A DNA stretch of 64,000 bases from NCBI RefSeq assembly GCF_013401555.1, contig NZ_CP058552.1, positions 3,844,001-3,908,000 of the forward strand, written 5' to 3'. The position numbers were made by a program, and so were the translations under genes. Origin of the DNA: Paenibacillus sp. E222 (lineage in GTDB: Bacteria > Bacillota > Bacilli > Paenibacillales > Paenibacillaceae). The notes beneath the pieces were generated by a model, which did no database searches, had not been told where the DNA came from, and worked only from the letters and a program-made list of their open reading frames with translations. Shown one piece after another: positions 1 to 64,000 of this stretch (position 1 is the stretch's first letter; each line of letters opens with the position of its first letter).

Positions 1-339
1 GTTGACTTCGGTGCTTTCGTTGAAATCGCTCCTGGTGTTGAGGGACTTGTGCATATCTCGCAAATCTCCCACAAACATATTGGCACTCCGCACGAAGTGT
101 TGAAAGAAGGACAAGAAGTTCAAGTTAAAATCTTGGATATGAATCCTTCTGAGCAACGTGTAAGCCTGAGCATTAAGGAAACTGAAGAAGCTCCTGCTCA
201 AGCACCAAAATCAGAAAGACCTGCTAGAAACAACGCTCCACGTGAAGAAATCAACAACCCGAACGTTTCCTTGAGCAATCAAGGTCTGAGCATCACGCTC
301 GGCGAGCGCTTCGGTGACAAACTTAGCAAATTCAAATAA
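1..339 (+). CDS. ypfD: S1 RNA-binding domain protein (ribosomal protein S1 homologue), C-terminal part
   Basis: The window opens inside this gene: the frame is open from base 1, so the N-terminal domains are missing. The visible part is most of one S1 (OB-fold) domain, recognisable from [18 protein letters not shown] and the closing VSLSIKE, followed by a charged, Pro/Ala-rich linker and a short tail ending [14 protein letters not shown]1-family proteins bind single-stranded RNA. In Bacillus-type genomes the homologue upstream of der is YpfD, and the neighbourhood here matches. A hairpin terminator follows. Confidence 0.85.
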
Positions 340-397
340 GTTAACAATGCATGGTTCTTAGTTATATACTGCATATTTTGCTGAACAATAAAAGCAA

Positions 398-438
398 GAT
401 CGGCGAGCCCCAGCGGGTTCGCCGATTGTTGTTATTGC
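398..438 (+). terminator. Intrinsic terminator after the S1-like gene
   Basis: ATCGGCGA and TCGCCGAT form a stem closed over a GC-rich loop. The tail is T-rich but broken (TTGTTGTTATTG). It separates the S1-like gene from der. Confidence 0.6.
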
Positions 439-523
439 GAGTATAACGGCATGAAACGTTAGCCAAGACAGGTGTTTTTTGCTATGATGAGTATCGTAAG
501 TATGGACAGGAGGAGTGGAATGT

Positions 524-1846
524 ATGGCAAGACCCGTTGTGGCAATTGTCGGGCGACCGAATGTGGGCAAATCCACCATTTTTAATCGGATCATCGGCGA
601 CAGATTGGCCATTGTGGAAGACAAGCCGGGCATTACCCGTGACCGTATCTACGGAATCGGCGAATGGAACGGTAAACCATTTAGCATTATCGATACAGGT
701 GGTATCGAAATCGACGGCGAGGACGTCATTTTAAAATCAATCCGGATGCAGGCAGAGCTCGCCATTGAAGAAGCGGATGTTATTGTATTCATGTGTGATG
801 CAAAAGCAGGGATTACGCAATCTGATGAAGAAGTCGCAGAGATGTTGTACCGCTCAGGCAAGCCTATCGTTGTAGCCGTTAACAAAGTGGATAATATCGG
901 GCGCAGTGAGCTCATTTATGAGTTTTATGGATTTGGATTTGGTGATCCAATCGGAGTATCGGGAAGTCATGGTACAGGTGTAGGTGATTTGCTCGACGCC
1001 ATCGTAGAGAAATTGCCTGAACTTGAGGAAGAGACTTACGATGACGATGTCATTCGTGTAGCTCTGATCGGACGTCCTAACGTGGGTAAATCTTCATTGG
1101 TGAACGCCATTTTGGGGGAAGAGCGTGTTATTGTCAGTGATGTTGCTGGAACGACGCGGGACGCGATCGATACACCGTTTGAAAAAGATGGCCAGCGCTA
1201 TGTGCTGATTGATACAGCAGGTATGCGTAAACGTGGTAAAGTCTATGAAACCACGGAGAAATACAGCGTGATGCGTGCGATGCGTGCTATTGAGCGTGCA
1301 GATGTTGTTCTGATTGTTATTAATGGCGAAGAAGGCATTATTGAGCAGGACAAGCATATTGCAGGTTATGCATTTGAAGCAGGCAAAGCCTCCATGTTTG
1401 TTGTGAACAAATGGGACGTTGTAGAGAAGTCTGATAAAACAATGAATGAGTTTGAGAAAAAAATTCGGGATCATTTCCTGTTTATGACTTACGCTCCGGT
1501 TGTATTTTTGTCAGCTAAGACAAAACAACGCTTACAAAAATTGTTGCCTGTGGTGCAACGTGTGGCCCAGCAGCACTCTATGCGTGTTCAGACGCATCTG
1601 CTTAACGATGTAGTGTCTGATGCCGTAGCCATTAATCCGCCACCAACAGATAAAGGACGCAGAATGAGAATCAACTATGTGACTCAGGTTGCCGTTAAAC
1701 CTCCGACCATGGTTATTTTTGTGAACGATCCGGAATTGATGCACTTTTCTTATGAACGTTACCTGGAGAATAAAATTCGTGCAGCGTTTGATTTTGAAGG
1801 GACGCCAATTCGCATATTTACTCGGAGGAAGTCCGACGAAGGTTAG
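524..1846 (+). CDS. der: Ribosome-assembly GTPase Der (EngA)
   Basis: Der is an essential GTPase that acts in the cytoplasm in maturation of the 50S ribosomal subunit. The 440-aa product shows the two tandem G domains that define the family: GRPNVGKST near residue 9 with DTGG, and a second GRPNVGKSS near residue 182 with DTAG, NKVD and NKWD motifs. A C-terminal KH-like domain follows. The ATG at 524 is preferred because AGGAGG at 508-513 lies 10 nt upstream; the in-frame GTG at 515 sits too close to it. plsY follows after 11 nt. Confidence 0.97.
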
Positions 1847-1857
1847 GGGAGAAGTTT

Positions 1858-2481
1858 GTGATTTTACAAATCGCAGCGATTGTATTGAGCTATCTGCTCG
1901 GTTCAATCAGCTTTAGTGTCCTCCTTGCAAAAGCACTACGGGGGATCGATATCCGTCAACACGGAAGCGGAAATGCAGGGGCTACCAATACTTTGCGGAT
2001 ATTGGGTAAAGGACCAGCAATTCTGGTACTGCTGTTGGATGTACTCAAAGGTATTGCGGCCGTTTGGATTGGTGTTTGGTTCAGCAATGGTTCTGATTGG
2101 ATTCCTGCACTTAGTGGTATAGCTGCCATTGCAGGACATAACTGGCCGCTGTACTTCCGTTTCCGTGGAGGAAAAGGAATTGCGACAGCGATTGGTGTAC
2201 TCGTGACTCTTGCACTTATTCCTGCGCTATGCGCCGGGGTATTTGCGATCCTGTCCATCGTATTGACACGATATGTTTCATTGGGTTCCCTTATTTTTGT
2301 AGCTTTGACACCGCTCTGCATCCTTGTGTTACCCGGATATTCGATGAGTATCTTCTGGGGAAGTCTGATTATTTGTCTGTTTGCGTTCTGGAGACATCGT
2401 ACCAATATTGCGAAGCTCGCCAAAGGACAGGAAAATAAATTGGGATCGAAAAGCCCTGGAGGGGGAAAACGCGTTGTCTAA
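1858..2481 (+). CDS. plsY: Acyl-phosphate:glycerol-3-phosphate acyltransferase PlsY
   Basis: PlsY transfers the acyl group of acyl-phosphate to glycerol-3-phosphate, the first step of phospholipid synthesis, in the cytoplasmic membrane. The 207-aa protein is mostly hydrophobic with about five membrane segments. It carries the family signatures SYLLGSISFSVLLAK, GSGNAGATN and FRGGKGIATA. It begins at GTG, preceded by AGGGGAGAAG. Its 3' end overlaps gpsA by 8 nt, which pairs production and use of glycerol-3-phosphate in one operon. Confidence 0.95.
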   Translation: MILQIAAIVLSYLLGSISFSVLLAKALRGIDIRQHGSGNAGATNTLRILGKGPAILVLLLDVLKGIAAVWIGVWFSNGSDWIPALSGIAAIAGHNWPLYFRFRGGKGIATAIGVLVTLALIPALCAGVFAILSIVLTRYVSLGSLIFVALTPLCILVLPGYSMSIFWGSLIICLFAFWRHRTNIAKLAKGQENKLGSKSPGGGKRVV

Positions 2482-3514
2482 AAAAGTTGCTGTTCTGGTT
2501 GCGGGCAGTTGGGGTACTGCACTTGCCAGTGTATTGGCTGCCAATCAACTGGATGTGATCATGTGGACACGTGGTGAAGACCAGGCCGCAGAGATCAATA
2601 CTAAACATACAAACCAACGCTTCCTTCCCGATGCAGAGCTGTCACCCCGTATTCAGGCAACCACGGATATGGCGACGGCAGTTGAAGGGGCTTCTGCTGT
2701 GTTAATTGTTGCTCCTTCATCGGCGATGCGTTCGGTAGCTCATCAGCTTAAGGCCTATTACAAACCGGAAATGTTAATCATTCATGCAACCAAGGGATTT
2801 GAGACAGAAAGCCTGAAACGCATGTCCACAGTCATTTCGGAAGAACTCGAATGTGAAGAAGGACGTATCGTTGTACTTTCTGGTCCAAGCCATGCGGAAG
2901 AAGTGGTTAAGCGTTGCCCAACAACGGTTGTTGTGGCATCACTGGATAAAGCTTCTGCCGAGGCAGCCCAAGGTTTATTTATGAATGCTTATTTCCGTGT
3001 GTACACAAATCGAGATATGATCGGTGTAGAACTGGCGGGAGCGTTCAAAAATATTATCGCGCTGGGAGCAGGGATGTCAGACGGGCTTAACTTTGGTGAC
3101 AATGCCAAAGCAGCGTTGCTAACACGTGGGCTGGCCGAGATCACACGCATCGGTGTGGAGATGGGAGCGAATCCGCTCACGTTCTCCGGACTTGCAGGGA
3201 TCGGCGATTTGGTCGTGACCGCGACTAGTCAGCATAGTCGTAACTGGAGAGCCGGTTCCTTGCTGGGCAAAGGACAGAAGCTGGACGATGTTTTGAATTC
3301 CATGGGCATGGTTGTGGAAGGTATTCGGACCACACAGGCCGCCCACTTTATTTCTCAGAAATATGGTGTGCAAATGCCGATTGCAGATCAGCTTTATCAC
3401 GTTCTTTTTCAGGAGAGACAGCCGCGGGATGCTGTTGAAGCTTTGATGGGACGTGATCCCAAGACCGAAATGGAAGTCATGACGCTTGAAACCTGGGAGC
3501 AGTGGCATTCCTGA
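2474..3514 (+). CDS. gpsA: NAD(P)-dependent glycerol-3-phosphate dehydrogenase GpsA
   Basis: GpsA reduces dihydroxyacetone phosphate to sn-glycerol-3-phosphate for phospholipid synthesis. The start is the TTG at 2474 with GGAGGGGG just upstream. It gives MSKKVAVLVAGSWGTALAS, a 346-aa protein of normal length overlapping plsY by 8 nt; the longer open frame lies inside plsY. The Rossmann start reads VAGSWG where the family normally has GAGSWG, so the first glycine of GxGxxG is Val9. The active-site region GAFKNIIALGAGMSDGL and GLAGIGDLVVT are intact, so the enzyme is probably functional. Confidence 0.95.
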   Translation: MSKKVAVLVAGSWGTALASVLAANQLDVIMWTRGEDQAAEINTKHTNQRFLPDAELSPRIQATTDMATAVEGASAVLIVAPSSAMRSVAHQLKAYYKPEMLIIHATKGFETESLKRMSTVISEELECEEGRIVVLSGPSHAEEVVKRCPTTVVVASLDKASAEAAQGLFMNAYFRVYTNRDMIGVELAGAFKNIIALGAGMSDGLNFGDNAKAALLTRGLAEITRIGVEMGANPLTFSGLAGIGDLVVTATSQHSRNWRAGSLLGKGQKLDDVLNSMGMVVEGIRTTQAAHFISQKYGVQMPIADQLYHVLFQERQPRDAVEALMGRDPKTEMEVMTLETWEQWHS

Positions 3515-3553
3515 TGGCAGCGTAGGCAGTTTTCCCGAAATGAGAAGCTTATT

Positions 3554-3582
3554 CACCTTTTTTGCGGTGCACTCATATTATA
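3554..3582 (+). promoter_or_regulatory. Candidate mother-cell sigma-K type promoter for the spoVIF-like gene
   Basis: CACC at 3554-3557, a 16-nt spacer and CATATTATA at 3574-3582 fit the sigma-K pattern AC-N16/17-CATAnnnTA. It lies 32 nt upstream of the start codon. B. subtilis spoVIF is expressed late in the mother cell, so the match is biologically sensible. It is not proven. Confidence 0.5.
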
Positions 3583-3613
3583 CACATGAGTATTGCCGGA
3601 GGAGGGGAGACGA

Positions 3614-3889
3614 ATGGCTAACAACATTTCCAAGGAAGCGCTGAAAGCGATCAACAAAAAAACAGGGAAATCGATTACGGAAGGTGCCGTCAAGAAATTG
3701 GCGAGTACAGTAAAACCGTCCACCATGCAGAATGAAGCTCAGTTGCGCCAACTGATCAAGCAAGTATCCGCCATGGCAAAAGTGCCGGTATCTGAGGATA
3801 CAGTTCAGGATATCGTGAGTGCCGTCAAAAAAAGCGGATTAAACCCAAACAGTATGGAATCATTAATGAAAATGATGATGAAAAAATAA
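3614..3889 (+). CDS. spoVIF: Stage VI sporulation protein F-like small protein
   Basis: A 91-aa basic protein with no signal peptide or membrane segment. The middle block, with LRQLIKQVSAMAKVPVSEDT, resembles the conserved core of SpoVIF (YjcC), a mother-cell protein needed for late spore-coat gene expression in B. subtilis. It ends in a Met-rich tail (MKMMMKK). The start is ATG after GGAGGAGGGGAG. It is a single-gene unit, with a sigma-K-like promoter upstream and a strong terminator downstream. The family call is from memory of the core motif. Confidence 0.65.
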   Translation: MANNISKEALKAINKKTGKSITEGAVKKLASTVKPSTMQNEAQLRQLIKQVSAMAKVPVSEDTVQDIVSAVKKSGLNPNSMESLMKMMMKK

Positions 3890-3919
3890 TAGATCGCGCC
3901 TGCGTGCAGGCGATCGAGC

Positions 3920-3970
3920 AAGACAAAAAGACAAGTCGGCATCTGCCGGCTTGCTTTTTGTCTTTTTTTT
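3920..3970 (+). terminator. Strong intrinsic terminator
   Basis: A stem of about 20 bp pairs AAGACAAAAAG and CAAGTCGGCA with TGCCGGCTTG and CTTTTTGTCTT, and is followed by an unbroken T tract. It ends the spoVIF-like unit. Confidence 0.9.
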
Positions 3971-3991
3971 GGAAAGCTGAGCAATGTTTCG

Positions 3992-4000
3992 TGTTATAAT
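3992..4000 (+). promoter_or_regulatory. Extended -10 promoter (TGTTATAAT)
   Basis: TG-n-TATAAT is a perfect extended -10 element. No good -35 lies 17 nt upstream. It would start transcription about 50 nt before the yphE-like gene. Confidence 0.5.
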
Positions 4001-4059
4001 AGTTGCAATTGTCACAGTGTCAGTGATGAATAACGGACTGAAGGGGAGAACTCTGGATT

Positions 4060-4239
4060 ATGAACGCGATGGACAAGATGTGGCTATCATTGGTCGCAAT
4101 CCTCATTATGGGACTATCTGTATTCCTGATTACGTTTGCTCGATCCAAAACGAAAGGCATTGTACGGGGGATTCTTTCTTTAATTGCTTTTCTCATTATG
4201 CTGATTGGCTTTTTCGGCGGAATAGCTTCTCTGACCTGA
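4060..4239 (+). CDS. Small two-helix membrane protein, YphE-like (DUF2768 type)
   Basis: A 59-aa protein starting MNAMDKMWLSLVAILIMG. It has two hydrophobic helices (about residues 8-26 and 38-57) joined by a basic segment, ARSKTKGIVRG. AAGGGGAGAA lies about 9 nt before the ATG. Length, topology and position after gpsA match B. subtilis YphE, a DUF2768 protein of unknown function. The start chosen avoids an overlapping larger frame with no protein-like character. Confidence 0.7.
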   Translation: MNAMDKMWLSLVAILIMGLSVFLITFARSKTKGIVRGILSLIAFLIMLIGFFGGIASLT

Positions 4240-4321
4240 TCTTTCTCACCTGAGAGATAACATCCGCATAAACACATCATAAGAACTGACACAACGAAAA
4301 CGGATGAAGGGAAGTGAGCGG

Positions 4322-4939
4322 ATGAGGCCGCATGAAACGGAGGATCGGACAGAGCGCTATCCGGAATTACACGCGGCTTTGCTGGAAACGGCGAAAGCTT
4401 GGGATGCAGAGCCTTATACGTGGCTGCTTGGGGGAAGCTGTGGGTTGTTGCTCCAACAGGTGGAATTACAGCAGGCTCCCAGAGATATTGATGTTTACGC
4501 TGATATCACCGCCGCGAAGTTGCTTCATAAATCTGCGCCTGGAATGGTGCTGGACGAGCCTGTCGTAGATAAGACGGGACCTTATGCCTCGCTGCTCAGT
4601 CATTATCAGGTAGGGACTTGTTCGTTGGAACTGGTTGGTGGTTTCGAAGTATGGTCACGTAAAAGCTGGTACCGCATTGAAATTGAGCATGTATTGGCCA
4701 AGTATGCACCTGAAGCCAAAGTGGGTTCTTACACATTGCGTCTAATGCCACTTGCTCATGAGCTGTTATTCAATCTAATGAGAGGCCGTGCCGATCGTTA
4801 CGAACCCATTGCAAGACAGATTCGGCAGATGCCCGAATTACATCAACCTCTAATGACTTTATTGGGGAAGCAAAATATATGGACAAGCCGATTTAGAGCA
4901 GAAGTGGAAGAGCTTGTTGGCTTCGAATGGCCTCAGTAG
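4322..4939 (+). CDS. Nucleotidyltransferase-fold protein of unknown function
   Basis: A 205-aa soluble protein. WLLGGSCGLLLQ followed by RDIDVYAD resembles the GGS...DxD core of the nucleotidyltransferase superfamily, as in MNT or aminoglycoside adenylyltransferase-like proteins. The substrate cannot be told. The ATG at 4322 is preferred to that at 4304 because GAAGGGAAGTGA lies just upstream of it. The gene ends 13 nt before the next ORF, so both are probably co-transcribed. It has no counterpart at this place in B. subtilis. Confidence 0.6.
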   Translation: MRPHETEDRTERYPELHAALLETAKAWDAEPYTWLLGGSCGLLLQQVELQQAPRDIDVYADITAAKLLHKSAPGMVLDEPVVDKTGPYASLLSHYQVGTCSLELVGGFEVWSRKSWYRIEIEHVLAKYAPEAKVGSYTLRLMPLAHELLFNLMRGRADRYEPIARQIRQMPELHQPLMTLLGKQNIWTSRFRAEVEELVGFEWPQ

Positions 4940-4952
4940 GTTGGGAGGAAGA

Positions 4953-5309
4953 ATGATGGATTACAATATTACATTTTTACCGCAAAATAAAACGATTCGG
5001 CTAAAGCCAGGGGTAACGCTATTAAATGCTGCACGCCGTGCAGGGGTGAAAATAGCAACGCGATGTGATGGAAAGGCAGCCTGCCTGATGTGTAAGGTGA
5101 AAGTAGATTCGGAACATCTTGCAGCACTGCATCCTCCAACAGATGCGGAGAGGCGTAAGCTAGGTTCACTGCTGGATGCAGGCACTCGGCTGTCATGTCA
5201 GGCGAAGGTTCGGGGATCGGTGACAGTTCATGTTCCGGAGGACCCGCTGAAGGCAGCGATTCGTAAACAATTGGAGCGTCAGCAGCAGGAAGAGGACGAT
5301 TGGTTCTAA
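4953..5309 (+). CDS. [2Fe-2S] ferredoxin-type protein
   Basis: A 118-aa protein with a single ferredoxin domain. Cys38, Cys44, Cys47 and Cys82 form a C-x5-C-x2-C-x34-C pattern, which is closer to adrenodoxin-type spacing than to plant type (C-x4-C). They sit in TRCDGKAACLMCKV and LSCQAKV. The C-terminus is a charged Q/E-rich tail. GGGAGGAAG precedes two tandem ATGs, so the start could be 4953 or 4956. It probably carries electrons, but no redox partner gene is adjacent. Confidence 0.85.
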   Translation: MMDYNITFLPQNKTIRLKPGVTLLNAARRAGVKIATRCDGKAACLMCKVKVDSEHLAALHPPTDAERRKLGSLLDAGTRLSCQAKVRGSVTVHVPEDPLKAAIRKQLERQQQEEDDWF

Positions 5310-5344
5310 GAATACCTGAGTGGAACGATTCAAGGAGGATACGG

Positions 5345-6118
5345 ATGAACGTGAATATGACGAAGAACGTGAAACCAAGAGGGCAGAGGCGTCATTTGCA
5401 GAAGATGTCCTGTCTGCTCTTATTCCTGTTGTTTTCTATCACTGCAACGGGGTGTATGTATCAATCCCAGAGTAATCCCGATCCCAAAATAGCTTATAGG
5501 GAAAGCGTAAGCCGTATTCAAACTGCGGTAGAAGCATTCCAACAGGATCAAGGGATTTTGCCCATGGTCAATGCAGATATGGAAACACCGAAATATGAAA
5601 AATTCAGAGTTGATCTGTCCAAGCTGAAACAGCAGGGGTATCTGGATGAAATACCGGGCACTGCGTTTGAGAGTGGTGGGAGCGCTTACTTTCTCATTCA
5701 GGATGAAGAAGTGAACCCGACTGTCAAAGTCATGGATCTTCAAACGGTACAGAAAGTAAATGATGTTCAACGAATGGTCAATCAGTACAAGTCCGTACAT
5801 AACAATCAACTGCCAAGTGGGGAAGAACTGTACCCGGGTCTGTACGCTGTAGATATGGAGCAAGCCGCACAGGCGGGTGCCCCAGCGGTTACACTGAATA
5901 GTGTATATTCGGGTCAGGAGCTGCCTTTCATGATGGATGATGAGGGCAATGTGTATGTGGATTATGCTTTTGACATTATGCAGGCTGTAGAGAAGTCAGA
6001 GAATCCTCCATCGAAAGTGGAAGATATGCGTGATTTCTTGCTGGAGCATTCTTATTTTGTCCCTGTAAAATCGGTTGCCTACACCTGGCAGAATAATACC
6101 CCAGTTGCAAGAAAGTAA
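5345..6118 (+). CDS. yphF: Lipoprotein, YphF-like
   Basis: A 257-aa secreted lipoprotein. A basic N-terminus is followed by a hydrophobic stretch and a lipobox ending TATGC, so lipidation would be at Cys34. The mature part has FESGGSAYF, NPTVKVMDL and a C-terminal SYFVPVKSVAYT block, which resemble B. subtilis YphF in the same gPS-to-SpoIVA interval. Its function is unknown. AAGGAGG lies 6 nt before the ATG. It ends at a bidirectional terminator. Confidence 0.75.
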   Translation: MNVNMTKNVKPRGQRRHLQKMSCLLLFLLFSITATGCMYQSQSNPDPKIAYRESVSRIQTAVEAFQQDQGILPMVNADMETPKYEKFRVDLSKLKQQGYLDEIPGTAFESGGSAYFLIQDEEVNPTVKVMDLQTVQKVNDVQRMVNQYKSVHNNQLPSGEELYPGLYAVDMEQAAQAGAPAVTLNSVYSGQELPFMMDDEGNVYVDYAFDIMQAVEKSENPPSKVEDMRDFLLEHSYFVPVKSVAYTWQNNTPVARK

Positions 6119-6173
6119 TCATGAGCGTTAATTCGATTCGAATGCACATAATCCAATGAATTGACCTTAAAGT

Positions 6174-6215
6174 AAAAAAAGAGATATTCCGCATCACGGA
6201 ATATCTCTTTCTTAT
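6174..6215. terminator. Bidirectional terminator between convergent genes
   Basis: The stem AGAGATATTCCG/CGGAATATCTCT has an A run on its left and a T-rich run on its right. It can therefore end both the yphF-like gene and the reverse-strand tautomerase-like gene. Confidence 0.85.
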
Positions 6216-6285
6216 ATGCTGGTTTATAGTTCATATCATATAGTTCCCATCATATGGCCCACAAGCTATATTTCGATTACTTTGT

Positions 6286-6675
6286 TTAGACCTCGACTTT
6301 ATAACTCAAGTCAAGTTCATCGCCGGGTAATCCCCGAATACCCCAATGACTGCGCGGTGTTTCAAAAAGGGTAATCTCCACATCATTAGGCGACAATTTC
6401 AACTGTTCATCTATTCGTGTGAATAATTGCTGAATGAGTTCTTTCTTGACTTGATCTGTGCGGCCTTCGAACATGCTGATTTCAATAATGGTGTACCCTG
6501 CTGAACGATCAGAGGGAAAAAGAAAATCATCCGTGCTCATGGGAAAGTAGCGTTGAAACTTCTTGTTCTCTGGTAATCCCACAACGTCCATCATAACCGA
6601 GTGTATGACTTGTGAAAGCTGTTCTTTCAATGGGTTCAGATGCTCACCTAGTCCATATACTTTAATCTGTGCCAC
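6286..6675 (-). CDS. Tautomerase-superfamily (4-oxalocrotonate tautomerase-like) protein
   Basis: A 129-aa protein with two 4-OT-like halves. It contains YTIIEISMFEGRT, FTRIDEQL and DVEITLFETPRSHWGIRG, as in the YrdN/YusQ-type tautomerase family. The GTG at 6675 is chosen: AGGTG lies 8 nt upstream and the protein then begins MAQIKVYGL. The ATG at 6681 overlaps the ribosome-binding site. Neither start places a proline at position 2, the catalytic Pro1 of classical tautomerases, so the chemistry is uncertain. It is transcribed alone and convergently with the yphF-like gene. Confidence 0.75.
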   Translation of the reverse strand: MAQIKVYGLGEHLNPLKEQLSQVIHSVMMDVVGLPENKKFQRYFPMSTDDFLFPSDRSAGYTIIEISMFEGRTDQVKKELIQQLFTRIDEQLKLSPNDVEITLFETPRSHWGIRGLPGDELDLSYKVEV

Positions 6676-6681
6676 GCTCAT

Positions 6682-7131
6682 CTCACCTTTCTCAGCTCGT
6701 TATCTCTGCTCTTCTCTGCTAAAAAATGCCTTACTCTCACATTATACCTCCTGTACGGCTTGAACGGTACCACGAAACCCAAATCAATGATCCGGCATAA
6801 AAGCTTCGGCACGCTCATAAAGTAGATTGAAATAAAGACGCGCAGTCCGAGAGCGGGGCGATTCTCTTAAGGCAACTACCTTGAGAAAAAAACAAAAAAT
6901 ACGCGTCATAATGCTGCATACGGATACATAAGATGATACTAGTCCAATTGCATGTACGAGTTAACGCCGCTTTCGCCGGTTTCATCAGAATGCAACGTTC
7001 GGCGGCGGACGACTTCCGGGCACTCACAAAGGCGGCTCTACCGTTGCAGGGATTTCAGTCTTCTGATTGAAAAAACGAAGCGGATGCTCTTTAGCATTTT
7101 TCCTTCGGAGTAATTTAGGGAGGGGATTTCA
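6682..7131. other. Intergenic region before spoIVA
   Basis: About 450 bp with no convincing gene. It holds the upstream region of the reverse-strand tautomerase-like gene, a sigma-E-like promoter near 6908-6934, and two GC-rich stretches. A 70-codon reverse frame at 6815-7027 has no ribosome-binding site or recognisable motif. Confidence 0.6.
6908..6934 (+). promoter_or_regulatory. Candidate sigma-E promoter for spoIVA
   Basis: The -35 TCATAAT includes ATA at 6908-6910. A 16-nt spacer and CATAAGAT at 6927-6934 resemble the mother-cell sigma-E pattern. spoIVA is a sigma-E gene in B. subtilis. The leader would be about 190 nt. Confidence 0.4.
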
Positions 7132-8610
7132 TTGGAGAAAGTGGACATTTTTAAGGACATTGCCGAGCGGACCGGAGGGGATATCTATCTCGGGGTTGTC
7201 GGCGCAGTCCGGACAGGTAAATCAACATTTATCAAACGTTTCATGGAAACGATTGTCTTGCCAAACATCACAAACGAGGCAGACCGCGGGCGGGCAGTTG
7301 ATGAATTGCCACAGAGCGCAGCTGGCAAAACAATCATGACTACGGAGCCAAAATTCGTACCGAATAACGCGGTTCAAATCAAGGTCGCTGAGGGACTTGA
7401 TGTCAATGTGCGCCTTGTGGATTGTGTAGGTTACGCGGTGGAAGGAGCCAAGGGATACGAGGATGAGAATGGACCACGCATGATCTCCACGCCTTGGTTC
7501 GAAGAACCGATTCCTTTTCAGGAAGCAGCCGAAATTGGCACACGCAAAGTCATTCAGGAGCATTCCACACTGGGTGTGGTGGTCACAACAGATGGCACGA
7601 TCGCTGAGATTGCCCGGAGTTCATATGTGGAATCAGAGGAACGTGTCATTGCCGAACTGAAGGAAGTGGGCAAACCGTTTGTGCTGGTCATCAACTCCAC
7701 TCGCCCTCGCAGTGAAGAAGCGCTGCAGTTGCGCAGTGAGCTTGCTGCCAAGTATGACATTCCGGTTATGACACTCAGTGCAGCTACAATGACCGAAGAT
7801 GATGTAACAGGTGTGCTTCGCGAAGTATTGTATGAGTTCCCTGTGCATGAAGTGAACGTGAATCTGCCGAGCTGGGTGATGGTACTGAATGAAAACCACT
7901 GGCTGCGCAGCAACTACGAAAATTCCGTTCGCGACACGGTTAAGGATATCCGCAGGCTGCGTGACGTGGATCGGGTTGTTGCTCAGTTCATGGAATATGA
8001 ATTCATCGATCGAGCCGGACTGAGCGGCATGAACATGGGGCAGGGTGTGGCAGAAATCGATCTGTATGCACCGGATGAATTATACGATCAGATCCTCGTG
8101 GAAGTTGTTGGTATTGAAATTCGAGGCAAGGATCATCTGCTGCAATTGATGCAGGAATTCTCCCATGCGAAGAGGGAGTACGATCGCTTCGCTGAGGCGC
8201 TGGAGATGGTCAAAACGACCGGCTACGGTATCGCAGCGCCATCCCTCGCTGAGATGGCACTGGATGAGCCAGAACTCATCCGCCAGGGTACCAAATTCGG
8301 CGTCCGCCTGAAAGCAACTGCACCATCCATTCATATGATCCGGGTCGATGTGGAATCGGAGTTTGCACCGATTATCGGAACGGAAAAACAGAGTGAGGAA
8401 CTGGTGAGGTACTTGATGCAGGACTTCGAGAACGATCCGATCAAGGTATGGGATTCAGATATGTTCGGTCGTTCGCTGCATTCCATCGTGAGAGAAGGCA
8501 TTCAGGGTAAAATTGCGATGATGCCAGATAACGCACGATACAAATTGCAAGAGACATTGGGACGTATCATTAACGAAGGTTCAGGTGGATTAATCGCCAT
8601 CATTCTGTAA
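7132..8610 (+). CDS. spoIVA: Stage IV sporulation protein A, spore coat basement ATPase
   Basis: SpoIVA polymerises in an ATP-dependent way around the forespore to form the base on which the coat assembles. The product is 492 aa, the usual length. It has the Walker A GAVRTGKST at about residues 24-32 and the LVDCVGYAVEGAKGYED switch region. The conserved C-terminal end is NEGSGGLIAIIL. The start is TTG, preceded by GGGAGGGG. It is monocistronic here, ending at its own terminator, whereas in B. subtilis hbs comes next. Confidence 0.98.
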   Translation: MEKVDIFKDIAERTGGDIYLGVVGAVRTGKSTFIKRFMETIVLPNITNEADRGRAVDELPQSAAGKTIMTTEPKFVPNNAVQIKVAEGLDVNVRLVDCVGYAVEGAKGYEDENGPRMISTPWFEEPIPFQEAAEIGTRKVIQEHSTLGVVVTTDGTIAEIARSSYVESEERVIAELKEVGKPFVLVINSTRPRSEEALQLRSELAAKYDIPVMTLSAATMTEDDVTGVLREVLYEFPVHEVNVNLPSWVMVLNENHWLRSNYENSVRDTVKDIRRLRDVDRVVAQFMEYEFIDRAGLSGMNMGQGVAEIDLYAPDELYDQILVEVVGIEIRGKDHLLQLMQEFSHAKREYDRFAEALEMVKTTGYGIAAPSLAEMALDEPELIRQGTKFGVRLKATAPSIHMIRVDVESEFAPIIGTEKQSEELVRYLMQDFENDPIKVWDSDMFGRSLHSIVREGIQGKIAMMPDNARYKLQETLGRIINEGSGGLIAIIL

Positions 8611-8614
8611 GTCC

Positions 8615-8648
8615 AAAAGGCCGTAGGGGTAAACCTCGCGGTCTTTTT
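8615..8648 (+). terminator. Intrinsic terminator after spoIVA
   Basis: An imperfect stem pairs AAAGGCCG with CGGTCTTT around AGGGGTAAACCT and is followed by a short T tract. Confidence 0.6.
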
Positions 8649-8743
8649 CTTGTTTTATTTTCATGATTCTGGATGAACTGGATAAGATACTTTAGTTTCG
8701 AATAAAAACTTAGCGAGTTTTAGCTTTAAATTACTAAAACCCA

Positions 8744-8772
8744 TTTACATACTAGGGATTAGCCGTTATATT
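8744..8772 (+). promoter_or_regulatory. Vegetative promoter of the sugar ABC transporter
   Basis: TTTACA and TATATT are separated by exactly 17 nt. Transcription would begin near 8779, about 50 nt before the binding-protein gene. Confidence 0.75.
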
Positions 8773-8785
8773 AATATTCAACTAT

Positions 8786-8801
8786 TGTGATCGAGATCAC
8801 A
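8786..8801. promoter_or_regulatory. CRP/FNR-like palindrome TGTGATCGAGATCACA
   Basis: Two 7-bp arms (TGTGATC/GATCACA) flank a 2-bp centre. This fits TGTGA-N6-TCACA, the site recognised by CRP/FNR-family regulators, including Bacillus Fnr and ArcR. It lies about 7-22 nt after the predicted transcription start, a position more typical of repression. No regulator gene is adjacent. Confidence 0.6.
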
Positions 8802-8827
8802 GAGAGTGTGAACAGGGGGAGAAAGAG

Positions 8828-9925
8828 ATGAGAGGGAAAAATTCAAAATGGGTATGGTTGAGTGTGCTGCTTGTATTTACATTGGCGCTGTCCGCTTGCG
8901 GAATTAAAAAAGAACCTGCTTCAACTACAGCTTCCGGCGCAACGGAGGACAAGCCTCAAACCGAAGCAGTAACAGGTCCACTCAGCGGAAAACGAATTGC
9001 ACTGATTATGGAATTTAACACAGGTACGTTCTCACAACAATACGTGCAAGGGGTTAAAGAAGAAATCGAAAAATTTGGTGGACAACTGACTACGTTTGTC
9101 GCCGATAATGATAAAGCCAAAATGGTTTCGTTGCTCGATAGCGCAATTAACCAGAAATTCGATGCCATTCTAACGGATCATGGGGATTCCTTGCTGACGC
9201 CGGGCGTGAAAAAGGCAGTAGAACAAAATATCCCGGTTGTTGTTTTCGATGCAGATATTAACGTTCCGGGAGCAACAGTGTTGTCCCAGGATGATCAGAA
9301 GATGGCTGAGCTTACGCTCGAGCAAATGAAAAAAGATATTAACGGACAAGGCAATATCGTAAAAGTATGGGTAGCCGGCTTTGCACCAATGGAACGTCGT
9401 CAGATTGCTTATGGCAAGTTCCTGAAAGAGAACCCGGACATCAAGGAGATAGCAACGTTTGGTTCAGCACAGAACCCGGCGCTGGATACACAAGCTAAAA
9501 TGGAAGCGATTCTGAAACAATATCCAAAAGGTGAAATCACGGCGGTATGGACTGCATGGGATGAGTTCGCTAAAGGTGCGGCGCGTGCCATTCAGCAAGC
9601 AGGACGTGACGAGATCAAGGTATATGGTATCGACATGAGTGATGAAGATTTGCAGATGATCCAGGATCCGAAAAACCCTTGGGTAGCTTCCGCAGCGGTT
9701 GATCCAACCGACATTGGACGTGTTCAGGTTCGTTATGCATACCAGAAGCTGAATGGGGATGAGACTGAGGATCAAGTGGTTCTCAACCCGGTTTATGTAC
9801 AGCGTGATGCGCTGCCAGACAAACAAATCTCCACTTCAGAGCTGTCCGAGTATGTGGAGGGCTGGGGAGGAAGTACACAGGGAATCAAGGATTGGATGTC
9901 GGAATACGGAGTTACTGCTAAATAA
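8828..9925 (+). CDS. Sugar-type ABC transporter substrate-binding lipoprotein
   Basis: A 365-aa extracytoplasmic binding protein of the periplasmic-binding-protein type 1 family used by RbsB/XylF-like systems. The signal peptide ends in the lipobox LSAC, with Cys24, followed by a Ser/Thr-rich linker. The mature fold shows IALIMEFNTGTFSQQYVQG, AILTDHGDSLLTPGVKKA, VVVFDADINVPG, an AVWTAWDEFAKG segment and VYGIDMSDEDLQMI. The ligand cannot be read from the sequence. It heads a three-gene operon, and a strong hairpin separates it from the ATPase gene. Confidence 0.9.
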   Translation: MRGKNSKWVWLSVLLVFTLALSACGIKKEPASTTASGATEDKPQTEAVTGPLSGKRIALIMEFNTGTFSQQYVQGVKEEIEKFGGQLTTFVADNDKAKMVSLLDSAINQKFDAILTDHGDSLLTPGVKKAVEQNIPVVVFDADINVPGATVLSQDDQKMAELTLEQMKKDINGQGNIVKVWVAGFAPMERRQIAYGKFLKENPDIKEIATFGSAQNPALDTQAKMEAILKQYPKGEITAVWTAWDEFAKGAARAIQQAGRDEIKVYGIDMSDEDLQMIQDPKNPWVASAAVDPTDIGRVQVRYAYQKLNGDETEDQVVLNPVYVQRDALPDKQISTSELSEYVEGWGGSTQGIKDWMSEYGVTAK

Positions 9926-9940
9926 AACAGCGTAACGGGG

Positions 9941-9963
9941 GCGCGCCACAAGGCGCGCTTTTT
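9941..9963 (+). terminator. Intercistronic terminator or stabilising hairpin inside the transporter operon
   Basis: A perfect 7-bp stem GCGCGCC/GGCGCGC with an ACAA loop and five Ts lies between the binding-protein and ATPase genes. It probably reduces read-through, so more binding protein than transporter is made. Confidence 0.75.
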
Positions 9964-10031
9964 CCTACCATGATGAAAAAACTACATGAGAATGTGATAC
10001 TCCCGGAGGGGAGCGATTGGAGGTTGGCGTC

Positions 10032-11549
10032 ATGAGTACTGCACCGATTCTGCTTCAAATGGAACATATCCACAAGCAGTTTGCAGGCATTCCTGCACTG
10101 AAAGACGTGGAGTTCTCCGTCAAAGGTGGGGAAATACACGCGCTGCTTGGTGCGAATGGTGCCGGCAAGAGCACATTGATGAAAATTCTGTCTGGTGCCT
10201 ATCAACTGGATCAGGGCAGCATCCAATTAAGTGGGCAAACGCTTCATCTAAATTCACCGGGAGATGCCAAAGCGAGTGGAATTCACTGTGTGTATCAAGA
10301 GGTAGATGCTGCGTTGGTTCCCCAATTGACAGCTGCCGAGAACATTATGCTGGATCAATTGGCGTCACCTGGCGGAGGTTGGTGGAAAAGTCCGCGGAAA
10401 CTGCAACAGCGTGCGGCTGAAGCTTTACAGCAATTAGGAGCGGCTATATCCGTTCACAAAAAAGTAGCCGACCTGACGCTCGCGGAGAAGCAGATGATTC
10501 TGCTCGCACGTATCCTGATTCAGGATGCCAAGGTCATTATTTTTGATGAACCAACTGCACCGCTAAGCCAGGAAGAAACGGATGCTTTTTTCCGAATTGT
10601 TCATTTATTGAAAGAACGCGGTGTGGCATGTATTTTCATTACGCACCGTCTTCCTGAAGTTACGAGTCACTGTGACCGCGTTACCGTTATGAGAGATGGA
10701 CAACATGTGTTTACGGGTGAGGCAAAAGAGCTTACGATCAATGATCTAGTGACGCAGATGCTCGGAAAACCGTTTGAGGAAGAGTTCCCCAAGACAGAAG
10801 CACCGGTAGGTGAAGTGCTGCTGGAAGCAAGAGGACTTCGGCGTGGAGTCCGCGTCAAGGGGGTGGACCTGTCTGTTCGTCGAGGCGAAGTGCTTGCTGT
10901 GGTAGGGCTTGTAGGTGCGGGGAAAACGGAATGTTCCCGTTTGTTGATTGGTGCAGATCGGCTGGAGAGTGGAGAGATTCGGCTTAACAATCGTGAGCTC
11001 CGTCTTTCCCAACCTGCTGATGCTGCGGCTCTGGGCATTGTCTCTGTGCCTGAGGAACGGCGGAAACAGGGGATTCTGATTGAGGAAAACGTGGAACGGA
11101 ATTTGAGCTTGCCTTTGCTTGGGCGTCTTAGTAGATTAGGTTTTGTAAGTCGAAAGCGAGAGCGTGAGAATGCGGAATCTTTAGTGCAGCAGCTCGGTAT
11201 CAAAACATCCTCAGTGCGGCAGGAAGTGAAGTATTTAAGCGGTGGAAATCAGCAAAAGGTGGCCATTGGCAAATGGCTGAATGCCGACGCAGACGTATTT
11301 ATCTTTGATGAGCCAACAAAAGGTGTGGATATCGGCGCCAAAAGTGACATTTTTCGCATCATTAACGAACTGGCTTTGGCGGGTAAAGCTGTTATCTATT
11401 TCACGTGTGAACTGGATGAAGGATTGGGCATAGGTGATCGGATTGCAGTCATGTGTGAAGGGACCATTGTAAAGGAATTCAAACGGGGCGAGACCAATCA
11501 AGAACAGCTGCTATACTACGCAAGCGGTGGACAAGAGGTGGAAGCATGA
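10032..11549 (+). CDS. Sugar ABC transporter ATP-binding protein (RbsA/MglA type, two ABC domains)
   Basis: A 505-aa fusion of two nucleotide-binding domains that powers sugar import from the cytoplasmic side of the membrane. Domain 1 has Walker A GANGAGKST, a degenerate signature LTLAEKQ and Walker B IIFDEPTAPLS. Domain 2 has GLVGAGKTE, LSGGNQQKVAIGKWL and FIFDEPTKGVDIGAK. In many RbsA-like proteins the second Walker A carries Arg rather than this Lys. GGAGG lies 8 nt before the ATG; an in-frame TTG at 10017 with its own GGAGG is an alternative. The gene overlaps the permease gene by 4 nt. Confidence 0.92.
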   Translation: MSTAPILLQMEHIHKQFAGIPALKDVEFSVKGGEIHALLGANGAGKSTLMKILSGAYQLDQGSIQLSGQTLHLNSPGDAKASGIHCVYQEVDAALVPQLTAAENIMLDQLASPGGGWWKSPRKLQQRAAEALQQLGAAISVHKKVADLTLAEKQMILLARILIQDAKVIIFDEPTAPLSQEETDAFFRIVHLLKERGVACIFITHRLPEVTSHCDRVTVMRDGQHVFTGEAKELTINDLVTQMLGKPFEEEFPKTEAPVGEVLLEARGLRRGVRVKGVDLSVRRGEVLAVVGLVGAGKTECSRLLIGADRLESGEIRLNNRELRLSQPADAAALGIVSVPEERRKQGILIEENVERNLSLPLLGRLSRLGFVSRKRERENAESLVQQLGIKTSSVRQEVKYLSGGNQQKVAIGKWLNADADVFIFDEPTKGVDIGAKSDIFRIINELALAGKAVIYFTCELDEGLGIGDRIAVMCEGTIVKEFKRGETNQEQLLYYASGGQEVEA

Positions 11550-12532
11550 AGGATAAATCATTGGATTTTGCGTTCCGTTATGGCGCGATTATCGTTATTA
11601 TTGGTGTTATCGCATTTTTCGGTATTAAATTGCCTTATTTCTTCACGTATAGTAACTTGACCGATATTTTGGGTTCAATCTCTATCGTGACATTTGTGGC
11701 GATAGGTGTTACCTTATCTCTCATTGTAGACGGATTTGATCTTTCAGTGGGGGCAACCGTCTCGCTGACAACTGTCGTTACCGCTTCATTAATGATTTGG
11801 TATCAGCAGCCGCTGGCAGTTGTCATTATCGTCCCACTGATTATTGGGGCTGTGATTGGTTGGCTTAATTCCTTGCTCATTGTGAAACTTCGTATTCCCG
11901 ATCTGCTGGCTACCCTTGCCACAATGTACATTATCGGTGGAATTCATAAAACGTATGCTCAAGGATACACGATCTATAACCATATGCAGTTTCCAGACGG
12001 AAGCAAGGCTGCTGGAGAGATGGATCCTACATTTCTGCAGCTGGGGCAAGGGAAATGGCTGGGAATGCCGATTTCGGTCATCCTGCTGCTCATTGCGGTT
12101 ATCGGTGTGCATATCTTTTTGACGTATACGAAGTATGGGCGCCAGATGTATGTTACTGGGGGAAATGAAGAAGCGGCACGCCTATCCGGTATTAAGGTGA
12201 AAAAGGTGCGTACACTCGCTTATGTAGCTGCTGGAGTGTTTGCTGCAATCGGCGGTATTATCTATGCATCGAAAGTAGGTTCAGGGCAAATTGATGCCGG
12301 TTCTCCGTTGTTAATGGAATCTGTGGCCGCTGTGTTTGTCGGATTCTCTGTATTTGGTGCAGGTAAGCCAAACGTGATCGGAACATTCATTGGCTCGGTT
12401 CTAATTGGTGTACTGGTGAACGGTTTGACGATGATGAATGTTCAATATTTCACGCATGATATTGTAAAAGGTGGGGTACTCGTGCTTGCTCTGGCCGTTA
12501 CATTTTACGTGTTAAACCGCAACCGCACTTGA
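11546..12532 (+). CDS. Sugar ABC transporter permease (RbsC type)
   Basis: A 328-aa integral membrane protein with about eight to ten hydrophobic helices. It forms the pore of the importer encoded by the two preceding genes. The family regions are DGFDLSVGATVSLT near residue 60, GNEEAARLSGIKVKKVRT (EAA-like cytoplasmic loop) and ESVAAVFVGFSVFGAG. Its ATG lies in the ATGA overlap with the ATPase stop, so the two are translationally coupled. The substrate is unknown. Confidence 0.92.
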   Translation: MKDKSLDFAFRYGAIIVIIGVIAFFGIKLPYFFTYSNLTDILGSISIVTFVAIGVTLSLIVDGFDLSVGATVSLTTVVTASLMIWYQQPLAVVIIVPLIIGAVIGWLNSLLIVKLRIPDLLATLATMYIIGGIHKTYAQGYTIYNHMQFPDGSKAAGEMDPTFLQLGQGKWLGMPISVILLLIAVIGVHIFLTYTKYGRQMYVTGGNEEAARLSGIKVKKVRTLAYVAAGVFAAIGGIIYASKVGSGQIDAGSPLLMESVAAVFVGFSVFGAGKPNVIGTFIGSVLIGVLVNGLTMMNVQYFTHDIVKGGVLVLALAVTFYVLNRNRT

Positions 12533-12570
12533 AATTGTGTGCTGTCTGTATTAGTATAAAATTTGTTCGG

Positions 12571-12597
12571 CGTCTGAAACAACCTTTGTTTCAGGCG
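12571..12597 (+). other. Hairpin after the transporter operon
   Basis: CGTCTGAAAC and GTTTCAGGCG form a 10-bp stem. There is no T tract, so it may stabilise mRNA ends rather than terminate. Confidence 0.45.
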
Positions 12598-12671
12598 ACA
12601 TTCTGCCGGAAATGACTGTTGACCGCAGGCCGAGATTTGTGTTCATCACGCTCAAGATGTACGTAGATTTT

Positions 12672-12700
12672 TTGTGTATGAACGTATATTTCGCTATAAA
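12672..12700 (+). promoter_or_regulatory. Promoter of hbs
   Basis: TTGTGT and TATAAA are spaced by 17 nt and would start transcription about 45 nt before the hbs start codon. Confidence 0.6.
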
Positions 12701-12752
12701 ACGGAAACACAGTATAACATTCAGGACATTGATTCAGGAGGTGAAAAAACAA

Positions 12753-13025
12753 ATGAACAAATCAGACTTGATTACACACGTGTCTGAAGCGACAGAATTG
12801 TCCAAAAAGGATGTAACGAAAGCGGTTGATGCCGTATTCGAAGCAATCTCTGAGGCTCTTCAAAGCGGAGACAAAGTACAATTGGTTGGTTTTGGGAACT
12901 TCGAAGTTCGCGAGCGCTCTGCACGTAAAGGACGCAACCCGCAAACAGGTGAAGAAATCGAAATTCCTGCGAGCAAAATTCCTGCATTCAAACCAGGTAA
13001 AGCGCTCAAAGACGGAATTAAATAA
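12753..13025 (+). CDS. hbs: DNA-binding protein HU
   Basis: HU is the abundant nucleoid protein that bends and compacts DNA as a dimer. The 90-aa product has the canonical start [20 protein letters not shown], the [20 protein letters not shown] arm entry and the C-terminal [23 protein letters not shown] lies 10 nt before the ATG. Earlier in-frame starts reach into the promoter and are rejected. It is monocistronic, with a promoter upstream and a terminator downstream. In B. subtilis it lies directly after spoIVA; here the transporter separates them. Confidence 0.98.
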
Positions 13026-13048
13026 GATTTCTACATATTCCATATGTC

Positions 13049-13089
13049 GACAAAAAGACCGTGACTTGTTCACGGCCTTTTCTTTTGTC
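13049..13089 (+). terminator. Intrinsic terminator after hbs
   Basis: GACAAAAAG and ACCGTGA pair with TCACGG and CTTTTCTTTTGTC. The tail is T-rich. Confidence 0.85.
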
Positions 13090-13090
13090 T

Positions 13091-13252
13091 TTAATCATTG
13101 TTCTTCCTGTCGTTTAGCGACTCCGGTTCATCCGGTTGCTGCGCATAGGCAATCAGAATCAGTTCTTCTCCAGCAGCTGAGGACAGTTGCTGTTCGGTTT
13201 CTTTTAACTGGCGAATATGCTCGTCTGTCAGTGCTGCGGGAATGTATTTCAT
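13091..13252 (-). CDS. Small hypothetical acidic protein
   Basis: A 53-aa protein starting MKYIPAALTDEHIRQLKETE. Its C-terminus is very acidic and Asn/Asp-rich (QPDEPESLNDRKNND). The start at 13252 is supported by AGAAAGGAGAG 6-7 nt upstream on the reverse strand; the longer frame has no such site. It is divergent from mtrB and convergent with hbs. I do not recognise the family. In B. subtilis this interval holds folE. Confidence 0.6.
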   Translation of the reverse strand: MKYIPAALTDEHIRQLKETEQQLSSAAGEELILIAYAQQPDEPESLNDRKNND

Positions 13253-13390
13253 AGAGACTCTCCTTTCTGTGGCTGGATCACTTGTAGTATGACCTGGGAG
13301 TAACAGATTATTGCTCTCCATTCACATAAGGGCTGGTTGACAAATGAAACAATCTTAATCATCATTAACGCTATTGAACAAGGAGAGGGG

Positions 13391-13621
13391 ATGTGCGTGA
13401 TGGATCATCCAACCGGCAGTGATTATATCGTAATTAAGGCGGAGGAGAACGGTGTTCAGGTGATCGGCTTAACCCGAGGTCAGGATACCCGTTTCCACCA
13501 TACCGAGAAGCTGGATAAGGGAGAAGTCATGTTTGCCCAATTTACCAATCATACTTCCGCCATTAAAATCCGTGGAAAAGCCACGCTGATCACCAAGCAT
13601 GGACAGATTCAGTCTGAATAA
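13391..13621 (+). CDS. mtrB: Tryptophan RNA-binding attenuation protein TRAP
   Basis: TRAP forms a ring that, when loaded with tryptophan, binds a series of GAG/UAG triplets in trp leader RNA and causes termination or blocks translation. The 76-aa product closely matches the B. subtilis protein: [49 protein letters not shown]. The Lys/Arg residues that contact RNA lie within these blocks. AGGAGAGGGG abuts the ATG at 13391; the ATG at 13400 is an alternative. A matching target lies about 10 kb downstream, before trpE. Confidence 0.97.
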
Positions 13622-13629
13622 TGAAAATT

Positions 13630-13651
13630 GCAGGCATAGCCTGCTTTTTTT
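13630..13651 (+). terminator. Intrinsic terminator after mtrB
   Basis: GCAGGC-AT-AGCCTGC hairpin followed by seven or more Ts. Confidence 0.85.
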
Positions 13652-13719
13652 CATTGTACAATGAGGTATGAGCCTTTACCGGACAGACTACACTAACAGG
13701 TAAGGGCAGGGAGGCATTT

Positions 13720-14271
13720 ATGAAACCGCGGATGATCGTGACTGCTTCGCTGCTGGCAACGGTTGCGGCGGTCCTTCTGCTTGTTGCCATACAAACCTTA
13801 CATATGCGTACCTTGGGCGGTGAAAACATACAAGCCGTTTCTGCGACGCAGCATCCCGTCCAGCTAACGGAAGACAACCTGGTGGATGTGCTGAGCACCA
13901 TGAAATTATCGACACCCATTGCCAGGGTGGAGTGGAAACAATCCATTTTAACGCTTGATCTAAAGGTGACCGGAACCAGCACAAGTTACACCGAAATCTA
14001 TGGTAATATGGCTACTGTGGCAGATTTGGGCTTTCGAAGTCTGGATAACGTTGAACAGGTCATGCTGCGTGTTATGGCAGAGGATGAATGGCTTCACAAA
14101 AGACATTTGTTGATCGCTGCGGATTTTCGACGTGGGGAATGGCCGATGTATGCGATCGAAACGCTTCGAGACTGGAATAGCCCGATCCTCTCCGACGAAT
14201 TGAAGGACTGGTTTCACATGATGGAGACCGAACTTTGGAAGAAGCAATTCGAAATGTCAAGTCAGGGGTAA
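13720..14271 (+). CDS. Membrane-anchored hypothetical protein
   Basis: A 183-aa protein with one N-terminal membrane segment (about residues 6-26, rich in Ala, Val and Leu) and a probably extracytoplasmic remainder that includes ARVEWKQSILTLDLKV. No family is recognised. The start is supported by GGGAGG 7 nt upstream. It precedes hepS and may share its role or its promoter region, but a hepS promoter lies between them. Confidence 0.7.
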   Translation: MKPRMIVTASLLATVAAVLLLVAIQTLHMRTLGGENIQAVSATQHPVQLTEDNLVDVLSTMKLSTPIARVEWKQSILTLDLKVTGTSTSYTEIYGNMATVADLGFRSLDNVEQVMLRVMAEDEWLHKRHLLIAADFRRGEWPMYAIETLRDWNSPILSDELKDWFHMMETELWKKQFEMSSQG

Positions 14272-14308
14272 TAGAATAGCAGGATTCAGTGCGTGCCCGA
14301 TAAACATA

Positions 14309-14317
14309 TGCTATAAT
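14309..14317 (+). promoter_or_regulatory. Extended -10 promoter (TGCTATAAT) of the hepS operon
   Basis: A perfect TGnTATAAT lies about 55 nt before hepS. The -35 region is weak. Confidence 0.55.
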
Positions 14318-14372
14318 ATATAAGATTGTAGTGCAGAAATGGTTTAACAATGCAAAGGCTCGGAGGCTGAGA

Positions 14373-15236
14373 ATGAATTCATATCGCGTACCCCAACTAG
14401 CAAAGAAATATACGGATTACGACATGATTCGACAACATACGGAAATCCCATCATTTCCGGATAGCCGGGCTCGTCTGCTGCAGGTATTTGTGGGCCGCAC
14501 AGACGAAAAGGTGCATGATGAGCTATACGCTCTCGCAACCTCGCTCGTTCAGTTGGCCATGGATACGCATGATCGAATCGATACGATATCCGGAGAGCGT
14601 AGAGAAGTGGAGATGCGTTCACGCCAGCTGAATGTTCTTGCCGGAGATTATTTCAGTAGTCGTTTCTATCAGTTGCTTGCCCATGCAGGCAAAATTGAAA
14701 TGATCGGTAAACTTAGTGGTGCTGTATCCGAAGTGAATGCTCGTAAGATGACGCTGTATGAACGGATGAAAAAGCTTCTCGTTTCGGCTGAAGAATACTT
14801 GCGTGAAACAATACAGCTGAAGATGCAGCTGTTTCTTTCTTTTACAGGCATGATTCGCGATGACGAAGCATCACTATGGAACGACCTGTTGACCGAATTC
14901 AGCTACTGCGAGGCAATTATGGAAGAGCTGCAGCAGATGAATGACGAACAGAACTTTTATCACAGTTATGCTTTCTGGCATATTTACGAGTATGGTAATG
15001 ACGACGAGCGGAATATGCTGCGTCAGCCAGAGCCGGATACAAGAGCATGGAGCGGTATGGTGCTGAAGTATCGGATCGGCGAGTTTTTGCTGGACAAGCT
15101 TCGTGAGTGTACACACCGTATACAACTGTTGCTGCAAGACGAGGAAGATCAACTGGGCCTGCATGAGATCAATGCAATTCTGGAGCCTTACCTGACGTAT
15201 TTGCAGCCTTCACATGCGGCAGTAAGGGAAGATTGA
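14373..15236 (+). CDS. hepS: Heptaprenyl diphosphate synthase component I
   Basis: HepS is the small non-catalytic subunit that partners HepT to make the heptaprenyl chain of menaquinone-7. The 287-aa product starts MNSYRVPQLAKKYTDYDMI, has an all-helical composition and lacks the DDxxD motif, as expected for component I. CGGAGG lies upstream of the chosen ATG; the longer open frame lacks a site. menG follows after 15 nt. Confidence 0.85.
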   Translation: MNSYRVPQLAKKYTDYDMIRQHTEIPSFPDSRARLLQVFVGRTDEKVHDELYALATSLVQLAMDTHDRIDTISGERREVEMRSRQLNVLAGDYFSSRFYQLLAHAGKIEMIGKLSGAVSEVNARKMTLYERMKKLLVSAEEYLRETIQLKMQLFLSFTGMIRDDEASLWNDLLTEFSYCEAIMEELQQMNDEQNFYHSYAFWHIYEYGNDDERNMLRQPEPDTRAWSGMVLKYRIGEFLLDKLRECTHRIQLLLQDEEDQLGLHEINAILEPYLTYLQPSHAAVRED

Positions 15237-15251
15237 GGGGGAGACAGACGA

Positions 15252-15980
15252 ATGGGGAGCGGAGAGACCAAACCTAAAGAAGAATTTGTCCATTCTGTTT
15301 TTCAGAGTATAGCCGGTAAATATGACGTCATGAATGATATTCTGAGTTTCCGCAGGCACAAGGCTTGGCGTAAATTCACCATGAAGAAGATGAATATGTC
15401 CAAAGGTGATACCGGTCTTGATCTGTGCTGCGGCACATGTGACTGGACGCTCGCGATGGCTGAAGCAAGTGAAACAGGTCACATGCATGGACTGGATTTC
15501 AGCAGCAACATGTTAGAGGTGGGACAAACCAAGGTTGACGCTGTAAATCGTCAAAAACAAATTACGTTGGTACAGGGCAATGCGATGTCGCTTCCCTTTG
15601 AAGACAATTCATTCGATTATGTGACGATCGGTTTTGGACTGCGTAATGTACCGGATCTGAGACAGGTTCTGTCGGAGATGAAACGTGTAGTGAAACCGGG
15701 TGGCATGGTGGTGTGCCTGGAATTGTCCAAGCCGACATGGCAGCCGTTTAAAGGTATTTATTATTTTTATTTTGAACAAGTATTACCCAATCTTGCCAAA
15801 TTGTTTGCCAAACGTTATGAGCAGTATAAATGGCTGCCGGACTCACTTGCACTTTTTCCAGGAAGAAAGGAACTGGCCGATATTTTCGCTGAAACTGGAT
15901 TAAAGCAAGTGCAGGCCTATCCTCTGACCGGAGGTATTGCGGCATTGCATATTGGAACCAAGGAGAATCAGCATGTTTAG
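15252..15980 (+). CDS. menG: Demethylmenaquinone methyltransferase MenG/UbiE
   Basis: It methylates demethylmenaquinone with S-adenosylmethionine, the last step of menaquinone synthesis. The 242-aa protein has FVHSVFQSIAGKYDVMND, the SAM-binding LDLCCGTCDW (usually LDVCCGT), and the conserved FGLRNVPD and MKRVVKPGG blocks. It overlaps the next gene by 8 nt. This matches the hepS-menG-hepT cluster of Bacillus, with two extra genes inserted here. Confidence 0.96.
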   Translation: MGSGETKPKEEFVHSVFQSIAGKYDVMNDILSFRRHKAWRKFTMKKMNMSKGDTGLDLCCGTCDWTLAMAEASETGHMHGLDFSSNMLEVGQTKVDAVNRQKQITLVQGNAMSLPFEDNSFDYVTIGFGLRNVPDLRQVLSEMKRVVKPGGMVVCLELSKPTWQPFKGIYYFYFEQVLPNLAKLFAKRYEQYKWLPDSLALFPGRKELADIFAETGLKQVQAYPLTGGIAALHIGTKENQHV

Positions 15981-16839
15981 GAAAATTCGCATCTTTTTAG
16001 AAATGATCAAAATTGAACACACGCTTTTCGCTTTACCTTTTGCATTTATGGGAGCCATCCTCGGTTCCATGGTAGTGAATGATACATTCCCGACCTGGAT
16101 GCAGATTATGTGGGTACTACTGGCTATGATTGGTGCAAGAAGTGCTGCTTTTGGCTTGAACCGCATGATTGACCAGGCCATAGACAAGAAAAATCCACGT
16201 ACCGCGATGAGAGCAATTCCGGCCGGTTTGTTGAAAAATGGTGAGGTCGTTATTTTTATCATAGTATCATTTGTGCTCTTGTTCTGGGCCTCATCCAACC
16301 TTAACGTGTTATCCATGCAGCTGTTGCCGATAGCTGTATTTATGCTGGTATTGTATTCATATACCAAACGTTTCACCTGGTTGTGTCACGTAGTGCTTGG
16401 TATGACCATTGGTCTGGCTCCACTTGGGGGTTGGGTAGCGGTAACGGGTACGATGGATTGGACAGCGATTGTGCTGTACGTTACGATTGTGTTCTGGACT
16501 GCAGGGTTCGATATCATCTATGCATGTCAGGATCTGGATTTTGATCAGGGCGAGGGTCTTCATTCCATACCTTCCCGTTTTGGTCTTAACAAATCATTGC
16601 AGATCGCAAAGTTCTTCCACGTGATTACAGCAATCGGTTTTCTTGCTTTGTTATTGTTGACCGATCTGAGCTGGTGGTATGGTGCCGGAATGCTGATTAC
16701 TTATGGTATCCTCTTCTATGAACACTATATTGTATCGCCAAATGACATGAGCCGGGTGCAGACCGCATTCTTTACAATGAACAGTGTGCTCAGTCTGGTT
16801 GTATTCACATTTACTTTAATTGATCTGGCGGTGAAATAA
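15973..16839 (+). CDS. UbiA-family prenyltransferase (probable menaquinone-pathway enzyme)
   Basis: A 288-aa membrane protein with seven to nine helices. It has both Asp-rich prenyl-diphosphate motifs: NRMIDQAID (NxxxDxxxD) and DLDFDQGEG. It attaches a prenyl chain to an aromatic acid. Lying next to ubiX between menG and hepT, it is a good candidate for MqnP of the futalosine menaquinone route rather than a ubiquinone enzyme. Its start lies inside the end of menG, indicating coupling. The exact substrate is inference. Confidence 0.88.
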   Translation: MFRKIRIFLEMIKIEHTLFALPFAFMGAILGSMVVNDTFPTWMQIMWVLLAMIGARSAAFGLNRMIDQAIDKKNPRTAMRAIPAGLLKNGEVVIFIIVSFVLLFWASSNLNVLSMQLLPIAVFMLVLYSYTKRFTWLCHVVLGMTIGLAPLGGWVAVTGTMDWTAIVLYVTIVFWTAGFDIIYACQDLDFDQGEGLHSIPSRFGLNKSLQIAKFFHVITAIGFLALLLLTDLSWWYGAGMLITYGILFYEHYIVSPNDMSRVQTAFFTMNSVLSLVVFTFTLIDLAVK

Positions 16840-16841
16840 AG

Positions 16842-17459
16842 ATGCAGCAGCCGGACAATAAACGACTAGTTGTCGGAATTACCGGGGCCAGTGGAAGTAT
16901 ATATGGCATCAGATTAATTGAAACGCTGCTTGATCTTGAATACACCGTGCATCTGGTGATCTCCAATGCTGGGTGGCGTGTATTAAAAGAAGAAATGGAC
17001 TGGGATGTTGCGAATCGGGACCGTGTACTGGAAGAAAAATTCGGCGGCCGTGCGGGTTCCCTGATCTATCATCCCGTTAGTGATATTGGTGCCTCCATCG
17101 CAAGTGGTTCTTTCCTGGCAGAAGGCATGATTATAATGCCGTGCTCCATGGGTACTCTTTCATCCATTGCACAAGGCTCGTCGGACAATCTGATGTCCCG
17201 GGCTGCTGATGTCATGATGAAAGAGGGAAGAACGCTGATTTTGGTGCCACGTGAGACGCCACTGCATGCCATCCATCTGGAAAACATGCTGAAGCTCTCA
17301 CGGCTTGGTGTCCGAATGATTCCGGCCATGCCTGCTTTTTATTACAAACCCCAAACGATGGACGAGTTGATTCTGTTTCTGGTGGGTAAAGTGCTCGATA
17401 GTTTGCGCATCCCGCATCAACTGTTTACCAGATGGGGAGAACCGGATGAACGGGGATAG
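16842..17459 (+). CDS. ubiX: Flavin prenyltransferase UbiX
   Basis: UbiX makes prenylated FMN, the cofactor of UbiD-type decarboxylases. The 205-aa protein has the FMN-binding GITGASGSIYGIRLIE, the MPCSMGTLSSIAQG segment and VPRETPLHAIHLENMLKL. It starts 2 nt after the preceding stop, so it belongs to the same operon. A UbiD-like decarboxylase is not in the window and would have to be elsewhere. The downstream 300 bp are non-coding. Confidence 0.93.
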   Translation: MQQPDNKRLVVGITGASGSIYGIRLIETLLDLEYTVHLVISNAGWRVLKEEMDWDVANRDRVLEEKFGGRAGSLIYHPVSDIGASIASGSFLAEGMIIMPCSMGTLSSIAQGSSDNLMSRAADVMMKEGRTLILVPRETPLHAIHLENMLKLSRLGVRMIPAMPAFYYKPQTMDELILFLVGKVLDSLRIPHQLFTRWGEPDERG

Positions 17460-17761
17460 CTTCTGAGTTTCCTTTAATTTTGAATCTGCTGACCGAAATG
17501 CAGTGGCAACTCAACTTGCTGTCCCCCAATCCCGGGGTATTGGTGAGCGCTGATGGTGATGTTTGATGGAACCACAGCCTTGACCCATGCTCCGGCAACT
17601 TCTGTACTTATGTTTCAGAACAAGTCGCAGAGTTTAATTCCCGGATGTCGGCCTTGACATTCGAAGAAGATTAGTACGTCTTAGAAGAACACAAGCAGGA
17701 AAGGCAAGCCCTGGTTTTTCGTTATGCCTGCAGGCCCGACTTGCTGGAGGGGAAGGTAAGC
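17460..17761 (+). other. Unassigned gap between ubiX and hepT
   Basis: About 300 bp without a supported gene. One forward frame reads through it with only two stops and includes EMQWQLNLLSPNPGVLVSAD and VAEFNSRMSALTFEED, but I recognise no family. It may be a decayed gene or plain intergenic DNA. No terminator was seen. Confidence 0.4.
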
Positions 17762-17806
17762 ATGGATTTATGGACTGACAATACGCTGACACGGGTGAAC
17801 GAATGA
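17762..17806 (+). CDS. Possible 14-codon leader ORF coupled to hepT
   Basis: ATG at 17762, preceded by GGAGGGGAAGG, encodes MDLWTDNTLTRVNE. It stops in ATGA, which overlaps the hepT start, and hepT itself has only a weak ribosome-binding site. This suggests that ribosomes finishing the short ORF restart on hepT. The peptide itself may have no function. Confidence 0.45.
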   Translation: MDLWTDNTLTRVNE

Positions 17807-18777
17807 AACTATTGGATATTTTCGGGTTGTTAAAAAAAGACATGGACTACATTGAAAAAGAGCTGTATCGCAGTGTTCAGGGAGAACAGAAGCTGCTAAG
17901 CGAAACGTCACTTCACCTGCTCAAGGCAGGGGGGAAACGTTTGCGTCCGGTATTTGTGTTACTCGGTGGGAAATTTGGTACATACGACATTGAACGTCTG
18001 AAGCTGGTAGCGGTTCCGCTGGAACTGATTCATTCGGCTTCTCTGGTTCACGATGATGTTATTGATAACGCCGCGACACGCAGAGGTAAACCAACGGTGA
18101 AGTCCAAATGGGATAATCGGATTGCCATGTACACCGGAGATTACATTTACGGCAAGGCGCTTGAAATGACTGCGGGCCTGTGCGATCCGGCGATACACCG
18201 TATTCTGGCCAAAGCGATGGTGCAGATGTCCATTGGTGAAATGGAGCAAATTCGGGACTTTTTCAATACGGGACAAAGTGTACGTAATTATCTCTTGCGC
18301 ATTCGTCGCAAAACGGCGCTTCTTATTGCTGTCAGCTGCCAATTGGGGGCGCTTGCTACTCGTGCGCCGGAACATGTATCTTCGTTGCTGTACACCTACG
18401 GTTACAACGTGGGTATGGCGTTCCAGATTCAGGACGATGTGCTTGATCTGGTTGGAACCGAGAAGCAACTGGGCAAGCCTCCAGGCAGTGATATGAAGCA
18501 GGGAAATATTACGCTGCCTGTACTGTATGCATTGCAGGAACCCAACTTGCGTGAGCCTTTGCTGGAGGAGATAAGCCGCGTTCAGCACGAGGAGGGACGG
18601 GCGAGTGCATCCGATGCGATTGGAATGATTCGCCAAAGTCAAGGAATTGCTAAAGCAGAAGCCTTGGCTGACCGATATATGAAGAAAGCGCTCGATGCTC
18701 TGGATCAACTGCCTAACATCAAGACCACCAAAAACTTGCGTGATATCGCTCATTTTGTAGTCAAACGTACGCATTAA
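17803..18777 (+). CDS. hepT: Heptaprenyl diphosphate synthase component II
   Basis: The catalytic polyprenyl synthase subunit, which elongates farnesyl diphosphate with isopentenyl diphosphate for menaquinone. The 324-aa protein has the first Asp-rich motif in HDDVIDNAATRRG (about residues 83-95), the second in FQIQDDVLDLVG, GGKRLRP and GDYIYGKAL. It lies downstream of hepS, menG and the two quinone genes, but after a 340-bp gap. In B. subtilis hepT directly follows menG. Confidence 0.95.
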   Translation: MKLLDIFGLLKKDMDYIEKELYRSVQGEQKLLSETSLHLLKAGGKRLRPVFVLLGGKFGTYDIERLKLVAVPLELIHSASLVHDDVIDNAATRRGKPTVKSKWDNRIAMYTGDYIYGKALEMTAGLCDPAIHRILAKAMVQMSIGEMEQIRDFFNTGQSVRNYLLRIRRKTALLIAVSCQLGALATRAPEHVSSLLYTYGYNVGMAFQIQDDVLDLVGTEKQLGKPPGSDMKQGNITLPVLYALQEPNLREPLLEEISRVQHEEGRASASDAIGMIRQSQGIAKAEALADRYMKKALDALDQLPNIKTTKNLRDIAHFVVKRTH

Positions 18778-18967
18778 TATGTTTGGACTTTACTCTGCTA
18801 TGGACGGCGCCTTTTCATGATGCAGTTTTTCGTGTAGCTGTTCTCACTTAAAAAAATAATGTTCATGTGATATTCCTCATTGGGAGGATTTGGACATGTA
18901 TGTTACAATCAAAGGGATTGCGTTTACATAATGAAATAACTTTGAACCGTGAGTGAGGAGTGAGCCT

Positions 18968-19411
18968 ATGGATCGTACATTTTTGATGGTGAAGCCGGAT
19001 GGTGTGCAGCGTGGTTTGATTGGGCGTATCGTTAGCCGTCTGGAAGACAAAGGATTTAAGTTGGTGGCAGGCAAGCTGGTGCAGATGTCTGAAGATCAGG
19101 CCAAACGCCATTATGCTGAACATGAGGGGAAACCGTTCTTCGATGATCTGGTTCGTTTTATCACATCTGGACCTGTATTTGCTATGGTCTGGGAAGGTGA
19201 CGACATCGTGGCGCTTGCGCGCATCGTAATCGGGAAAACCAATGTGAAGGAAGCGGCTCCGGGTACCATTCGCGGAGATTTCGCCAGCCACACACCGCAT
19301 AATCTGATTCATGGGGCGGATTCACCGGAAAGCGCCACTCGTGAAGCAGCAAACTTCTTTGCTCCGGATGAGCTGGTAACGTACGACAAGAGCATCGCAG
19401 CCTGGTTGTAA
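18968..19411 (+). CDS. ndk: Nucleoside diphosphate kinase
   Basis: Ndk balances nucleoside triphosphates by transferring the gamma phosphate from ATP through a phosphohistidine. The 147-aa product shows [18 protein letters not shown] at the N-terminus and the active-site [16 protein letters not shown], whose His in IHGAD is the phosphorylated residue. GTGAGGAGTGAG precedes the ATG. It lies between hepT and cheR as in B. subtilis. Confidence 0.97.
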
Positions 19412-19435
19412 TTTTTTAGCCAGAAGGGTGATACG

Positions 19436-20230
19436 ATGCTGGAGCAGGAACAACTACTAGACCCGGATTACGCCGGATTTATTCGGAAAATCAAAGAGAG
19501 CACAGGCATTGATCTTGCTCAATACAAGGAAGGCCAGATGAAAAGACGGCTGACCACACTTCGTAACAAAAACGGATTTCATACGTTTTCTATCTTTTTT
19601 GATGCCATGCAAAAGGACAAGTCTCTATTTTATGAGTTTCTGGACCGCATGACCATTAACGTCTCGGAATTTTGGCGCAACCCTAATCGCTGGGAAGTAC
19701 TGCGGGATGAAATCTTGCCCGAGTTGCTGGGTCCGAAGCGTGGCGTTAAGGTGTGGAGTGCCGCTTGTTCCACAGGCGAAGAACCTTACACGCTGGCGAT
19801 GATTCTGGACACGATGGGCATTCTTAAGGGAAGCTCCATTACGGCAAGTGACTTGGATGAAGGTGCTCTCGCAAAAGCCAAGGAAGGGCGTTATATGGAA
19901 CGCTCGCTTAAAGATGTTCCGAAGGAAACGGCCAATCGATACTTCAAGCAGGATGGCTTGGTGTACCGTATTGATGAACAACTGAAAAGTTCAGTTAAGT
20001 TCATGAAGCAAAATCTGTTGCTGGATCGTTTTGACGAGGGATATGATCTGATTGTGTGCCGCAATGTCATGATCTATTTTACCGAGGAAGCCAAAAACCT
20101 GTTGTATCACAAGTTTGCAACAAGTTTGCGTCCAGGTGGTATTTTGTTCGTGGGCAGTACGGAACAGATTTTCTCCCCAGGACAATATGGTCTGGAGACA
20201 GCGGAAACATTCTTTTATCGCAAAAAATAA
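19436..20230 (+). CDS. cheR: Chemotaxis protein methyltransferase CheR
   Basis: CheR methylates glutamates of chemoreceptors with S-adenosylmethionine during sensory adaptation. The 264-aa protein has the N-terminal helical domain ([20 protein letters not shown]) and the SAM-binding core [18 protein letters not shown]. It also has [12 protein letters not shown] and VCRNVMIYF. It begins 24 nt after ndk, so it is probably co-transcribed with it. No other chemotaxis gene lies nearby, as in B. subtilis. Confidence 0.96.
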
Positions 20231-20243
20231 TTTTAATTATTTC

Positions 20244-20288
20244 ATAACCGTCTGGCGTGCACATGTATATGTGTCCAGGCGGTTATTT
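20244..20288 (+). terminator. Probable terminator after cheR
   Basis: AACCGTCTGG pairs with CCAGGCGGTT, with an inner CACAT/ATGTG stem. The T tail is short, so the call is moderate. Confidence 0.5.
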
Positions 20289-20374
20289 GCATAATGGATG
20301 AATGGATATTTCCCAGACACGTCGGAATCTCAAACAATCACCATTCGAGTCCAATCCATTTTAGGACAAGAAAC

Positions 20375-20400
20375 GACCGGCTTTCTTGTCAAAGCCGGTC
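20375..20400. promoter_or_regulatory. 10-bp inverted repeat over the aroC promoter
   Basis: GACCGGCTTT and AAAGCCGGTC are perfect inverted copies 6 bp apart. They cover the -35 box and half the spacer of the promoter. The 6-bp centre CTTGTC also pairs with GACAAG at 20365-20370. It is a likely operator, or less likely an RNA element. Confidence 0.6.
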
Positions 20401-20414
20401 AGCTATACTATAAT
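20386..20414 (+). promoter_or_regulatory. Promoter of the aroC-aroB-aroH operon
   Basis: TTGTCA and TATAAT are spaced by 17 nt. The leader before aroC would be about 55 nt. Confidence 0.8.
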
Positions 20415-20476
20415 AAGCAAAGAAATTATGGGATTTTAGCAATGTGAAGTTTAACAGTTTAAAGGGGGAACGTATT

Positions 20477-21646
20477 ATGAGTTTACGCTATTTAACCGCA
20501 GGGGAGACGCACGGACCCCAATTAACCGCAATTATTGAAGGCTTGCCAAGCAATCTGAATATTGACTTTGAAGAGCTGAATTTTCAGCTTCACCGCCGCC
20601 AGAAGGGATATGGCCGTGGACGTCGCATGCAAATTGAGAAGGATCAGGCCAATTTCGTTGGTGGTATCCGTCACGGATATACAACGGGTGCTCCCGTAGC
20701 GTTGGTTGTTCAAAATAATGACTGGAAACACTGGCAGAATATTATGAATATTGAGCCGATTGAAGGCAGTGACGAAGAGAAACGTCGCGTTCATCGTCCA
20801 CGTCCGGGACATGCCGACTTGAATGGCGGGCTCAAATATAACCTGAAAGATTTGCGTAATGTGCTGGAGCGTTCCAGTGCGCGTGAGACAACGGTGCGTG
20901 TAGCGTGTGGTGCTATTGCACGTCAATTCCTCGCTGAATTCGGAATCAAAGTAGCTGGACGTGTGTTGCGTATCGGAGAAATTGAAGCTCCTTATCAAGA
21001 TCTGCCGATCGATGAACTGATCGAAGTGACAGAAGCTTCCTCCGTACGTGTAACTGATGCAGAAACCGAGAAGAAGATGGAAGCCTACATCGACCAGATC
21101 AAGCAGGAAGGCGACTCCATCGGTGGAATCGTTGAATGTATCGTTGAAGGTGTGCCTGTGGGTCTTGGTAGCCACGTACAATATGACCGTAAACTGGATG
21201 CACGGATTGCTCAGGGCGTAATGTCCATTAACGCATTCAAAGGTGTGGAAATTGGTATCGGGTTCGAAGCCGGAACGATTCGTGGTTCTCAGGTGCATGA
21301 TGAGATTGTGCATAGTGAAGAGCGTGGTTATCACCGGGCTACCAACCGTTTGGGCGGATTCGAGGGCGGAATGACTAACGGTATGCCAGTTGTGGTACGT
21401 GGGGTTATGAAACCTATTCCTACGTTGTACAAACCGCTTCAAAGTGTGGATATCGATACCAAAGAAGCATTTACAGCTCAGGTTGAACGTTCTGATGCAT
21501 GTGCTGTTCCGGCAGCGAGTGTCGTAATGGAGCATGTGGTAGCCTGGGAAATTGCAAAAGCTTTCCTTGAGAAATTTGGCGGAGACTCCATGGAGGAAAT
21601 CCGCGCGAACTTTGCCAACTACAATAATCAACTGGAGAATTACTAA
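20477..21646 (+). CDS. aroC: Chorismate synthase
   Basis: It converts 5-enolpyruvylshikimate-3-phosphate to chorismate using reduced FMN, the branch point of aromatic amino acid synthesis. The 389-aa product has the family motifs [36 protein letters not shown] and the late [22 protein letters not shown] lies upstream of the chosen ATG, and an earlier in-frame ATG lacks a site. aroB follows after 1 nt. The gene is called aroF in B. subtilis. Confidence 0.97.
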
Positions 21647-21647
21647 G

Positions 21648-22742
21648 ATGCGCCAGCTGACAGTGCAGTTGGAGGAGCGCTCTTATCCAATCCTGATTGG
21701 CAGCGGTCTGTTGGCTCAAGCGCCTCAATATTTTGAGCAATATGGCTTAACCAAAAAAAGCCCCTTACTCATTATTACCGATGAGCATGTGGCCCCCAAA
21801 TACTTGTCTGGTCTGGAACAAACATTGCGTACGGCTGGTTTTACAGTCGTCTCCGCAGTTGTTCCATCGGGTGAAACATCCAAATCCCTTTCGGTATATC
21901 AGGATATGATGACTGTCGCCATTGAAGGCAAACTGGATCGCAGTTCGGCGATTGTTGCTCTAGGCGGGGGTGTAGTAGGGGATCTGGCTGGTTTTGTTGC
22001 TGCTACATATATGCGTGGAATCAAGTTTGTACAAGTGCCTACGACGATTCTGGCGCATGACAGCAGTGTTGGCGGCAAGGTGGCTGTCAATCATCCGCTG
22101 GCTAAAAATATGATCGGTGCATTCCATCAGCCAGAGCTGGTACTTTATGATGTGGATACTCTTCAAACCTTACCGCCACGCGATGTCTCGGCTGGTTTGT
22201 CAGAGATGCTGAAGCATGGACTGATTCGTGACGAAGCTTTTGCATACTGGTGTGAGGAGCATGCGGATGAGCTGCTTGCCCTTGATCCGGAAGCTCTGGG
22301 ATATGGCTTGGAACGAGGCTGTGGTATTAAGGCAGAGATTGTATCGCGTGACGAACGGGAAAATGGAGAACGCGCATTGTTAAATCTGGGTCATACGATT
22401 GGTCATGCCATTGAAGCGATTGCCGGTTACGGCGAATTTCTGCATGGTGAAGCCATCTCGATTGGTATGGCGGGTTCGGCATTGCTCGGTGAGAAGTTGG
22501 GAGCCCCAGCAGGCCTCTATGACGATACGGTTCGCATGCTGCGTTCACTGCGCCTGCCGGTGACGATGCCAAAACATTTGGATACGGATGCATTAATGGA
22601 TGCAATGATGCACGACAAAAAGTTCCGTGAAGGCCATATGGTCTTCATTATTCCTGACCGGATCGGCGCTGCCAGAATTGTGAAAGATGTACCGGTATCG
22701 GCAGTACGCGACGTCATTGAATTGCTCAAGAAGGGAGATTAA
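21648..22742 (+). CDS. aroB: 3-dehydroquinate synthase
   Basis: AroB cyclises DAHP to 3-dehydroquinate, step two of the shikimate pathway, using NAD and a metal ion. The 364-aa protein starts MRQLTVQLEERSYPILIG. It has GGGVVGDLAGFVAATYMRG, VPTTILAHDSSVGGK and the metal-ligand region LNLGHTIGHAIEA. Its ATG is 1 nt after the aroC stop, with a GGAG inside the end of aroC, so translation is coupled. aroH follows after 5 nt. Confidence 0.97.
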   Translation: MRQLTVQLEERSYPILIGSGLLAQAPQYFEQYGLTKKSPLLIITDEHVAPKYLSGLEQTLRTAGFTVVSAVVPSGETSKSLSVYQDMMTVAIEGKLDRSSAIVALGGGVVGDLAGFVAATYMRGIKFVQVPTTILAHDSSVGGKVAVNHPLAKNMIGAFHQPELVLYDVDTLQTLPPRDVSAGLSEMLKHGLIRDEAFAYWCEEHADELLALDPEALGYGLERGCGIKAEIVSRDERENGERALLNLGHTIGHAIEAIAGYGEFLHGEAISIGMAGSALLGEKLGAPAGLYDDTVRMLRSLRLPVTMPKHLDTDALMDAMMHDKKFREGHMVFIIPDRIGAARIVKDVPVSAVRDVIELLKKGD

Positions 22743-22747
22743 AAGCG

Positions 22748-23125
22748 ATGGTTACTCGGGGAATTCGCGGGGCTACTACGGTCACGCATAATAACGAAGA
22801 ACATATTTTGAAAGAAACGGCTGTACTATTGCAGGAAATCGTGGATCGTAACGAGATCCAACCCGAAGATATTTGCAGTGTGTGGATTACGATGACTGGA
22901 GATTTGGATGCTGCTTTCCCGGCAAAGGCAATTCGCCAGTTGGATGGCTGGGAGCTTGTACCCTTGATGTGTGCGCTGGAAGTTCCGGTTGCAGGCGCCT
23001 TGCCACAGTGCATCCGTTTTATGGTACATGTTAACACTGCAAAAGGTCAGAATGAAATCAACCATGTGTATCTTAACGGAGCACAGTCTCTGCGTCCCGA
23101 TTTGGCGGCACCTTCCAAATCGTAA
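22748..23125 (+). CDS. aroH: Monofunctional chorismate mutase, AroH class
   Basis: It rearranges chorismate to prephenate for phenylalanine and tyrosine. The 125-aa product aligns by eye with the trimeric B. subtilis enzyme: RGIRGATTV, DLDAAFPAKAIRQLDGW and IRFMVHVN, followed by the HVYLNGAQSLRPDL end. The active-site Arg of RGIRGATT is present. It is the last gene before the trp promoter, and no terminator is seen between aroH and the trp leader. Confidence 0.95.
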   Translation: MVTRGIRGATTVTHNNEEHILKETAVLLQEIVDRNEIQPEDICSVWITMTGDLDAAFPAKAIRQLDGWELVPLMCALEVPVAGALPQCIRFMVHVNTAKGQNEINHVYLNGAQSLRPDLAAPSKS

Positions 23126-23136
23126 GATTAGAGTGG

Positions 23137-23165
23137 TTGTCAAATCATTCGGAATGCTGTATAGT
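23137..23165 (+). promoter_or_regulatory. Promoter of the trp operon
   Basis: TTGTCA and TATAGT are spaced by exactly 17 nt, giving a start near 23172. It lies 12 nt after aroH, as in the B. subtilis supraoperon. Confidence 0.8.
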
Positions 23166-23176
23166 GAGAACCAGTT

Positions 23177-23237
23177 GAGTAGAGTAGAGATTGAGCTGAG
23201 AGCAGCTGAGATGAGTGGAGTATATAGCAGAGTCTAG
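23177..23237 (+). promoter_or_regulatory. TRAP (MtrB) binding site in the trp leader
   Basis: Twelve NAG triplets start at 23177, 23182, 23187, 23193, 23198, 23203, 23208, 23213, 23218, 23225, 23230 and 23235. Nine are GAG, two are TAG and one (23203) is CAG. The gaps are mostly 2 nt, as TRAP requires. The TRAP gene mtrB is in this window. The site begins about 5 nt into the predicted RNA. Confidence 0.88.
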
Positions 23238-23554
23238 CGGGTGGTAACCGGAGCAACAGAAGCCGGTCAACTGATTCGCGGTACGTCGTGCTACGGAATT
23301 GTTGGAAACAGGATGAAGGAATGCAAACGTGTCTAGCGACATCGTTTTGTTTAGGTATAACACAACCGATATCCTCATGCATTTCATGAAAGAATGAGTG
23401 CTATGAATGAGAATAGTGTATACCGGTACATTTCCTTATGATTTGATGGATATATATTACATCAATACAACAGCCTGTGTGATAATTCGGTAAGGATGCA
23501 TGTATATGGACTTGTTATTTATGAAGCACCAACCTGTTGAAACAGCTTATAACC

Positions 23555-23584
23555 AAACCTCTACCTGATGGTAGAGGTTTTTTT
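23555..23584 (+). terminator. trp leader terminator (attenuator)
   Basis: AAACCTCTACC-TGAT-GGTAGAGGTTT with a seven-T tail is an excellent intrinsic terminator. It lies about 320 nt after the TRAP triplets and 236 nt before trpE. Confidence 0.88.
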
Positions 23585-23609
23585 GTATATTGACTTGTTT
23601 CTTCTACCC

Positions 23610-23798
23610 ATATAGGTTCAACTAAACTTTTTACACAAAAACGGAGAGGACAGAAATAACCTGAAGAAGCGGAGCGTTCGCCTTTATCACCGGATTTTCC
23701 CTTTAGAAAGGGAATCAAAAAATCTGGGGATAACAGCGATCGGAAGGTTGTTCTGTCATCGGAGTGCTCAGTGTAAACCTCTTTAGTTGAACTTATAT
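23610..23798. repeat. 189-bp hairpin-forming element with 17-bp terminal inverted repeats
   Basis: The ends ATATAGGTTCAACTAAA and TTTAGTTGAACTTATAT are inverted copies (16 of 17). Nested pairs continue inwards: TTTACAC/GTGTAAA, GACAGAA/TTCTGTC, AACCT/AGGTT, CCGGATTTT/AAAATCTGG and TTCCCTTT/AAAGGGAA with an AG loop. The whole segment folds as one long hairpin. It looks like a miniature mobile element or a structured RNA and ends just before the trpE ribosome-binding site. Confidence 0.75.
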
Positions 23799-23820
23799 AA
23801 ATCTGAAAGGACGTGATCTG

Positions 23821-25392
23821 ATGATAACGCCAAACGTTAATCAAGTACTGAAAATGTCGAATGAATATAATCTGATTCCGGTAGTCAAACGGATTCTGGC
23901 AGACATGGAGACCCCGATTCGGATTTTTCGCCGTTATGCTGACAACGACCGGGCATTTCTGCTGGAAAGTGTGGAGGGTGGAATTCAATGGGCGAGATAT
24001 TCCTTCATTGGTACAGATCCGTTCCTGATGATCTCCGCCAAAAAAGGCCGGATCGTGGTAGAAGAAGCGGGACAGATTCGAGAACTGCCAGGCAAGCCGA
24101 TTGAAGAACTCAAAGCGCTGCTGCGTAAGTATCGTAGTCCGAAGGATGATGAACTTCCCCCATTTACAGGCGGGGCCATCGGTTTCTTTGGATACGATCT
24201 GCTGCAATATTATGAGAAGCTTCCGGCCCACGCGCTGGATGATCTGAAAATGGATGATATTCGCTTCATGTTCTGTGACCAGATTATCGTGTTTGACCAT
24301 GTGAAGCAGCAGATGCTGCTCGTGGGCAATGTGCACGTGAAAGACGGTGCAACGGATGATGATATCCGTAAAGCTTATGCTTTAACTTCTGAGAAGCTGG
24401 AACAGGCGGCTGAACGCTTGCAGCAGCAAGGACCAGGGGAGAACCTGAACCCGCGTTCCATCCCAGGAGACGTGGAACTGGGAGATATCCAATCCAATCT
24501 CACGAAGGAACAGTTTATCGGGAATGTAGAACAGGCCAAAGAGTACATTCGGGCAGGAGATATTTTTCAGGTGGTGTTATCCCAACGTTTCCATATTGAT
24601 ACCGAAGTTTCTCCGCTGCATGTATATCGCGTGCTTCGGACGTTGAATCCATCACCCTACATGTATTATCTGAAGATGGACGATGAAATTATCGTAGGGA
24701 CTTCACCGGAAGCGTTGGTAAAAGTGGATGGAAACCGCGTAGAGACACGGCCGATTGCGGGAACCCGTCCAAGAGGAGCTACGGAAGCAGAAGATCGTGC
24801 ATTGGCCGCAGATCTGCTGCAGGATGAGAAGGAACGTGCGGAACATCTGATGCTTGTCGATCTGGGTCGTAATGATCTGGGACGTGTGTCTAACTTCGGA
24901 AGTGTGAAATGTGACATGTTCATGGAGATTGAACGATATTCCCACGTCATGCACATGGTGTCCAACGTTACAGGTGAGCTTAGAGAAGACAAGGATTTCT
25001 TTGATGCATTTCTTTCATGTTTGCCAGCGGGTACCGTATCAGGTGCGCCGAAGCTGCGTGCGATGGAAATTATCGCCGAACTGGAAAAAGAAGCACGGGG
25101 TGCTTATGCAGGTGCAATCGGTTATCTTGGTTTCTCAGGCAACATGGACTCCTGTATTACAATCCGAACGATTATTTTCAAAAAAGGAAAAGCTTATGTG
25201 CAGGCTGGAGCCGGAATCGTATGGGATTCGGTGCCTGAGAATGAATATGAAGAAACAGTAAACAAAGCCAAAGCGTTGCTCAAGGCAATTCGTACAGCAG
25301 AAGCGATGTTTCCTGCCAAAGAAAAGGATCACACGTTGAAACTTGCCAACGCCGATTATTTTGTTACCCCGGCCACGGCCGCACAAAACTGA
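23821..25392 (+). CDS. trpE: Anthranilate synthase component I
   Basis: TrpE makes anthranilate from chorismate with ammonia delivered by the glutaminase subunit. The 523-aa protein has the N-terminal feedback-binding motif LLES (in NDRAFLLESVEGG), the catalytic core PIAGTRPRGATEAED and LPAGTVSGAPKLRAMEII, and ends with GAGIVWDSVPENEYEE. AAAGGACGTGATCTG precedes the ATG, just outside the hairpin element. The glutaminase gene (trpG/pabA) is not in this operon, as in B. subtilis. trpD follows after 17 nt. Confidence 0.97.
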   Translation: MITPNVNQVLKMSNEYNLIPVVKRILADMETPIRIFRRYADNDRAFLLESVEGGIQWARYSFIGTDPFLMISAKKGRIVVEEAGQIRELPGKPIEELKALLRKYRSPKDDELPPFTGGAIGFFGYDLLQYYEKLPAHALDDLKMDDIRFMFCDQIIVFDHVKQQMLLVGNVHVKDGATDDDIRKAYALTSEKLEQAAERLQQQGPGENLNPRSIPGDVELGDIQSNLTKEQFIGNVEQAKEYIRAGDIFQVVLSQRFHIDTEVSPLHVYRVLRTLNPSPYMYYLKMDDEIIVGTSPEALVKVDGNRVETRPIAGTRPRGATEAEDRALAADLLQDEKERAEHLMLVDLGRNDLGRVSNFGSVKCDMFMEIERYSHVMHMVSNVTGELREDKDFFDAFLSCLPAGTVSGAPKLRAMEIIAELEKEARGAYAGAIGYLGFSGNMDSCITIRTIIFKKGKAYVQAGAGIVWDSVPENEYEETVNKAKALLKAIRTAEAMFPAKEKDHTLKLANADYFVTPATAAQN

Positions 25393-25409
25393 GAGAGGAG
25401 AGACCGGAA

Positions 25410-26501
25410 ATGAATATGAACCCAGTCATGAATGAAGAATTCGAGCGATCTGTAACTGAAGTTAGTCATGCTGAAGGCATGAAGAATGGCCTTGCCAAAA
25501 TTTTGGAGGGCAGCCACCTGGAGCAGACAGAAGCGCGCGACCTAATGTACTCTATCATGAGAGGTGAGGCGACTCCGGCTCAAATCGGAGGTTTGCTTAT
25601 GGGCTTGCGGATGAAGGGGGAAACGGTGGATGAAATCACGGGGTTTGCCGAAGCCATGCGTGGACAGGGCGGACGGATTCTGACGGACGGCAATGGACTG
25701 CTGGACACCTGTGGAACAGGTGGTTCAGGGATTCATAAGTTCAACATTTCAACGGCGTCAGCCATCATTGCCTCAGCAGTCTCTGTCCGGGTGGCTAAGC
25801 ACGGTAATCGCTCTGCCTCAGGCAAGGCGGGCAGTGCGGATGTACTTGAAGCATTGGGCGTGAATATTCATCTGGACGGAGAGCAGGCGAGACAATGTCT
25901 CGATGAGATCGGAATCTGTTTTTGTTTTGCTCAGGTGTACCACCCTTCTATGAAACATGCTGCTGCGCCAAGAAAAGAGCTGGGTGTGCGTACGATCTTT
26001 AACATGCTCGGACCTCTCACCAATCCTGCGGGAGCGGATCGACAATTGCTTGGTTTATATGACCGCAGCCGGACACCGATGATCGCTGAAGTGTTGAATC
26101 GTCTGGGGCTGAAAAGAGCTTTGGTCGTAGCGAGTCATGATGGACTGGATGAAATCAGCATTTCCGCACCTACCCAGGTATCCGAGCTGCGCAATGGTGA
26201 AGTGCATACGTATGACATTGATCCACGTGACATGGGATTATCGTTGCATCCGCTGGAATCGGTTCTTGGAGGAGATGCGGCTCAGAATGCCGAAATTATT
26301 AAAAGGATCTTCCAGGGAGAACGGAGCGCATACCGCGATGTCGTTCTGTTGAATGCTGGAGCGTGCATCTATGTATCCGGTCTAGCGAATACCATTGCAG
26401 AAGGTGTGTTGATGGCAACAGAAGCTGTAGACTCTGGTAAGGCTGCCAGAAAGCTGGAACAGTTAATTCATACAACGGAGGCGTACAGTCATGTATCTTG
26501 A
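25410..26501 (+). CDS. trpD: Anthranilate phosphoribosyltransferase
   Basis: TrpD joins phosphoribosyl diphosphate to anthranilate. The 363-aa product has the substrate motif LDTCGTGGSGIHKFNIST, HGNRSASGKAGSADVLEALG and RTIFNMLGPLTNPA. The N-terminus is about 20 residues longer than usual; it may truly begin at an internal Met, but the GAGAGGAGAGA upstream of 25410 supports this start. It overlaps trpC by 11 nt. Confidence 0.97.
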   Translation: MNMNPVMNEEFERSVTEVSHAEGMKNGLAKILEGSHLEQTEARDLMYSIMRGEATPAQIGGLLMGLRMKGETVDEITGFAEAMRGQGGRILTDGNGLLDTCGTGGSGIHKFNISTASAIIASAVSVRVAKHGNRSASGKAGSADVLEALGVNIHLDGEQARQCLDEIGICFCFAQVYHPSMKHAAAPRKELGVRTIFNMLGPLTNPAGADRQLLGLYDRSRTPMIAEVLNRLGLKRALVVASHDGLDEISISAPTQVSELRNGEVHTYDIDPRDMGLSLHPLESVLGGDAAQNAEIIKRIFQGERSAYRDVVLLNAGACIYVSGLANTIAEGVLMATEAVDSGKAARKLEQLIHTTEAYSHVS

Positions 26502-27282
26502 TCGAATCGTAGCAACCAAACATAAAGAAGTTGAAGTTCTCGCACAAACATTTCAGATGGACGATGCGCTGAAAAAGATAGAGGCATTACCCAATACTCG
26601 TGGATTCGAACGTGCTTTATCAGAGAGACGTAATCGTAAACTGGGTCTCATTGCCGAAGTGAAGAAGGCTTCTCCGTCCAAAGGACTGATTCGTCCTGAT
26701 TTCCATCCGGTAGAGATTGCTTCCGCATACGAACGGGCTGGAGCGGATTGTATATCCGTATTGACCGACGTTTCTTATTTCCAGGGAAATAGCGAATACT
26801 TGCAGGCTATTCATGAAGCTGTGAACATACCGCTACTGCGCAAGGATTTTATTATAGATGAGCGACAGATTGCCGAGGCAAGGCTGCTTGGCGCGGATGC
26901 CATTTTGCTGATTGCGAGCATTCTGACACCCGAACAGATGCGTCAATATCTGACGTTTGCCAAAAGTCTGGGCCTTGATGCATTAATTGAAGTCCATGAC
27001 CGTGCAGAGCTGGAGCAGGTACTTGATATTCCGCAAGCAACACTTGTAGGCATCAACAACCGCAACCTGAAAACATTCGAAACCAGTCTCAACACCACGT
27101 TGGATTTGATGAACTTGATTCCGGATGGTGTAACATTAATCAGTGAAAGTGGAATTGACGGCCCTCAACCATTGGAATCTCTTATTGAGGCAGGTGTGCA
27201 TGGTATCCTTGTTGGGGAGCATCTGATGCGCAAGGACGATGTTGAGGCAGCTGTATATGAACTGATGGGAACAAAAGCATGA
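26491..27282 (+). CDS. trpC: Indole-3-glycerol phosphate synthase
   Basis: TrpC closes the indole ring from carboxyphenylaminodeoxyribulose phosphate. The 263-aa TIM-barrel protein shows LIAEVKKASPSKGLIR with the catalytic Lys, SVLTDVSYFQG, LLRKDFIID, VGINNRNLKTF and SESGIDGPQPL. Its start lies within the 3' end of trpD after ACGGAGGCG, so the genes are translationally coupled. Confidence 0.97.
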   Translation: MYLDRIVATKHKEVEVLAQTFQMDDALKKIEALPNTRGFERALSERRNRKLGLIAEVKKASPSKGLIRPDFHPVEIASAYERAGADCISVLTDVSYFQGNSEYLQAIHEAVNIPLLRKDFIIDERQIAEARLLGADAILLIASILTPEQMRQYLTFAKSLGLDALIEVHDRAELEQVLDIPQATLVGINNRNLKTFETSLNTTLDLMNLIPDGVTLISESGIDGPQPLESLIEAGVHGILVGEHLMRKDDVEAAVYELMGTKA

Positions 27283-28016
27283 ATGCATTCAATCATGACG
27301 GCAAAGGCAGCAGAGACGTGGATCTGCGAAACCGGCCGGCAGCGGCTGTAAAAATATGTGGACTTCAGGACGTTGAAGTGCTAAAATCGATGATAAACTT
27401 GCCTGTGGATTACATTGGTGTTGTTTTTGCCCCATCTCGTCGCCGTATTACACCTGAACAGGGTGCCGAGCTAAGAACGGTTCTCTTGGACTGGACGATG
27501 TTCGATCGGCCGAAGCTGGCGGGTGTTTTCGTGAATCCCACGCTCGAAGAGCTGGAAAGCATCATGCAGATTTCACGCCTGGATGTCATTCAGCTGCATG
27601 GACAGGAATCGCCGGAATTTTGTGAACAGGTGAAGCAGCGCTTCGGTACCGAAGTGTTTAAGGCTTTCTCTTTTCCCAAGGATGAAACAGGTTCATTATC
27701 TGACGATACCGCCTTGCTGGCACTTGATCCATATAAAAATGTGGTGGACGCCATATTGCTCGATACGTTTGACCCGCTCTATGGAGGGGGCTCCGGTAAA
27801 ACCTTTGCCTGGGAACGAATTCCTTTCTATGCCGAATGGGCAAGAAAACATGGAATCGCGTTGTTCGTGGCAGGAGGATTGCAGCCGGATAATGTGCAAC
27901 AACTGATACAGACATATGCACCGGACGGCGTCGATGTATCCAGCGGCGTAGAGTCCGAAGGTGTGAAGGATATTGCGAAAATTACAGCATTTGTAGAAAG
28001 GGTGAAGCAGGCATGA
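27279..28016 (+). CDS. trpF: Phosphoribosylanthranilate isomerase
   Basis: TrpF carries out the Amadori rearrangement between TrpD and TrpC. The 245-aa protein has the family start VKICGLQD, with the catalytic Cys, [23 protein letters not shown] and the phosphate-binding end [10 protein letters not shown] and [10 protein letters not shown]. An N-terminal extension of about 25 residues precedes the KICG motif. ATGA overlaps couple it to trpC upstream and trpB downstream. Confidence 0.96.
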
Positions 28017-29212
28017 CACATCAATTGCCGGATCAACACGGGCGTTTCGGTCCCTTCGGAGGCCGCTTTGTACCTGAGACACTAATGAACGCTCTAATCG
28101 AACTGGAGGAAGCGTATAGCCACTTCTCCGAAGACGAGGATTTCAACAAGGAACTGAATTACCTGCTAAGCGAGTATTCTGGACGGGAAACGCCTTTATA
28201 TCATGCAGAGCAATTGTCCCGCCGCTTGGGTGGACCCAAAATTTATCTGAAACGTGAAGACCTGAACCATACGGGAGCGCACAAGATCAATAACGCTATT
28301 GGACAGGGATTGCTGGCTAAACGGATGGGGAAAAAGAAAGTCATCGCTGAAACAGGTGCAGGACAGCATGGTGTTGCCACGGCAACCGTTGCTGCATTGC
28401 TAGGGCTTGAATGCAAAGTGTTTATGGGCGAAGAAGATACGCAGCGACAACAATTGAACGTATTTCGGATGAAGCTGCTTGGGGCGGAAGTCATTCCGGT
28501 GACATCTGGAACGCGCACATTGAAAGATGCAGGCAACGAAGCACTCCGCTACTGGGTTAGCAATGTGGAAGATACCTTCTACGTGCTTGGATCTGTAGTC
28601 GGTCCTCATCCGTATCCAATGATGGTACGTAACTTCCAGCGAGTGATCGGTGATGAGACACGGCGCCAGATTCAGGAGATTGAAGGACGGCTGCCGGATG
28701 TGATTGTTGCAGCTGTAGGCGGCGGAAGTAATGCAATCGGCATGTTCTATCCGTTTATTGGCGATCAGGATGTGAAGCTTGTTGGTGTTGAAGCAGCAGG
28801 TAAAGGGGTGGACACCGAGTTCCATGCGGCTACGATGAGCAAAGGAACACATGGTGTATTCCAGGGTTCGATGAGTTATCTACTGCAAGATGAATATGGA
28901 CAGGTTCAGCCAGCCCATTCCATTTCGGCGGGACTTGATTATCCAGGTGTTGGTCCCGAGCATTCCTATCTCAAAGATATTAAACGTGCAAAATATGTCC
29001 CGATTACGGACCAGGAGGCATTGGATGCCCTGCAGTTACTGAGCCGAACCGAAGGCATTATCCCTGCTTTGGAGTCAGCCCATGCTGTTGCGCAGGTCAT
29101 CAAGCTTGCACCTGAACTCAGCGCTGATGATATCGTTGTGATCTGTCTTTCCGGTCGTGGTGATAAAGACGTTGAATCCATTATGAAATATACAGGAGGG
29201 GACTTGGCATGA
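28013..29212 (+). CDS. trpB: Tryptophan synthase beta chain
   Basis: TrpB condenses indole with serine using pyridoxal phosphate. The 399-aa product has the PLP lysine in [13 protein letters not shown], the phosphate loop [24 protein letters not shown] at the N-terminus, and [14 protein letters not shown]. It overlaps trpF and trpA by 4 nt each, the expected arrangement for the two-subunit channel enzyme. Confidence 0.98.
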
Positions 29213-30015
29213 ACCTGATGGACCAGACCTTCCAGCAATTGAAAGAACAGAACCGGACAGCACTTATCCCATTCCTTACGGTTGGAGATCCAGATGTAGA
29301 CACCACGGTAGAAATCATTAAGGAATTGGAACAGGCGGGGGCAGACATTTTGGAGCTCGGTGTTCCCTATTCTGATCCGCTCGCAGATGGACCTGTAATC
29401 CAGCGTGCTTCCGAGCGTGCATTGAAAAGCCAGATCACGATTCGGACTTGTATGGAGACAGCGGCAAGAGCGCGTGCTGCGGGTGTAAAACTGCCTTTTG
29501 TACTGTTCACCTACTATAATCCGGTATTACAGACGGGACTGGATGTATTTTTTGACGAGTTGATCAAACACGAAATCAGCGGCATGATCATCCCGGATCT
29601 TCCGATTGAGGAAGCGGAGGATATGCGACGCCGTGCGGATGCTGCAGGTGTGCATCTGGTTCCGCTCGTAGCTCCTACGTCCAATGCGAGAATCGAGCGT
29701 ATTGTCACGGGAGCACGTGGTTTCATCTATTGTGTCTCTTCTCTAGGTGTTACGGGAGAGAGAGCTTCCTTTTTCGATGGGGTAGAGAGCTTCATTGAAA
29801 CTGTAAAGAGTCTTACAGATCTTCCGGTCGCTGTTGGCTTCGGCATTTCCAGTCACGAGCAGGTCGCTCGTTTCTCCCGTATCTGTGACGGCGTTGTTGT
29901 AGGCAGTGCTATCGTTCGTCAGGTGGAAGAAGCCATACCTCTTCTTGGAAACCCGGATACACGTCAGGCGGGACTGTTGCAAATTCGCAACTTTGTGGCA
30001 CAATTAAAAGGATAG
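29209..30015 (+). CDS. trpA: Tryptophan synthase alpha chain
   Basis: TrpA cleaves indole-3-glycerol phosphate and passes indole to TrpB. The 268-aa TIM barrel has [19 protein letters not shown] with the catalytic Asp, [11 protein letters not shown] with the catalytic Glu nearby, and [15 protein letters not shown]. The ATG is in an ATGA overlap with trpB. It is the last trp gene, and an 86-bp gap with a hairpin separates it from hisC. Confidence 0.97.
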
Positions 30016-30038
30016 GGATTCAATGATGTTACATCCAC

Positions 30039-30070
30039 GGGGCATGCTCAGCACAGGCTGAGGCATGTCC
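30039..30070 (+). other. Intercistronic hairpin between trpA and hisC
   Basis: GGGGCATGCTCAGC pairs with GCTGAGGCATGTCC (one bulge) around an ACAG loop. There is no T tract, so it more likely affects mRNA processing or stability than termination. Confidence 0.55.
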
Positions 30071-30101
30071 ATAACTATTTTAATAACAGGAGGCGGTCGA
30101 G

Positions 30102-31202
30102 TTGAAACCGAAGTCCCAGATTGTCAATCTGCCTGTATATAAACCGGGCAAACCGATTGAAGAAGTGAAACGTGAACTGGGTTTGGAGCAAGTGATTAAG
30201 CTGGCCTCCAACGAAAATCCATATGGAAGTTCGCCTGCTGCGCTTGAAGCGATCACCAGAGAGCTGGTCAATGTAAGCATATATCCGGATGGAAGTTCCA
30301 AGGAACTGACTGAAGTGCTGGCGAAGCATCTGGGAGTGGAACGGAATAATCTGATCTTTGGTTGTGGATCGGATGAGATCATTGCGTTGATCACTCGTGC
30401 ATTTTTCCTCCAGGGAGACGAGAACATCATGGCCGACCAGACGTTCTCTGTATACAAAAGTAATGCTGACATCGAAGGTGCTGTCAGCATTGAAGTGCCA
30501 CTTAAAGATGGAACTCACGACCTGACTTCCATGCTGGCGCAAATCAATGATAAGACCAAAGCAGTTTGGGTGTGTAACCCCAATAACCCAACGGGTACAA
30601 TTATCTCTGAGCAGGAATTGACGGCATTCCTGGATCGTGTACCTTCTCATGTCATGGTTGTGCTGGATGAAGCCTATTATGAATTTGTAACGGATGAGGC
30701 GTATCCACAAAGCATCCCTATGATTGAGCGTTATCCTAACCTGGTCATTTTGCGGACATTCTCCAAAATCTATGGCTTGGCTTCATTGCGTATTGGATAC
30801 GGTATTGCACGTCCCGAAGTGATCGATCTGATCAACCGCGTGCGTGAGCCGTTTAATACTTCACGCTTTGCTCAGGTTGCCGCAAAAGCAGCGCTGGAGG
30901 ATCAGGCTTTTGTCCAAGCATGTGCGGAGCGTAATGCAGTAGAGCGAGCGTATTTGCAAAATGAATTCAAGCGGTTAGAATTGCCGTTTTTCCCTTCCCA
31001 GGGTAACTTTATCATGGTTGATCTGGATATGCCTTCCGCAACGGCGTTCCAGTCGCTATTAAAACAAGGTATTATTGTTCGTCCTGGATTCGATGTATAT
31101 CCAACATACATTCGTGTGTCCGTCGGAACATCAGAACAGAACCGTGCGTTCGTCACGGCACTGGAGAACACGCTGGCTGAGAAGGCGGTAGCACGCCCTT
31201 AA
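30102..31202 (+). CDS. hisC: Histidinol-phosphate aminotransferase, probably also aromatic aminotransferase
   Basis: A PLP-dependent class I/II aminotransferase. In B. subtilis the HisC of this supraoperon serves both histidine and phenylalanine/tyrosine synthesis, and the position between trpA and tyrA supports the same double role. The 366-aa protein has KLASNENPYGSSP, VCNPNNPTGT, VVLDEAYYEF and the PLP lysine in SKIYGLASLRIGYG. It starts with TTG after CAGGAGG. Confidence 0.95.
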   Translation: MKPKSQIVNLPVYKPGKPIEEVKRELGLEQVIKLASNENPYGSSPAALEAITRELVNVSIYPDGSSKELTEVLAKHLGVERNNLIFGCGSDEIIALITRAFFLQGDENIMADQTFSVYKSNADIEGAVSIEVPLKDGTHDLTSMLAQINDKTKAVWVCNPNNPTGTIISEQELTAFLDRVPSHVMVVLDEAYYEFVTDEAYPQSIPMIERYPNLVILRTFSKIYGLASLRIGYGIARPEVIDLINRVREPFNTSRFAQVAAKAALEDQAFVQACAERNAVERAYLQNEFKRLELPFFPSQGNFIMVDLDMPSATAFQSLLKQGIIVRPGFDVYPTYIRVSVGTSEQNRAFVTALENTLAEKAVARP

Positions 31203-31229
31203 ATCTGGCGACGAAAAGAGTGAGGACCC

Positions 31230-32324
31230 ATGAAATTAAAAATTGCAATGATCGGTGTAGGGCTCATCGGCGGTTCATTGGCGCTTTGCTTTAAAGGCAA
31301 GCCCGGTGTAACGGTGATGGGCTATGCCCACCTGCCTGAATTGAAGGACAAGTACATAGCGAGTGGTGTAGTGGATGATGCTACACTCTCCCTGGAGGAA
31401 GCGGTACAGGATGCCGACTTTATTTTTTTGTGCGTACCTGTTGGGCTGCTCGAATCATATTTTGAACAGTTGGCCAAGCTTCCCTTGAAAAAGGGATGTA
31501 TCATTACAGATGTTGGCAGCACAAAGGCGTCCATCGCAGCCTGTGCGGAGCATGTACGCATGAGTGATGCCTACTTTATTGGCGGTCATCCTATGGCCGG
31601 ATCTGAGCGTGCAGGTGTGGATGCAGCCTCAGCTGTGTTATTCGAGAATGCATACTATGTCTTGACCCCTTCAGAATATGTACCTGAAGAAGCTTACGAC
31701 AGGTTATCTGATCTTCTTGCGTATACACGTGCCCAGATTGTTCGTGTAGAGCCGCTGCTGCACGATGACATTGTGGGAGCGATCAGTCATTTGCCACATG
31801 TCATTGCAGTTGCGCTCGTCAATCAGGTGCGCGAATATAATGAATCGAACCCTTTATATAAAATGCTGGCTGCAGGCGGTTTCCGGGATATTACCCGGAT
31901 TGCCTCCAGTGATGCCATTGTATGGAGAGATATCCTGCTGAGCAACCGTGAGGTGCTGCTGGGCTTGCTGAAGGACTGGAACAGCCAGATGACGGCTTTC
32001 ACTGAAATGCTGGAGCAACAAAATGGTGAGGGCATTGAGGAAGCGTTCCGTCAGGCACGCGAGTTCCGCAGCGTGCTGCCAGAACGTCGGAAAGGTATGA
32101 TCTCGTCGTTGTTTGATCTTTATACGGATGTGCAGGATGCGCCGGGAATGATCGGCAAGATTGCCACCGAGCTTGGGGCGAATGATATTAACTTAAGCAA
32201 CATGGAAATTATTGAAAACCGGGTCGATGTGCCGGGCATTATGCGTTTGTCGTTCCGGCAGGAAGAAGAAATGGAACGGGCCAAAACGTTGCTGGATTCC
32301 CTGGGGTATCAAGTATGGGTTTAG
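31230..32324 (+). CDS. tyrA: Prephenate dehydrogenase with ACT domain
   Basis: TyrA oxidatively decarboxylates prephenate to 4-hydroxyphenylpyruvate for tyrosine. The 364-aa protein has the NAD-binding GVGLIGGSLAL, DVGSTKASI, GGHPMAGSERAGVDAA and AISHLPHVIA. A C-terminal ACT domain of about 70 residues, including MIGKIATELGANDINLSNME, probably binds tyrosine for feedback inhibition. A terminator follows, closing the aromatic supraoperon. aroA (EPSP synthase), which follows tyrA in B. subtilis, is absent here. Confidence 0.96.
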   Translation: MKLKIAMIGVGLIGGSLALCFKGKPGVTVMGYAHLPELKDKYIASGVVDDATLSLEEAVQDADFIFLCVPVGLLESYFEQLAKLPLKKGCIITDVGSTKASIAACAEHVRMSDAYFIGGHPMAGSERAGVDAASAVLFENAYYVLTPSEYVPEEAYDRLSDLLAYTRAQIVRVEPLLHDDIVGAISHLPHVIAVALVNQVREYNESNPLYKMLAAGGFRDITRIASSDAIVWRDILLSNREVLLGLLKDWNSQMTAFTEMLEQQNGEGIEEAFRQAREFRSVLPERRKGMISSLFDLYTDVQDAPGMIGKIATELGANDINLSNMEIIENRVDVPGIMRLSFRQEEEMERAKTLLDSLGYQVWV

Positions 32325-32332
32325 GTTTTTGA

Positions 32333-32356
32333 AAGGGGGCGAAAGCCCTCTTTTTT
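32333..32356 (+). terminator. Terminator of the aromatic supraoperon
   Basis: AGGGGGC-GAAA-GCCCTCTTTTTT. The stable GAAA tetraloop and T tract make this a strong terminator. Confidence 0.9.
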
Positions 32357-32399
32357 ATGTTGAAAACCGTCTGTTACAGGATATGTCCTAAAAAAGGAC

Positions 32400-32483
32400 A
32401 AAAAAAAGACCGCTTACATAAGCGGCCATTGCTCACGTGGAGCAATACAGTTATTGGATAGGAGTGGAGAGAAACCATACTGT
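32400..32483 (-). ncRNA. Candidate small RNA with a CU-rich loop and its own promoter and terminator
   Basis: Read on the reverse strand, a consensus promoter is followed by about 84 nt and a strong terminator, with no ribosome-binding site or complete ORF. Predicted folds: a 5' hairpin TACAGT/ACTGTA exposing a loop with TTTCTCTCCACTCCTATCC; a second hairpin ATTGCTC/GAGCAAT; and the terminator GCCGCTT-ATGT-AAGCGGT with eight Ts. The CU-rich loop could pair with Shine-Dalgarno sequences such as GGAGAGA or AGGAG, as in several known Firmicute regulatory RNAs. It does not match a family I know. Confidence 0.75.
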
Positions 32484-32489
32484 ACTTTT

Positions 32490-32518
32490 ATTATATGTAT
32501 ACGTTTTCATTTTGTCAA
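32490..32518 (-). promoter_or_regulatory. Consensus promoter of the small RNA
   Basis: On the reverse strand, TTGACA (32513-32518) and TATAAT (32490-32495) are both perfect and are spaced by exactly 17 nt. This is the best sigma-A promoter noticed in the window. Confidence 0.9.
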
Positions 32519-32789
32519 CACTTTGAGTAAAATTGTTTAAAATAATTATAACATTCGTAAATTAAGGAAATATAATCCTTGCTTAAAGTGGAATTGATCC
32601 TTATTTGGACAATTGCATGGTAACGAAATTCTTCTGAAATTTTAAATTAATTCTTTATTCGCATAAACTTTTTGAGGCTTTCGTTCGTCCAATATAATAG
32701 TGGCTTCACAAAAGGGATCAAATTGAAGTCATGGACGAGAAAATGGCTGCATAATAATGACTGGTCGGGCTTCAATGGAAGCCATGGAT

Positions 32790-32819
32790 TTGCCAGGATG
32801 ATGCAGACCGTTGTACAAT
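32790..32819 (+). promoter_or_regulatory. Candidate promoter of the sigma factor operon
   Basis: TTGCCA and TACAAT are spaced by 18 nt. Transcription from here would cross the terminator-like hairpin at 32910 before the sigma gene. Confidence 0.45.
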
Positions 32820-32909
32820 AAATACTGTTAATGTAGAAACGTTGGGGAAATTGCCATTACATAGGGGAATTTGGCGGGAAGGCCTGTTTTGGCGCTGAAC
32901 GCTGTTTTA

Positions 32910-32933
32910 TGCGGTGAAAACCGCAACTTTTTT
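32910..32933 (+). terminator. Terminator hairpin in the leader of the sigma factor gene
   Basis: TGCGGT-GAAA-ACCGCA followed by ACTTTTTT has a stable tetraloop stem with a T tract. It stands between the candidate promoter and the sigma gene, so it could act as an attenuator or end a short RNA. Confidence 0.75.
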
Positions 32934-33008
32934 GTGCCTGTTCGGTAATACATGGATAGAGTCGAACGGGGAGAAGCACATGGATGGGCGAGGAGGGGTC
33001 GCACTCAA

Positions 33009-33602
33009 ATGACGGATTCCCAGTTGATTCGAGAGATCAAGGAAGGTAACCTAGAGTTATATTCCGAGCTGATGAGTCGTTATCAGCGTAAAATACTGGC
33101 TTTCGTATATCATATGTTGAAAAGTTCTAATATGGAGCTGCTTGCGGAAGATCTCTGTTCTGAGACTTTCTATAAGGCGTTCCGCAGTCTGCACTCATTC
33201 CGAGAGGTGGATGCCTCGTTCTCAACCTGGTTATATACCATTGCGAGAAATACGGTATTGAGTGAGCTTCGCAAACAGCGTAGTGGGAGTGTTCCACTTG
33301 AAGAGAGCGGTATTGTACCTGTTGCTCCTTCTGAGAATGCGCCAGAGCATGCTGTATTGCGCAGTGAGCGGGTGATGCTGGTTAGGGATGCAATTAACAA
33401 TTTACCGGAGAAGCAGCGTTCTGCCATTATACTCCGTGAGTATGATCAACTAGATTACCAGGAGATTGCAAATATTCTTGGGCAGAGCGTTAGTTCTGTG
33501 AAATCGTTATTGTTCAGAGCAAGATCAAGCGTAAAAACTCAATTGGAACCTTATTTCTTCGAACCGGTCTACGAGCCATATGAAGGGATGAAGAACCGAT
33601 GA
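33009..33602 (+). CDS. RNA polymerase sigma factor, ECF-like
   Basis: A 197-aa sigma-70 family protein with region 2 (YQRKILAFVYHMLK, AEDLCSETFYKAFRSL, FSTWLYTIARNTVLSELRK) and region 4 (NLPEKQRSAIILREYDQLDYQEIANILGQS with a helix-turn-helix). It lacks regions 1 and 3, as ECF factors do. The ATG at 33009 is chosen because AGGAGGGG lies 10 nt upstream. It overlaps the next gene, a zinc-finger anti-sigma factor, by 4 nt. The target promoters are unknown. Confidence 0.9.
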   Translation: MTDSQLIREIKEGNLELYSELMSRYQRKILAFVYHMLKSSNMELLAEDLCSETFYKAFRSLHSFREVDASFSTWLYTIARNTVLSELRKQRSGSVPLEESGIVPVAPSENAPEHAVLRSERVMLVRDAINNLPEKQRSAIILREYDQLDYQEIANILGQSVSSVKSLLFRARSSVKTQLEPYFFEPVYEPYEGMKNR

Positions 33603-34234
33603 ATTGCAATGAAGCCCAGGAGCTGTTTGCACTGGTCTGGGACTTGCCGGAAGCTCATCCTCAGCGGATTGCATTTCATGCTCATCTCGCTGGTTGTGAA
33701 GATTGCTCGCAGCAATTTGAGGTTTGGGAAGAAGCTCAAATTCTGCTGCACAGCATACCGGTCCCAGTGACAGAACAACAGGCAGAGAGAGTAAACCGTA
33801 ATGTTATGGAACGGATCTATGCGGAGTCTCCATGGCTATTGCCGGAAGAGGCAAAGGTTAATCGTTTCTCTGCTGTGATCCGCAAGCATATGTCTTTGTG
33901 GATTGCTGCTTTCCTGGCAATTTTCTTATGCAGCTTTTTGTACATGGCGATGTTTAAGCCAGACGTAACAGAAGCTGAGCAGACCAGCGTGGTCTCTACA
34001 GGTATTTTGGAGACAGGGGTAGCGGGCAGTGAGCCTACTTCCTCCGGATTGTACAAGTACAACATGACGGGAGCGGACAGAGGGAGCATTATTGAGCCCT
34101 TCGTTGTGAGCATGGGCCCAGCGTATCCTCAGTACTGGATGGCGTTGTCGTTGCTTGCAATTGGTATGGCTCTGTTCTCTCTTGGGCGTATGCATCGTTC
34201 AACGAACAAACGCAAACAAGGTGCACGTGCTTAG
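33599..34234 (+). CDS. Membrane anti-sigma factor with zinc-binding (ZAS) domain
   Basis: A 211-aa protein that probably sequesters the sigma factor encoded just upstream at the membrane. The N-terminus holds Cys3 and the HAHLAGCEDC (H-x3-C-x2-C) zinc motif of anti-sigma factors. Membrane segments lie at about residues 98-118 (LWIAAFLAIFLCSFLYMAMF) and 178-195, with an external segment between. The ATGA overlap with the sigma gene ensures balanced synthesis. The signal that releases sigma is unknown. Confidence 0.85.
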   Translation: MNCNEAQELFALVWDLPEAHPQRIAFHAHLAGCEDCSQQFEVWEEAQILLHSIPVPVTEQQAERVNRNVMERIYAESPWLLPEEAKVNRFSAVIRKHMSLWIAAFLAIFLCSFLYMAMFKPDVTEAEQTSVVSTGILETGVAGSEPTSSGLYKYNMTGADRGSIIEPFVVSMGPAYPQYWMALSLLAIGMALFSLGRMHRSTNKRKQGARA

Positions 34235-34274
34235 GTAAAGCTTTCGTTCACCGTATAGAGAAATGAGGGATGAG

Positions 34275-34874
34275 ATGCGGATCGGGCTTATTCGTCACGG
34301 CCTAACCGACTGGAATGCGGCAGGACGTATTCAAGGACAGACAGACATACCTCTGAATGCAGAAGGTCGAGAGCAAGCTGAGCGTCTGGGTAGACGTTTG
34401 CTTACCGAAGAGTATCGTTGGGACCACATCATAACAAGCGGGCTGTCCAGGGCTCAGGAGACAGGAGAGATCATCTCCGGGCTATTGAATGTTCCTTTGC
34501 TGGAGCCAGATGCACGCTTGAAGGAGCGTGCTTTTGGTCAGATTGAAGGTCTGACGTCCGAAGAACGTGTGGCTCGCTGGGGCGCTTCCTGGGAGACGCT
34601 GGATCTGGGACAGGAACAGATTGTTGATATTCAGACACGTGCATTGGGCTTTCTGGAGGATTTATGGGAGGCTCATCAGGACCAAAATGTGCTGATTGTC
34701 TCCCATGGCGCTTTTTTAGCCAATCTGCTATCAGCTTTGTACAAAGACCGCTATACGGAACGAATTGGAAACCTGTCACTCACGATCCTGGAGAAGGAAC
34801 GTGACGATTGGAGACCATTGCTTTACAACTGCACACGACACCTTTCATTGGATCTGGCGAAACAACCTGAGTGA
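34275..34874 (+). CDS. Histidine phosphatase family protein (phosphoglycerate mutase-like)
   Basis: A 199-aa protein of the histidine phosphatase superfamily. LIRHGLTDWN holds the phosphorylated His, SGLSRAQETGEII and KERAFGQIEG are typical, and VSHGAFLANLL holds the second catalytic His. The substrate is not predictable; CobC- or GpmB-like enzymes look like this. The ATG at 34275 follows GAGGGATGAG and is preferred to that at 34263. The terminator stem overlaps its last codons. Confidence 0.88.
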   Translation: MRIGLIRHGLTDWNAAGRIQGQTDIPLNAEGREQAERLGRRLLTEEYRWDHIITSGLSRAQETGEIISGLLNVPLLEPDARLKERAFGQIEGLTSEERVARWGASWETLDLGQEQIVDIQTRALGFLEDLWEAHQDQNVLIVSHGAFLANLLSALYKDRYTERIGNLSLTILEKERDDWRPLLYNCTRHLSLDLAKQPE

Positions 34875-34896
34875 TTGACTCAGGTTGTTTTTTTTG
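34861..34896 (+). terminator. Strong terminator after the histidine phosphatase gene
   Basis: A 12-bp perfect stem AACAACCTGAGT/ACTCAGGTTGTT with a 5-nt loop and a run of Ts. It begins inside the coding end of the gene. Confidence 0.93.
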
Positions 34897-35019
34897 CATT
34901 ATGGGCGTTTATTACCATCTTTCTATATGATTTTGAACCTCTCATTCTTCTTCTGAGCAGGCAACTTTGGGCATAGTATGGTTAAAACATAAAAGATTTG
35001 CAAAAAAGAGGTTTAGATC

Positions 35020-35115
35020 ATGGGAATTCCGTCAACGATGTTTACAAAACCAAACTACTCCAGGCCCCGAATCAACAGCCAAAAAGTAGTCAAGGGCGAG
35101 GCGATGGACCCATGA
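35020..35115 (+). CDS. 31-codon ORF translationally coupled to the next gene
   Basis: ATG at 35020 follows AAGAGG by about 9 nt and encodes 31 residues, starting MGIPSTMFTKPNYSRPRINS. It ends in ATGA, which overlaps the start codon of the 372-aa gene; that gene lacks a good ribosome-binding site of its own. The basic, Pro-containing peptide looks like a real small protein rather than random sequence, but I know no homologue. Confidence 0.55.
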   Translation: MGIPSTMFTKPNYSRPRINSQKVVKGEAMDP

Positions 35116-36230
35116 ATCTAGCGGATATGCTTACTTTTGCCGATATCGGCCAGCTTAATCGAATAGCAGACTATTACCAGTGCGAGTGTAAGCCCAATTC
35201 CAAACATGAACTCATCCAGAGTATTCTCACTACATTGGGCAGCAGACCATTTTTTGAGCAGCAGGTTCGTGAACTAAACCAGGTAGATCTGCGATTTTTA
35301 AACAACTTGCTGTTTGATGCCCGCCAATACTTCGGTATGGAGGAACTTGTCGCCATTGCTCGTCAATCGATGGATAAAAAAGATAGCGAAGCTGGAGCCA
35401 GTCCACGTGATCTTATCGTACGGTTCACGAAGAGTGGATGGTTGTTCAATGGCACAACTCAGCAGACCAGATACCTGTATCAGGTACCTAAGGATTTGCA
35501 AATGAGATTTCGGGATGTGTTATCCAATCATCTGAAATCAGGCATTGCACAGACGAGCGAGCCTCCCGTTTACAGGGATGAATACCATCTACTCGCGGAT
35601 GATCTGAAACTGTTTCTCCAATTTGTCCAGCAGCATGAAATAGCACTAAATGCAGAAGGCATGATGTACCGTCGTTCCCAGCAGCAGATCATGGAGCATT
35701 TACATGTGAGTGAAGCGTTGGTGGGTAAGGCTGGATGGAGATTCGGTTATGGTCGTTCGTTCAAGGACTACCCCGACCGATTTGCTTTCATCTATGACTA
35801 CGCTTTTCATCATCGTCTGGTCCGTGAGGAGCAGGGCACGCTGAAATTGTCAGCTTCCGGTGAAGACAAGCTGGGTGCGGAGAAAACAGCCGAGATGATA
35901 CAGCTATTTCGGTTTTGGTTAAGACTTTATAAAGGTGCTATTCCCAATCTGTCCTCCATTGTGTACTGGACAGGGGAATGTGCAGCTGGCTGGTCCACAG
36001 TAGAGTCTTTGTTCCGCCAGATTGGTCCCTACATTCAGCCGTTCTATTATGACACTGCAGAGACAATTTATGACAACAGGATACTTAAAATGATGCTGCA
36101 CCTAGGCATGCTTCGCATTGGAGAACATGCAGATGGGCGAACAGTACAAATGACAGCATGGGGTTTACGTCTTGCGTCATCCTGTCGCTCGCTGTCCGGG
36201 GATATTACGCCCGTTATGTTTGACAAGTGA
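35112..36230 (+). CDS. Hypothetical protein, possibly helicase-N-terminal-domain-like
   Basis: A 372-aa soluble protein that I do not recognise with confidence. It is helix-rich with repeated winged-helix-like stretches (LADMLTFADIGQLNRIADYY, LKLSASGEDKLGAEK, VQMTAWGLRLASSC), reminiscent of N-terminal domains found in some XPB-type helicases. No helicase motifs are present. The ATG at 35112 is the only sensible start and overlaps the stop of the 31-codon ORF. Confidence 0.65.
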   Translation: MNLADMLTFADIGQLNRIADYYQCECKPNSKHELIQSILTTLGSRPFFEQQVRELNQVDLRFLNNLLFDARQYFGMEELVAIARQSMDKKDSEAGASPRDLIVRFTKSGWLFNGTTQQTRYLYQVPKDLQMRFRDVLSNHLKSGIAQTSEPPVYRDEYHLLADDLKLFLQFVQQHEIALNAEGMMYRRSQQQIMEHLHVSEALVGKAGWRFGYGRSFKDYPDRFAFIYDYAFHHRLVREEQGTLKLSASGEDKLGAEKTAEMIQLFRFWLRLYKGAIPNLSSIVYWTGECAAGWSTVESLFRQIGPYIQPFYYDTAETIYDNRILKMMLHLGMLRIGEHADGRTVQMTAWGLRLASSCRSLSGDITPVMFDK

Positions 36231-36274
36231 AGGACAAGTTGCTAAAATCACTCCCAAATTAAGGAGTGATACTT

Positions 36275-36781
36275 ATGATAATTCCATACAAAGGTATGCA
36301 ACCCCAGTTACACCCTTCGGTATATATGGCTGAAGGCGCCAAACTTATAGGTGATCTGACAATGGGTGAAGAATCTACGATCTGGTTCAATGCTGTGCTG
36401 CGCGCCGATCTGGCACCCATTGTGATTGGACGGCGCTGTAATATACAGGATAATGCTGTTGGGCATGTCAACACGGATCAGCCTTTGATTTTGGACGACG
36501 ATGTGTCGGTGGGGCATTCTGCGATTATCCATGGATGTCGTATCGGAACAGGTTCGCTGATTGGTATGGGCGCTATCCTACTCAATGGAGCCGAAATTGG
36601 TGAATATACGCTGATCGGGGCCGGTTCTGTTGTTACTGAAAATACTAAAATACCGCCTTATACTCTTGCTTTGGGCACACCAGCCAAAGTGATACGTGAG
36701 TTGACTGACGCAGATCTTGAGCGGATGTCGAGAACTACACTAGGTTATGTTGCCAAAGGAAAGGAGTATAGGAGCTCTTAA
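36275..36781 (+). CDS. Gamma-carbonic anhydrase family / acyltransferase-fold protein (YtoA-like)
   Basis: A 168-aa left-handed beta-helix protein made of hexapeptide repeats. The three zinc histidines of the gamma-carbonic anhydrase family are in place: NAVGHVNTD, and VSVGHSAIIHGC with two. RADLAPIVIG and GMGAILLNGAEIG are typical. Whether it hydrates CO2 or does another reaction is unknown; most bacterial homologues are untested. AAGGAGTGAT lies 5 nt before the ATG at 36275. Confidence 0.88.
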   Translation: MIIPYKGMQPQLHPSVYMAEGAKLIGDLTMGEESTIWFNAVLRADLAPIVIGRRCNIQDNAVGHVNTDQPLILDDDVSVGHSAIIHGCRIGTGSLIGMGAILLNGAEIGEYTLIGAGSVVTENTKIPPYTLALGTPAKVIRELTDADLERMSRTTLGYVAKGKEYRSS

Positions 36782-36804
36782 ATCCGTTTTGGAGGTGCAT
36801 CCTA

Positions 36805-36984
36805 TTGGATAAAATGAAAGTTACGTATGAAGTCATGTTGGGGCTGGCTGCTGAGATGGTGTGGGACGACGCGCTTCGTAAACAGCGCAGCGAGAAGCTG
36901 TATATGGAAATCGATAAGGCATTGGCTACCGGAGACGAAGTAGCTTTCCGGAATCTGACGGATGAACTGAAGGCCATAAACTGA
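36805..36984 (+). CDS. IDEAL-domain small protein (YpiB-related)
   Basis: A 59-aa protein that is almost only an IDEAL domain: AAEMVWDDALRKQRSEKLYM then EIDKALATGDEVAFRNLTDE. In B. subtilis YpiB, encoded near ypiF, this domain sits at the C-terminus of a larger protein. Here it is free-standing. It starts at TTG after TTTTGGAGG. A terminator follows. It is too short for many gene finders. Confidence 0.8.
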   Translation: MDKMKVTYEVMLGLAAEMVWDDALRKQRSEKLYMEIDKALATGDEVAFRNLTDELKAIN

Positions 36985-37014
36985 TGAGCATGTAAAAATA
37001 AATATATAACACAG

Positions 37015-37044
37015 GAAATGCGTGAAACACGCATTTCTTTTTTT
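37015..37044 (+). terminator. Terminator after the IDEAL-domain gene
   Basis: GAAATGCGTG-AAA-CACGCATTTC followed by seven Ts. Confidence 0.9.
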
Positions 37045-37149
37045 GCGTTTATTACCATTCCTGCACAGAAAAAGTATGAATCTCTGGATTTATAATATAC
37101 GCTCATATATAATATGGGAATAAAATGGATAGAGAGGGGAATTAGGGAA

Positions 37150-37572
37150 TTGAAATTCAGTGAGATGACTCAAGACAGCTGGGCGGAACTACAACTCTAT
37201 CTGGATACATGCCTTATTCCATATACAGCCCTGACGGGCAAGCAGTCCCCGGTTGAAGCGACCGAGGCGTTGGAGCGGCTTAGAGATTTTTTGGATATGG
37301 TAGAGATTCCGTTCAAAGGGCGTATCATGACTTACCCTGCATTCCATTATGCGTGTCCGGATATGTCAATGGCATTAAATACCTTATCCGAACAAATCAA
37401 ATCCTCCGGTTTCAAATATGTGGTTATAATGTCATCTGATGGAGAATTGGAACAGACCCAAGTGACTTCAGCTGATTTGGTATTAAGTCGTTCTGTTTTA
37501 ATTCAAGAGGTTGGAGAAGAGGGGATTTCGCGTTTGGTCGGGGAAAAAATTCGTGAGTTATGGAAAAGATGA
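37150..37572 (+). CDS. ypiF: YpiF-like protein (DUF2487)
   Basis: A 140-aa soluble protein starting MKFSEMTQDSWAELQLYLDT. TCLIPYTALTGKQSP and FKGRIMTYPAFHY resemble the DUF2487 family represented by B. subtilis YpiF, which lies in the same place before qcrA. Function unknown. It starts at TTG with AGAGAGGGGA upstream; an earlier ATG at 37114 lies before that site. The 190-bp gap after it holds the qcr promoter. Confidence 0.75.
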   Translation: MKFSEMTQDSWAELQLYLDTCLIPYTALTGKQSPVEATEALERLRDFLDMVEIPFKGRIMTYPAFHYACPDMSMALNTLSEQIKSSGFKYVVIMSSDGELEQTQVTSADLVLSRSVLIQEVGEEGISRLVGEKIRELWKR

Positions 37573-37580
37573 CCTTCCTA

Positions 37581-37650
37581 TGACAAATGTGACAATTTAC
37601 CAACATTTTTTTAATAACGCTTACAAATGAACCTTAAAAATGTGTGACAA
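37581..37650 (+). promoter_or_regulatory. Three TGACAA repeats upstream of qcrA
   Basis: TGACAA occurs at 37581-37586, 37590-37595 and 37645-37650. The first two are 9 bp apart and the third lies just before the -35 box. They could be binding sites for a response regulator or redox regulator, but no family is assigned. Confidence 0.35.
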
Positions 37651-37654
37651 ATTC

Positions 37655-37683
37655 TTGACGGTGTTCTAGGGCTACTATATGAT
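37655..37683 (+). promoter_or_regulatory. Promoter of qcrABC
   Basis: TTGACG and TATGAT are spaced by 17 nt, about 80 nt before qcrA. Confidence 0.8.
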
Positions 37684-37765
37684 TATGTATGTTCTAGTAA
37701 GTCGTGGAATTTCTGATAATGAAAACGATTGAGAGAGTTGGCTGAAAAAGGGGGTTGGAGACAGT

Positions 37766-38308
37766 ATGAGCAGTGAGCATGACCAGCACGAAGCTTCGAT
37801 GAAATTGCCAAGCCGCATGGAAATGTCACGCAGGCAGTTTTTGACGTACACGCTTGGTGGAGCTACAGCCTACATGGCCGCCGGTGCAATACTCCCCATG
37901 GTCCGTTTTGCGGTGGACCCGATATTGCAGCACAAGGGAGAAGGCACCTCTGTCAAAGTAGCGGAAATCAGCAAAATTACGAATGAACCTCAAGAATTTA
38001 CGTTTGAATTGAAACAGCAAGACGGTTGGTATTTGAGCAATGCTTCGTTAATCGCCTGGATCAGGAAAGATGAGCAGGGCAAAATTTATGCGCTTTCACC
38101 CATTTGTAAACATTTGGGATGTACCGTAGGTTGGAACAGTGATAAGCAATATCCCGACGAATATCATTGTCCATGCCATGGCGCGCATTATGACAAGGAA
38201 GGCAAGAATCTTGCCGTAGCCCCGAAGCCGCTTGATGAGTATGTGGTGAAGGAAGATCAGGGTTGGGTTTATCTGGGAGACATTATTCCGAACACCCGAG
38301 TCAAATAG
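37766..38308 (+). CDS. qcrA: Menaquinol:cytochrome c reductase Rieske iron-sulfur subunit
   Basis: The Rieske subunit of the bc complex moves electrons from menaquinol to cytochrome c at the outer face of the membrane. The 180-aa protein has the cluster ligands CKHLGC and CPCHG (residues near 113-118 and 134-138). A twin-arginine-like SRRQFLTYTLGG precedes the single N-terminal membrane helix. GGGGGTTGGAG precedes the ATG. qcrB and qcrC follow as in B. subtilis. Confidence 0.97.
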   Translation: MSSEHDQHEASMKLPSRMEMSRRQFLTYTLGGATAYMAAGAILPMVRFAVDPILQHKGEGTSVKVAEISKITNEPQEFTFELKQQDGWYLSNASLIAWIRKDEQGKIYALSPICKHLGCTVGWNSDKQYPDEYHCPCHGAHYDKEGKNLAVAPKPLDEYVVKEDQGWVYLGDIIPNTRVK

Positions 38309-38323
38309 GAGGCGTGAACGCAG

Positions 38324-38995
38324 ATGTTTAAAAATGTCTATGACTGGATTGACGAGCGTCTCGATATCACGCCAATTTGGAGGGACGTTGCGGATCATGA
38401 AGTTCCAGAGCACGTAAACCCGGCTCATCACTTTTCCGCATTCGTGTACTGCTTTGGTGGATTGACGTTCTTTATCACTGTTATTCAAATTTTGTCAGGG
38501 ATGTTCCTGACCATGTATTATGTGCCTGATATTATTAATGCTTACGCCAGTGTCGAGTATCTGCAGACTAAAGTAGCCTTCGGCCAAATTGTACGCGGGA
38601 TGCACCATTGGGGAGCCAGCTTGGTTATCGTTATGATGTTTTTACATACGATGCGTGTGTTCTTTACCGGCTCTTACAAAGCGCCACGCGAGATGAACTG
38701 GGTTGTCGGCATGCTGATCTTTTTTGTCATGCTGGGTCTGGGGCTTACCGGGTATCTGTTGCCTTGGGATAACAAAGCCTACTTTGCAACCAAGGTTACG
38801 CTTGAGATTGCGAATACGGTTCCTTGGCTGGGACCGATCATTAAGGAATTCCTGCAAGGCGGAACTATTGTAGGTGCGCAGACGTTAACACGGTTCTTTG
38901 CCCTGCACGTCTTCTTCCTTCCGGCTGTGCTTCTGGTGCTTCTGGTCGGTCACTTTATTATGATCCGCAGACAGGGCATTTCGGGACCACTATAA
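38324..38995 (+). CDS. qcrB: Menaquinol:cytochrome c reductase cytochrome b subunit
   Basis: The 223-aa b6-type cytochrome has about four membrane helices and carries the two b hemes plus quinol sites. Heme histidines are in MHHWGASLVIVMMFLHTMRV and in FALHVFFLPAVLLVLLVGHF. The PREMNWVVG and GYLLPWDNKAYFAT segments are typical of the short, b6f-like form. It starts 15 nt after qcrA with GGAGGCG upstream. Confidence 0.97.
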   Translation: MFKNVYDWIDERLDITPIWRDVADHEVPEHVNPAHHFSAFVYCFGGLTFFITVIQILSGMFLTMYYVPDIINAYASVEYLQTKVAFGQIVRGMHHWGASLVIVMMFLHTMRVFFTGSYKAPREMNWVVGMLIFFVMLGLGLTGYLLPWDNKAYFATKVTLEIANTVPWLGPIIKEFLQGGTIVGAQTLTRFFALHVFFLPAVLLVLLVGHFIMIRRQGISGPL

Positions 38996-39016
38996 TCTGA
39001 GAAGGGAGGAATCGAC

Positions 39017-39898
39017 ATGGCTCACGGACACAAGTCAGATGACCAGGAAAAGATTATCTTCGTCGGGGACTCACGCGTCCGTAAAGGAGCGGGGTTTATA
39101 ACTCCACCGGATTACACGGCGTATCCCGGCAAATCAGAGGCTTTTATTCCTAACTTCTTGCTGAAGGAATGGATGGTTGGTGTCGTTGTACTGGTTGGTA
39201 TTCTGGTATTAACGATTTCGGAACCTGCACCACTGGGCTACCCGGCCAATCCAAGTGCATCGGTTATCCCGATGCCGGACTGGTACTTCCTTTTTCTGTA
39301 TCAGTATTTGAAATACCCATATGCCTCAGGTGATTATGTCCTGCTCGGGGTACTTGGAGTCAGCGGAGTTGCTTTCGGCGCTTTGTTACTGGCCCCTTTT
39401 CTGGATACAGGCAAGGAGCGGCGTTTCTACAAACGTCCGATTGCATCATCACTTATGATTCTATCGGTGATGGCCGTTTTCTACCTGACCAATGTTGCGT
39501 GGACACACTACGCGCATGAGTTGGAAGCAAGCGGCCAGAAGCCGGAACATATTCAGCGTGAAGAAGAAGCGCGGGAGAAACACGCGCAGGGCCTTCCTAC
39601 GTCGAATGCGCCAGGTCAGAAAGAAGAAGTGGCGATCGTCGAGAAGGATGACCCTGCAATGGAAACCTTCAAAAAGGCCGGATGTATCGGATGTCATGCG
39701 GCAGATATGAAGGGAGCAGGAGGCCCTTCGCTTCGGGGTGTGGGCGACAAACACAGCCAGGAAGAAATCCTGACGATTATCAAAGAAGGATATAACAGCA
39801 TGCCTGCTCAGTACGACAATGCCATCGCCCAAGGGCTGACAGATGATGACATCAATCACCTGGCAGAATGGCTTGCGAAACAGAAGGCAGAACAGTAA
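39017..39898 (+). CDS. qcrC: Menaquinol:cytochrome c reductase cytochrome b/c subunit
   Basis: A 293-aa fusion, typical of Bacillales, of a subunit-IV-like membrane domain (three helices, with MPDWYFLFLYQYLKYP) and a C-terminal cytochrome c domain facing outwards. The heme c motif CIGCH is at about residue 222 and the Met ligand is probably in GYNSMPAQYD. An Ala/Glu-rich linker lies between. It ends the qcr operon at a terminator. Confidence 0.97.
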   Translation: MAHGHKSDDQEKIIFVGDSRVRKGAGFITPPDYTAYPGKSEAFIPNFLLKEWMVGVVVLVGILVLTISEPAPLGYPANPSASVIPMPDWYFLFLYQYLKYPYASGDYVLLGVLGVSGVAFGALLLAPFLDTGKERRFYKRPIASSLMILSVMAVFYLTNVAWTHYAHELEASGQKPEHIQREEEAREKHAQGLPTSNAPGQKEEVAIVEKDDPAMETFKKAGCIGCHAADMKGAGGPSLRGVGDKHSQEEILTIIKEGYNSMPAQYDNAIAQGLTDDDINHLAEWLAKQKAEQ

Positions 39899-39916
39899 AA
39901 TCGAAATAAGCAATGA

Positions 39917-39948
39917 AACCTGATCGTTTATGCGGTCAGGTTTTTTTG
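39917..39948 (+). terminator. Terminator of qcrABC
   Basis: AACCTGATCG and CGGTCAGGTT pair around a TTTATG loop. A T tract follows. Confidence 0.88.
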
Positions 39949-40011
39949 AGGCGTTTTTCGCAACATCATTTTTTGGAACGTACAATACATATGATGAAAG
40001 GGGCAGAGCCT

Positions 40012-40638
40012 GTGGCTTTATCGTACTTTTGGAGCCGGGAATTTCTAACGAACCGTTATTTCCTGTGGCTTCTTTTTTGGTGTAACGCATTAGGAACAAT
40101 ATATGGATACATATGGTACGGGGATCAATTGGAGTATACGCTGGCACAGCAACCACTGTGGCAAATTGTGTTTGTGCCGGACAGTCCGACTGCGAGTCTG
40201 TTTTTCACACTATCCTTGTTGTGGATTTTGTACAAGCCGAAATCGATGCTTCTGAATCGGATTGGACATGTCGTACAGGCGCTTGCTGTGGTTACTTCGG
40301 TAAAATACGGAGTATGGGCAGTCTCCATCATTTTTGCAGGCTGGATGCAGGGGGGCGCACAGAATTGGCAGGATTGGATGTTAATTGCGTCGCATAGCGC
40401 CATGGCTATCGAGGCTTTGCTGTATGTGCGATTCTTTGGGTTCCGTTGGGGTGCTCTGGTGATTGCTGCATTATGGACGCTGTTAAACGATACAATGGAT
40501 TATACCTATGATATCTTCCCTTGGCTGCCTGCATCGCTGATGGACCATCTGGATGGTGTCCGCAATTTCACCGTTGGACTGACGCTAGTGAGCATTCTTT
40601 GTGCATGGCTTGCCTTAAGGCAGGCCAAACGGGCCTGA
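40012..40638 (+). CDS. ypjA: YpjA-like membrane protein (DUF1405)
   Basis: A 208-aa integral membrane protein with about six helices. WSREFLTNRYFLWLLF, VPDSPTASLFF and the late TMDYTYDIFP match the DUF1405 family, which lies between qcrC and ypjB in B. subtilis. Function unknown. The GTG at 40012 is chosen because AAAGGGG lies 8 nt upstream; tandem ATGs at 39991/39994 have no ribosome-binding site. Confidence 0.85.
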   Translation: MALSYFWSREFLTNRYFLWLLFWCNALGTIYGYIWYGDQLEYTLAQQPLWQIVFVPDSPTASLFFTLSLLWILYKPKSMLLNRIGHVVQALAVVTSVKYGVWAVSIIFAGWMQGGAQNWQDWMLIASHSAMAIEALLYVRFFGFRWGALVIAALWTLLNDTMDYTYDIFPWLPASLMDHLDGVRNFTVGLTLVSILCAWLALRQAKRA

Positions 40639-40703
40639 TTCATCATGTAAGCTTGTTCTAAGGCACCCTCCCCTGCCATACATTGGTGATGGGAGGGATG
40701 TCC

Positions 40704-41573
40704 ATGAAGAGAACGTTCAGGATCAAAACTGGATTTATGGTGGCGTCGTTCATGACTCTATTGTTCTGGACGAACTTATCATACAGCGTATCAGCAGACA
40801 GTACAGGTGCGAACGGAAATACAGATCAGCAAGTATCAGCCAAAAATTCAATTGAGCAATTAAATGAAGAAGCGGCCCTGCTGTATCGACATGCCTTGGA
40901 GAATGATATTGAAGAGGTTAGAGGCAGTATTTTGCGAATCAGTAAAGGTCTGGAGCATATATCCTTTGAGGGTCAGACGACAGTAGAAGGCATTCATGCC
41001 CTATCCGAGACCATTGTTGAAGTGAAAGAAGCTGCGGTCAGGGTGAAAAGTGATGATGCGTCTTTGCAGCAGGCCTCTGCCAAACTTCGACTTGCGGCAG
41101 ATAGTCTCGCCAACCCGGCCAAACCTTTATGGCTCCAGTATTATAAAATCGTAAAAAATGATATTGATGCGCTGTCAACCGCGGCAGATCAGCAATTAAG
41201 TTCGGCGATAATCGCAAGCCGCTACGCCTTGCTGGAGGAGCATTACGAGACCATCCGGCCTGCGGCGATGATCCGCCGTGAACCTTACGAGATCGCCCAA
41301 CTGGACGCCTGGTTATCTCATACCAAGGGTCTGGCTGAGGCCAAGCAGACTGACATTGCACAATTGAAGAGTATGGTAGCCCACGGTGAAGAGCTGGTAA
41401 ACCAGTTGTTCGGTCGTGAAAAGGACGAAAGTGCCTTTGTACCGTTTGTTCAGGGGCCTAATCGGAGGGTAGCCGGGTTGCTGATTACTTCCATAATCAT
41501 AGCAGCGCTAAGTTATGCGGGGTACCGAAAATATCGGGCGCAGCAGCAAGGTATTTTTCCGTTTCGGCGTTAA
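40704..41573 (+). CDS. ypjB: Sporulation-associated protein YpjB
   Basis: A 289-aa protein with an N-terminal signal or anchor segment and a C-terminal membrane helix (RRVAGLLITSIIIAALSYAG) followed by a basic tail. The middle is helical and charged. Position and topology match YpjB, a sporulation-related protein of unknown biochemical role. GGGAGGG lies 6-7 nt before the ATG at 40704; upstream TTG and ATG codons lie within or before that site. Confidence 0.78.
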   Translation: MKRTFRIKTGFMVASFMTLLFWTNLSYSVSADSTGANGNTDQQVSAKNSIEQLNEEAALLYRHALENDIEEVRGSILRISKGLEHISFEGQTTVEGIHALSETIVEVKEAAVRVKSDDASLQQASAKLRLAADSLANPAKPLWLQYYKIVKNDIDALSTAADQQLSSAIIASRYALLEEHYETIRPAAMIRREPYEIAQLDAWLSHTKGLAEAKQTDIAQLKSMVAHGEELVNQLFGREKDESAFVPFVQGPNRRVAGLLITSIIIAALSYAGYRKYRAQQQGIFPFRR

Positions 41574-41639
41574 GCTATTACTGCTATTACTGCCATTAGA
41601 ATATGACAAAGACCTCTATCTGCAAGGAAGGCCAACCCG

Positions 41640-41676
41640 TGGCTCTTCTCTTGGGGAGAGAGGTTTTCTTTTGTGT
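41640..41676 (+). terminator. Probable terminator between ypjB and ypjC
   Basis: CTCTTCTC and GGAGAGAGG pair with one bulge around a TTGG loop. They are followed by TTTTCTTTTG. The two genes are convergent. Confidence 0.5.
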
Positions 41677-41688
41677 ACAAATATAAGG

Positions 41689-42558
41689 TCAGCTTTCCTT
41701 GAACCCTTCTCCATGTACATCATGCACATCGCTAATAATAACAAAAGCTCTTGGGTCAACCGAACGCACAATCGTCTGCAAACGTCGGAATTCCTGCCTG
41801 GAAATAACACAGTAAGCAACATGCTTGGCTTGTTTCGAATACGCACCAATGGCGGGAATGAGCGTTACACCGCGGTCCATATCACGGGTAATCAGATCTG
41901 CAATTTCGGGTGCATGGTCACTGATGATCATAAATGCGCGAGCCGAGTAGGCTCCTTCCTGAATAAAGTCGATCACTTTAGAGGCGATAAACACAGCTAC
42001 AAGGGTATACAGTATTTTTTCTTTGGGAATGTAGACGAGGGAGATACCAATAATGATGAAATCGATACCTAATAGAACACGTCCCATACTCCAGCCATAT
42101 TTTCGATTAAGTATGCGGGCAATAATGTCAGAGCCACCTGTCGTTCCGCCCCAGCGGAATACGATACCAAGGCCTGCCCCCAGGGTAACTCCAGCGTAAA
42201 GCGCCGCAAGTAAAAGGTCATTCTGGGTATGAAGCGGTTCAATCCAGCCAAGATGAATCATTTTCTCAAATAACCACAGAAACACCGTAAGTGCTCCTAT
42301 GCCCACGCCTGTATAGATCATCTGTCTGCCGCCCAAAATCTTGAGCCCCACCAGAAAGAGCGGAATATTAACAACCAAGGTTGTAAGCGAAGGAGAGATG
42401 TTGAATGCATAGTTCAGCAGGACCGTAATCCCGGTTACGCCGCCTTCCATAAGCTGGTTGGGGATGATGAAGTACAGAAGTCCAAAGGCATATAATGCCG
42501 TACCCAATAGGATGGGGAGAATCAATTTGAATTGAACCCAGGTTTTGGAAGTGCTCAT
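41689..42558 (-). CDS. ypjC: YitT family membrane protein YpjC (DUF2179)
   Basis: A 289-aa protein with five or six N-terminal membrane helices and a C-terminal cytoplasmic DUF2179 domain (about residues 205-285, including YCVISRQEFRRLQTIVRSVD). GGTTGGSDIIARILNRKYG is the signature of the YitT family. Its transport or sensing role is unknown. GGAGAGGGAAC precedes the ATG on the reverse strand. It is convergent with ypjB, as a reversed member of the ypj cluster. Confidence 0.9.
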   Translation of the reverse strand: MSTSKTWVQFKLILPILLGTALYAFGLLYFIIPNQLMEGGVTGITVLLNYAFNISPSLTTLVVNIPLFLVGLKILGGRQMIYTGVGIGALTVFLWLFEKMIHLGWIEPLHTQNDLLLAALYAGVTLGAGLGIVFRWGGTTGGSDIIARILNRKYGWSMGRVLLGIDFIIIGISLVYIPKEKILYTLVAVFIASKVIDFIQEGAYSARAFMIISDHAPEIADLITRDMDRGVTLIPAIGAYSKQAKHVAYCVISRQEFRRLQTIVRSVDPRAFVIISDVHDVHGEGFKES

Positions 42559-42731
42559 AAGTTCCCTCTCCGTTTTACAAATTAGAATGAGAAAGCAATC
42601 ATTCCCATCTTAGTATACCTGTTTATCGATTCTTTAAAAATGATTTGTCGTTTATGATGGTGGAAGTGAATCTAAATAACTGATATATTAGGAACAAATA
42701 CGACACAATTTCAAAAGGAGAATCCGTTCTC

Positions 42732-43061
42732 ATGGAGAAAAGCATTGCAGAAATGCAGCGTGAGGTTGATCTGTATATTTCTCAGTTCAAAGAAGGATAC
42801 TTCAGCCCGCTGGCCATGCTCGCCCGTATGTCTGAAGAGGTGGGAGAGCTTGCAAGGGAAGTGAATCACGAATTTGGTGAGAAGCCGAAAAAATCTTCCG
42901 AAGCAGACAATTCCATTGAGCTTGAGCTCGGGGACATATTATTTATCACGATTTGTTTTGCTAACTCTCTAGGGATCGACCTGGCTGAGGCGCACGACAA
43001 AGTCATGCATAAATTTAACACACGCGATGCAAATCGGTGGACGCCAAAAAACACCGATTAG
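42732..43061 (+). CDS. ypjD: MazG-like nucleotide pyrophosphohydrolase YpjD
   Basis: A 109-aa all-alpha NTP pyrophosphohydrolase, probably removing pyrophosphate from non-canonical nucleotides. The metal-binding motif is split over EEVGELAREVNHE and ELELGDILFITICFAN (ExxE...ExxD). AAAAGGAG lies 8-9 nt before the ATG. It sits at the head of the dapB-mgsA cluster as in B. subtilis, with a TPR gene inserted after it. Confidence 0.92.
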   Translation: MEKSIAEMQREVDLYISQFKEGYFSPLAMLARMSEEVGELAREVNHEFGEKPKKSSEADNSIELELGDILFITICFANSLGIDLAEAHDKVMHKFNTRDANRWTPKNTD

Positions 43062-43112
43062 GCGTAGATTACATATGCTGTACCATCACCTCATTGGGGA
43101 GGGACAGCTTGG

Positions 43113-43637
43113 ATGATGACACCGGAAGAGTATATGCAGCATGCTTATCGCTGTATTTTGCAAAATGATTTTGAGCAGGCGATTCGTTGGTTTGAATCTG
43201 CTATTAATGCTCACCCGGAACATGCGGAGCTCTATTATCGTTGTTCCATTACACATGCCCGCAGTCAACACCTGGCTCCAGCGCTTGAATATGCGCGTAA
43301 GGCTGTTGAACTGTCACAGGGGATAGAGGAATATGTTTTGCATTTGCAGACCCTGGAAGCCAAACAGATAAGCCTTCAGGCCAAGGTGCTGCTGGAGCAG
43401 GCCGGAGACGGAACGCATGAACGATATGTGCAGGCGGCCGATCTGCTGAAACAGGCGGTTAAACTTGATCCGTTATATGTGGAAGCGCATATCATGCTTG
43501 CACTTGCTTACAGCGATCTGAATGAGTTCGATCTTGCAACCCGGTCCGTTCGTGACGCATTGTTACTGGACCCGCAGAATGAGCAACTGCATCTAATGTT
43601 ACAGGAAATTAAGCAGCGTATGAAGTCCATTCAATAA
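43113..43637 (+). CDS. Tetratricopeptide-repeat protein
   Basis: A 174-aa soluble protein with about four TPR units, including AYRCILQNDFEQAIRWFESA, APALEYARKAVELS and AYSDLNEFDLATRSVRDALL. TPR proteins bind partners; no partner can be named. A second in-frame ATG follows directly, so the start is uncertain by one codon. It lies between ypjD and dapB, where B. subtilis has no gene. Confidence 0.85.
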   Translation: MMTPEEYMQHAYRCILQNDFEQAIRWFESAINAHPEHAELYYRCSITHARSQHLAPALEYARKAVELSQGIEEYVLHLQTLEAKQISLQAKVLLEQAGDGTHERYVQAADLLKQAVKLDPLYVEAHIMLALAYSDLNEFDLATRSVRDALLLDPQNEQLHLMLQEIKQRMKSIQ

Positions 43638-43718
43638 GGGTCCATTTCATAACGGAATGGATATCTGTTGAAATGGATTCAACCAAACGAACCAACATAG
43701 TGAGGAGATGCAGCCAAG

Positions 43719-44522
43719 ATGAGTGAAGTAATAAGAGTTGCCGTAATCGGAGCGGCTGGCCGGATGGGCCGTGAAGTAGTGAAACTGGTGCTTCAAGATC
43801 CTGAACTGGAGCTCGCCGCAGCGGTCAACCGCTCCGGAGTAGGCACGGATGCCGGAACACTTGTCGGTCTGCCCGAATGTGGGGTGCTTCTGACCGATGA
43901 TATCGAGATGGCTTTTGCAGAGACTAAACCACAGGTTATGGTGGACTTCACAGTCCCTCAATACGCCTTTGCCCATACAGAGATTGCCATTCGTCACGGT
44001 GTAAGACCTGTTATGGGTGTTACCGGCTTTACGCCGGAGCAGATTGAACAGCTGGACAAGCAGTGTCAGGACAAAGGCATTGGAGGGCTAATCGCCCCGA
44101 ATTTCTCGATCGGTGCTATTCTGATGATGAGATTTGCCGCACAAGCTGCCAAACATATGCCGAACGTGGAGATCATCGAATATCACGGCGATCAGAAGCT
44201 GGATGCTCCTTCAGGTACAGCAATCAAAACAGCCGAGCTAATTGCAGCAAACCGTGAGGAACTTCGTCAGGGCAATCCGAATGAAGAAGAGACGATCGAA
44301 GGATCGCGTGGCGGATATTATAATGGATTCCGAATTCATAGTGTACGGTTGCCGGGGGTATTCGCCCAGCAGGAAGTGGTATTTGGAGACTTTGGCCAAT
44401 CTCTCAAAATTCGTCATGACTCTTATGAACGGGCAGGTTATATGCCTGGTGTTAAGATTGGTGTACAGAAGGTTATGGAATATACAGGACTCATCTACGG
44501 ATTTGATCACTTTATCGACTAA
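43719..44522 (+). CDS. dapB: 4-hydroxy-tetrahydrodipicolinate reductase
   Basis: DapB reduces the DapA product with NAD(P)H on the way to lysine, diaminopimelate and dipicolinate. The 267-aa protein has the N-terminal GAAGRMGREV, VDFTVPQYAF, GVTGFT and the substrate motif EYHGDQKLDAPSGTA, followed by GSRGGYYNGFRIHSVRLPG. GAGGAG lies upstream of the ATG. A 203-bp inverted-repeat element separates it from mgsA. Confidence 0.97.
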   Translation: MSEVIRVAVIGAAGRMGREVVKLVLQDPELELAAAVNRSGVGTDAGTLVGLPECGVLLTDDIEMAFAETKPQVMVDFTVPQYAFAHTEIAIRHGVRPVMGVTGFTPEQIEQLDKQCQDKGIGGLIAPNFSIGAILMMRFAAQAAKHMPNVEIIEYHGDQKLDAPSGTAIKTAELIAANREELRQGNPNEEETIEGSRGGYYNGFRIHSVRLPGVFAQQEVVFGDFGQSLKIRHDSYERAGYMPGVKIGVQKVMEYTGLIYGFDHFID

Positions 44523-44530
44523 AAGAGGTA

Positions 44531-44733
44531 GTTCAAAAAGTCAACTTTTGATCACGAGGTCACTCGAGAAGCGGATACGACATCGAATCTTGAATTCAGC
44601 CGGGCCTTCCGTTGCTCACGTAGGTTCGCAAGCACATGCTTCCGAAGCCGTTTTCTCCGAAAACGTGTAGCTCCGCTACTCAGTCCCTAGCTTTATCCAA
44701 CCTTCTTGGTGCTGAAAACCTGACTTTTTGAAC
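44531..44733. repeat. 203-bp element with 13-bp terminal inverted repeats (MITE-like)
   Basis: GTTCAAAAAGTCA at the left end and TGACTTTTTGAAC at the right end are perfect inverted copies. The interior has short hairpins, including CGTTTTC/GAAAACG, and no supported ORF. It fills the dapB-mgsA gap, which is short in B. subtilis. No clear target duplication was seen. Confidence 0.75.
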
Positions 44734-44754
44734 ACACACTAAAAGGAGATTGTC

Positions 44755-45195
44755 ATGTTGAAAATCGCATTTATTGCCCATGATCGCAAAAAAGAAGAGA
44801 TGGTTAACTTCGTGACAGCCTACGAAAATGTATTTACAGACCATCAACTCTACTCGACAGGTACAACAGGTCTTCGTATTATGGAAGGCACCTCATTACA
44901 GATCCATCGGTTTGAATCCGGTCCACTGGGCGGGGATCAACAGATCGGAGCTTTGGTTGCGCAAAATGAGATGGATTTGATTATTTTTCTGCGTGATCCA
45001 TTAATGGCACAGCCGCATGAACCAGATATTAACGCTTTGCTGCGTTTGTGCGATGTACAGGGAATACCGCTTGCTACCAATATTGCAACGGCAGAGATTC
45101 TCGTTAAAGCGCTCGATCGCGGTGATTTTGGCTGGAGAGAGCTTGTACATAAATACAAGCCTGAGGGTGGATTGAATTCGGGTGATGCTCAATGA
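44755..45195 (+). CDS. mgsA: Methylglyoxal synthase
   Basis: MgsA converts dihydroxyacetone phosphate to methylglyoxal, a bypass of lower glycolysis when phosphate is limiting. The 146-aa product has [37 protein letters not shown] with phosphate-binding residues, [15 protein letters not shown] and NIATAE. AAAAGGAG precedes the start. It overlaps bshB1 by 4 nt. In B. subtilis it also joins dapB to the bacillithiol genes, which help to detoxify methylglyoxal. Confidence 0.97.
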
Positions 45196-45893
45196 GTTTG
45201 GACATTCTCATATTTGGTGCACACGCGGATGATGCAGAGATTGGAATGGCAGGAACGATTGCCAAACATACTGCAGCGGGACTGAAAGTAGGCGTGTGTG
45301 ATCTGACCCGGGCAGAGATGTCCTCCAACGGGACAGTAGAGCGCAGAGCCGAGGAAGCGGAGCAAGCCTCCCGCGTCCTCGGTCTTTCGTGTCGAAGCAA
45401 TCTCGGTTTGCCTGATCGGGGACTGTATATGACTCCTGAACACATCGAAGCTGTGACTGCCGAGATACGGCGTCATGCCCCTCGAATCGTGTTTGCGCCT
45501 TATTGGGAGGATCGTCACCCGGATCATGTGATGTGCAGCAAGCTGGTGCAGGAGGCTGTCTTTAATGCCAAGCTTAGAAACTATAAGCCGGACATGCCCG
45601 CAGTTCAGGTGAAAGAATTGTATTTTTACTTCATTAACGATATCGGACCAACGGATTTGATTGTGGATATTACGGAACACTATGAGCAGAAGGAAAATTC
45701 ATTGCTCAGTTATCGTTCCCAGTTCGAATTGGGAGAAGGCGCAGTTGCCACTCCATTGACTCAAGGATATATTGAACGTGTAAAAGCCCGGGATTCTTTG
45801 CTCGGACAGCGTAGCCTTATTCCATTTGCAGAAGGATTCGCTAGTATTACACCATATGTAGTTCATCAATTTGGCCAAGCTGCCAAGTCATAA
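45192..45893 (+). CDS. bshB1: Bacillithiol biosynthesis deacetylase BshB1
   Basis: It removes the acetyl group from GlcNAc-malate, step two of bacillithiol synthesis. The 233-aa LmbE/PIG-L fold protein has the zinc site [15 protein letters not shown] (H-x-D-D) and the later His in RHPDHVMC, with [13 protein letters not shown] between. Its ATG overlaps the mgsA stop. bshA lies about 100 bp downstream. Confidence 0.96.
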
Positions 45894-45989
45894 AACGATT
45901 GAACTTTCTCGTATAAATCATTTATCAATTGCAATTCCGTTGCATTACATCAACCTGCACACGCGGGAGATTAAAGGAGCGTCCACCGG

Positions 45990-47150
45990 ATGGATCAAAA
46001 GCTAAAAATTGGTATAACCTGTTATCCGTCCCTCGGAGGGTCTGGCGTTGTCGCAACGGAGCTGGGCAAATTGCTTGCCGAACAGGGTCACCAGGTTCAT
46101 TTTATTGCCAATAGTATTCCGTTTAGACTGGGTAAATTTCAGAAAAATATTTTCTATCATGAAGTTGAGGTCAACGATTATTACGTCTTCCGTTATCCAC
46201 CGTATGACCTGTCATTGGCCACGAAAATGGCGCAAGTAGCCAAAGCACAGCAACTGGATCTGCTGCACGTACATTATGCAGTGCCACATGCGGTGTGTGC
46301 CTTTTTGGCTAAACAAATGGTGGGTGAGGATTTAAAGGTGGTCACAACGTTACACGGAACAGATATTACCGTACTGGCGCAGGATGAGTCGTTGAAGGAT
46401 TTGATTCGACTTGCCATCAACGAGAGTGATGCGGTTACGGCCGTTTCCCAGGATTTGATTCGTGAAACGGTTGAATTGCTGGATATAAGACGTCCAATTG
46501 ATCTGACCTATAACTTTATTGATAAACGAATTTATTATCCGCGTGACGCCGCAAGTCTGCGTAGAGACTTCGCAGCACCTCACGAAAAAATACTGATGCA
46601 TATCTCCAACTTCCGTCCTGTGAAGAGAACACAGGATGTTGTAGAGGTGTTCCGCCAAGTACAGGAGCAAGTACCTGCCAAACTGTTATTTGTTGGAGAA
46701 GGACCGGATTTGCCGAAGATTCAATGGAAGATTAATGAGCTTGGACTGAATGACAAAGTTCATTTCCTGGGTAAGCAGGATGATATTGCTCAAGTCATTT
46801 CGATGGCTGATGTGCTTATGCTGCCGTCCGAGAAGGAAAGCTTTGGTCTGGTGGCACTCGAAGCCATGGCTTGTGGCGTACCTACCATTGGTTCACTAGC
46901 AGGAGGTATCCCTGAGCTGGTATTGCACGGCAAGACCGGATTTTTGTCTCCAATCGGCGACACGCAATCGATGGCGGAGAACACGATTCGTTTGTTGACA
47001 GACGATCGTTTGACTGCGGACTTCAGAGAAGCGTGCTTGAGACGGGCACACCATGATTTCTGTAATGATGCCATTCGGCACGAATATGAACAAATATACT
47101 ACCGGGTACTGGGACGTGAAGTTCCAAATCTGAAGCCGGTTTGTGGCTGA
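45990..47150 (+). CDS. bshA: Bacillithiol glycosyltransferase BshA
   Basis: BshA joins UDP-GlcNAc to L-malate, the first step of bacillithiol synthesis. The 386-aa GT-B retaining glycosyltransferase has the GYPSLGGSGVVATELG-like N-terminus (here CYPSLGGSGVVATELGK), HVHYAVPHAV, LHGTDITVL, HISNFRPVKR and the UDP-sugar site ESFGLVALEAMACGVPTI. The start follows AAAGGAGCG. Together with bshB1 it covers two of the three bacillithiol steps; bshC is not in the window. Confidence 0.96.
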   Translation: MDQKLKIGITCYPSLGGSGVVATELGKLLAEQGHQVHFIANSIPFRLGKFQKNIFYHEVEVNDYYVFRYPPYDLSLATKMAQVAKAQQLDLLHVHYAVPHAVCAFLAKQMVGEDLKVVTTLHGTDITVLAQDESLKDLIRLAINESDAVTAVSQDLIRETVELLDIRRPIDLTYNFIDKRIYYPRDAASLRRDFAAPHEKILMHISNFRPVKRTQDVVEVFRQVQEQVPAKLLFVGEGPDLPKIQWKINELGLNDKVHFLGKQDDIAQVISMADVLMLPSEKESFGLVALEAMACGVPTIGSLAGGIPELVLHGKTGFLSPIGDTQSMAENTIRLLTDDRLTADFREACLRRAHHDFCNDAIRHEYEQIYYRVLGREVPNLKPVCG

Positions 47151-47231
47151 TCGTCAGATAGGATAGTTCCATCTTGGAAATAGTTCTGTGTAAGCCACAC
47201 CAAGCAACACGTAGTTATGGGGTGAGAGTAA

Positions 47232-48530
47232 GTGGTTGAATGGACACAGGTAGACCATGAAATGGCAAGACAAAGTGAACAGGTGCTGCGGACATTAAAT
47301 GAAAAAGGGTACGAGGCCTACTGGGTCGGTGGTTGTGTACGTGATGAACTGCTGGAACGTAGCGTGGATGATATGGATATCACCACGTCCGCTTCCCCTG
47401 AGCAAGTCATGGAACTGTTCGCCGATTGCATTCCTACAGGCCTCCAGCATGGAACGGTTACTGTTCGTTCAGGAGGTTTTTACTTTGAAGTTACGACCTT
47501 CCGCACCGAATCTGAATATAAGGATAATCGAAGACCCGCTGCCGTTCAATTTGTGCAGGATGTCAAAGAAGATTTGCAGCGGCGTGACTTCACAATGAAT
47601 GCTCTCGCTATGGATCGAGACGGAAATATCGTTGATCCTTTCGGGGGACAATCGGATATTCAGGATGGGCGGGTCAGATGTGTGGGATCGGCAGCAGAAC
47701 GCTTTGGTGAAGATGCGCTGCGGATGCTTCGCTGTGTTCGTTTTGCTTCGGTATTTGATTTCAAAATTGCCTACAACACCTGGAAGGGGCTTGTTCATCA
47801 AAAGGATCTGCTCCAACATATCGCCATGGAAAGAGTACGTACCGAAATGGTGAAAATGATGGCAGGCCCCCATCCGCTGCGCGGTCTGGAATTGCTGTTT
47901 CGCAGCCAGGCGCTGGAGCATGTGAAAGCACCGATCCATATGGAACGATTCAATAAAGCCCTCATGTGCAATATGGAACAATTGATGGAAGAGAACGTTT
48001 TATTGCGCTGGTCCATGATACTGATTGCAGGTCGTTATACCCGAGATGAAGCAGATGCTTTGCTTCGAAAATGGACGTTTTCTAATGACGATCGTTCCCG
48101 CATTAGTGGAGTTCTCCAGGTCGAACAGTTAATTCAGACTGTCGTACAGGAGCTGAGGGATGAAGAGACACTACGATCAGAATGGATCGTGACTGTGCTA
48201 GCTTGCGGACGTCAGGCAACAGAGGACTGGCTCATCGTTCAACGACTGTTTCCAGCAGGTTGGCGAGATCAAGAGGTTCTGCACGAAGAACAGATCGACA
48301 TAATACAATCCCGAGGTGCTGCATGGAGTCAATCTATGAAAGTGCATGAACTGAAAGATCTGCAAATTACAGGTGAGAACGTTCTGCAGCTGCTTGGACG
48401 TAAGGGTGGACCATGGCTGGGACAATTGATGAAACATCTCTTAAGAGAGACTGCGATCGGAAATATAGCGAATCAGCATGACATGCTGACCAACGAAGTA
48501 AAGCGGGTGGCTGCAGATGACAAAGCATGA
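47232..48530 (+). CDS. cca: CCA tRNA nucleotidyltransferase
   Basis: It adds or repairs the 3' CCA of tRNAs without a template. The 432-aa class II enzyme has YWVGGCVRDELL, the catalytic DxD in SVDDMDITTSA, RRDFTMNALAMD and the nucleotide-choosing EDALRMLRCVRFA. The start codon is GTG after GGGGTGAGAG. It overlaps birA by 14 nt, as in the cca-birA pair of B. subtilis. Confidence 0.96.
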   Translation: MVEWTQVDHEMARQSEQVLRTLNEKGYEAYWVGGCVRDELLERSVDDMDITTSASPEQVMELFADCIPTGLQHGTVTVRSGGFYFEVTTFRTESEYKDNRRPAAVQFVQDVKEDLQRRDFTMNALAMDRDGNIVDPFGGQSDIQDGRVRCVGSAAERFGEDALRMLRCVRFASVFDFKIAYNTWKGLVHQKDLLQHIAMERVRTEMVKMMAGPHPLRGLELLFRSQALEHVKAPIHMERFNKALMCNMEQLMEENVLLRWSMILIAGRYTRDEADALLRKWTFSNDDRSRISGVLQVEQLIQTVVQELRDEETLRSEWIVTVLACGRQATEDWLIVQRLFPAGWRDQEVLHEEQIDIIQSRGAAWSQSMKVHELKDLQITGENVLQLLGRKGGPWLGQLMKHLLRETAIGNIANQHDMLTNEVKRVAADDKA

Positions 48531-49494
48531 GGAACTGTTACATATGTTACTGAATGCCGAAGGGGAGTTTGTGTCTGGTGAGGAGATCAGTCGCAACCTT
48601 TCCATTAGCCGTACGGCCGTGTGGAAGCACGTAAACAAACTGCGCGATATGGGTTATGAGTTTGAAGCAGTATCTCGCAAAGGGTATCGCTTGGTGACGA
48701 AACCGGACAGTATCGATGCTACAGCGCTTCAGCTGGCTCTGGAAACGACGGTGTTTGGTCGGAAGGCGATCATTCTGAATTCCACGTTGTCTACCCAAGG
48801 TGATGTTCAGCACATGGCTGAGCAGGGGCAGGGCGAAGGGGCAGTGGTTCTGGCAGAAGAACAGACGGGTGGACGAGGTCGCTTTGGACGTAAATGGTAC
48901 TCCCCACCTGGACGAGGCATCTGGATGAGTGTTCTAATGCGTCCGGAGCTTGCACTGCAAAATACACCACAGCTTACGTTATTAACGGGTGTGGCGGTGT
49001 GTCGTGCCATTCGGTCATATACAGGTGCTGATGCCGGGATTAAATGGCCTAATGATCTTTTTATTGATGGTCGCAAGGTATGCGGGATTCTGCTTGAATC
49101 GACTGTTGAAGACCACGAATTACGCTACTGTATCGCAGGCATAGGCGTAGATGTGAACTTTGATCCTAAGGATTATCCTGAGGATCTGAGTTCAATCGCA
49201 ACTTCACTTAAGATGGAAACGGGACAAACCGTAGACCGAACCAAACTTGCAGCGGCCATTCTCTCAGAATTGGAGCGTTTGTATTTTTTGTATCAAAAGG
49301 AAGGGTTCGATGTGATCTCTTCGCTCTGGGAAGCTTTGTCCGTATCCATGAATCGTGAAATTAAGGTGGCTAATCCACAGGGGATCATCGAAGGTACAGC
49401 CATAGGCCTTGATTCTTCTGGCGCATTGATTTTGGAGAAGAAAAACGGTGAGCGTGTATCGGTTTACTCCGGTGAAGTTTCATTGGTAAATTAA
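48517..49494 (+). CDS. birA: Biotin-protein ligase / biotin operon repressor BirA
   Basis: BirA attaches biotin to carboxylases and, as a dimer of holo-enzyme, represses biotin genes. The 325-aa product has an N-terminal winged helix (GEEISRNLSISRTAVWKHVN), the biotinyl-AMP loop GGRGRFGRKW, GIKWPNDLFIDGRKVCGILL and a C-terminal SH3-like domain ending in GEVSLVN. So it is the bifunctional type. It begins inside the end of cca. Confidence 0.96.
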   Translation: MTKHEELLHMLLNAEGEFVSGEEISRNLSISRTAVWKHVNKLRDMGYEFEAVSRKGYRLVTKPDSIDATALQLALETTVFGRKAIILNSTLSTQGDVQHMAEQGQGEGAVVLAEEQTGGRGRFGRKWYSPPGRGIWMSVLMRPELALQNTPQLTLLTGVAVCRAIRSYTGADAGIKWPNDLFIDGRKVCGILLESTVEDHELRYCIAGIGVDVNFDPKDYPEDLSSIATSLKMETGQTVDRTKLAAAILSELERLYFLYQKEGFDVISSLWEALSVSMNREIKVANPQGIIEGTAIGLDSSGALILEKKNGERVSVYSGEVSLVN

Positions 49495-49534
49495 ACAATT
49501 TGTCGAATTTACACCGTTAAAATGAACATAAGAC

Positions 49535-49563
49535 GTGAACTTTGGGCAGAACTTTGGTATACT
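49535..49563 (+). promoter_or_regulatory. Promoter of the panBCD leader
   Basis: GTGAAC, 17 nt and TATACT, with TG one base before the -10 (extended -10). It would start transcription near 49570. Confidence 0.55.
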
Positions 49564-49569
49564 GTGTTC

Positions 49570-49790
49570 GTGAGGCGATATCGGCTAATGCAGACCGAAT
49601 TGCACTCCGGCAGTAGTATGCTTTGTTCTGCTTCAAAATGTTGCAGTGACAAGGCAGCAATGGTAATAAAGTGAGTTGTTGGATTCTGCTCTGAGCCGAA
49701 GAGGACCGAGACAGAAGGGACGATCGCAAGTGACTCTTTTTTGACTTTTCGGGACTTTTTAGTGGAAACTAAAAGGTTTTTTTGTTGTTT
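49570..49790 (+). ncRNA. Structured leader RNA upstream of panB, candidate riboswitch-like element
   Basis: The leader has a long-range helix: TCGGCT and GCAGA (49581-49594) pair with TCTGC and AGCCGA (49685-49699). It encloses a hairpin CTTTGT-CTGC/GCAG-ACAAGG. A purine-rich stretch follows, then a terminator just before panB. A pan RNA motif is known upstream of panB in other bacteria; whether this is one cannot be judged by eye. No T-box GGGTGG core is present. Confidence 0.55.
49755..49787 (+). terminator. Terminator (attenuator) in the panB leader
   Basis: CTTTTTAGT-GGAA-ACTAAAAGG with seven Ts. It lies about 40 nt before panB, so it must be bypassed for panBCD expression from the leader promoter. 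Confidence 0.8.
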
Positions 49791-49824
49791 TTAAATTGAA
49801 AAGATGAGAGGAGCCATGACGAAA

Positions 49825-50700
49825 ATGGCAAACAAATCAGCGTTGAATATTGTGAAAATGAAAAAATATAAGCAGGACGGCGTGCCGCTTAGCATGATTA
49901 CAGCTTACGATTATCCGACAGCCCAATTGGCTGAGGAAGCGGGTATCGATCTGATTCTGGTTGGTGATTCACTGGGAAACGTGGTATTGGGTTATAACTC
50001 CACCTTGCCTGTTACGATCGACGATATGGTGTACCATACACGCTCTGTGGTACGTGGTGCGGGAAATACGTTTATCGTTGCTGACATGCCCTTCATGACG
50101 TATCATGGCAGCCTGGATGAGACGCTCAAAGGTGTTCGTCGCCTGATGCAGGAGGGGCATGCACAAGCAGTCAAGATGGAGGGCGGTCTCGAAATCGCGG
50201 ATACGGTAAAAGCGGTTGTGCAAGCCGGTGTACCTGTACTTGGACATATCGGACTTACACCACAGTCCGTGAATCAAATTGGCGGTTATCGTATTCAGGG
50301 CAAGGATGCTGCAGATGCCAAACGGCTGATGGACGAAGCCAAGGCGCTTGAAGCAGCCGGAGCTTTCGGCATTGTACTAGAGCTGGTTACGGAAGAAGTG
50401 GCTAGAGCAATCTCGGAAGAACTGTCTATTCCTACGATTGGTATTGGGGCAGGTAGAGGGTGTGATGGTCAGGTACTGGTATTCCATGATGTGGTTCAGT
50501 ATGCTTCCCCATACACCCCAAAACGCTTTGTCAAATCGTATGGAGACGTAGGTACATTAATTCGTAATAGCATTGAGTCCTATGTGAAAGAAGTCAAAGA
50601 TCGCTCATTCCCGGCAGAAGAGCATATATTTACCGCCGCTGACGGCGTTCTGGATCAACTGTATGGACATCGCAAAGAAAAGGTGGAGACGAACGCATGA
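49825..50700 (+). CDS. panB: 3-methyl-2-oxobutanoate hydroxymethyltransferase
   Basis: PanB makes ketopantoate from ketoisovalerate and methylene-tetrahydrofolate, the first pantothenate-specific step. The 291-aa protein has MITAYDYPTAQLAEEAGID, LVGDSLGNVVLGY with the metal Asp, GHIGLTPQSVNQIGGYRIQG and IGIGAGRGCDGQVLV. Three in-frame ATGs compete (49804, 49816, 49825); AGAGGAG ends 2 nt before the second and 11 nt before the third, so the third is preferred. It overlaps panC by 4 nt. Confidence 0.95.
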   Translation: MANKSALNIVKMKKYKQDGVPLSMITAYDYPTAQLAEEAGIDLILVGDSLGNVVLGYNSTLPVTIDDMVYHTRSVVRGAGNTFIVADMPFMTYHGSLDETLKGVRRLMQEGHAQAVKMEGGLEIADTVKAVVQAGVPVLGHIGLTPQSVNQIGGYRIQGKDAADAKRLMDEAKALEAAGAFGIVLELVTEEVARAISEELSIPTIGIGAGRGCDGQVLVFHDVVQYASPYTPKRFVKSYGDVGTLIRNSIESYVKEVKDRSFPAEEHIFTAADGVLDQLYGHRKEKVETNA

Positions 50701-51593
50701 AAGTGATACGGACAATCGCAGAATTAAGACAAGAACTGAGCTTGAAACGTCAGTCGATTCAGTCCAGAGAGTCCGTTGTAGGACTTGTGCCTACGATGGG
50801 ATTTCTTCATGATGGCCATGCAAGCTTGATGCAAGCGGCCAAACAACAGAGTGATATCGTGGTTTTGAGCATATTCGTAAATCCCATTCAATTTGGTCCG
50901 AATGAAGACTTTGACAGTTACCCTAGGGATGAAGCCAGAGATGTGGAAACAGCACGAGCAAAAGGGGTGGATATCGTATTTATTCCCTCTGTTGAAGAGA
51001 TGTATCCACAGCCTACACAAACGACCGTATCGGTTTCCCGTTTAACAGATCGCTTGTGCGGTGCTTCTCGTCCAGGGCATTTTGACGGAGTGACTACGGT
51101 CGTGTCGAAGCTGTTTAACATTGTACAACCGCAGCGTGCATTTTTTGGCATGAAGGACGCACAGCAGGTAGCTGTGATCCAGCAGATGGTTAACGATTTG
51201 AACATGGCAGTTGAGATTGTACCTTGTCCTATCGTTCGTGAAAGTGATGGATTGGCGCTTAGTTCGCGCAACGTGTACCTCAGTACAGAACAGCGTCAGG
51301 AAGCTCTCGTTCTGTCCAAGGCGTTACGTGAGGCACAGGAAGCTGTAGATGCGGGGACGGCGTTGACGGCAGCGGATATCCGCGGCATATTGCGTCAGAA
51401 CATTGAACGTTCACCAATGGCTGTGATTGATTATGCTGAAATTCAGGCTTTTCCAAGTCTGGAGCCACTTGCGGATCAGGAAAAAGTTCATGGTCGTGAC
51501 GATTTGTTGATCGCACTTGCAGTAAAATTCGGCAAAACAAGATTGATTGACAATATAAGGCTGCAAAAATCGGAGGTACTGTCCCATGTTTAG
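50697..51593 (+). CDS. panC: Pantothenate synthetase
   Basis: PanC joins pantoate and beta-alanine through a pantoyl-adenylate. The 298-aa product has the ATP site [14 protein letters not shown] (HxGH), [26 protein letters not shown] and SSRNVYLS (KMSKS-like). It sits in an ATGA overlap after panB, and panD starts 8 nt before its end, so panBCD is one tightly coupled unit. Confidence 0.97.
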
Positions 51594-51969
51594 AACACTA
51601 ATGAAATCCAAAATTCACCGGGCAACCGTTACGGAAGCAAACCTCAACTATGTGGGTAGCATTACCATTGATGAAGATCTAATGGAAACTTCCGATCTGA
51701 TGGAAAATGAGAAAGTGCAAATTGTGAATAACAACAATGGCGCACGTTTGGAAACCTATGTCATTCCAGGTCCACGGGGAAGTGGAGTAATCTGCTTGAA
51801 TGGAGCAGCGGCCCGTCTGGTACAGCCTGGGGATACCGTCATTATCATTTCCTATGCGATGATGTCTCAAGAAGAGGCAAATAATCACAAGCCTACCGTT
51901 GTATTTGTGGATGGACAGAATAAACCTGTGCAAACGATGAAGCAAGAAGTTCATGCGACGATTATGTAA
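51586..51969 (+). CDS. panD: Aspartate 1-decarboxylase
   Basis: PanD makes beta-alanine from aspartate using a pyruvoyl group formed by self-cleavage. The 127-aa proenzyme closely resembles the B. subtilis one: [20 protein letters not shown], with cleavage between Gly24 and Ser25 in NYVGSIT, then [17 protein letters not shown] and [14 protein letters not shown]. It starts within panC. Confidence 0.97.
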
Positions 51970-52062
51970 TCGACTGGTAAGGGGAATGAAATCGCCCCAT
52001 TCTACAAAAAATGAGTACAGGTCACTGCACTAATCCATTTTTTCAAGGGTGGGGATGCATCG

Positions 52063-52710
52063 ATGTTCCAGCATGTTTTCGCAGAAATGAACGACATGTT
52101 AGATGAAATTATCAAGCGCTACCCTTCTGCTGAAGGCCTAAACAAACAGGAATTGCTGCAAAAGTGGAATTTTCTGAAGCGGATGAGTGACGGGATGATT
52201 GATGAGTGGCTGATGTTTGAAGAAAAAATGAGCCAGGTAAGGGAAAGGGAGCTGGATAAGCCCGCTACCCTCGAACCTGAACAGGAAGCTGTTACCGCTC
52301 TGCCGGAACTGCATCTGGAGTGTTTCAGTCGCGGTCAGGGATATTTCAAACTGCAAATGTACCCGCAGGCGATTATGCAATTTTCCAGGGTTGTGACCGA
52401 CTATCCAGAAAGTGCATTAACTCGTTTTTACCTGGCTCTTGCTCATCTTAACCTGGAACAAACCGAGGAAGCAGGAATACACTTGCAGCGGATCATGCAT
52501 CTGAATGGTTCGCCGAGATTGAAGGGGCTGGTGTGTAACGTCCTGGGCTGTATCGAGGCCAAGCTTGCGAACCCTGAAGGTGCATGTTCACTATTTGCTC
52601 AGGCGCTTCAGTATGACCCCACGTTGACCGAACCGCTGTATAACATGGAAGCCTGTCGTTTAAACAGCGGAAAATTGCAATATGCAAATCAGCTGACTGC
52701 CTTAAATTAA
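52063..52710 (+). CDS. Tetratricopeptide-repeat-like protein
   Basis: A 215-aa soluble protein. The N-terminal helical part (DMLDEIIKRYPSAEGLNKQE) is followed by an acidic linker and about three TPR-like units (GQGYFKLQMYPQAIMQFSRV, RFYLALAHLNLEQTEEAGIH, GCIEAKLANPEGACSLFAQA). GGGTGGGGATGC precedes the start. Role unknown; it lies alone between panD and dinG and ends at a terminator. Confidence 0.8.
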   Translation: MFQHVFAEMNDMLDEIIKRYPSAEGLNKQELLQKWNFLKRMSDGMIDEWLMFEEKMSQVRERELDKPATLEPEQEAVTALPELHLECFSRGQGYFKLQMYPQAIMQFSRVVTDYPESALTRFYLALAHLNLEQTEEAGIHLQRIMHLNGSPRLKGLVCNVLGCIEAKLANPEGACSLFAQALQYDPTLTEPLYNMEACRLNSGKLQYANQLTALN

Positions 52711-52725
52711 AGGCTATTCGGCGGC

Positions 52726-52777
52726 AAAAAGACGGTGTTCCCTCCTCTGGCATAGCGGCGGGGACACCGCCTTTTTT
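52726..52777 (+). terminator. Terminator before dinG
   Basis: CGGTGTTCCC and GGGGACACCG pair around a 17-nt loop. The outer A and T runs extend the stem, and six Ts follow. Confidence 0.8.
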
Positions 52778-52852
52778 GTCAGTTAATTTTCAAATGCCCT
52801 TTTTTTTGCTATGCTGTAACATAGACTGGAATGGAAGGGACCGTACATTGCA

Positions 52853-55714
52853 ATGAAATTTGCCGTATTGGATTTCGAAACAACCGGCACGCAGTCCGAC
52901 GGTGAGATAATACAGGCCGGACTTGCCATCATAGATCATGACTACAGCATAACTCAAATATATAGTTCTTATGTGAACCCAGGTGTACCGATTCCCCCGT
53001 TTATTACGGGGTTAACCGGTATTACCGATGAAGATGTGGCGGATGCTCCCTCATTGGAAGAGATGATGATGGAGATGGTTCCGCTGCTTGACGATGTGGT
53101 TCTTGTTGGACACAATGTTGCTTTTGATTTTCATTTTCTTCAAAATGCACTTGATCGATGCGGTTATTTGCCATTTACCGGACGGATTCTGGATACGATT
53201 GATTTCCTGAAGATTTCGTTCCCGTCACTGGGCTCTTACCAACTCGGTTATGTGTCTTCAGAATTCGGATTTCAGCATGACCGCCCTCATCAGGCAGACA
53301 GTGATGCACTTGCCACAGCTTTTGTATTACTGAAGTGTCTAGATGAGCTGCGTGCATTGCCTCTGATCACGATTCAGCGCCTGAGTGACCTGTTTGCACC
53401 GGAAGACAGTGACTTGGGTTGGTTCTTCGACGGAATGCGTACTGAGAAGGAAGCAGAGCCGATTCAGGATCTGGATGGTCATACGTATTACCGCCAGCTT
53501 GCCTTGAACGTGAGTGACTGGACCGATATAGGCTCACCACGCGATGAGCGAGAAGGTAATCCGCTGGAAGGCGTAAGTTTTGAGCAGTTTATGGATCAGG
53601 TTAGAGATAACCTGAAGGAGACGCTGGACCATTATGAGGAGCGTGAGGCGCAAACTCAGATGTTCAGCAGTGTACGACAAGCTTTGGATGAAGAGAAACA
53701 TCTCTTGATCGAAGCTGGGACAGGTACGGGCAAATCACTTGGTTATTTGCTGCCTGCCATCTATGAAAGTGTGAAACAGGAACAGAAAGTCATGGTCAGC
53801 ACACATACCATCAACCTGCAGGAGCAATTGAGAGAGCGGGATATTCCTATGCTGACCCAAGTGGTTCCGTTCCCGTTCAAGGCAGCAGTGTTCAAAGGAC
53901 GTGGGCACTATCTGTGTCTGCGTAAGTTTGAGCATAAAATCAATAAACGTGAATTTGCTACACCGAAAGAGGATTATTTTACAGCGGCTCAGATGATTGT
54001 CTGGCTTACCCAGACGGAGACTGGAGACGACGAGGAACTGAATCTAAGCGGGCGCGGAGGAGACTTCTGGGAGACGGTACAGAGCGAGTCTGAATCCTGT
54101 CTTGGACGTTCCTGTCCTTGGTTCCGCAAATGTTTCTATCATCGTGCCAAACATGAAGCCGGGCTGTCCGATATCGTCATTACGAATCACTCGAAATTAT
54201 TTACGGATGTCAAAGCAGCACATCAGCTGCTGCCGGCCTACGAAAGTCTCGTCATCGATGAAGCACATCATCTGGAGGACGTAGCAGGTAAACACCTTGG
54301 TCTTCATATGAAATACTTTACGTTGGTTCATACACTGACCCGACTGTTTAAAGATAGCCGTAATGGCCAACTGCCGATGCTTCGTTCTCAATTGTCGGGA
54401 CATGAAAATTCGGTACAGTGGGGCTCCATGATTGATCAGATGTTCCCGCTTGCTGTCGAAGTCAAGGAGATGTGGGATCGACTAAGCGATACCTTGTTCG
54501 GCCTCCTGCCTGAACGCAGCGATGCTTCTCCAGGGGAGACAGGACAATTTTCTCTTAGACTGAAGCCTTCGCAAAAACCAGCCAAATGGCAGGAATTGCA
54601 GGATGCTGAAAACCAAATTTATGTCACTCTAGGCGATTTGATTCGTAAAGGCGACAAGCTGCTGCTTGAAGTGAAAGAAGATCAGGACGATTATCAGTCC
54701 GATAGTCTGATTACGGATATCTCAGGTCTGCTGAAGGATTTGGCAACGATCAAGGATAACCTGCGTTTCTTCATGCGGATGGATGATGCCAACACCGTGT
54801 ACTGGATGGAGGCCAGCGGCCAGTTCCGCAGCAAATCACTGCAGCTCTATGCTGTTCCTGTCGATGTCAGTGCCCAATTGAAGGATATGTTCTTTGATAA
54901 AAAGAAAAGCGTTGTGCTTACATCGGCTACGCTCTCCGTTGACAAGTCATTTCAATTCATGATCGAACAGTTGGGCTTGCAGGAAGCTGCCGAAAATAAC
55001 CGTCTGTTGACGTCCATGCTGCCGTCACCGTTCAATTATCGCGATCAGGCTCTGCTCGTCATTCCGCGTGATTTCCCAAGCGTGAAGGGCAGTGTAGGCG
55101 ATGCCCACTTTGTGGATATGCTCGTACACTCGCTCGCGGAAACGGCTATTGCGACTCGTGGACGCATGATGGTGTTGTTCACCTCCTACCGCATGCTGCG
55201 CCAGGTCTATGACCCGCTCAAAGAGGCTTTGTCAGGCAATGAAATATCTTTGCTGGGGCAAGGGGTGGACAGCGGCAGCCGTTCCAAGCTTACACGCCGC
55301 TTCCAAGATGCGAAAGCAACGGTGCTTCTTGGCACAAGCAGCTTCTGGGAAGGGGTGGACATTCCAGGAGAGGCTCTGACCTGTCTTGCGATTGTCAGAC
55401 TGCCATTCCAGCCACCGAATCATCCATTGGTCGAAGCGAAGAGCGAGCTTTTGCAGCAGCAGAAGAAAAACCCGTTTATGAAGCTGTCCGTACCACAAGC
55501 TGTCATCCGCTTCAAACAGGGATTTGGCAGACTGGTTCGTACAGGCAAAGACAGAGGCATTGTAATTGTATACGATACACGCGTTATTGAAGCGTATTAT
55601 GGCAAGTACTTTTTATACTCATTACCTGGTCCCAAAATGGAGCACATGCTCACTGAGCAGATGGTTCCACGCATTTCGGAATGGCTCGAGAGACCCACTG
55701 AAGAGCAACAATAA
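52853..55714 (+). CDS. dinG: DinG-type fusion of 3'-5' exonuclease and XPD-like helicase
   Basis: A 953-aa protein with an N-terminal DEDD exonuclease domain (FAVLDFETTGTQ near residue 2; GHNVAFDFHFL; HQADSDALAT) and a C-terminal superfamily 2 helicase. Walker A is AGTGTGKS, with Lys294. The Walker B DEAH is at 469-472. Cys355, Cys416, Cys421 and Cys427 give C-x60-C-x4-C-x5-C, the spacing of the XPD/DinG iron-sulfur site. It probably works in DNA repair. Confidence 0.95.
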   Translation: MKFAVLDFETTGTQSDGEIIQAGLAIIDHDYSITQIYSSYVNPGVPIPPFITGLTGITDEDVADAPSLEEMMMEMVPLLDDVVLVGHNVAFDFHFLQNALDRCGYLPFTGRILDTIDFLKISFPSLGSYQLGYVSSEFGFQHDRPHQADSDALATAFVLLKCLDELRALPLITIQRLSDLFAPEDSDLGWFFDGMRTEKEAEPIQDLDGHTYYRQLALNVSDWTDIGSPRDEREGNPLEGVSFEQFMDQVRDNLKETLDHYEEREAQTQMFSSVRQALDEEKHLLIEAGTGTGKSLGYLLPAIYESVKQEQKVMVSTHTINLQEQLRERDIPMLTQVVPFPFKAAVFKGRGHYLCLRKFEHKINKREFATPKEDYFTAAQMIVWLTQTETGDDEELNLSGRGGDFWETVQSESESCLGRSCPWFRKCFYHRAKHEAGLSDIVITNHSKLFTDVKAAHQLLPAYESLVIDEAHHLEDVAGKHLGLHMKYFTLVHTLTRLFKDSRNGQLPMLRSQLSGHENSVQWGSMIDQMFPLAVEVKEMWDRLSDTLFGLLPERSDASPGETGQFSLRLKPSQKPAKWQELQDAENQIYVTLGDLIRKGDKLLLEVKEDQDDYQSDSLITDISGLLKDLATIKDNLRFFMRMDDANTVYWMEASGQFRSKSLQLYAVPVDVSAQLKDMFFDKKKSVVLTSATLSVDKSFQFMIEQLGLQEAAENNRLLTSMLPSPFNYRDQALLVIPRDFPSVKGSVGDAHFVDMLVHSLAETAIATRGRMMVLFTSYRMLRQVYDPLKEALSGNEISLLGQGVDSGSRSKLTRRFQDAKATVLLGTSSFWEGVDIPGEALTCLAIVRLPFQPPNHPLVEAKSELLQQQKKNPFMKLSVPQAVIRFKQGFGRLVRTGKDRGIVIVYDTRVIEAYYGKYFLYSLPGPKMEHMLTEQMVPRISEWLERPTEEQQ

Positions 55715-55842
55715 CAGATACGCTTTGTAGCTTCCATTATTGCATGACGCCACTGATTGGCTGTAAAATTGAGTAATATCATGTATTCGTTTCATGGATA
55801 TGCGAGTAAGGCGAATAAAGCAATTATCCATTATATAACAAG

Positions 55843-55900
55843 GAGCATCCTGTTTAATTCAGAAATCATGTTGCATCGTTTTAGACAGGGTGCTCATCTT
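55843..55900 (+). terminator. Possible terminator between dinG and rex
   Basis: GAGCATCCTGT and ACAGGGTGCTC pair across a 31-nt loop, and ATCTTTTC follows. It is a weak T tract. Confidence 0.4.
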
Positions 55901-55941
55901 TTCATCTATCTATCGTGGCTTTGGTAAGGGGGAGCAATTGA

Positions 55942-56595
55942 ATGAAATCAGATAAAATTTCGGAAGCCGTGGTGCGCAGATTGCCTGTTTACTTGCGTTA
56001 TTTGAATGAACTGCATCAGCGCGAAGTCAATACGGTTTCTTCACAAGAACTTGGACTGAGGTTGGATTTGAATCCGGCCCAGATTCGTAAAGACTTGGCT
56101 TACTTCGGTGACTTTGGTCGTAAAGGAATCGGGTATGACGTTTCATATCTCATCGAGAAAATTCGCCATATTTTAAAAATAGACCAGCAGATCAATGTGG
56201 CTCTTGTCGGAGCTGGTAATTTGGGACATGCCTTGTCCAATTACAATGCTTACCTCAAAGACAACATGAAGATTGTCGCTGTATTTGATGCCTATGGTCC
56301 GAAGATTGGGAGTCAAATCAACAGTTTGACGGTGCAGCCGATGAATGAATTAACGGATTCGGTCAAAAAGGATAACATACGCATCGGTATCATCACGGTT
56401 CCGGATACGGAAGCCCAAAATGTTGCGGATCAGCTGATTGAGTCAGGAATTGAAGCAATTCTTAACTTTGCGCCAACCATCCTGAAGACCCCGCCGCATA
56501 TTCGCATTCACCATGCCGATTTTACGACGGATTTGCTTAGTCTGGCTTATTACTTGGAGAATGGAAAGGACGACGAGGAAGATGACGACAAATAG
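55942..56595 (+). CDS. rex: Redox-sensing transcriptional repressor Rex
   Basis: Rex represses fermentation and respiration genes until NADH rises. The 217-aa protein has the N-terminal winged helix (VRRLPVYLRYLNELHQREV, SSQELGLRLDLNPAQIRKDL, YFGDFGRKGIGYDV) and the Rossmann NAD(H) site VALVGAGNLGHALSNY. A C-terminal DFTTDLLSLAYYLEN swaps between subunits. GGGGGAGC precedes the ATG. It is coupled to mtaD by a 14-nt overlap. In B. subtilis rex is elsewhere. Confidence 0.97.
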   Translation: MKSDKISEAVVRRLPVYLRYLNELHQREVNTVSSQELGLRLDLNPAQIRKDLAYFGDFGRKGIGYDVSYLIEKIRHILKIDQQINVALVGAGNLGHALSNYNAYLKDNMKIVAVFDAYGPKIGSQINSLTVQPMNELTDSVKKDNIRIGIITVPDTEAQNVADQLIESGIEAILNFAPTILKTPPHIRIHHADFTTDLLSLAYYLENGKDDEEDDDK

Positions 56596-57886
56596 ATGGG
56601 TAATTCACAACGGCAAATTTGCCGTGAGTGAAGGCGCGAATTGGAACGTGGTTCAAGGCTTTATGGTTGTAGAGAATGACAAGATTGTGCATATTGGTGA
56701 GACATTGCCGGAAGGAGACGAAAGTCTGACAAAGGTGGACGGAAAAGGACTGTTCTTCTTGCCGGGTCTGATCAATACGCATGGTCATGCGGCCATGTCG
56801 CTTCTGAGAGGCCATGGAGACGATCTGGCGTTACAAGTATGGTTGCAGGAGAAAATGTGGCCCATGGAAGCCAAAATGACGTCTGAAGACGTTTATTGGG
56901 GTACATCCCTATCCGTGCTTGAAATGTTGAAAGGTGGAACAACAGCTTTCCTGGATATGTATGATCATATGGATCAGGTTGCGAAAGTGGTGGAACAATC
57001 CGGCGTTCGGGCTGCTCTGGCACGTGGGGTCATCGGACTTTGCTCAGAAGAAGAACAACTGCGCAAGCTGGAAGAGTCCGCCGCATTTGCTCGTCAATGG
57101 AATGGACAAGCAGACGGAAGAATTACAACCGTAATCTCTCCACACGCACCTTACACTTGCCCTCCGGATTACATAGAGAAGCTGGTACAGGTTGCTCATG
57201 ACCTGAATCTGCCTTTGCATACGCATATGTCTGAAACGCTTCGCGAAGTGGAGCAGAACGTGGCTGATTACGGACTGCGTCCGGTTGCCCATCTGGAGAA
57301 ACTAGGATTTTTCTCCCGTCCATCTCTGGTTGCACATGCGGTACATCTGAATGATGAAGAGATCGAGATTCTCGCAAAGCATGATGTAGCAGTGTCCCAC
57401 AATCCAGGCAGTAACCTGAAATTGGCTTCGGGTGTTGCACGTGTGCCTGATCTGTTGAAAGCTGGCGTAACCGTGTCCCTGGGAACAGACGGACCAGCAA
57501 GTAACAACAATCTTGACATGTTTGAAGAAATGAGACTGGCTGCCTTGATTCACAAAGGGGTGTCCGGTGACCCTACTGCAGTGCCGGCAGGGGAAGCACT
57601 TCTGCTTGGAACTTCATATGGGGCCAAATCTATATTCCTGAACAATACAGGCGCTCTGCAAGTTGGCATGAAGGCTGACTTCATCGCGTTGAACATCGAG
57701 CAGGCCCATTTCTATCCGCATACGGACCTGATTTCCCATACGGTCTACTCGGCTTCAGCCAAAGATGTGGAGCATGTGTGGGTGGATGGTAATCAGGTGG
57801 TTAAACATGGCGAATGTCTTACGATGGATGAAGAGCGCATTCTGCGTGAGTCTCAACTGGCATTTGACAGTTTGCTGGCCCGTTAA
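56582..57886 (+). CDS. mtaD: 5-methylthioadenosine/S-adenosylhomocysteine deaminase
   Basis: A zinc or iron amidohydrolase that deaminates methylthioadenosine and S-adenosylhomocysteine to inosine forms. The 434-aa protein has the metal ligands in LINTHGHAAMSLLRGHGD, LPLHTHMSE and HAVHLNDEE, the ISPHAPYTCPPDY segment and the catalytic Asp in LGTDGPASNNNLDMFEEM. The ATG at 56582 lies within rex after GAGGAAG; the longer frame has no such site. Confidence 0.9.
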   Translation: MTTNRWVIHNGKFAVSEGANWNVVQGFMVVENDKIVHIGETLPEGDESLTKVDGKGLFFLPGLINTHGHAAMSLLRGHGDDLALQVWLQEKMWPMEAKMTSEDVYWGTSLSVLEMLKGGTTAFLDMYDHMDQVAKVVEQSGVRAALARGVIGLCSEEEQLRKLEESAAFARQWNGQADGRITTVISPHAPYTCPPDYIEKLVQVAHDLNLPLHTHMSETLREVEQNVADYGLRPVAHLEKLGFFSRPSLVAHAVHLNDEEIEILAKHDVAVSHNPGSNLKLASGVARVPDLLKAGVTVSLGTDGPASNNNLDMFEEMRLAALIHKGVSGDPTAVPAGEALLLGTSYGAKSIFLNNTGALQVGMKADFIALNIEQAHFYPHTDLISHTVYSASAKDVEHVWVDGNQVVKHGECLTMDEERILRESQLAFDSLLAR

Positions 57887-57927
57887 TTACAAGGACAGCA
57901 GCGTCATAGGGAAAGGAAGTTCGGCTT

Positions 57928-58458
57928 TTGAAGAAAAAAAAGAAGTGGATATGGATTTCGCTGCTGCTCCTGGTTCTGATTCTGTTTGGACTTCAGCGTT
58001 ATTATGTCTATGTTACCCAGGATCAGCGCAAGGAAGAGGCGTTGGCCATACAGGCGGCTCAGAAACAGCTGGGGATTACGTCCCACGAAGAGCTGCGTAA
58101 GTATGTCTGGGGACAGAAAGACGGCGGAGACAACATATACTGGACCCTGATCGGCAAAAATAAGGATAACCAGGATGTCATGGTATGGATCAAGTTTGAT
58201 GAGAATAACAAACCGGTGACGGGAGCCAATGCGGTGCACAGTGAACTGTTGAAGAATGGCATGTCTGAAGCTCAGATACGAAATCGGTTCAGCTCTGAAG
58301 TTCCCGGTGGAGAGATCAAACGAATCATGCCAGGCGTTGTCAATGGAATCTATGTATGGCAAGTGTATTATAACGATGATACTCACAACTATTATCGGTT
58401 TTACCGTTTCAGTAACGGGGAACAGGTGGACCTGGTCTATACGATCCCGAACAGCTAG
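57928..58458 (+). CDS. ypmB: YpmB-like membrane-anchored protein
   Basis: A 176-aa protein with one N-terminal membrane helix (WIWISLLLLVLILFGLQ) and an external domain with two repeats of a cystatin/PepSY-like pattern, ending in NGIYVWQVYYNDDTHNYYRF. It matches YpmB of B. subtilis, located between dinG and asnS there. Function unknown. It starts at TTG with AAAGGAAG upstream. Confidence 0.8.
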   Translation: MKKKKKWIWISLLLLVLILFGLQRYYVYVTQDQRKEEALAIQAAQKQLGITSHEELRKYVWGQKDGGDNIYWTLIGKNKDNQDVMVWIKFDENNKPVTGANAVHSELLKNGMSEAQIRNRFSSEVPGGEIKRIMPGVVNGIYVWQVYYNDDTHNYYRFYRFSNGEQVDLVYTIPNS

Positions 58459-58499
58459 AATTGGCAGACCTGCTATGGTCTGAAAAGAATAGATTAAAG

Positions 58500-58535
58500 A
58501 ACCGGCAGACGGAAACCCGACTGACCGGTTTTTTG
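58500..58535 (+). terminator. Terminator after ypmB
   Basis: AACCGG-CAG and CTG-A-CCGGTT pair around an inner CGG-AAAC-CCG. Four further Ts follow. Confidence 0.8.
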
Positions 58536-58621
58536 ACGTACTTTGTTGATCATTTTGGATTTGAATAGTTAAAATTCATATTTTCGCCTTAGATATTGTA
58601 TATACGATGTGATATACTCAA

Positions 58622-58649
58622 ATATGTATTCAAGGATACATCATACACA
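58622..58649 (+). promoter_or_regulatory. Weak sigma-E-like promoter candidate before the FtsH-like operon
   Basis: ATA at 58622-58624, 17 nt and CATACACA resemble the sporulation sigma-E pattern. No better promoter is obvious in this AT-rich gap. Confidence 0.25.
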
Positions 58650-58749
58650 AATAAATCCTGTTAGGCACATCACAGGACATTATGTACACATATTCATATT
58701 CTTGCCTACAAGTTACAGGATGGGCCAAAATTTAGGAGGGGTAACTCAC

Positions 58750-59277
58750 TTGAAGATAAAAGTATTGCCTATTGCTCTGACTGCCGTCATTTCAGCCGTT
58801 GTGTTGTTTGGAGGTTGGTTTGTGTATCGTCATGTGGCTGTGCAAAGCCCAATTGAAAAGATGGTTACCCAGTACGATGGAGTCAATGATGTTCAATTAA
58901 CTATTAACCGCAATGATGTACAGTTGAAACTTGATCTGCAGCCGGATGTTGATCTGGGCAGATTGGTACAATATATTCACAAAGAAGGACAGACCTTGAT
59001 TGGCACTCGTTCGTTGAAGCTGGATGTCGTGGATCATTCGAACGAAGCGTTAGAAAGCTGGTGGGGAAGCGCGATGTTTACCGTAGCTCAAGCGATGGAG
59101 AACAAGCAATACACCGAGATTACACCGACCTTGTCTAAAATGGCTACGAATGGAATCAAGGTAAATACAGCCATGGATGACAATAATGTATATGTCAGTC
59201 TCAGAGATGGAGATGCCAGCAAGTTTATTATTCTGCCGCGTGTGCCCGGTCAGATAGGAGTGTGGCCTAATGCCTAA
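58750..59277 (+). CDS. Membrane-anchored partner of the FtsH-like protease
   Basis: A 175-aa protein with a short basic start, one membrane helix (about residues 5-25) and a 150-residue external domain containing VNDVQLTINRNDVQLKLDLQ. I recognise no family. It starts at TTG 8 nt after TAGGAGGGG. It overlaps the protease gene by 8 nt, so the two are made together. Its external domain could stand in for the one missing from that protease; this is inference. Confidence 0.7.
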   Translation: MKIKVLPIALTAVISAVVLFGGWFVYRHVAVQSPIEKMVTQYDGVNDVQLTINRNDVQLKLDLQPDVDLGRLVQYIHKEGQTLIGTRSLKLDVVDHSNEALESWWGSAMFTVAQAMENKQYTEITPTLSKMATNGIKVNTAMDDNNVYVSLRDGDASKFIILPRVPGQIGVWPNA

Positions 59278-60772
59278 ATGGACGAAAGAAATTGTCATTG
59301 GATTTGTACCCGTATTGATTATCTTTCTTGCTTTTATCGGTGTAAACATGATTCCCATTCTGATCGCTGCAATGCTTGTGGGTGCTCTGCTGCTCATGAT
59401 GCAAATGCGTGGTGGAATTACGGTGGGCGCAGGTCAGGAACGTAAACGCAAGAAAAAAGGACCGTCCAAGCTGACTTTTGAAGAAATCGGTGGTCAGGAG
59501 AGTGCCAAGCAGGAACTGCGGGAAGCGCTTGATTTTCTCATTCGACATGAAGAAATTCAGAAGTTTGGTATTCGTCCTTTGAAAGGTATCCTGCTTACTG
59601 GCCCTCCAGGAACTGGTAAAACCTTGATGGCCAAAGCTGCTGCTCATTATACCGACTCTGTTTTTGTAGCTGCATCAGGCAGTGAGTTTGTTGAGATGTA
59701 TGTTGGTGTAGGTGCAGGCAGAATACGGGATTTGTTCCGTGATGCAAGAACACGTGCCGCTAAAGAAAATAAGGAAAATGCCATTATATTTATCGATGAA
59801 ATTGATGTGATTGGTGGAAAACGGGAAGGTGGACAACAGCGTGAATATGATCAGACGCTGAATCAGCTGTTGACGGAGATGGATGGCATATACTCTTCCG
59901 ACACACCGCGCATACTTGTGATCGCCGCTACGAACAGAAAAGAAATGCTGGACAGCGCGTTGACACGTCCAGGTCGTTTTGACCGTCATATTCAGGTAGA
60001 CTTGCCGGATAAGAAAGGCAGACAACACATACTGGAGCTGCATGCAGTCAATAAACCTCTTCTGGAAGGGGTCAGCCTTGAGAAGACAGCAGAAGAATCC
60101 TATGGTTTCTCTGGAGCACAGCTGGAAAGTGTGATGAACGAAGCCGCAATTTACGCCATGAGAGACGGGCTGCCTAACATTGAACAGCGTCATCTGTCCC
60201 TTGCAATTGATAAGGTAATGATGGGTGAGAAGACAGACCGCGAATCCAGCGTGGAAGAGAAGAAAAGAGTCGCTATCCATGAATTGGGACATGCCATCAT
60301 GGCTGAACTGGTTCGTCCTGGCAGTGTGAGTCAGGTTGCACTCAGCCCTCGTGGACAGGCCCTGGGATATGTACGTCATAACCCGCAACAAGAGCAATTT
60401 CTGTACACGAAGCGCTTCCTTGAAGAGCAAATCATGATTGCCCTTGGAGGTGCAGCAGCGGAGGAAATGTATTACGGTGGACGCAGTACAGGATCACGCA
60501 ATGACTTTGAGCAGGCAACGAATGTGGTACAGACGATGATGGCTTCCGGGCTCACAACGTTGGGCATTGTTAACATGGATATGGTCACTACGGAAGAATT
60601 AATGCGGGAGAACAAATTGATCCTGCAAGACCTGATGGAACAGACCAAACGATTGCTTGAAGAACAGCGGACAATTTTCGACAATTCCCTCGACACATTG
60701 CTCAGGGAAGAAGTATTGTCTGGCGATCAATTTCGTTGTCAATTTCGTGACAGCGCCCTTCTACCGGCATAA
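59270..60772 (+). CDS. FtsH-like AAA+ zinc metalloprotease, short form
   Basis: A 500-aa membrane ATP-dependent protease. Two helices near residues 8-25 and 28-45 are joined by a loop of only a few residues, so the external domain between the helices of classical FtsH is missing. The AAA module has TGPPGTGKTLMAKA, the pore loop FVEMYVGVGAGR, IIFIDEIDVIGG and the arginine finger RPGRFDR. The peptidase has HELGH and the third ligand in STGSRNDFEQAT. It is a paralogue, shorter than housekeeping FtsH, and coupled to the gene before it. Confidence 0.88.
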   Translation: MPKWTKEIVIGFVPVLIIFLAFIGVNMIPILIAAMLVGALLLMMQMRGGITVGAGQERKRKKKGPSKLTFEEIGGQESAKQELREALDFLIRHEEIQKFGIRPLKGILLTGPPGTGKTLMAKAAAHYTDSVFVAASGSEFVEMYVGVGAGRIRDLFRDARTRAAKENKENAIIFIDEIDVIGGKREGGQQREYDQTLNQLLTEMDGIYSSDTPRILVIAATNRKEMLDSALTRPGRFDRHIQVDLPDKKGRQHILELHAVNKPLLEGVSLEKTAEESYGFSGAQLESVMNEAAIYAMRDGLPNIEQRHLSLAIDKVMMGEKTDRESSVEEKKRVAIHELGHAIMAELVRPGSVSQVALSPRGQALGYVRHNPQQEQFLYTKRFLEEQIMIALGGAAAEEMYYGGRSTGSRNDFEQATNVVQTMMASGLTTLGIVNMDMVTTEELMRENKLILQDLMEQTKRLLEEQRTIFDNSLDTLLREEVLSGDQFRCQFRDSALLPA

Positions 60773-60842
60773 TTTATTTATGTCGGTTATTTTTTTTTAC
60801 ATTTCAGTCGTGCTAAGATATTATTATATGTTGGGTCGAAAT

Positions 60843-60870
60843 TTGTAATTTTCGGCGAACAGGGTACAAT
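60843..60870 (+). promoter_or_regulatory. Promoter of the hydroxyacyl-CoA dehydrogenase-ackA operon
   Basis: TTGTAA and TACAAT are spaced by 16 nt, about 35 nt before the start codon. Confidence 0.6.
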
Positions 60871-60905
60871 AGAGAAATAGAGAACCGAAAGGATGGAGCA
60901 GAACC

Positions 60906-61778
60906 ATGTTTTTCAAAAAGATAGGAGTTGTCGGCGGCGGCACGATGGGGCAAGGTATTTCCCAGATGCTTGCAGCCAAAGGACTTGATGTGCTTCTGGT
61001 GGAACACACAACGGAGAAGCTGGATCATGCATATAACATGATTGAGACCAACCTCGATAAACAACTGGAGAAATGGGCGATTACAAAGGCTGAGAAGAAA
61101 TTGATTCTCTCCCGTATTACCAAAGTTGCTCATCTGGCTGAACTCGGAACTTGCGATATGGTCATTGAGACTATTTCTGAAGATCTGGAAGCGAAAAAAG
61201 CGGTATTCAGTCAACTGGACCAAGTTTGCCCAAGCAACGTAATTCTTGCAAGTAATACATCCACGCTGAGTTTGACTGAGCTTGCAAGCTCAACCAAATA
61301 CCCAGAGCGTGTTATTGGTATGCACTTTATTCACCCGGTTTCCCGGGTTGATCTTGTAGAGATTATTCGTGGTCTGAAAACATCCGATAGCACTTTTGCA
61401 GAAACGAGACGTTTTGTGGAAGAAGTTGCGGACAAAAAAGGCGTTATGATCTATGAATCACCTGGATTTGTGACGTCCAGACTGATCTGTCTTCTGATCA
61501 ACGAAGCGCTGCATGTACTGCAGGAAGGTGTCGCTTCCGCTGAAGATATAGATGACGCTATGCGTATCGGATACAATTTCCAGCACGGACCGCTTGAGAT
61601 GGCAGACCGTTTCGGATTGGATTCGGTAGAAGCTGCACTCGAAAGAATGTTCCGTGAATTCGGTGAATTGAAATATCGTCCTTCCACAGTCCTGAAGAAA
61701 ATGGTGCGTGCAGGACACCTGGGTGTCAAAACAGGCGAAGGATTCTTCAAGTACGACAAGGATGGTGACCGGCTGTGA
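60906..61778 (+). CDS. 3-hydroxyacyl-CoA (3-hydroxybutyryl-CoA) dehydrogenase
   Basis: A 290-aa NAD-dependent enzyme that interconverts 3-hydroxyacyl-CoA and 3-ketoacyl-CoA. It has the Rossmann GVVGGGTMGQGI, the catalytic Ser in ASNTSTLSLTEL, the catalytic His in GMHFIHPV, and PGFVTSRLICLLINEAL. The C-terminal domain ends with KTGEGFFKYDKDG. It overlaps ackA by 4 nt, joining a short-chain acyl-CoA step with acetate formation; the pathway is inference. Confidence 0.9.
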   Translation: MFFKKIGVVGGGTMGQGISQMLAAKGLDVLLVEHTTEKLDHAYNMIETNLDKQLEKWAITKAEKKLILSRITKVAHLAELGTCDMVIETISEDLEAKKAVFSQLDQVCPSNVILASNTSTLSLTELASSTKYPERVIGMHFIHPVSRVDLVEIIRGLKTSDSTFAETRRFVEEVADKKGVMIYESPGFVTSRLICLLINEALHVLQEGVASAEDIDDAMRIGYNFQHGPLEMADRFGLDSVEAALERMFREFGELKYRPSTVLKKMVRAGHLGVKTGEGFFKYDKDGDRL

Positions 61779-62980
61779 AAGTACTCGTAATTAATGCGGG
61801 GAGTTCCTCGCTCAAATATCAATTGTATAACATGACGGATGAATCCGTATTGGCAAAAGGTCTGGTAGAGCGGATCGGGATGGATTCTTCCATTCTGACT
61901 CATAAACCAACGGGCCGTGAGGATGTTACGGAAGTTAGCGAAATTCTTGAACATACTACAGCGATTCGTAAAGTTATTGACATCCTGACAGACAAAGAAA
62001 ACGGTGTGCTTGGTTCTGTTGATGAAATTCAGGCTGTTGGACATCGTGTAGTGCATGGTGGTGAAGCATTTAAGGAATCGGCGTTGGTTGATGATGCTTC
62101 CAAAGCAGAAATTCGCCGTCTGTTCGATCTGGCTCCACTGCATAACCCTGCAGCAATGATGGGTATTCGTGCGGCTGAATCCAACATGCCAGGCGTACCA
62201 CAGGTAATGGTCTTTGATACGGCTTTCCATCAAACGATGCCGGAAAAAGCATATCTGTATGCCATTCCACGTGTGCTTTACAAAAAGTATAAAGTGCGTC
62301 GTTATGGAGCACATGGTACTTCCCATGATTACGTAAGCAAGGCAGCAGCTGAATATCTCGATCGTCCATTGGAAGATCTGAAGATCATCACATGCCACGT
62401 TGGTAATGGTGGTAGCGTAACGGCTGTACAAGGCGGCGTATCCGTGGACACGTCCATGGGCATGACTCCACTCGAAGGATTGATGATGGGAACACGTAGT
62501 GGTGACCTAGATCCGGCCATTGTACCTTATGTCATGAACAAGGAAGAACTGAGCGTGAGCGAAGTAAACTCCATGTTGAACAAACATAGTGGACTTCTTG
62601 CAATCTCCGGCATCAGCAGCGACATGCGTGAAATCACGGAAGGTATGGAGGCTGGCGATGCTAACTCCACGCTTGCATTCGAGATGTACGAATACCGTCT
62701 GCGTAAATACATCGGTTCTTATGCAGCAGCAATGAACGGTGTAGACGTGATCGTATTTACGGCTGGTGTAGGTGAAAACTCTGTTGTTCTTCGCCAAAAA
62801 GTATGTGAGCAACTCACGTATCTGGGTGTTGAACTGGATGAAGCGCTGAATGCAATTCGCTCTGGAGAACCACGCCGCATCACAACAGCCAATTCCAAAG
62901 TGGACGTTCTCGTAGTTCCCACGAACGAAGAATTGGTGATTGCAAGAGATACACACCGAATCGTATTGAATTCTCTGTAA
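61775..62980 (+). CDS. ackA: Acetate kinase
   Basis: AckA converts acetyl phosphate and ADP to acetate and ATP in overflow metabolism. The 401-aa protein has VINAGSSSLKYQLYN, AVGHRVVHGG, VFDTAFHQTMPE, HVGNGGSVTAVQ and TSMGMTPLEGLMMGTRSGD. The GTG start is in the overlap with the dehydrogenase. A hairpin lies downstream, before asnS. Confidence 0.97.
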   Translation: MKVLVINAGSSSLKYQLYNMTDESVLAKGLVERIGMDSSILTHKPTGREDVTEVSEILEHTTAIRKVIDILTDKENGVLGSVDEIQAVGHRVVHGGEAFKESALVDDASKAEIRRLFDLAPLHNPAAMMGIRAAESNMPGVPQVMVFDTAFHQTMPEKAYLYAIPRVLYKKYKVRRYGAHGTSHDYVSKAAAEYLDRPLEDLKIITCHVGNGGSVTAVQGGVSVDTSMGMTPLEGLMMGTRSGDLDPAIVPYVMNKEELSVSEVNSMLNKHSGLLAISGISSDMREITEGMEAGDANSTLAFEMYEYRLRKYIGSYAAAMNGVDVIVFTAGVGENSVVLRQKVCEQLTYLGVELDEALNAIRSGEPRRITTANSKVDVLVVPTNEELVIARDTHRIVLNSL

Positions 62981-63015
62981 TCTAATTGTAAAGTGAATAT
63001 AGCATGACAAGGAAG

Positions 63016-63052
63016 TGCAGGGGACAGGCATATAGCCTGCCCGCTGCATTTT
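63016..63052 (+). terminator. Hairpin, probable terminator, between ackA and asnS
   Basis: TGCAG and CAGGC pair with GCCTG and CTGCA around ATATA. TTTTC follows; the T tract is short. Confidence 0.5.
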
Positions 63053-63083
63053 CAAATTCAGGATTCCAAGGAGAGATATATGC

Positions 63084-64000
63084 ATGAGTACGGATTGCGT
63101 AATTCGTAATGTGAGTGAGCATGTGGGCGAGACTGTTAAGATCGGCGCCTGGATTAACAACAAACGTTCCAGCGGCAAAATTCAATTTTTGCAACTGCGT
63201 GATGGAACCGGATATATTCAAGGGGTAGTCGTTAAAAGTGAAGTCAGCGAAGATATCTGGAATGCTGCGAAGAGCTTGACTCAAGAAAGTTCATTGTATG
63301 TAACGGGAATTATCCGTGAAGAACCACGTAGTGCATCCGGTTATGAGATGACGGTTACTGGCGTGGACATTATTCATCTTACTGAAAACTATCCAATTAC
63401 TCCGAAAGAGCATGGGGTAGACTTCCTGATGGATCATCGCCATCTGTGGCTGCGTTCGACAAAACAACGTGCGATTATGGTTATTCGTGCGGAGATCATC
63501 CGCGCTGTTCAGCAGTTCTTTGATGGTAACGGATTCACACAGGTTGATCCTCCGATTCTTACACCTTCATCTGCGGAAGGAACAACGAACTTGTTCCATA
63601 TCAAATACTTTGATGAAGATGCCTATCTGACACAAAGTGGACAGTTGTATATGGAAGCTGCAGCAATGGCGCTGGGCAAAGTGTACTCCTTCGGTCCTAC
63701 GTTCCGTGCCGAAAAATCCAAAACACGTCGTCACCTGATCGAGTTCTGGATGATTGAGCCGGAAATGGCGTTTGTGGATCACGAGGAAAGCCTGCGAGTG
63801 CAAGAGAAGTTTATTGCTCACGTGGTTCAAACGGTTCTGAAAAACTGCCGTGCTGAACTGGAGTCCATCGGACGTGATGTGTCCAAGCTTGAAAAAATTG
63901 TAGCTCCATTCCCGCGCATTACGTATGATGAAGCCATTGAATTCCTGAATGGACAAGGCTTCGATATTCCTTGGGGAGAAGACTTTGGTGCTCCACACGA
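63084..64000 (+). CDS. asnS: Asparagine-tRNA ligase, N-terminal part
   Basis: AsnRS charges tRNA-Asn. The window ends after 305 codons, so the C-terminal part of the catalytic domain is missing. Seen are the OB-fold anticodon-binding domain ([20 protein letters not shown]) and class II motif 1 ([19 protein letters not shown]). Motif 2 ([19 protein letters not shown]) is also visible. The product follows B. subtilis AsnS closely, including YPITPKEHG and [21 protein letters not shown] lies 9-10 nt before the ATG. The dinG-to-asnS order is kept, with rex, mtaD, the protease pair and ackA inserted. Confidence 0.97.

Follow-up and report, generated by a model that had tools for sequence, protein, structure and literature searches.

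RsaI (RsaOG) of S. aureus is described as repressed by CcpA while glucose is present and derepressed upon starvation, and as blocking translation by pairing with the Shine-Dalgarno sequences of glcU_2 and fn3K (PMC9266662). RosA (S345) of B. subtilis is portrayed as a stand-alone CcpA-repressed small RNA (sRNA) (PMC8216469), and RsaE/RoxS as a central-metabolism sRNA of wide distribution (PMC4409812). In 2015, RsaE was called the only trans-acting sRNA besides 6S RNA known to be conserved between S. aureus and B. subtilis (PMC4409812). For P. riograndensis, RNA-seq is reported to have yielded 27 intergenic small RNAs, most with no known function (PMC5670726). Do other Bacilli carry an RNA of comparable reach? 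The candidate described here lies in the window, a stretch of 64,000 nucleotides from Paenibacillus sp. E222, and may be among those 27.

On the reverse strand, the gene lies in the gap from tyrA (31230-32324, +) to an ECF-type sigma gene (32952-33602, +). These two neighbours are taken from the ORF list and named by eye; the features of the gene itself are collected in Table 1. The original prediction of a perfect TTGACA-17-TATAAT promoter, about 84 nt of RNA and a terminator was borne out: the promoter (32518-32490, -) matches the consensus at 12 of 12 positions, and the RNA closes on a stem followed by eight T. This promoter is also the top of nine promoter-like sites between 31500 and 33500 on both strands, where shuffles have 3.6 on average (sd 1.9). 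Folding of 32483-32400 gives -24.4 kcal/mol against -13.05 (sd 2.51) in 200 shuffles, none of which was as low (z -4.52), and the predicted fold has three hairpins: one at the 5' end, in which the loop UUUCUCUCCACUCCUAU stays unpaired, one in the middle and that of the terminator. Two stretches of the loop, UCUCUCC and CACUCCU, are of anti-Shine-Dalgarno type. No closed ORF was expected inside the RNA, and the frame from ATGGTTTCTC indeed runs through the terminator (34 aa, 32478-32374). At gathering score, Rfam 15 families gave no match in the whole window or in 15 homologous loci. Among the papers listed by an open-access literature search, none was recognised as describing this RNA, and short strings of the 5' block led to two unrelated papers only. 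The tiny gene adjoining tyrA very probably encodes a real sRNA.

Table 1. Features of the predicted sRNA gene in the window.
Feature	Position	Strand	Basis
-35 element TTGACA	32513..32518	-	read from sequence
cre (CcpA operator) ATGAAAACGTATACATA, fills promoter spacer and touches -10	32494..32510	-	perfect consensus match; putative binding
-10 element TATAAT	32490..32495	-	read from sequence
Predicted small RNA, about 84 nt	32400..32483	-	start placed from -10 position, end from T run
Near-invariant 5' block ACAGTATGGTTTCTCTCCACTCCTATCCAA	32454..32483	-	conservation in family loci
Apical loop UUUCUCUCCACUCCUAU, 17 nt, two anti-Shine-Dalgarno stretches	32458..32474	-	unpaired in predicted fold
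Second hairpin ATTGCTC-CACGT-GAGCAAT	32428..32446	-	predicted fold
Intrinsic terminator, 8-bp stem and eight T	32400..32427 (stem 32427-32408)	-	terminator scan

How widely is the gene distributed? A DNA search of the family with 141 nt of the gene found a match in all 394 genomes and all 19 genera. For the order, a 19-mer with at most one mismatch matched 286 of 296 genomes and 46 of 48 genera (reversed pattern, 4 genomes); for the class, a 21-mer with at most two mismatches matched 157 of 398 genomes and 67 of 145 genera (reversed pattern, 0). The apical loop makes up the core of both patterns, which were found across order and class. A by-eye check covering the fetched class matches removed the one in genome G801, which looks like part of a coding gene, leaving 156 of 398. 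Most genomes possess a single copy, and seven have two matches. Named holders among the matches listed (at least 118 stretches) include Paenibacillus, Cohnella, Brevibacillus, Aneurinibacillus and Thermoactinomyces, along with Shouchella, Halalkalibacter, Fictibacillus, Marinococcus and Geomicrobium. A locus found by pattern is bound to contain the block. Evidence for the block's invariance therefore comes from the family search, from 50 family loci (the 30 best hits and 20 chosen for diversity) and from the many exact rows where mismatches were allowed. The 28-mer ACAGTATGGTTTCTCTCCACTCCTATCC is exact in 50 of these 50 loci, and the first 30 columns of a 22-sequence alignment are identical while the remainder is variable, the second hairpin differing in sequence between genera. 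By these searches, the predicted sRNA family is spread over much of the class Bacilli.

The position of the gene is likewise constant. Of 227 loci (near-duplicates kept), 208 have tyrA, hisC or aroA (EPSP synthase) no more than about 1.8 kb away, the usual site being the end of a trp-hisC-tyrA(-aroA) cluster; in 12 of the remaining loci the sigma gene is the sole neighbour of the four, and in 7 all four are missing. Cluster and RNA share a strand in 160 loci, the RNA coming after the cluster; in 48, the E222 locus among them, the two point towards each other. Constant neighbours combined with two orientations suggest a family inherited in place whose orientation changes. The four f37 copies, with two block matches per genome, have none of the usual aromatic neighbours in the stretch available.

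A loose promoter pattern was found in 175 of 205 distinct homologous loci (TTGACA in 146 and TATAAT in 162 of the 175), and a terminator hairpin in 203 of the 205, with 165 different sequences; in the two loci scored without one, a hairpin is visible by eye. With its variable hairpins unaligned, the 22-sequence alignment gave no more than 3 invariant pairs on consensus folding, and the terminator was therefore tested by anchoring on the T run. Across the hairpins found, each of the first seven pairs of the terminator stem occurs as five or six pair types: this stem changes while pairing is kept, whereas the 5' block TATGGTTTCTCTCCACTCCTATCC barely varies. The stem closing the loop across the class is GG/CC, often AUGG/CCAU or longer (GUAUGG/CCAUAC, UAAUAUGG/CCAUAUUA). 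It is weakly supported by an arm-swap test, in which 42 pairs outside the Paenibacillus type gave -5.8 versus -5.3 kcal/mol swapped (0 of 50 swaps as low) and all 147 pairs gave -4.44 versus -4.32 kcal/mol (at least 1 of 20 swaps as low). Compensatory changes had been anticipated in three stems; the terminator stem has them, while statistical support for the loop-closing stem is weak. The 5' hairpin retains its predicted CU loop, but its ACAGU/ACUGU stem is not kept across the class and a short GG/CC stem stands in its place. The larger proposal, a compact stand-alone sRNA gene with a CU-rich loop, had been tied beforehand to a refutation test, the conservation of promoter, loop and terminator in relatives, and all three recur in related species. 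Since related genomes combine an own promoter, an intrinsic terminator and non-coding content with a conserved unpaired CU-rich seed, we read the RNA as a stand-alone sRNA family of its own within a known kind, the trans-acting anti-Shine-Dalgarno sRNAs.

What controls this promoter? Overlooked in the original prediction, a perfect cre by the consensus WTGNAARCGNWWWCAWW fills the promoter spacer. We scanned 184 distinct loci from -70 to +115 of the block (185 nt) on both strands, and 1,686 windows taken from these loci served as controls. A perfect cre occurs in 126 of the 184 and one with a single mismatch in 31, together 157, versus 0 perfect and 2 single-mismatch sites in the control windows. 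Among Paenibacillales it is mostly the promoter spacer that contains the site; in two Shouchella and in Marinococcus it is near the -35 box, in the f37 copies farther upstream, and in Brevibacillus, some Halalkalibacter and others inside the terminator hairpin. The retention of cre despite its shifting position between lineages argues for selection on CcpA control. In the 16 loci where cre was noted within the terminator hairpin, transcripts would carry the CcpA operator in their terminator. No cre with at most one mismatch was found in 27 of the 184 loci, several of which have two-mismatch sites. Such loci include the f21 (Aneurinibacillus) and f58 copies, Fictibacillus, Geomicrobium and some Pseudalkalibacillus, as well as Thermoactinomycetaceae (Thermoactinomyces, Melghirimyces and Seinonella). 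Twelve f21 Aneurinibacillus loci keep the RNA, the block and the neighbourhood with no recognisable cre, and control may have changed there.

Judged by the operator, the sRNA is very probably under CcpA control, and we infer that it is repressed by CcpA and expressed without glucose. The promoter is as ideal as originally claimed, but constant high expression need not follow, because a perfect CcpA operator overlaps it. Upstream of the promoter, TTATAATTATTTTAA (32537-32551, -) resembles a PerR box; the stretch varies in relatives, and the likeness is probably due to chance.

Which mRNAs might the loop address? Start regions were searched with GGAGTGGAGAG in 30 genomes and AGGAGTGGA in 12 genomes, with reversed patterns as controls. 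Before a start codon, GGAGTGGAGAG matched 46 times (reversed control, 17) and AGGAGTGGA 231 times (reversed control, 77). Among the matches examined, 30 of the 46 and 70 of the 231, the genes were scattered, and across genera only aroG recurred, in three genera (genomes G436, G231 and G000); the other repeats were an ABC ATPase shared by two Brevibacillus and pairs that stayed inside a single genus. The aroG gene, named by eye, encodes chorismate mutase-DAHP synthase. Of 51 distinct aroG start regions, 26 contain GGAGTG, 12 GGAGTGGA and 1 AGGAGG; among 249 neighbouring genes the respective numbers are 13, 0 and 53. The set includes the discovery genomes, comes from related rather than independent genomes and concerns a gene picked after the fact. 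Pairing energies are lower for aroG start regions (Mann-Whitney p 2e-5); one of ten shuffled seeds gave a stronger effect on the same set, and when 24 gene families are ordered by pairing energy, aroG comes only 4th. We consider it reasonably likely that the loop pairs with Shine-Dalgarno regions; aroG is the best single lead to a target, albeit a tentative one, and its control would be in keeping with the aromatic genes nearby and with PEP consumption.

Other candidates were considered. The GGAGAGA proposed as a pairing site is present before trpD, but a special role for this gene was not supported: its start region came 22nd of the 46 scored by a simple gene caller in the window. A search of the E222 genome for a long complementary target (24-mer, G-U allowed, at most 3 mismatches) returned 6 places in addition to the gene itself: one was the start region of an amylase-like gene, and the others were mostly intragenic and unconvincing. 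In a gamma-carbonic-anhydrase-like family (named by eye; 36262-36778 in the window and homologues), GGAGTGGA occurs in 0 of 19 start regions and GGAGTG in 10 of 19, the latter making the family another possible target.

How would such an RNA work? In sugar-replete cells, CcpA with its corepressor would occupy the cre, located within or next to the promoter, and so keep the RNA off. Once the preferred sugar is exhausted, CcpA would leave and the consensus sigma-A promoter would make the RNA of about 84 nt. Its 5' hairpin would present UUUCUCUCCACUCCUAU to Shine-Dalgarno regions such as AGGAGUGGA, GGAGUGGA or GGAGAGA, and pairing would block translation of several mRNAs. If aroG is among them, its lowering during gluconeogenesis might spare PEP and erythrose 4-phosphate, both consumed by DAHP synthase. 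A CcpA-repressed trans-acting sRNA of its own family, pairing with Shine-Dalgarno regions, appears to be the best explanation as a whole, with a probability of roughly 0.7.

Part of the evidence could be accommodated by other readings. Other LacI/GalR-family regulators bind cre-like sites, and the element may be the operator of such a repressor or a byproduct of promoter sequence, in which case the RNA would not report carbon through CcpA. The 27 of 184 loci with no good cre site fit this idea, but the consensus matched perfectly in 126 of 184 is that of CcpA, and the site is kept as its position shifts, even into the terminator; we regard this reading as improbable. A block so constant could also mean a single conserved partner, so that a conserved sRNA has its block held by a protein or a partner sRNA; the RNA would then serve as a decoy or supply the C-rich half of a pair of sRNAs. 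RosA and RsaI are described as CcpA-repressed sRNAs that bind other sRNAs (PMC8216469, PMC9266662), and CsfG, with similar CU-rich stretches, is reported to co-purify with Hfq (PMC3574147). Known sponges, however, are of the G-rich type while this block is of the anti-Shine-Dalgarno type, and no conserved partner RNA for it came to light in the searches described here. This reading is unlikely, but it is the foremost of the alternatives.

Could the transcript instead be a small mRNA or the locus a mere terminator region? The block opens with ATG, and at the E222 locus a 34-aa frame (MVSLHSYP...) is open. That frame has no ribosome-binding site, and the block is invariant at third codon positions too; across 201 loci, the frame from ATGGTTTCTC ends anywhere from codon 8 to codon 39, is open in 51 and lacks its ATG in 3. 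A peptide-coding function is thus highly improbable. We give equally little weight to the idea that the locus is just a two-way terminator for the tyrA operon. It would account for the constant position at the cluster end, but tyrA has its own terminator-like site (32331-32354), the RNA occurs in both orientations, with the cluster in 160 loci and against it in 48, and a plain terminator requires neither a promoter nor an invariant 5' block.

The CcpA-repressed sRNA that we favor would represent a family that rivals RsaE in reach but in other Bacilli, Paenibacillus, Cohnella, Brevibacillus and Halalkalibacter among them; it has no Rfam match found, a likely regulator acting on it and a near-invariant working end. 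Post-transcriptional carbon control thereby becomes open to testing in groups that serve agriculture and enzyme production, and a clear evolutionary question arises from the lack of RsaE/RoxS in genomes with this RNA. The RsaE/RoxS covariance model, RF01820, has no match in the E222 genome. Among 60 chosen genomes, none of the 34 with this RNA had a match to it, as against 16 of the 26 without the RNA, 11 above cut-off; RF01821 (RsaH) was found in 1 of the 60, and the block with at most 2 mismatches was not found in the sampled RsaH-carrying family f19. In the class sample, RF01820 matched 112 of 398 genomes (82 above cut-off), its sole overlap with the 157 being G801, under strict filters that lose weak matches. 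Set against the 156 genomes that remain, it is present in 0 of 156 with this RNA versus 112 of 242 others, leaving 130 with neither. Fisher's test gives 1e-30, a value that ignores ancestry and may represent very few evolutionary events.

How does this RNA relate to those already described? RsaE/RoxS, like the loop here, has C-rich regions able to pair with Shine-Dalgarno sequences (PMC4409812); no CcpA operator is described for it in the literature covered, whereas this RNA has cre at its promoter. RosA is presented as a G-rich sponge for the C-rich RoxS and FsrA (PMC8216469), whereas this RNA is itself CU-rich, with no sponge-like G run in its 84 nt by eye. Nearest in shape is CsfG, a small RNA reported from spore formers, whose CU-rich stretches are conserved and which is transcribed from the strand opposite to the RF00516 ylbH leader (PMC3574147). 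The reverse complement of the RF00516 consensus has a pyrimidine stretch that starts GGUUUCUC, as in this RNA by eye. RF00516 matches the antisense strand of the sRNA gene (32398-32500, +) at 17.8 bits, where the gathering score is 50 (E 0.14 and 0.047), which is short of significance; on 7 other loci it gave no match at E 0.05 or better, and a CsfG-like string had no hit in the 2.24 million bases examined. The ylbH-leader model seems to be built on the strand opposite CsfG (PMC3574147), so that searches would report CsfG-like RNAs on the wrong strand. CsfG sits at ylbG-ylbH, whereas this RNA lies by tyrA, hisC or aroA; CsfG is also described as differing in its forespore control, for which a sigma-F/sigma-G promoter would be expected; the promoter here is a 12 of 12 sigma-A match. 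Kinship between the two is possible.

In its proposed working, this RNA most resembles RsaI, the likeness being one of mode of action. RsaI is described as having two G-rich regions (PMC8216469), which this RNA lacks by eye. As no Rfam family matches here, we treat RsaI as a separate family. Spot 42 of Escherichia coli offers a more distant parallel, an sRNA under a carbon-catabolite regulator that extends the regulator's reach post-transcription; it is controlled by CRP-cAMP in the opposite sense, and its sequence is unrelated. Speculatively, the RNA described here might be an ancient CcpA-wired carbon-starvation sRNA of Bacilli, kept near-unchanged and lost or replaced by RsaE/RoxS toward Bacillus subtilis and Staphylococcus. 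Two unrelated anti-Shine-Dalgarno RNAs would then hold the same post, with CsfG as a sporulation-specific sister.
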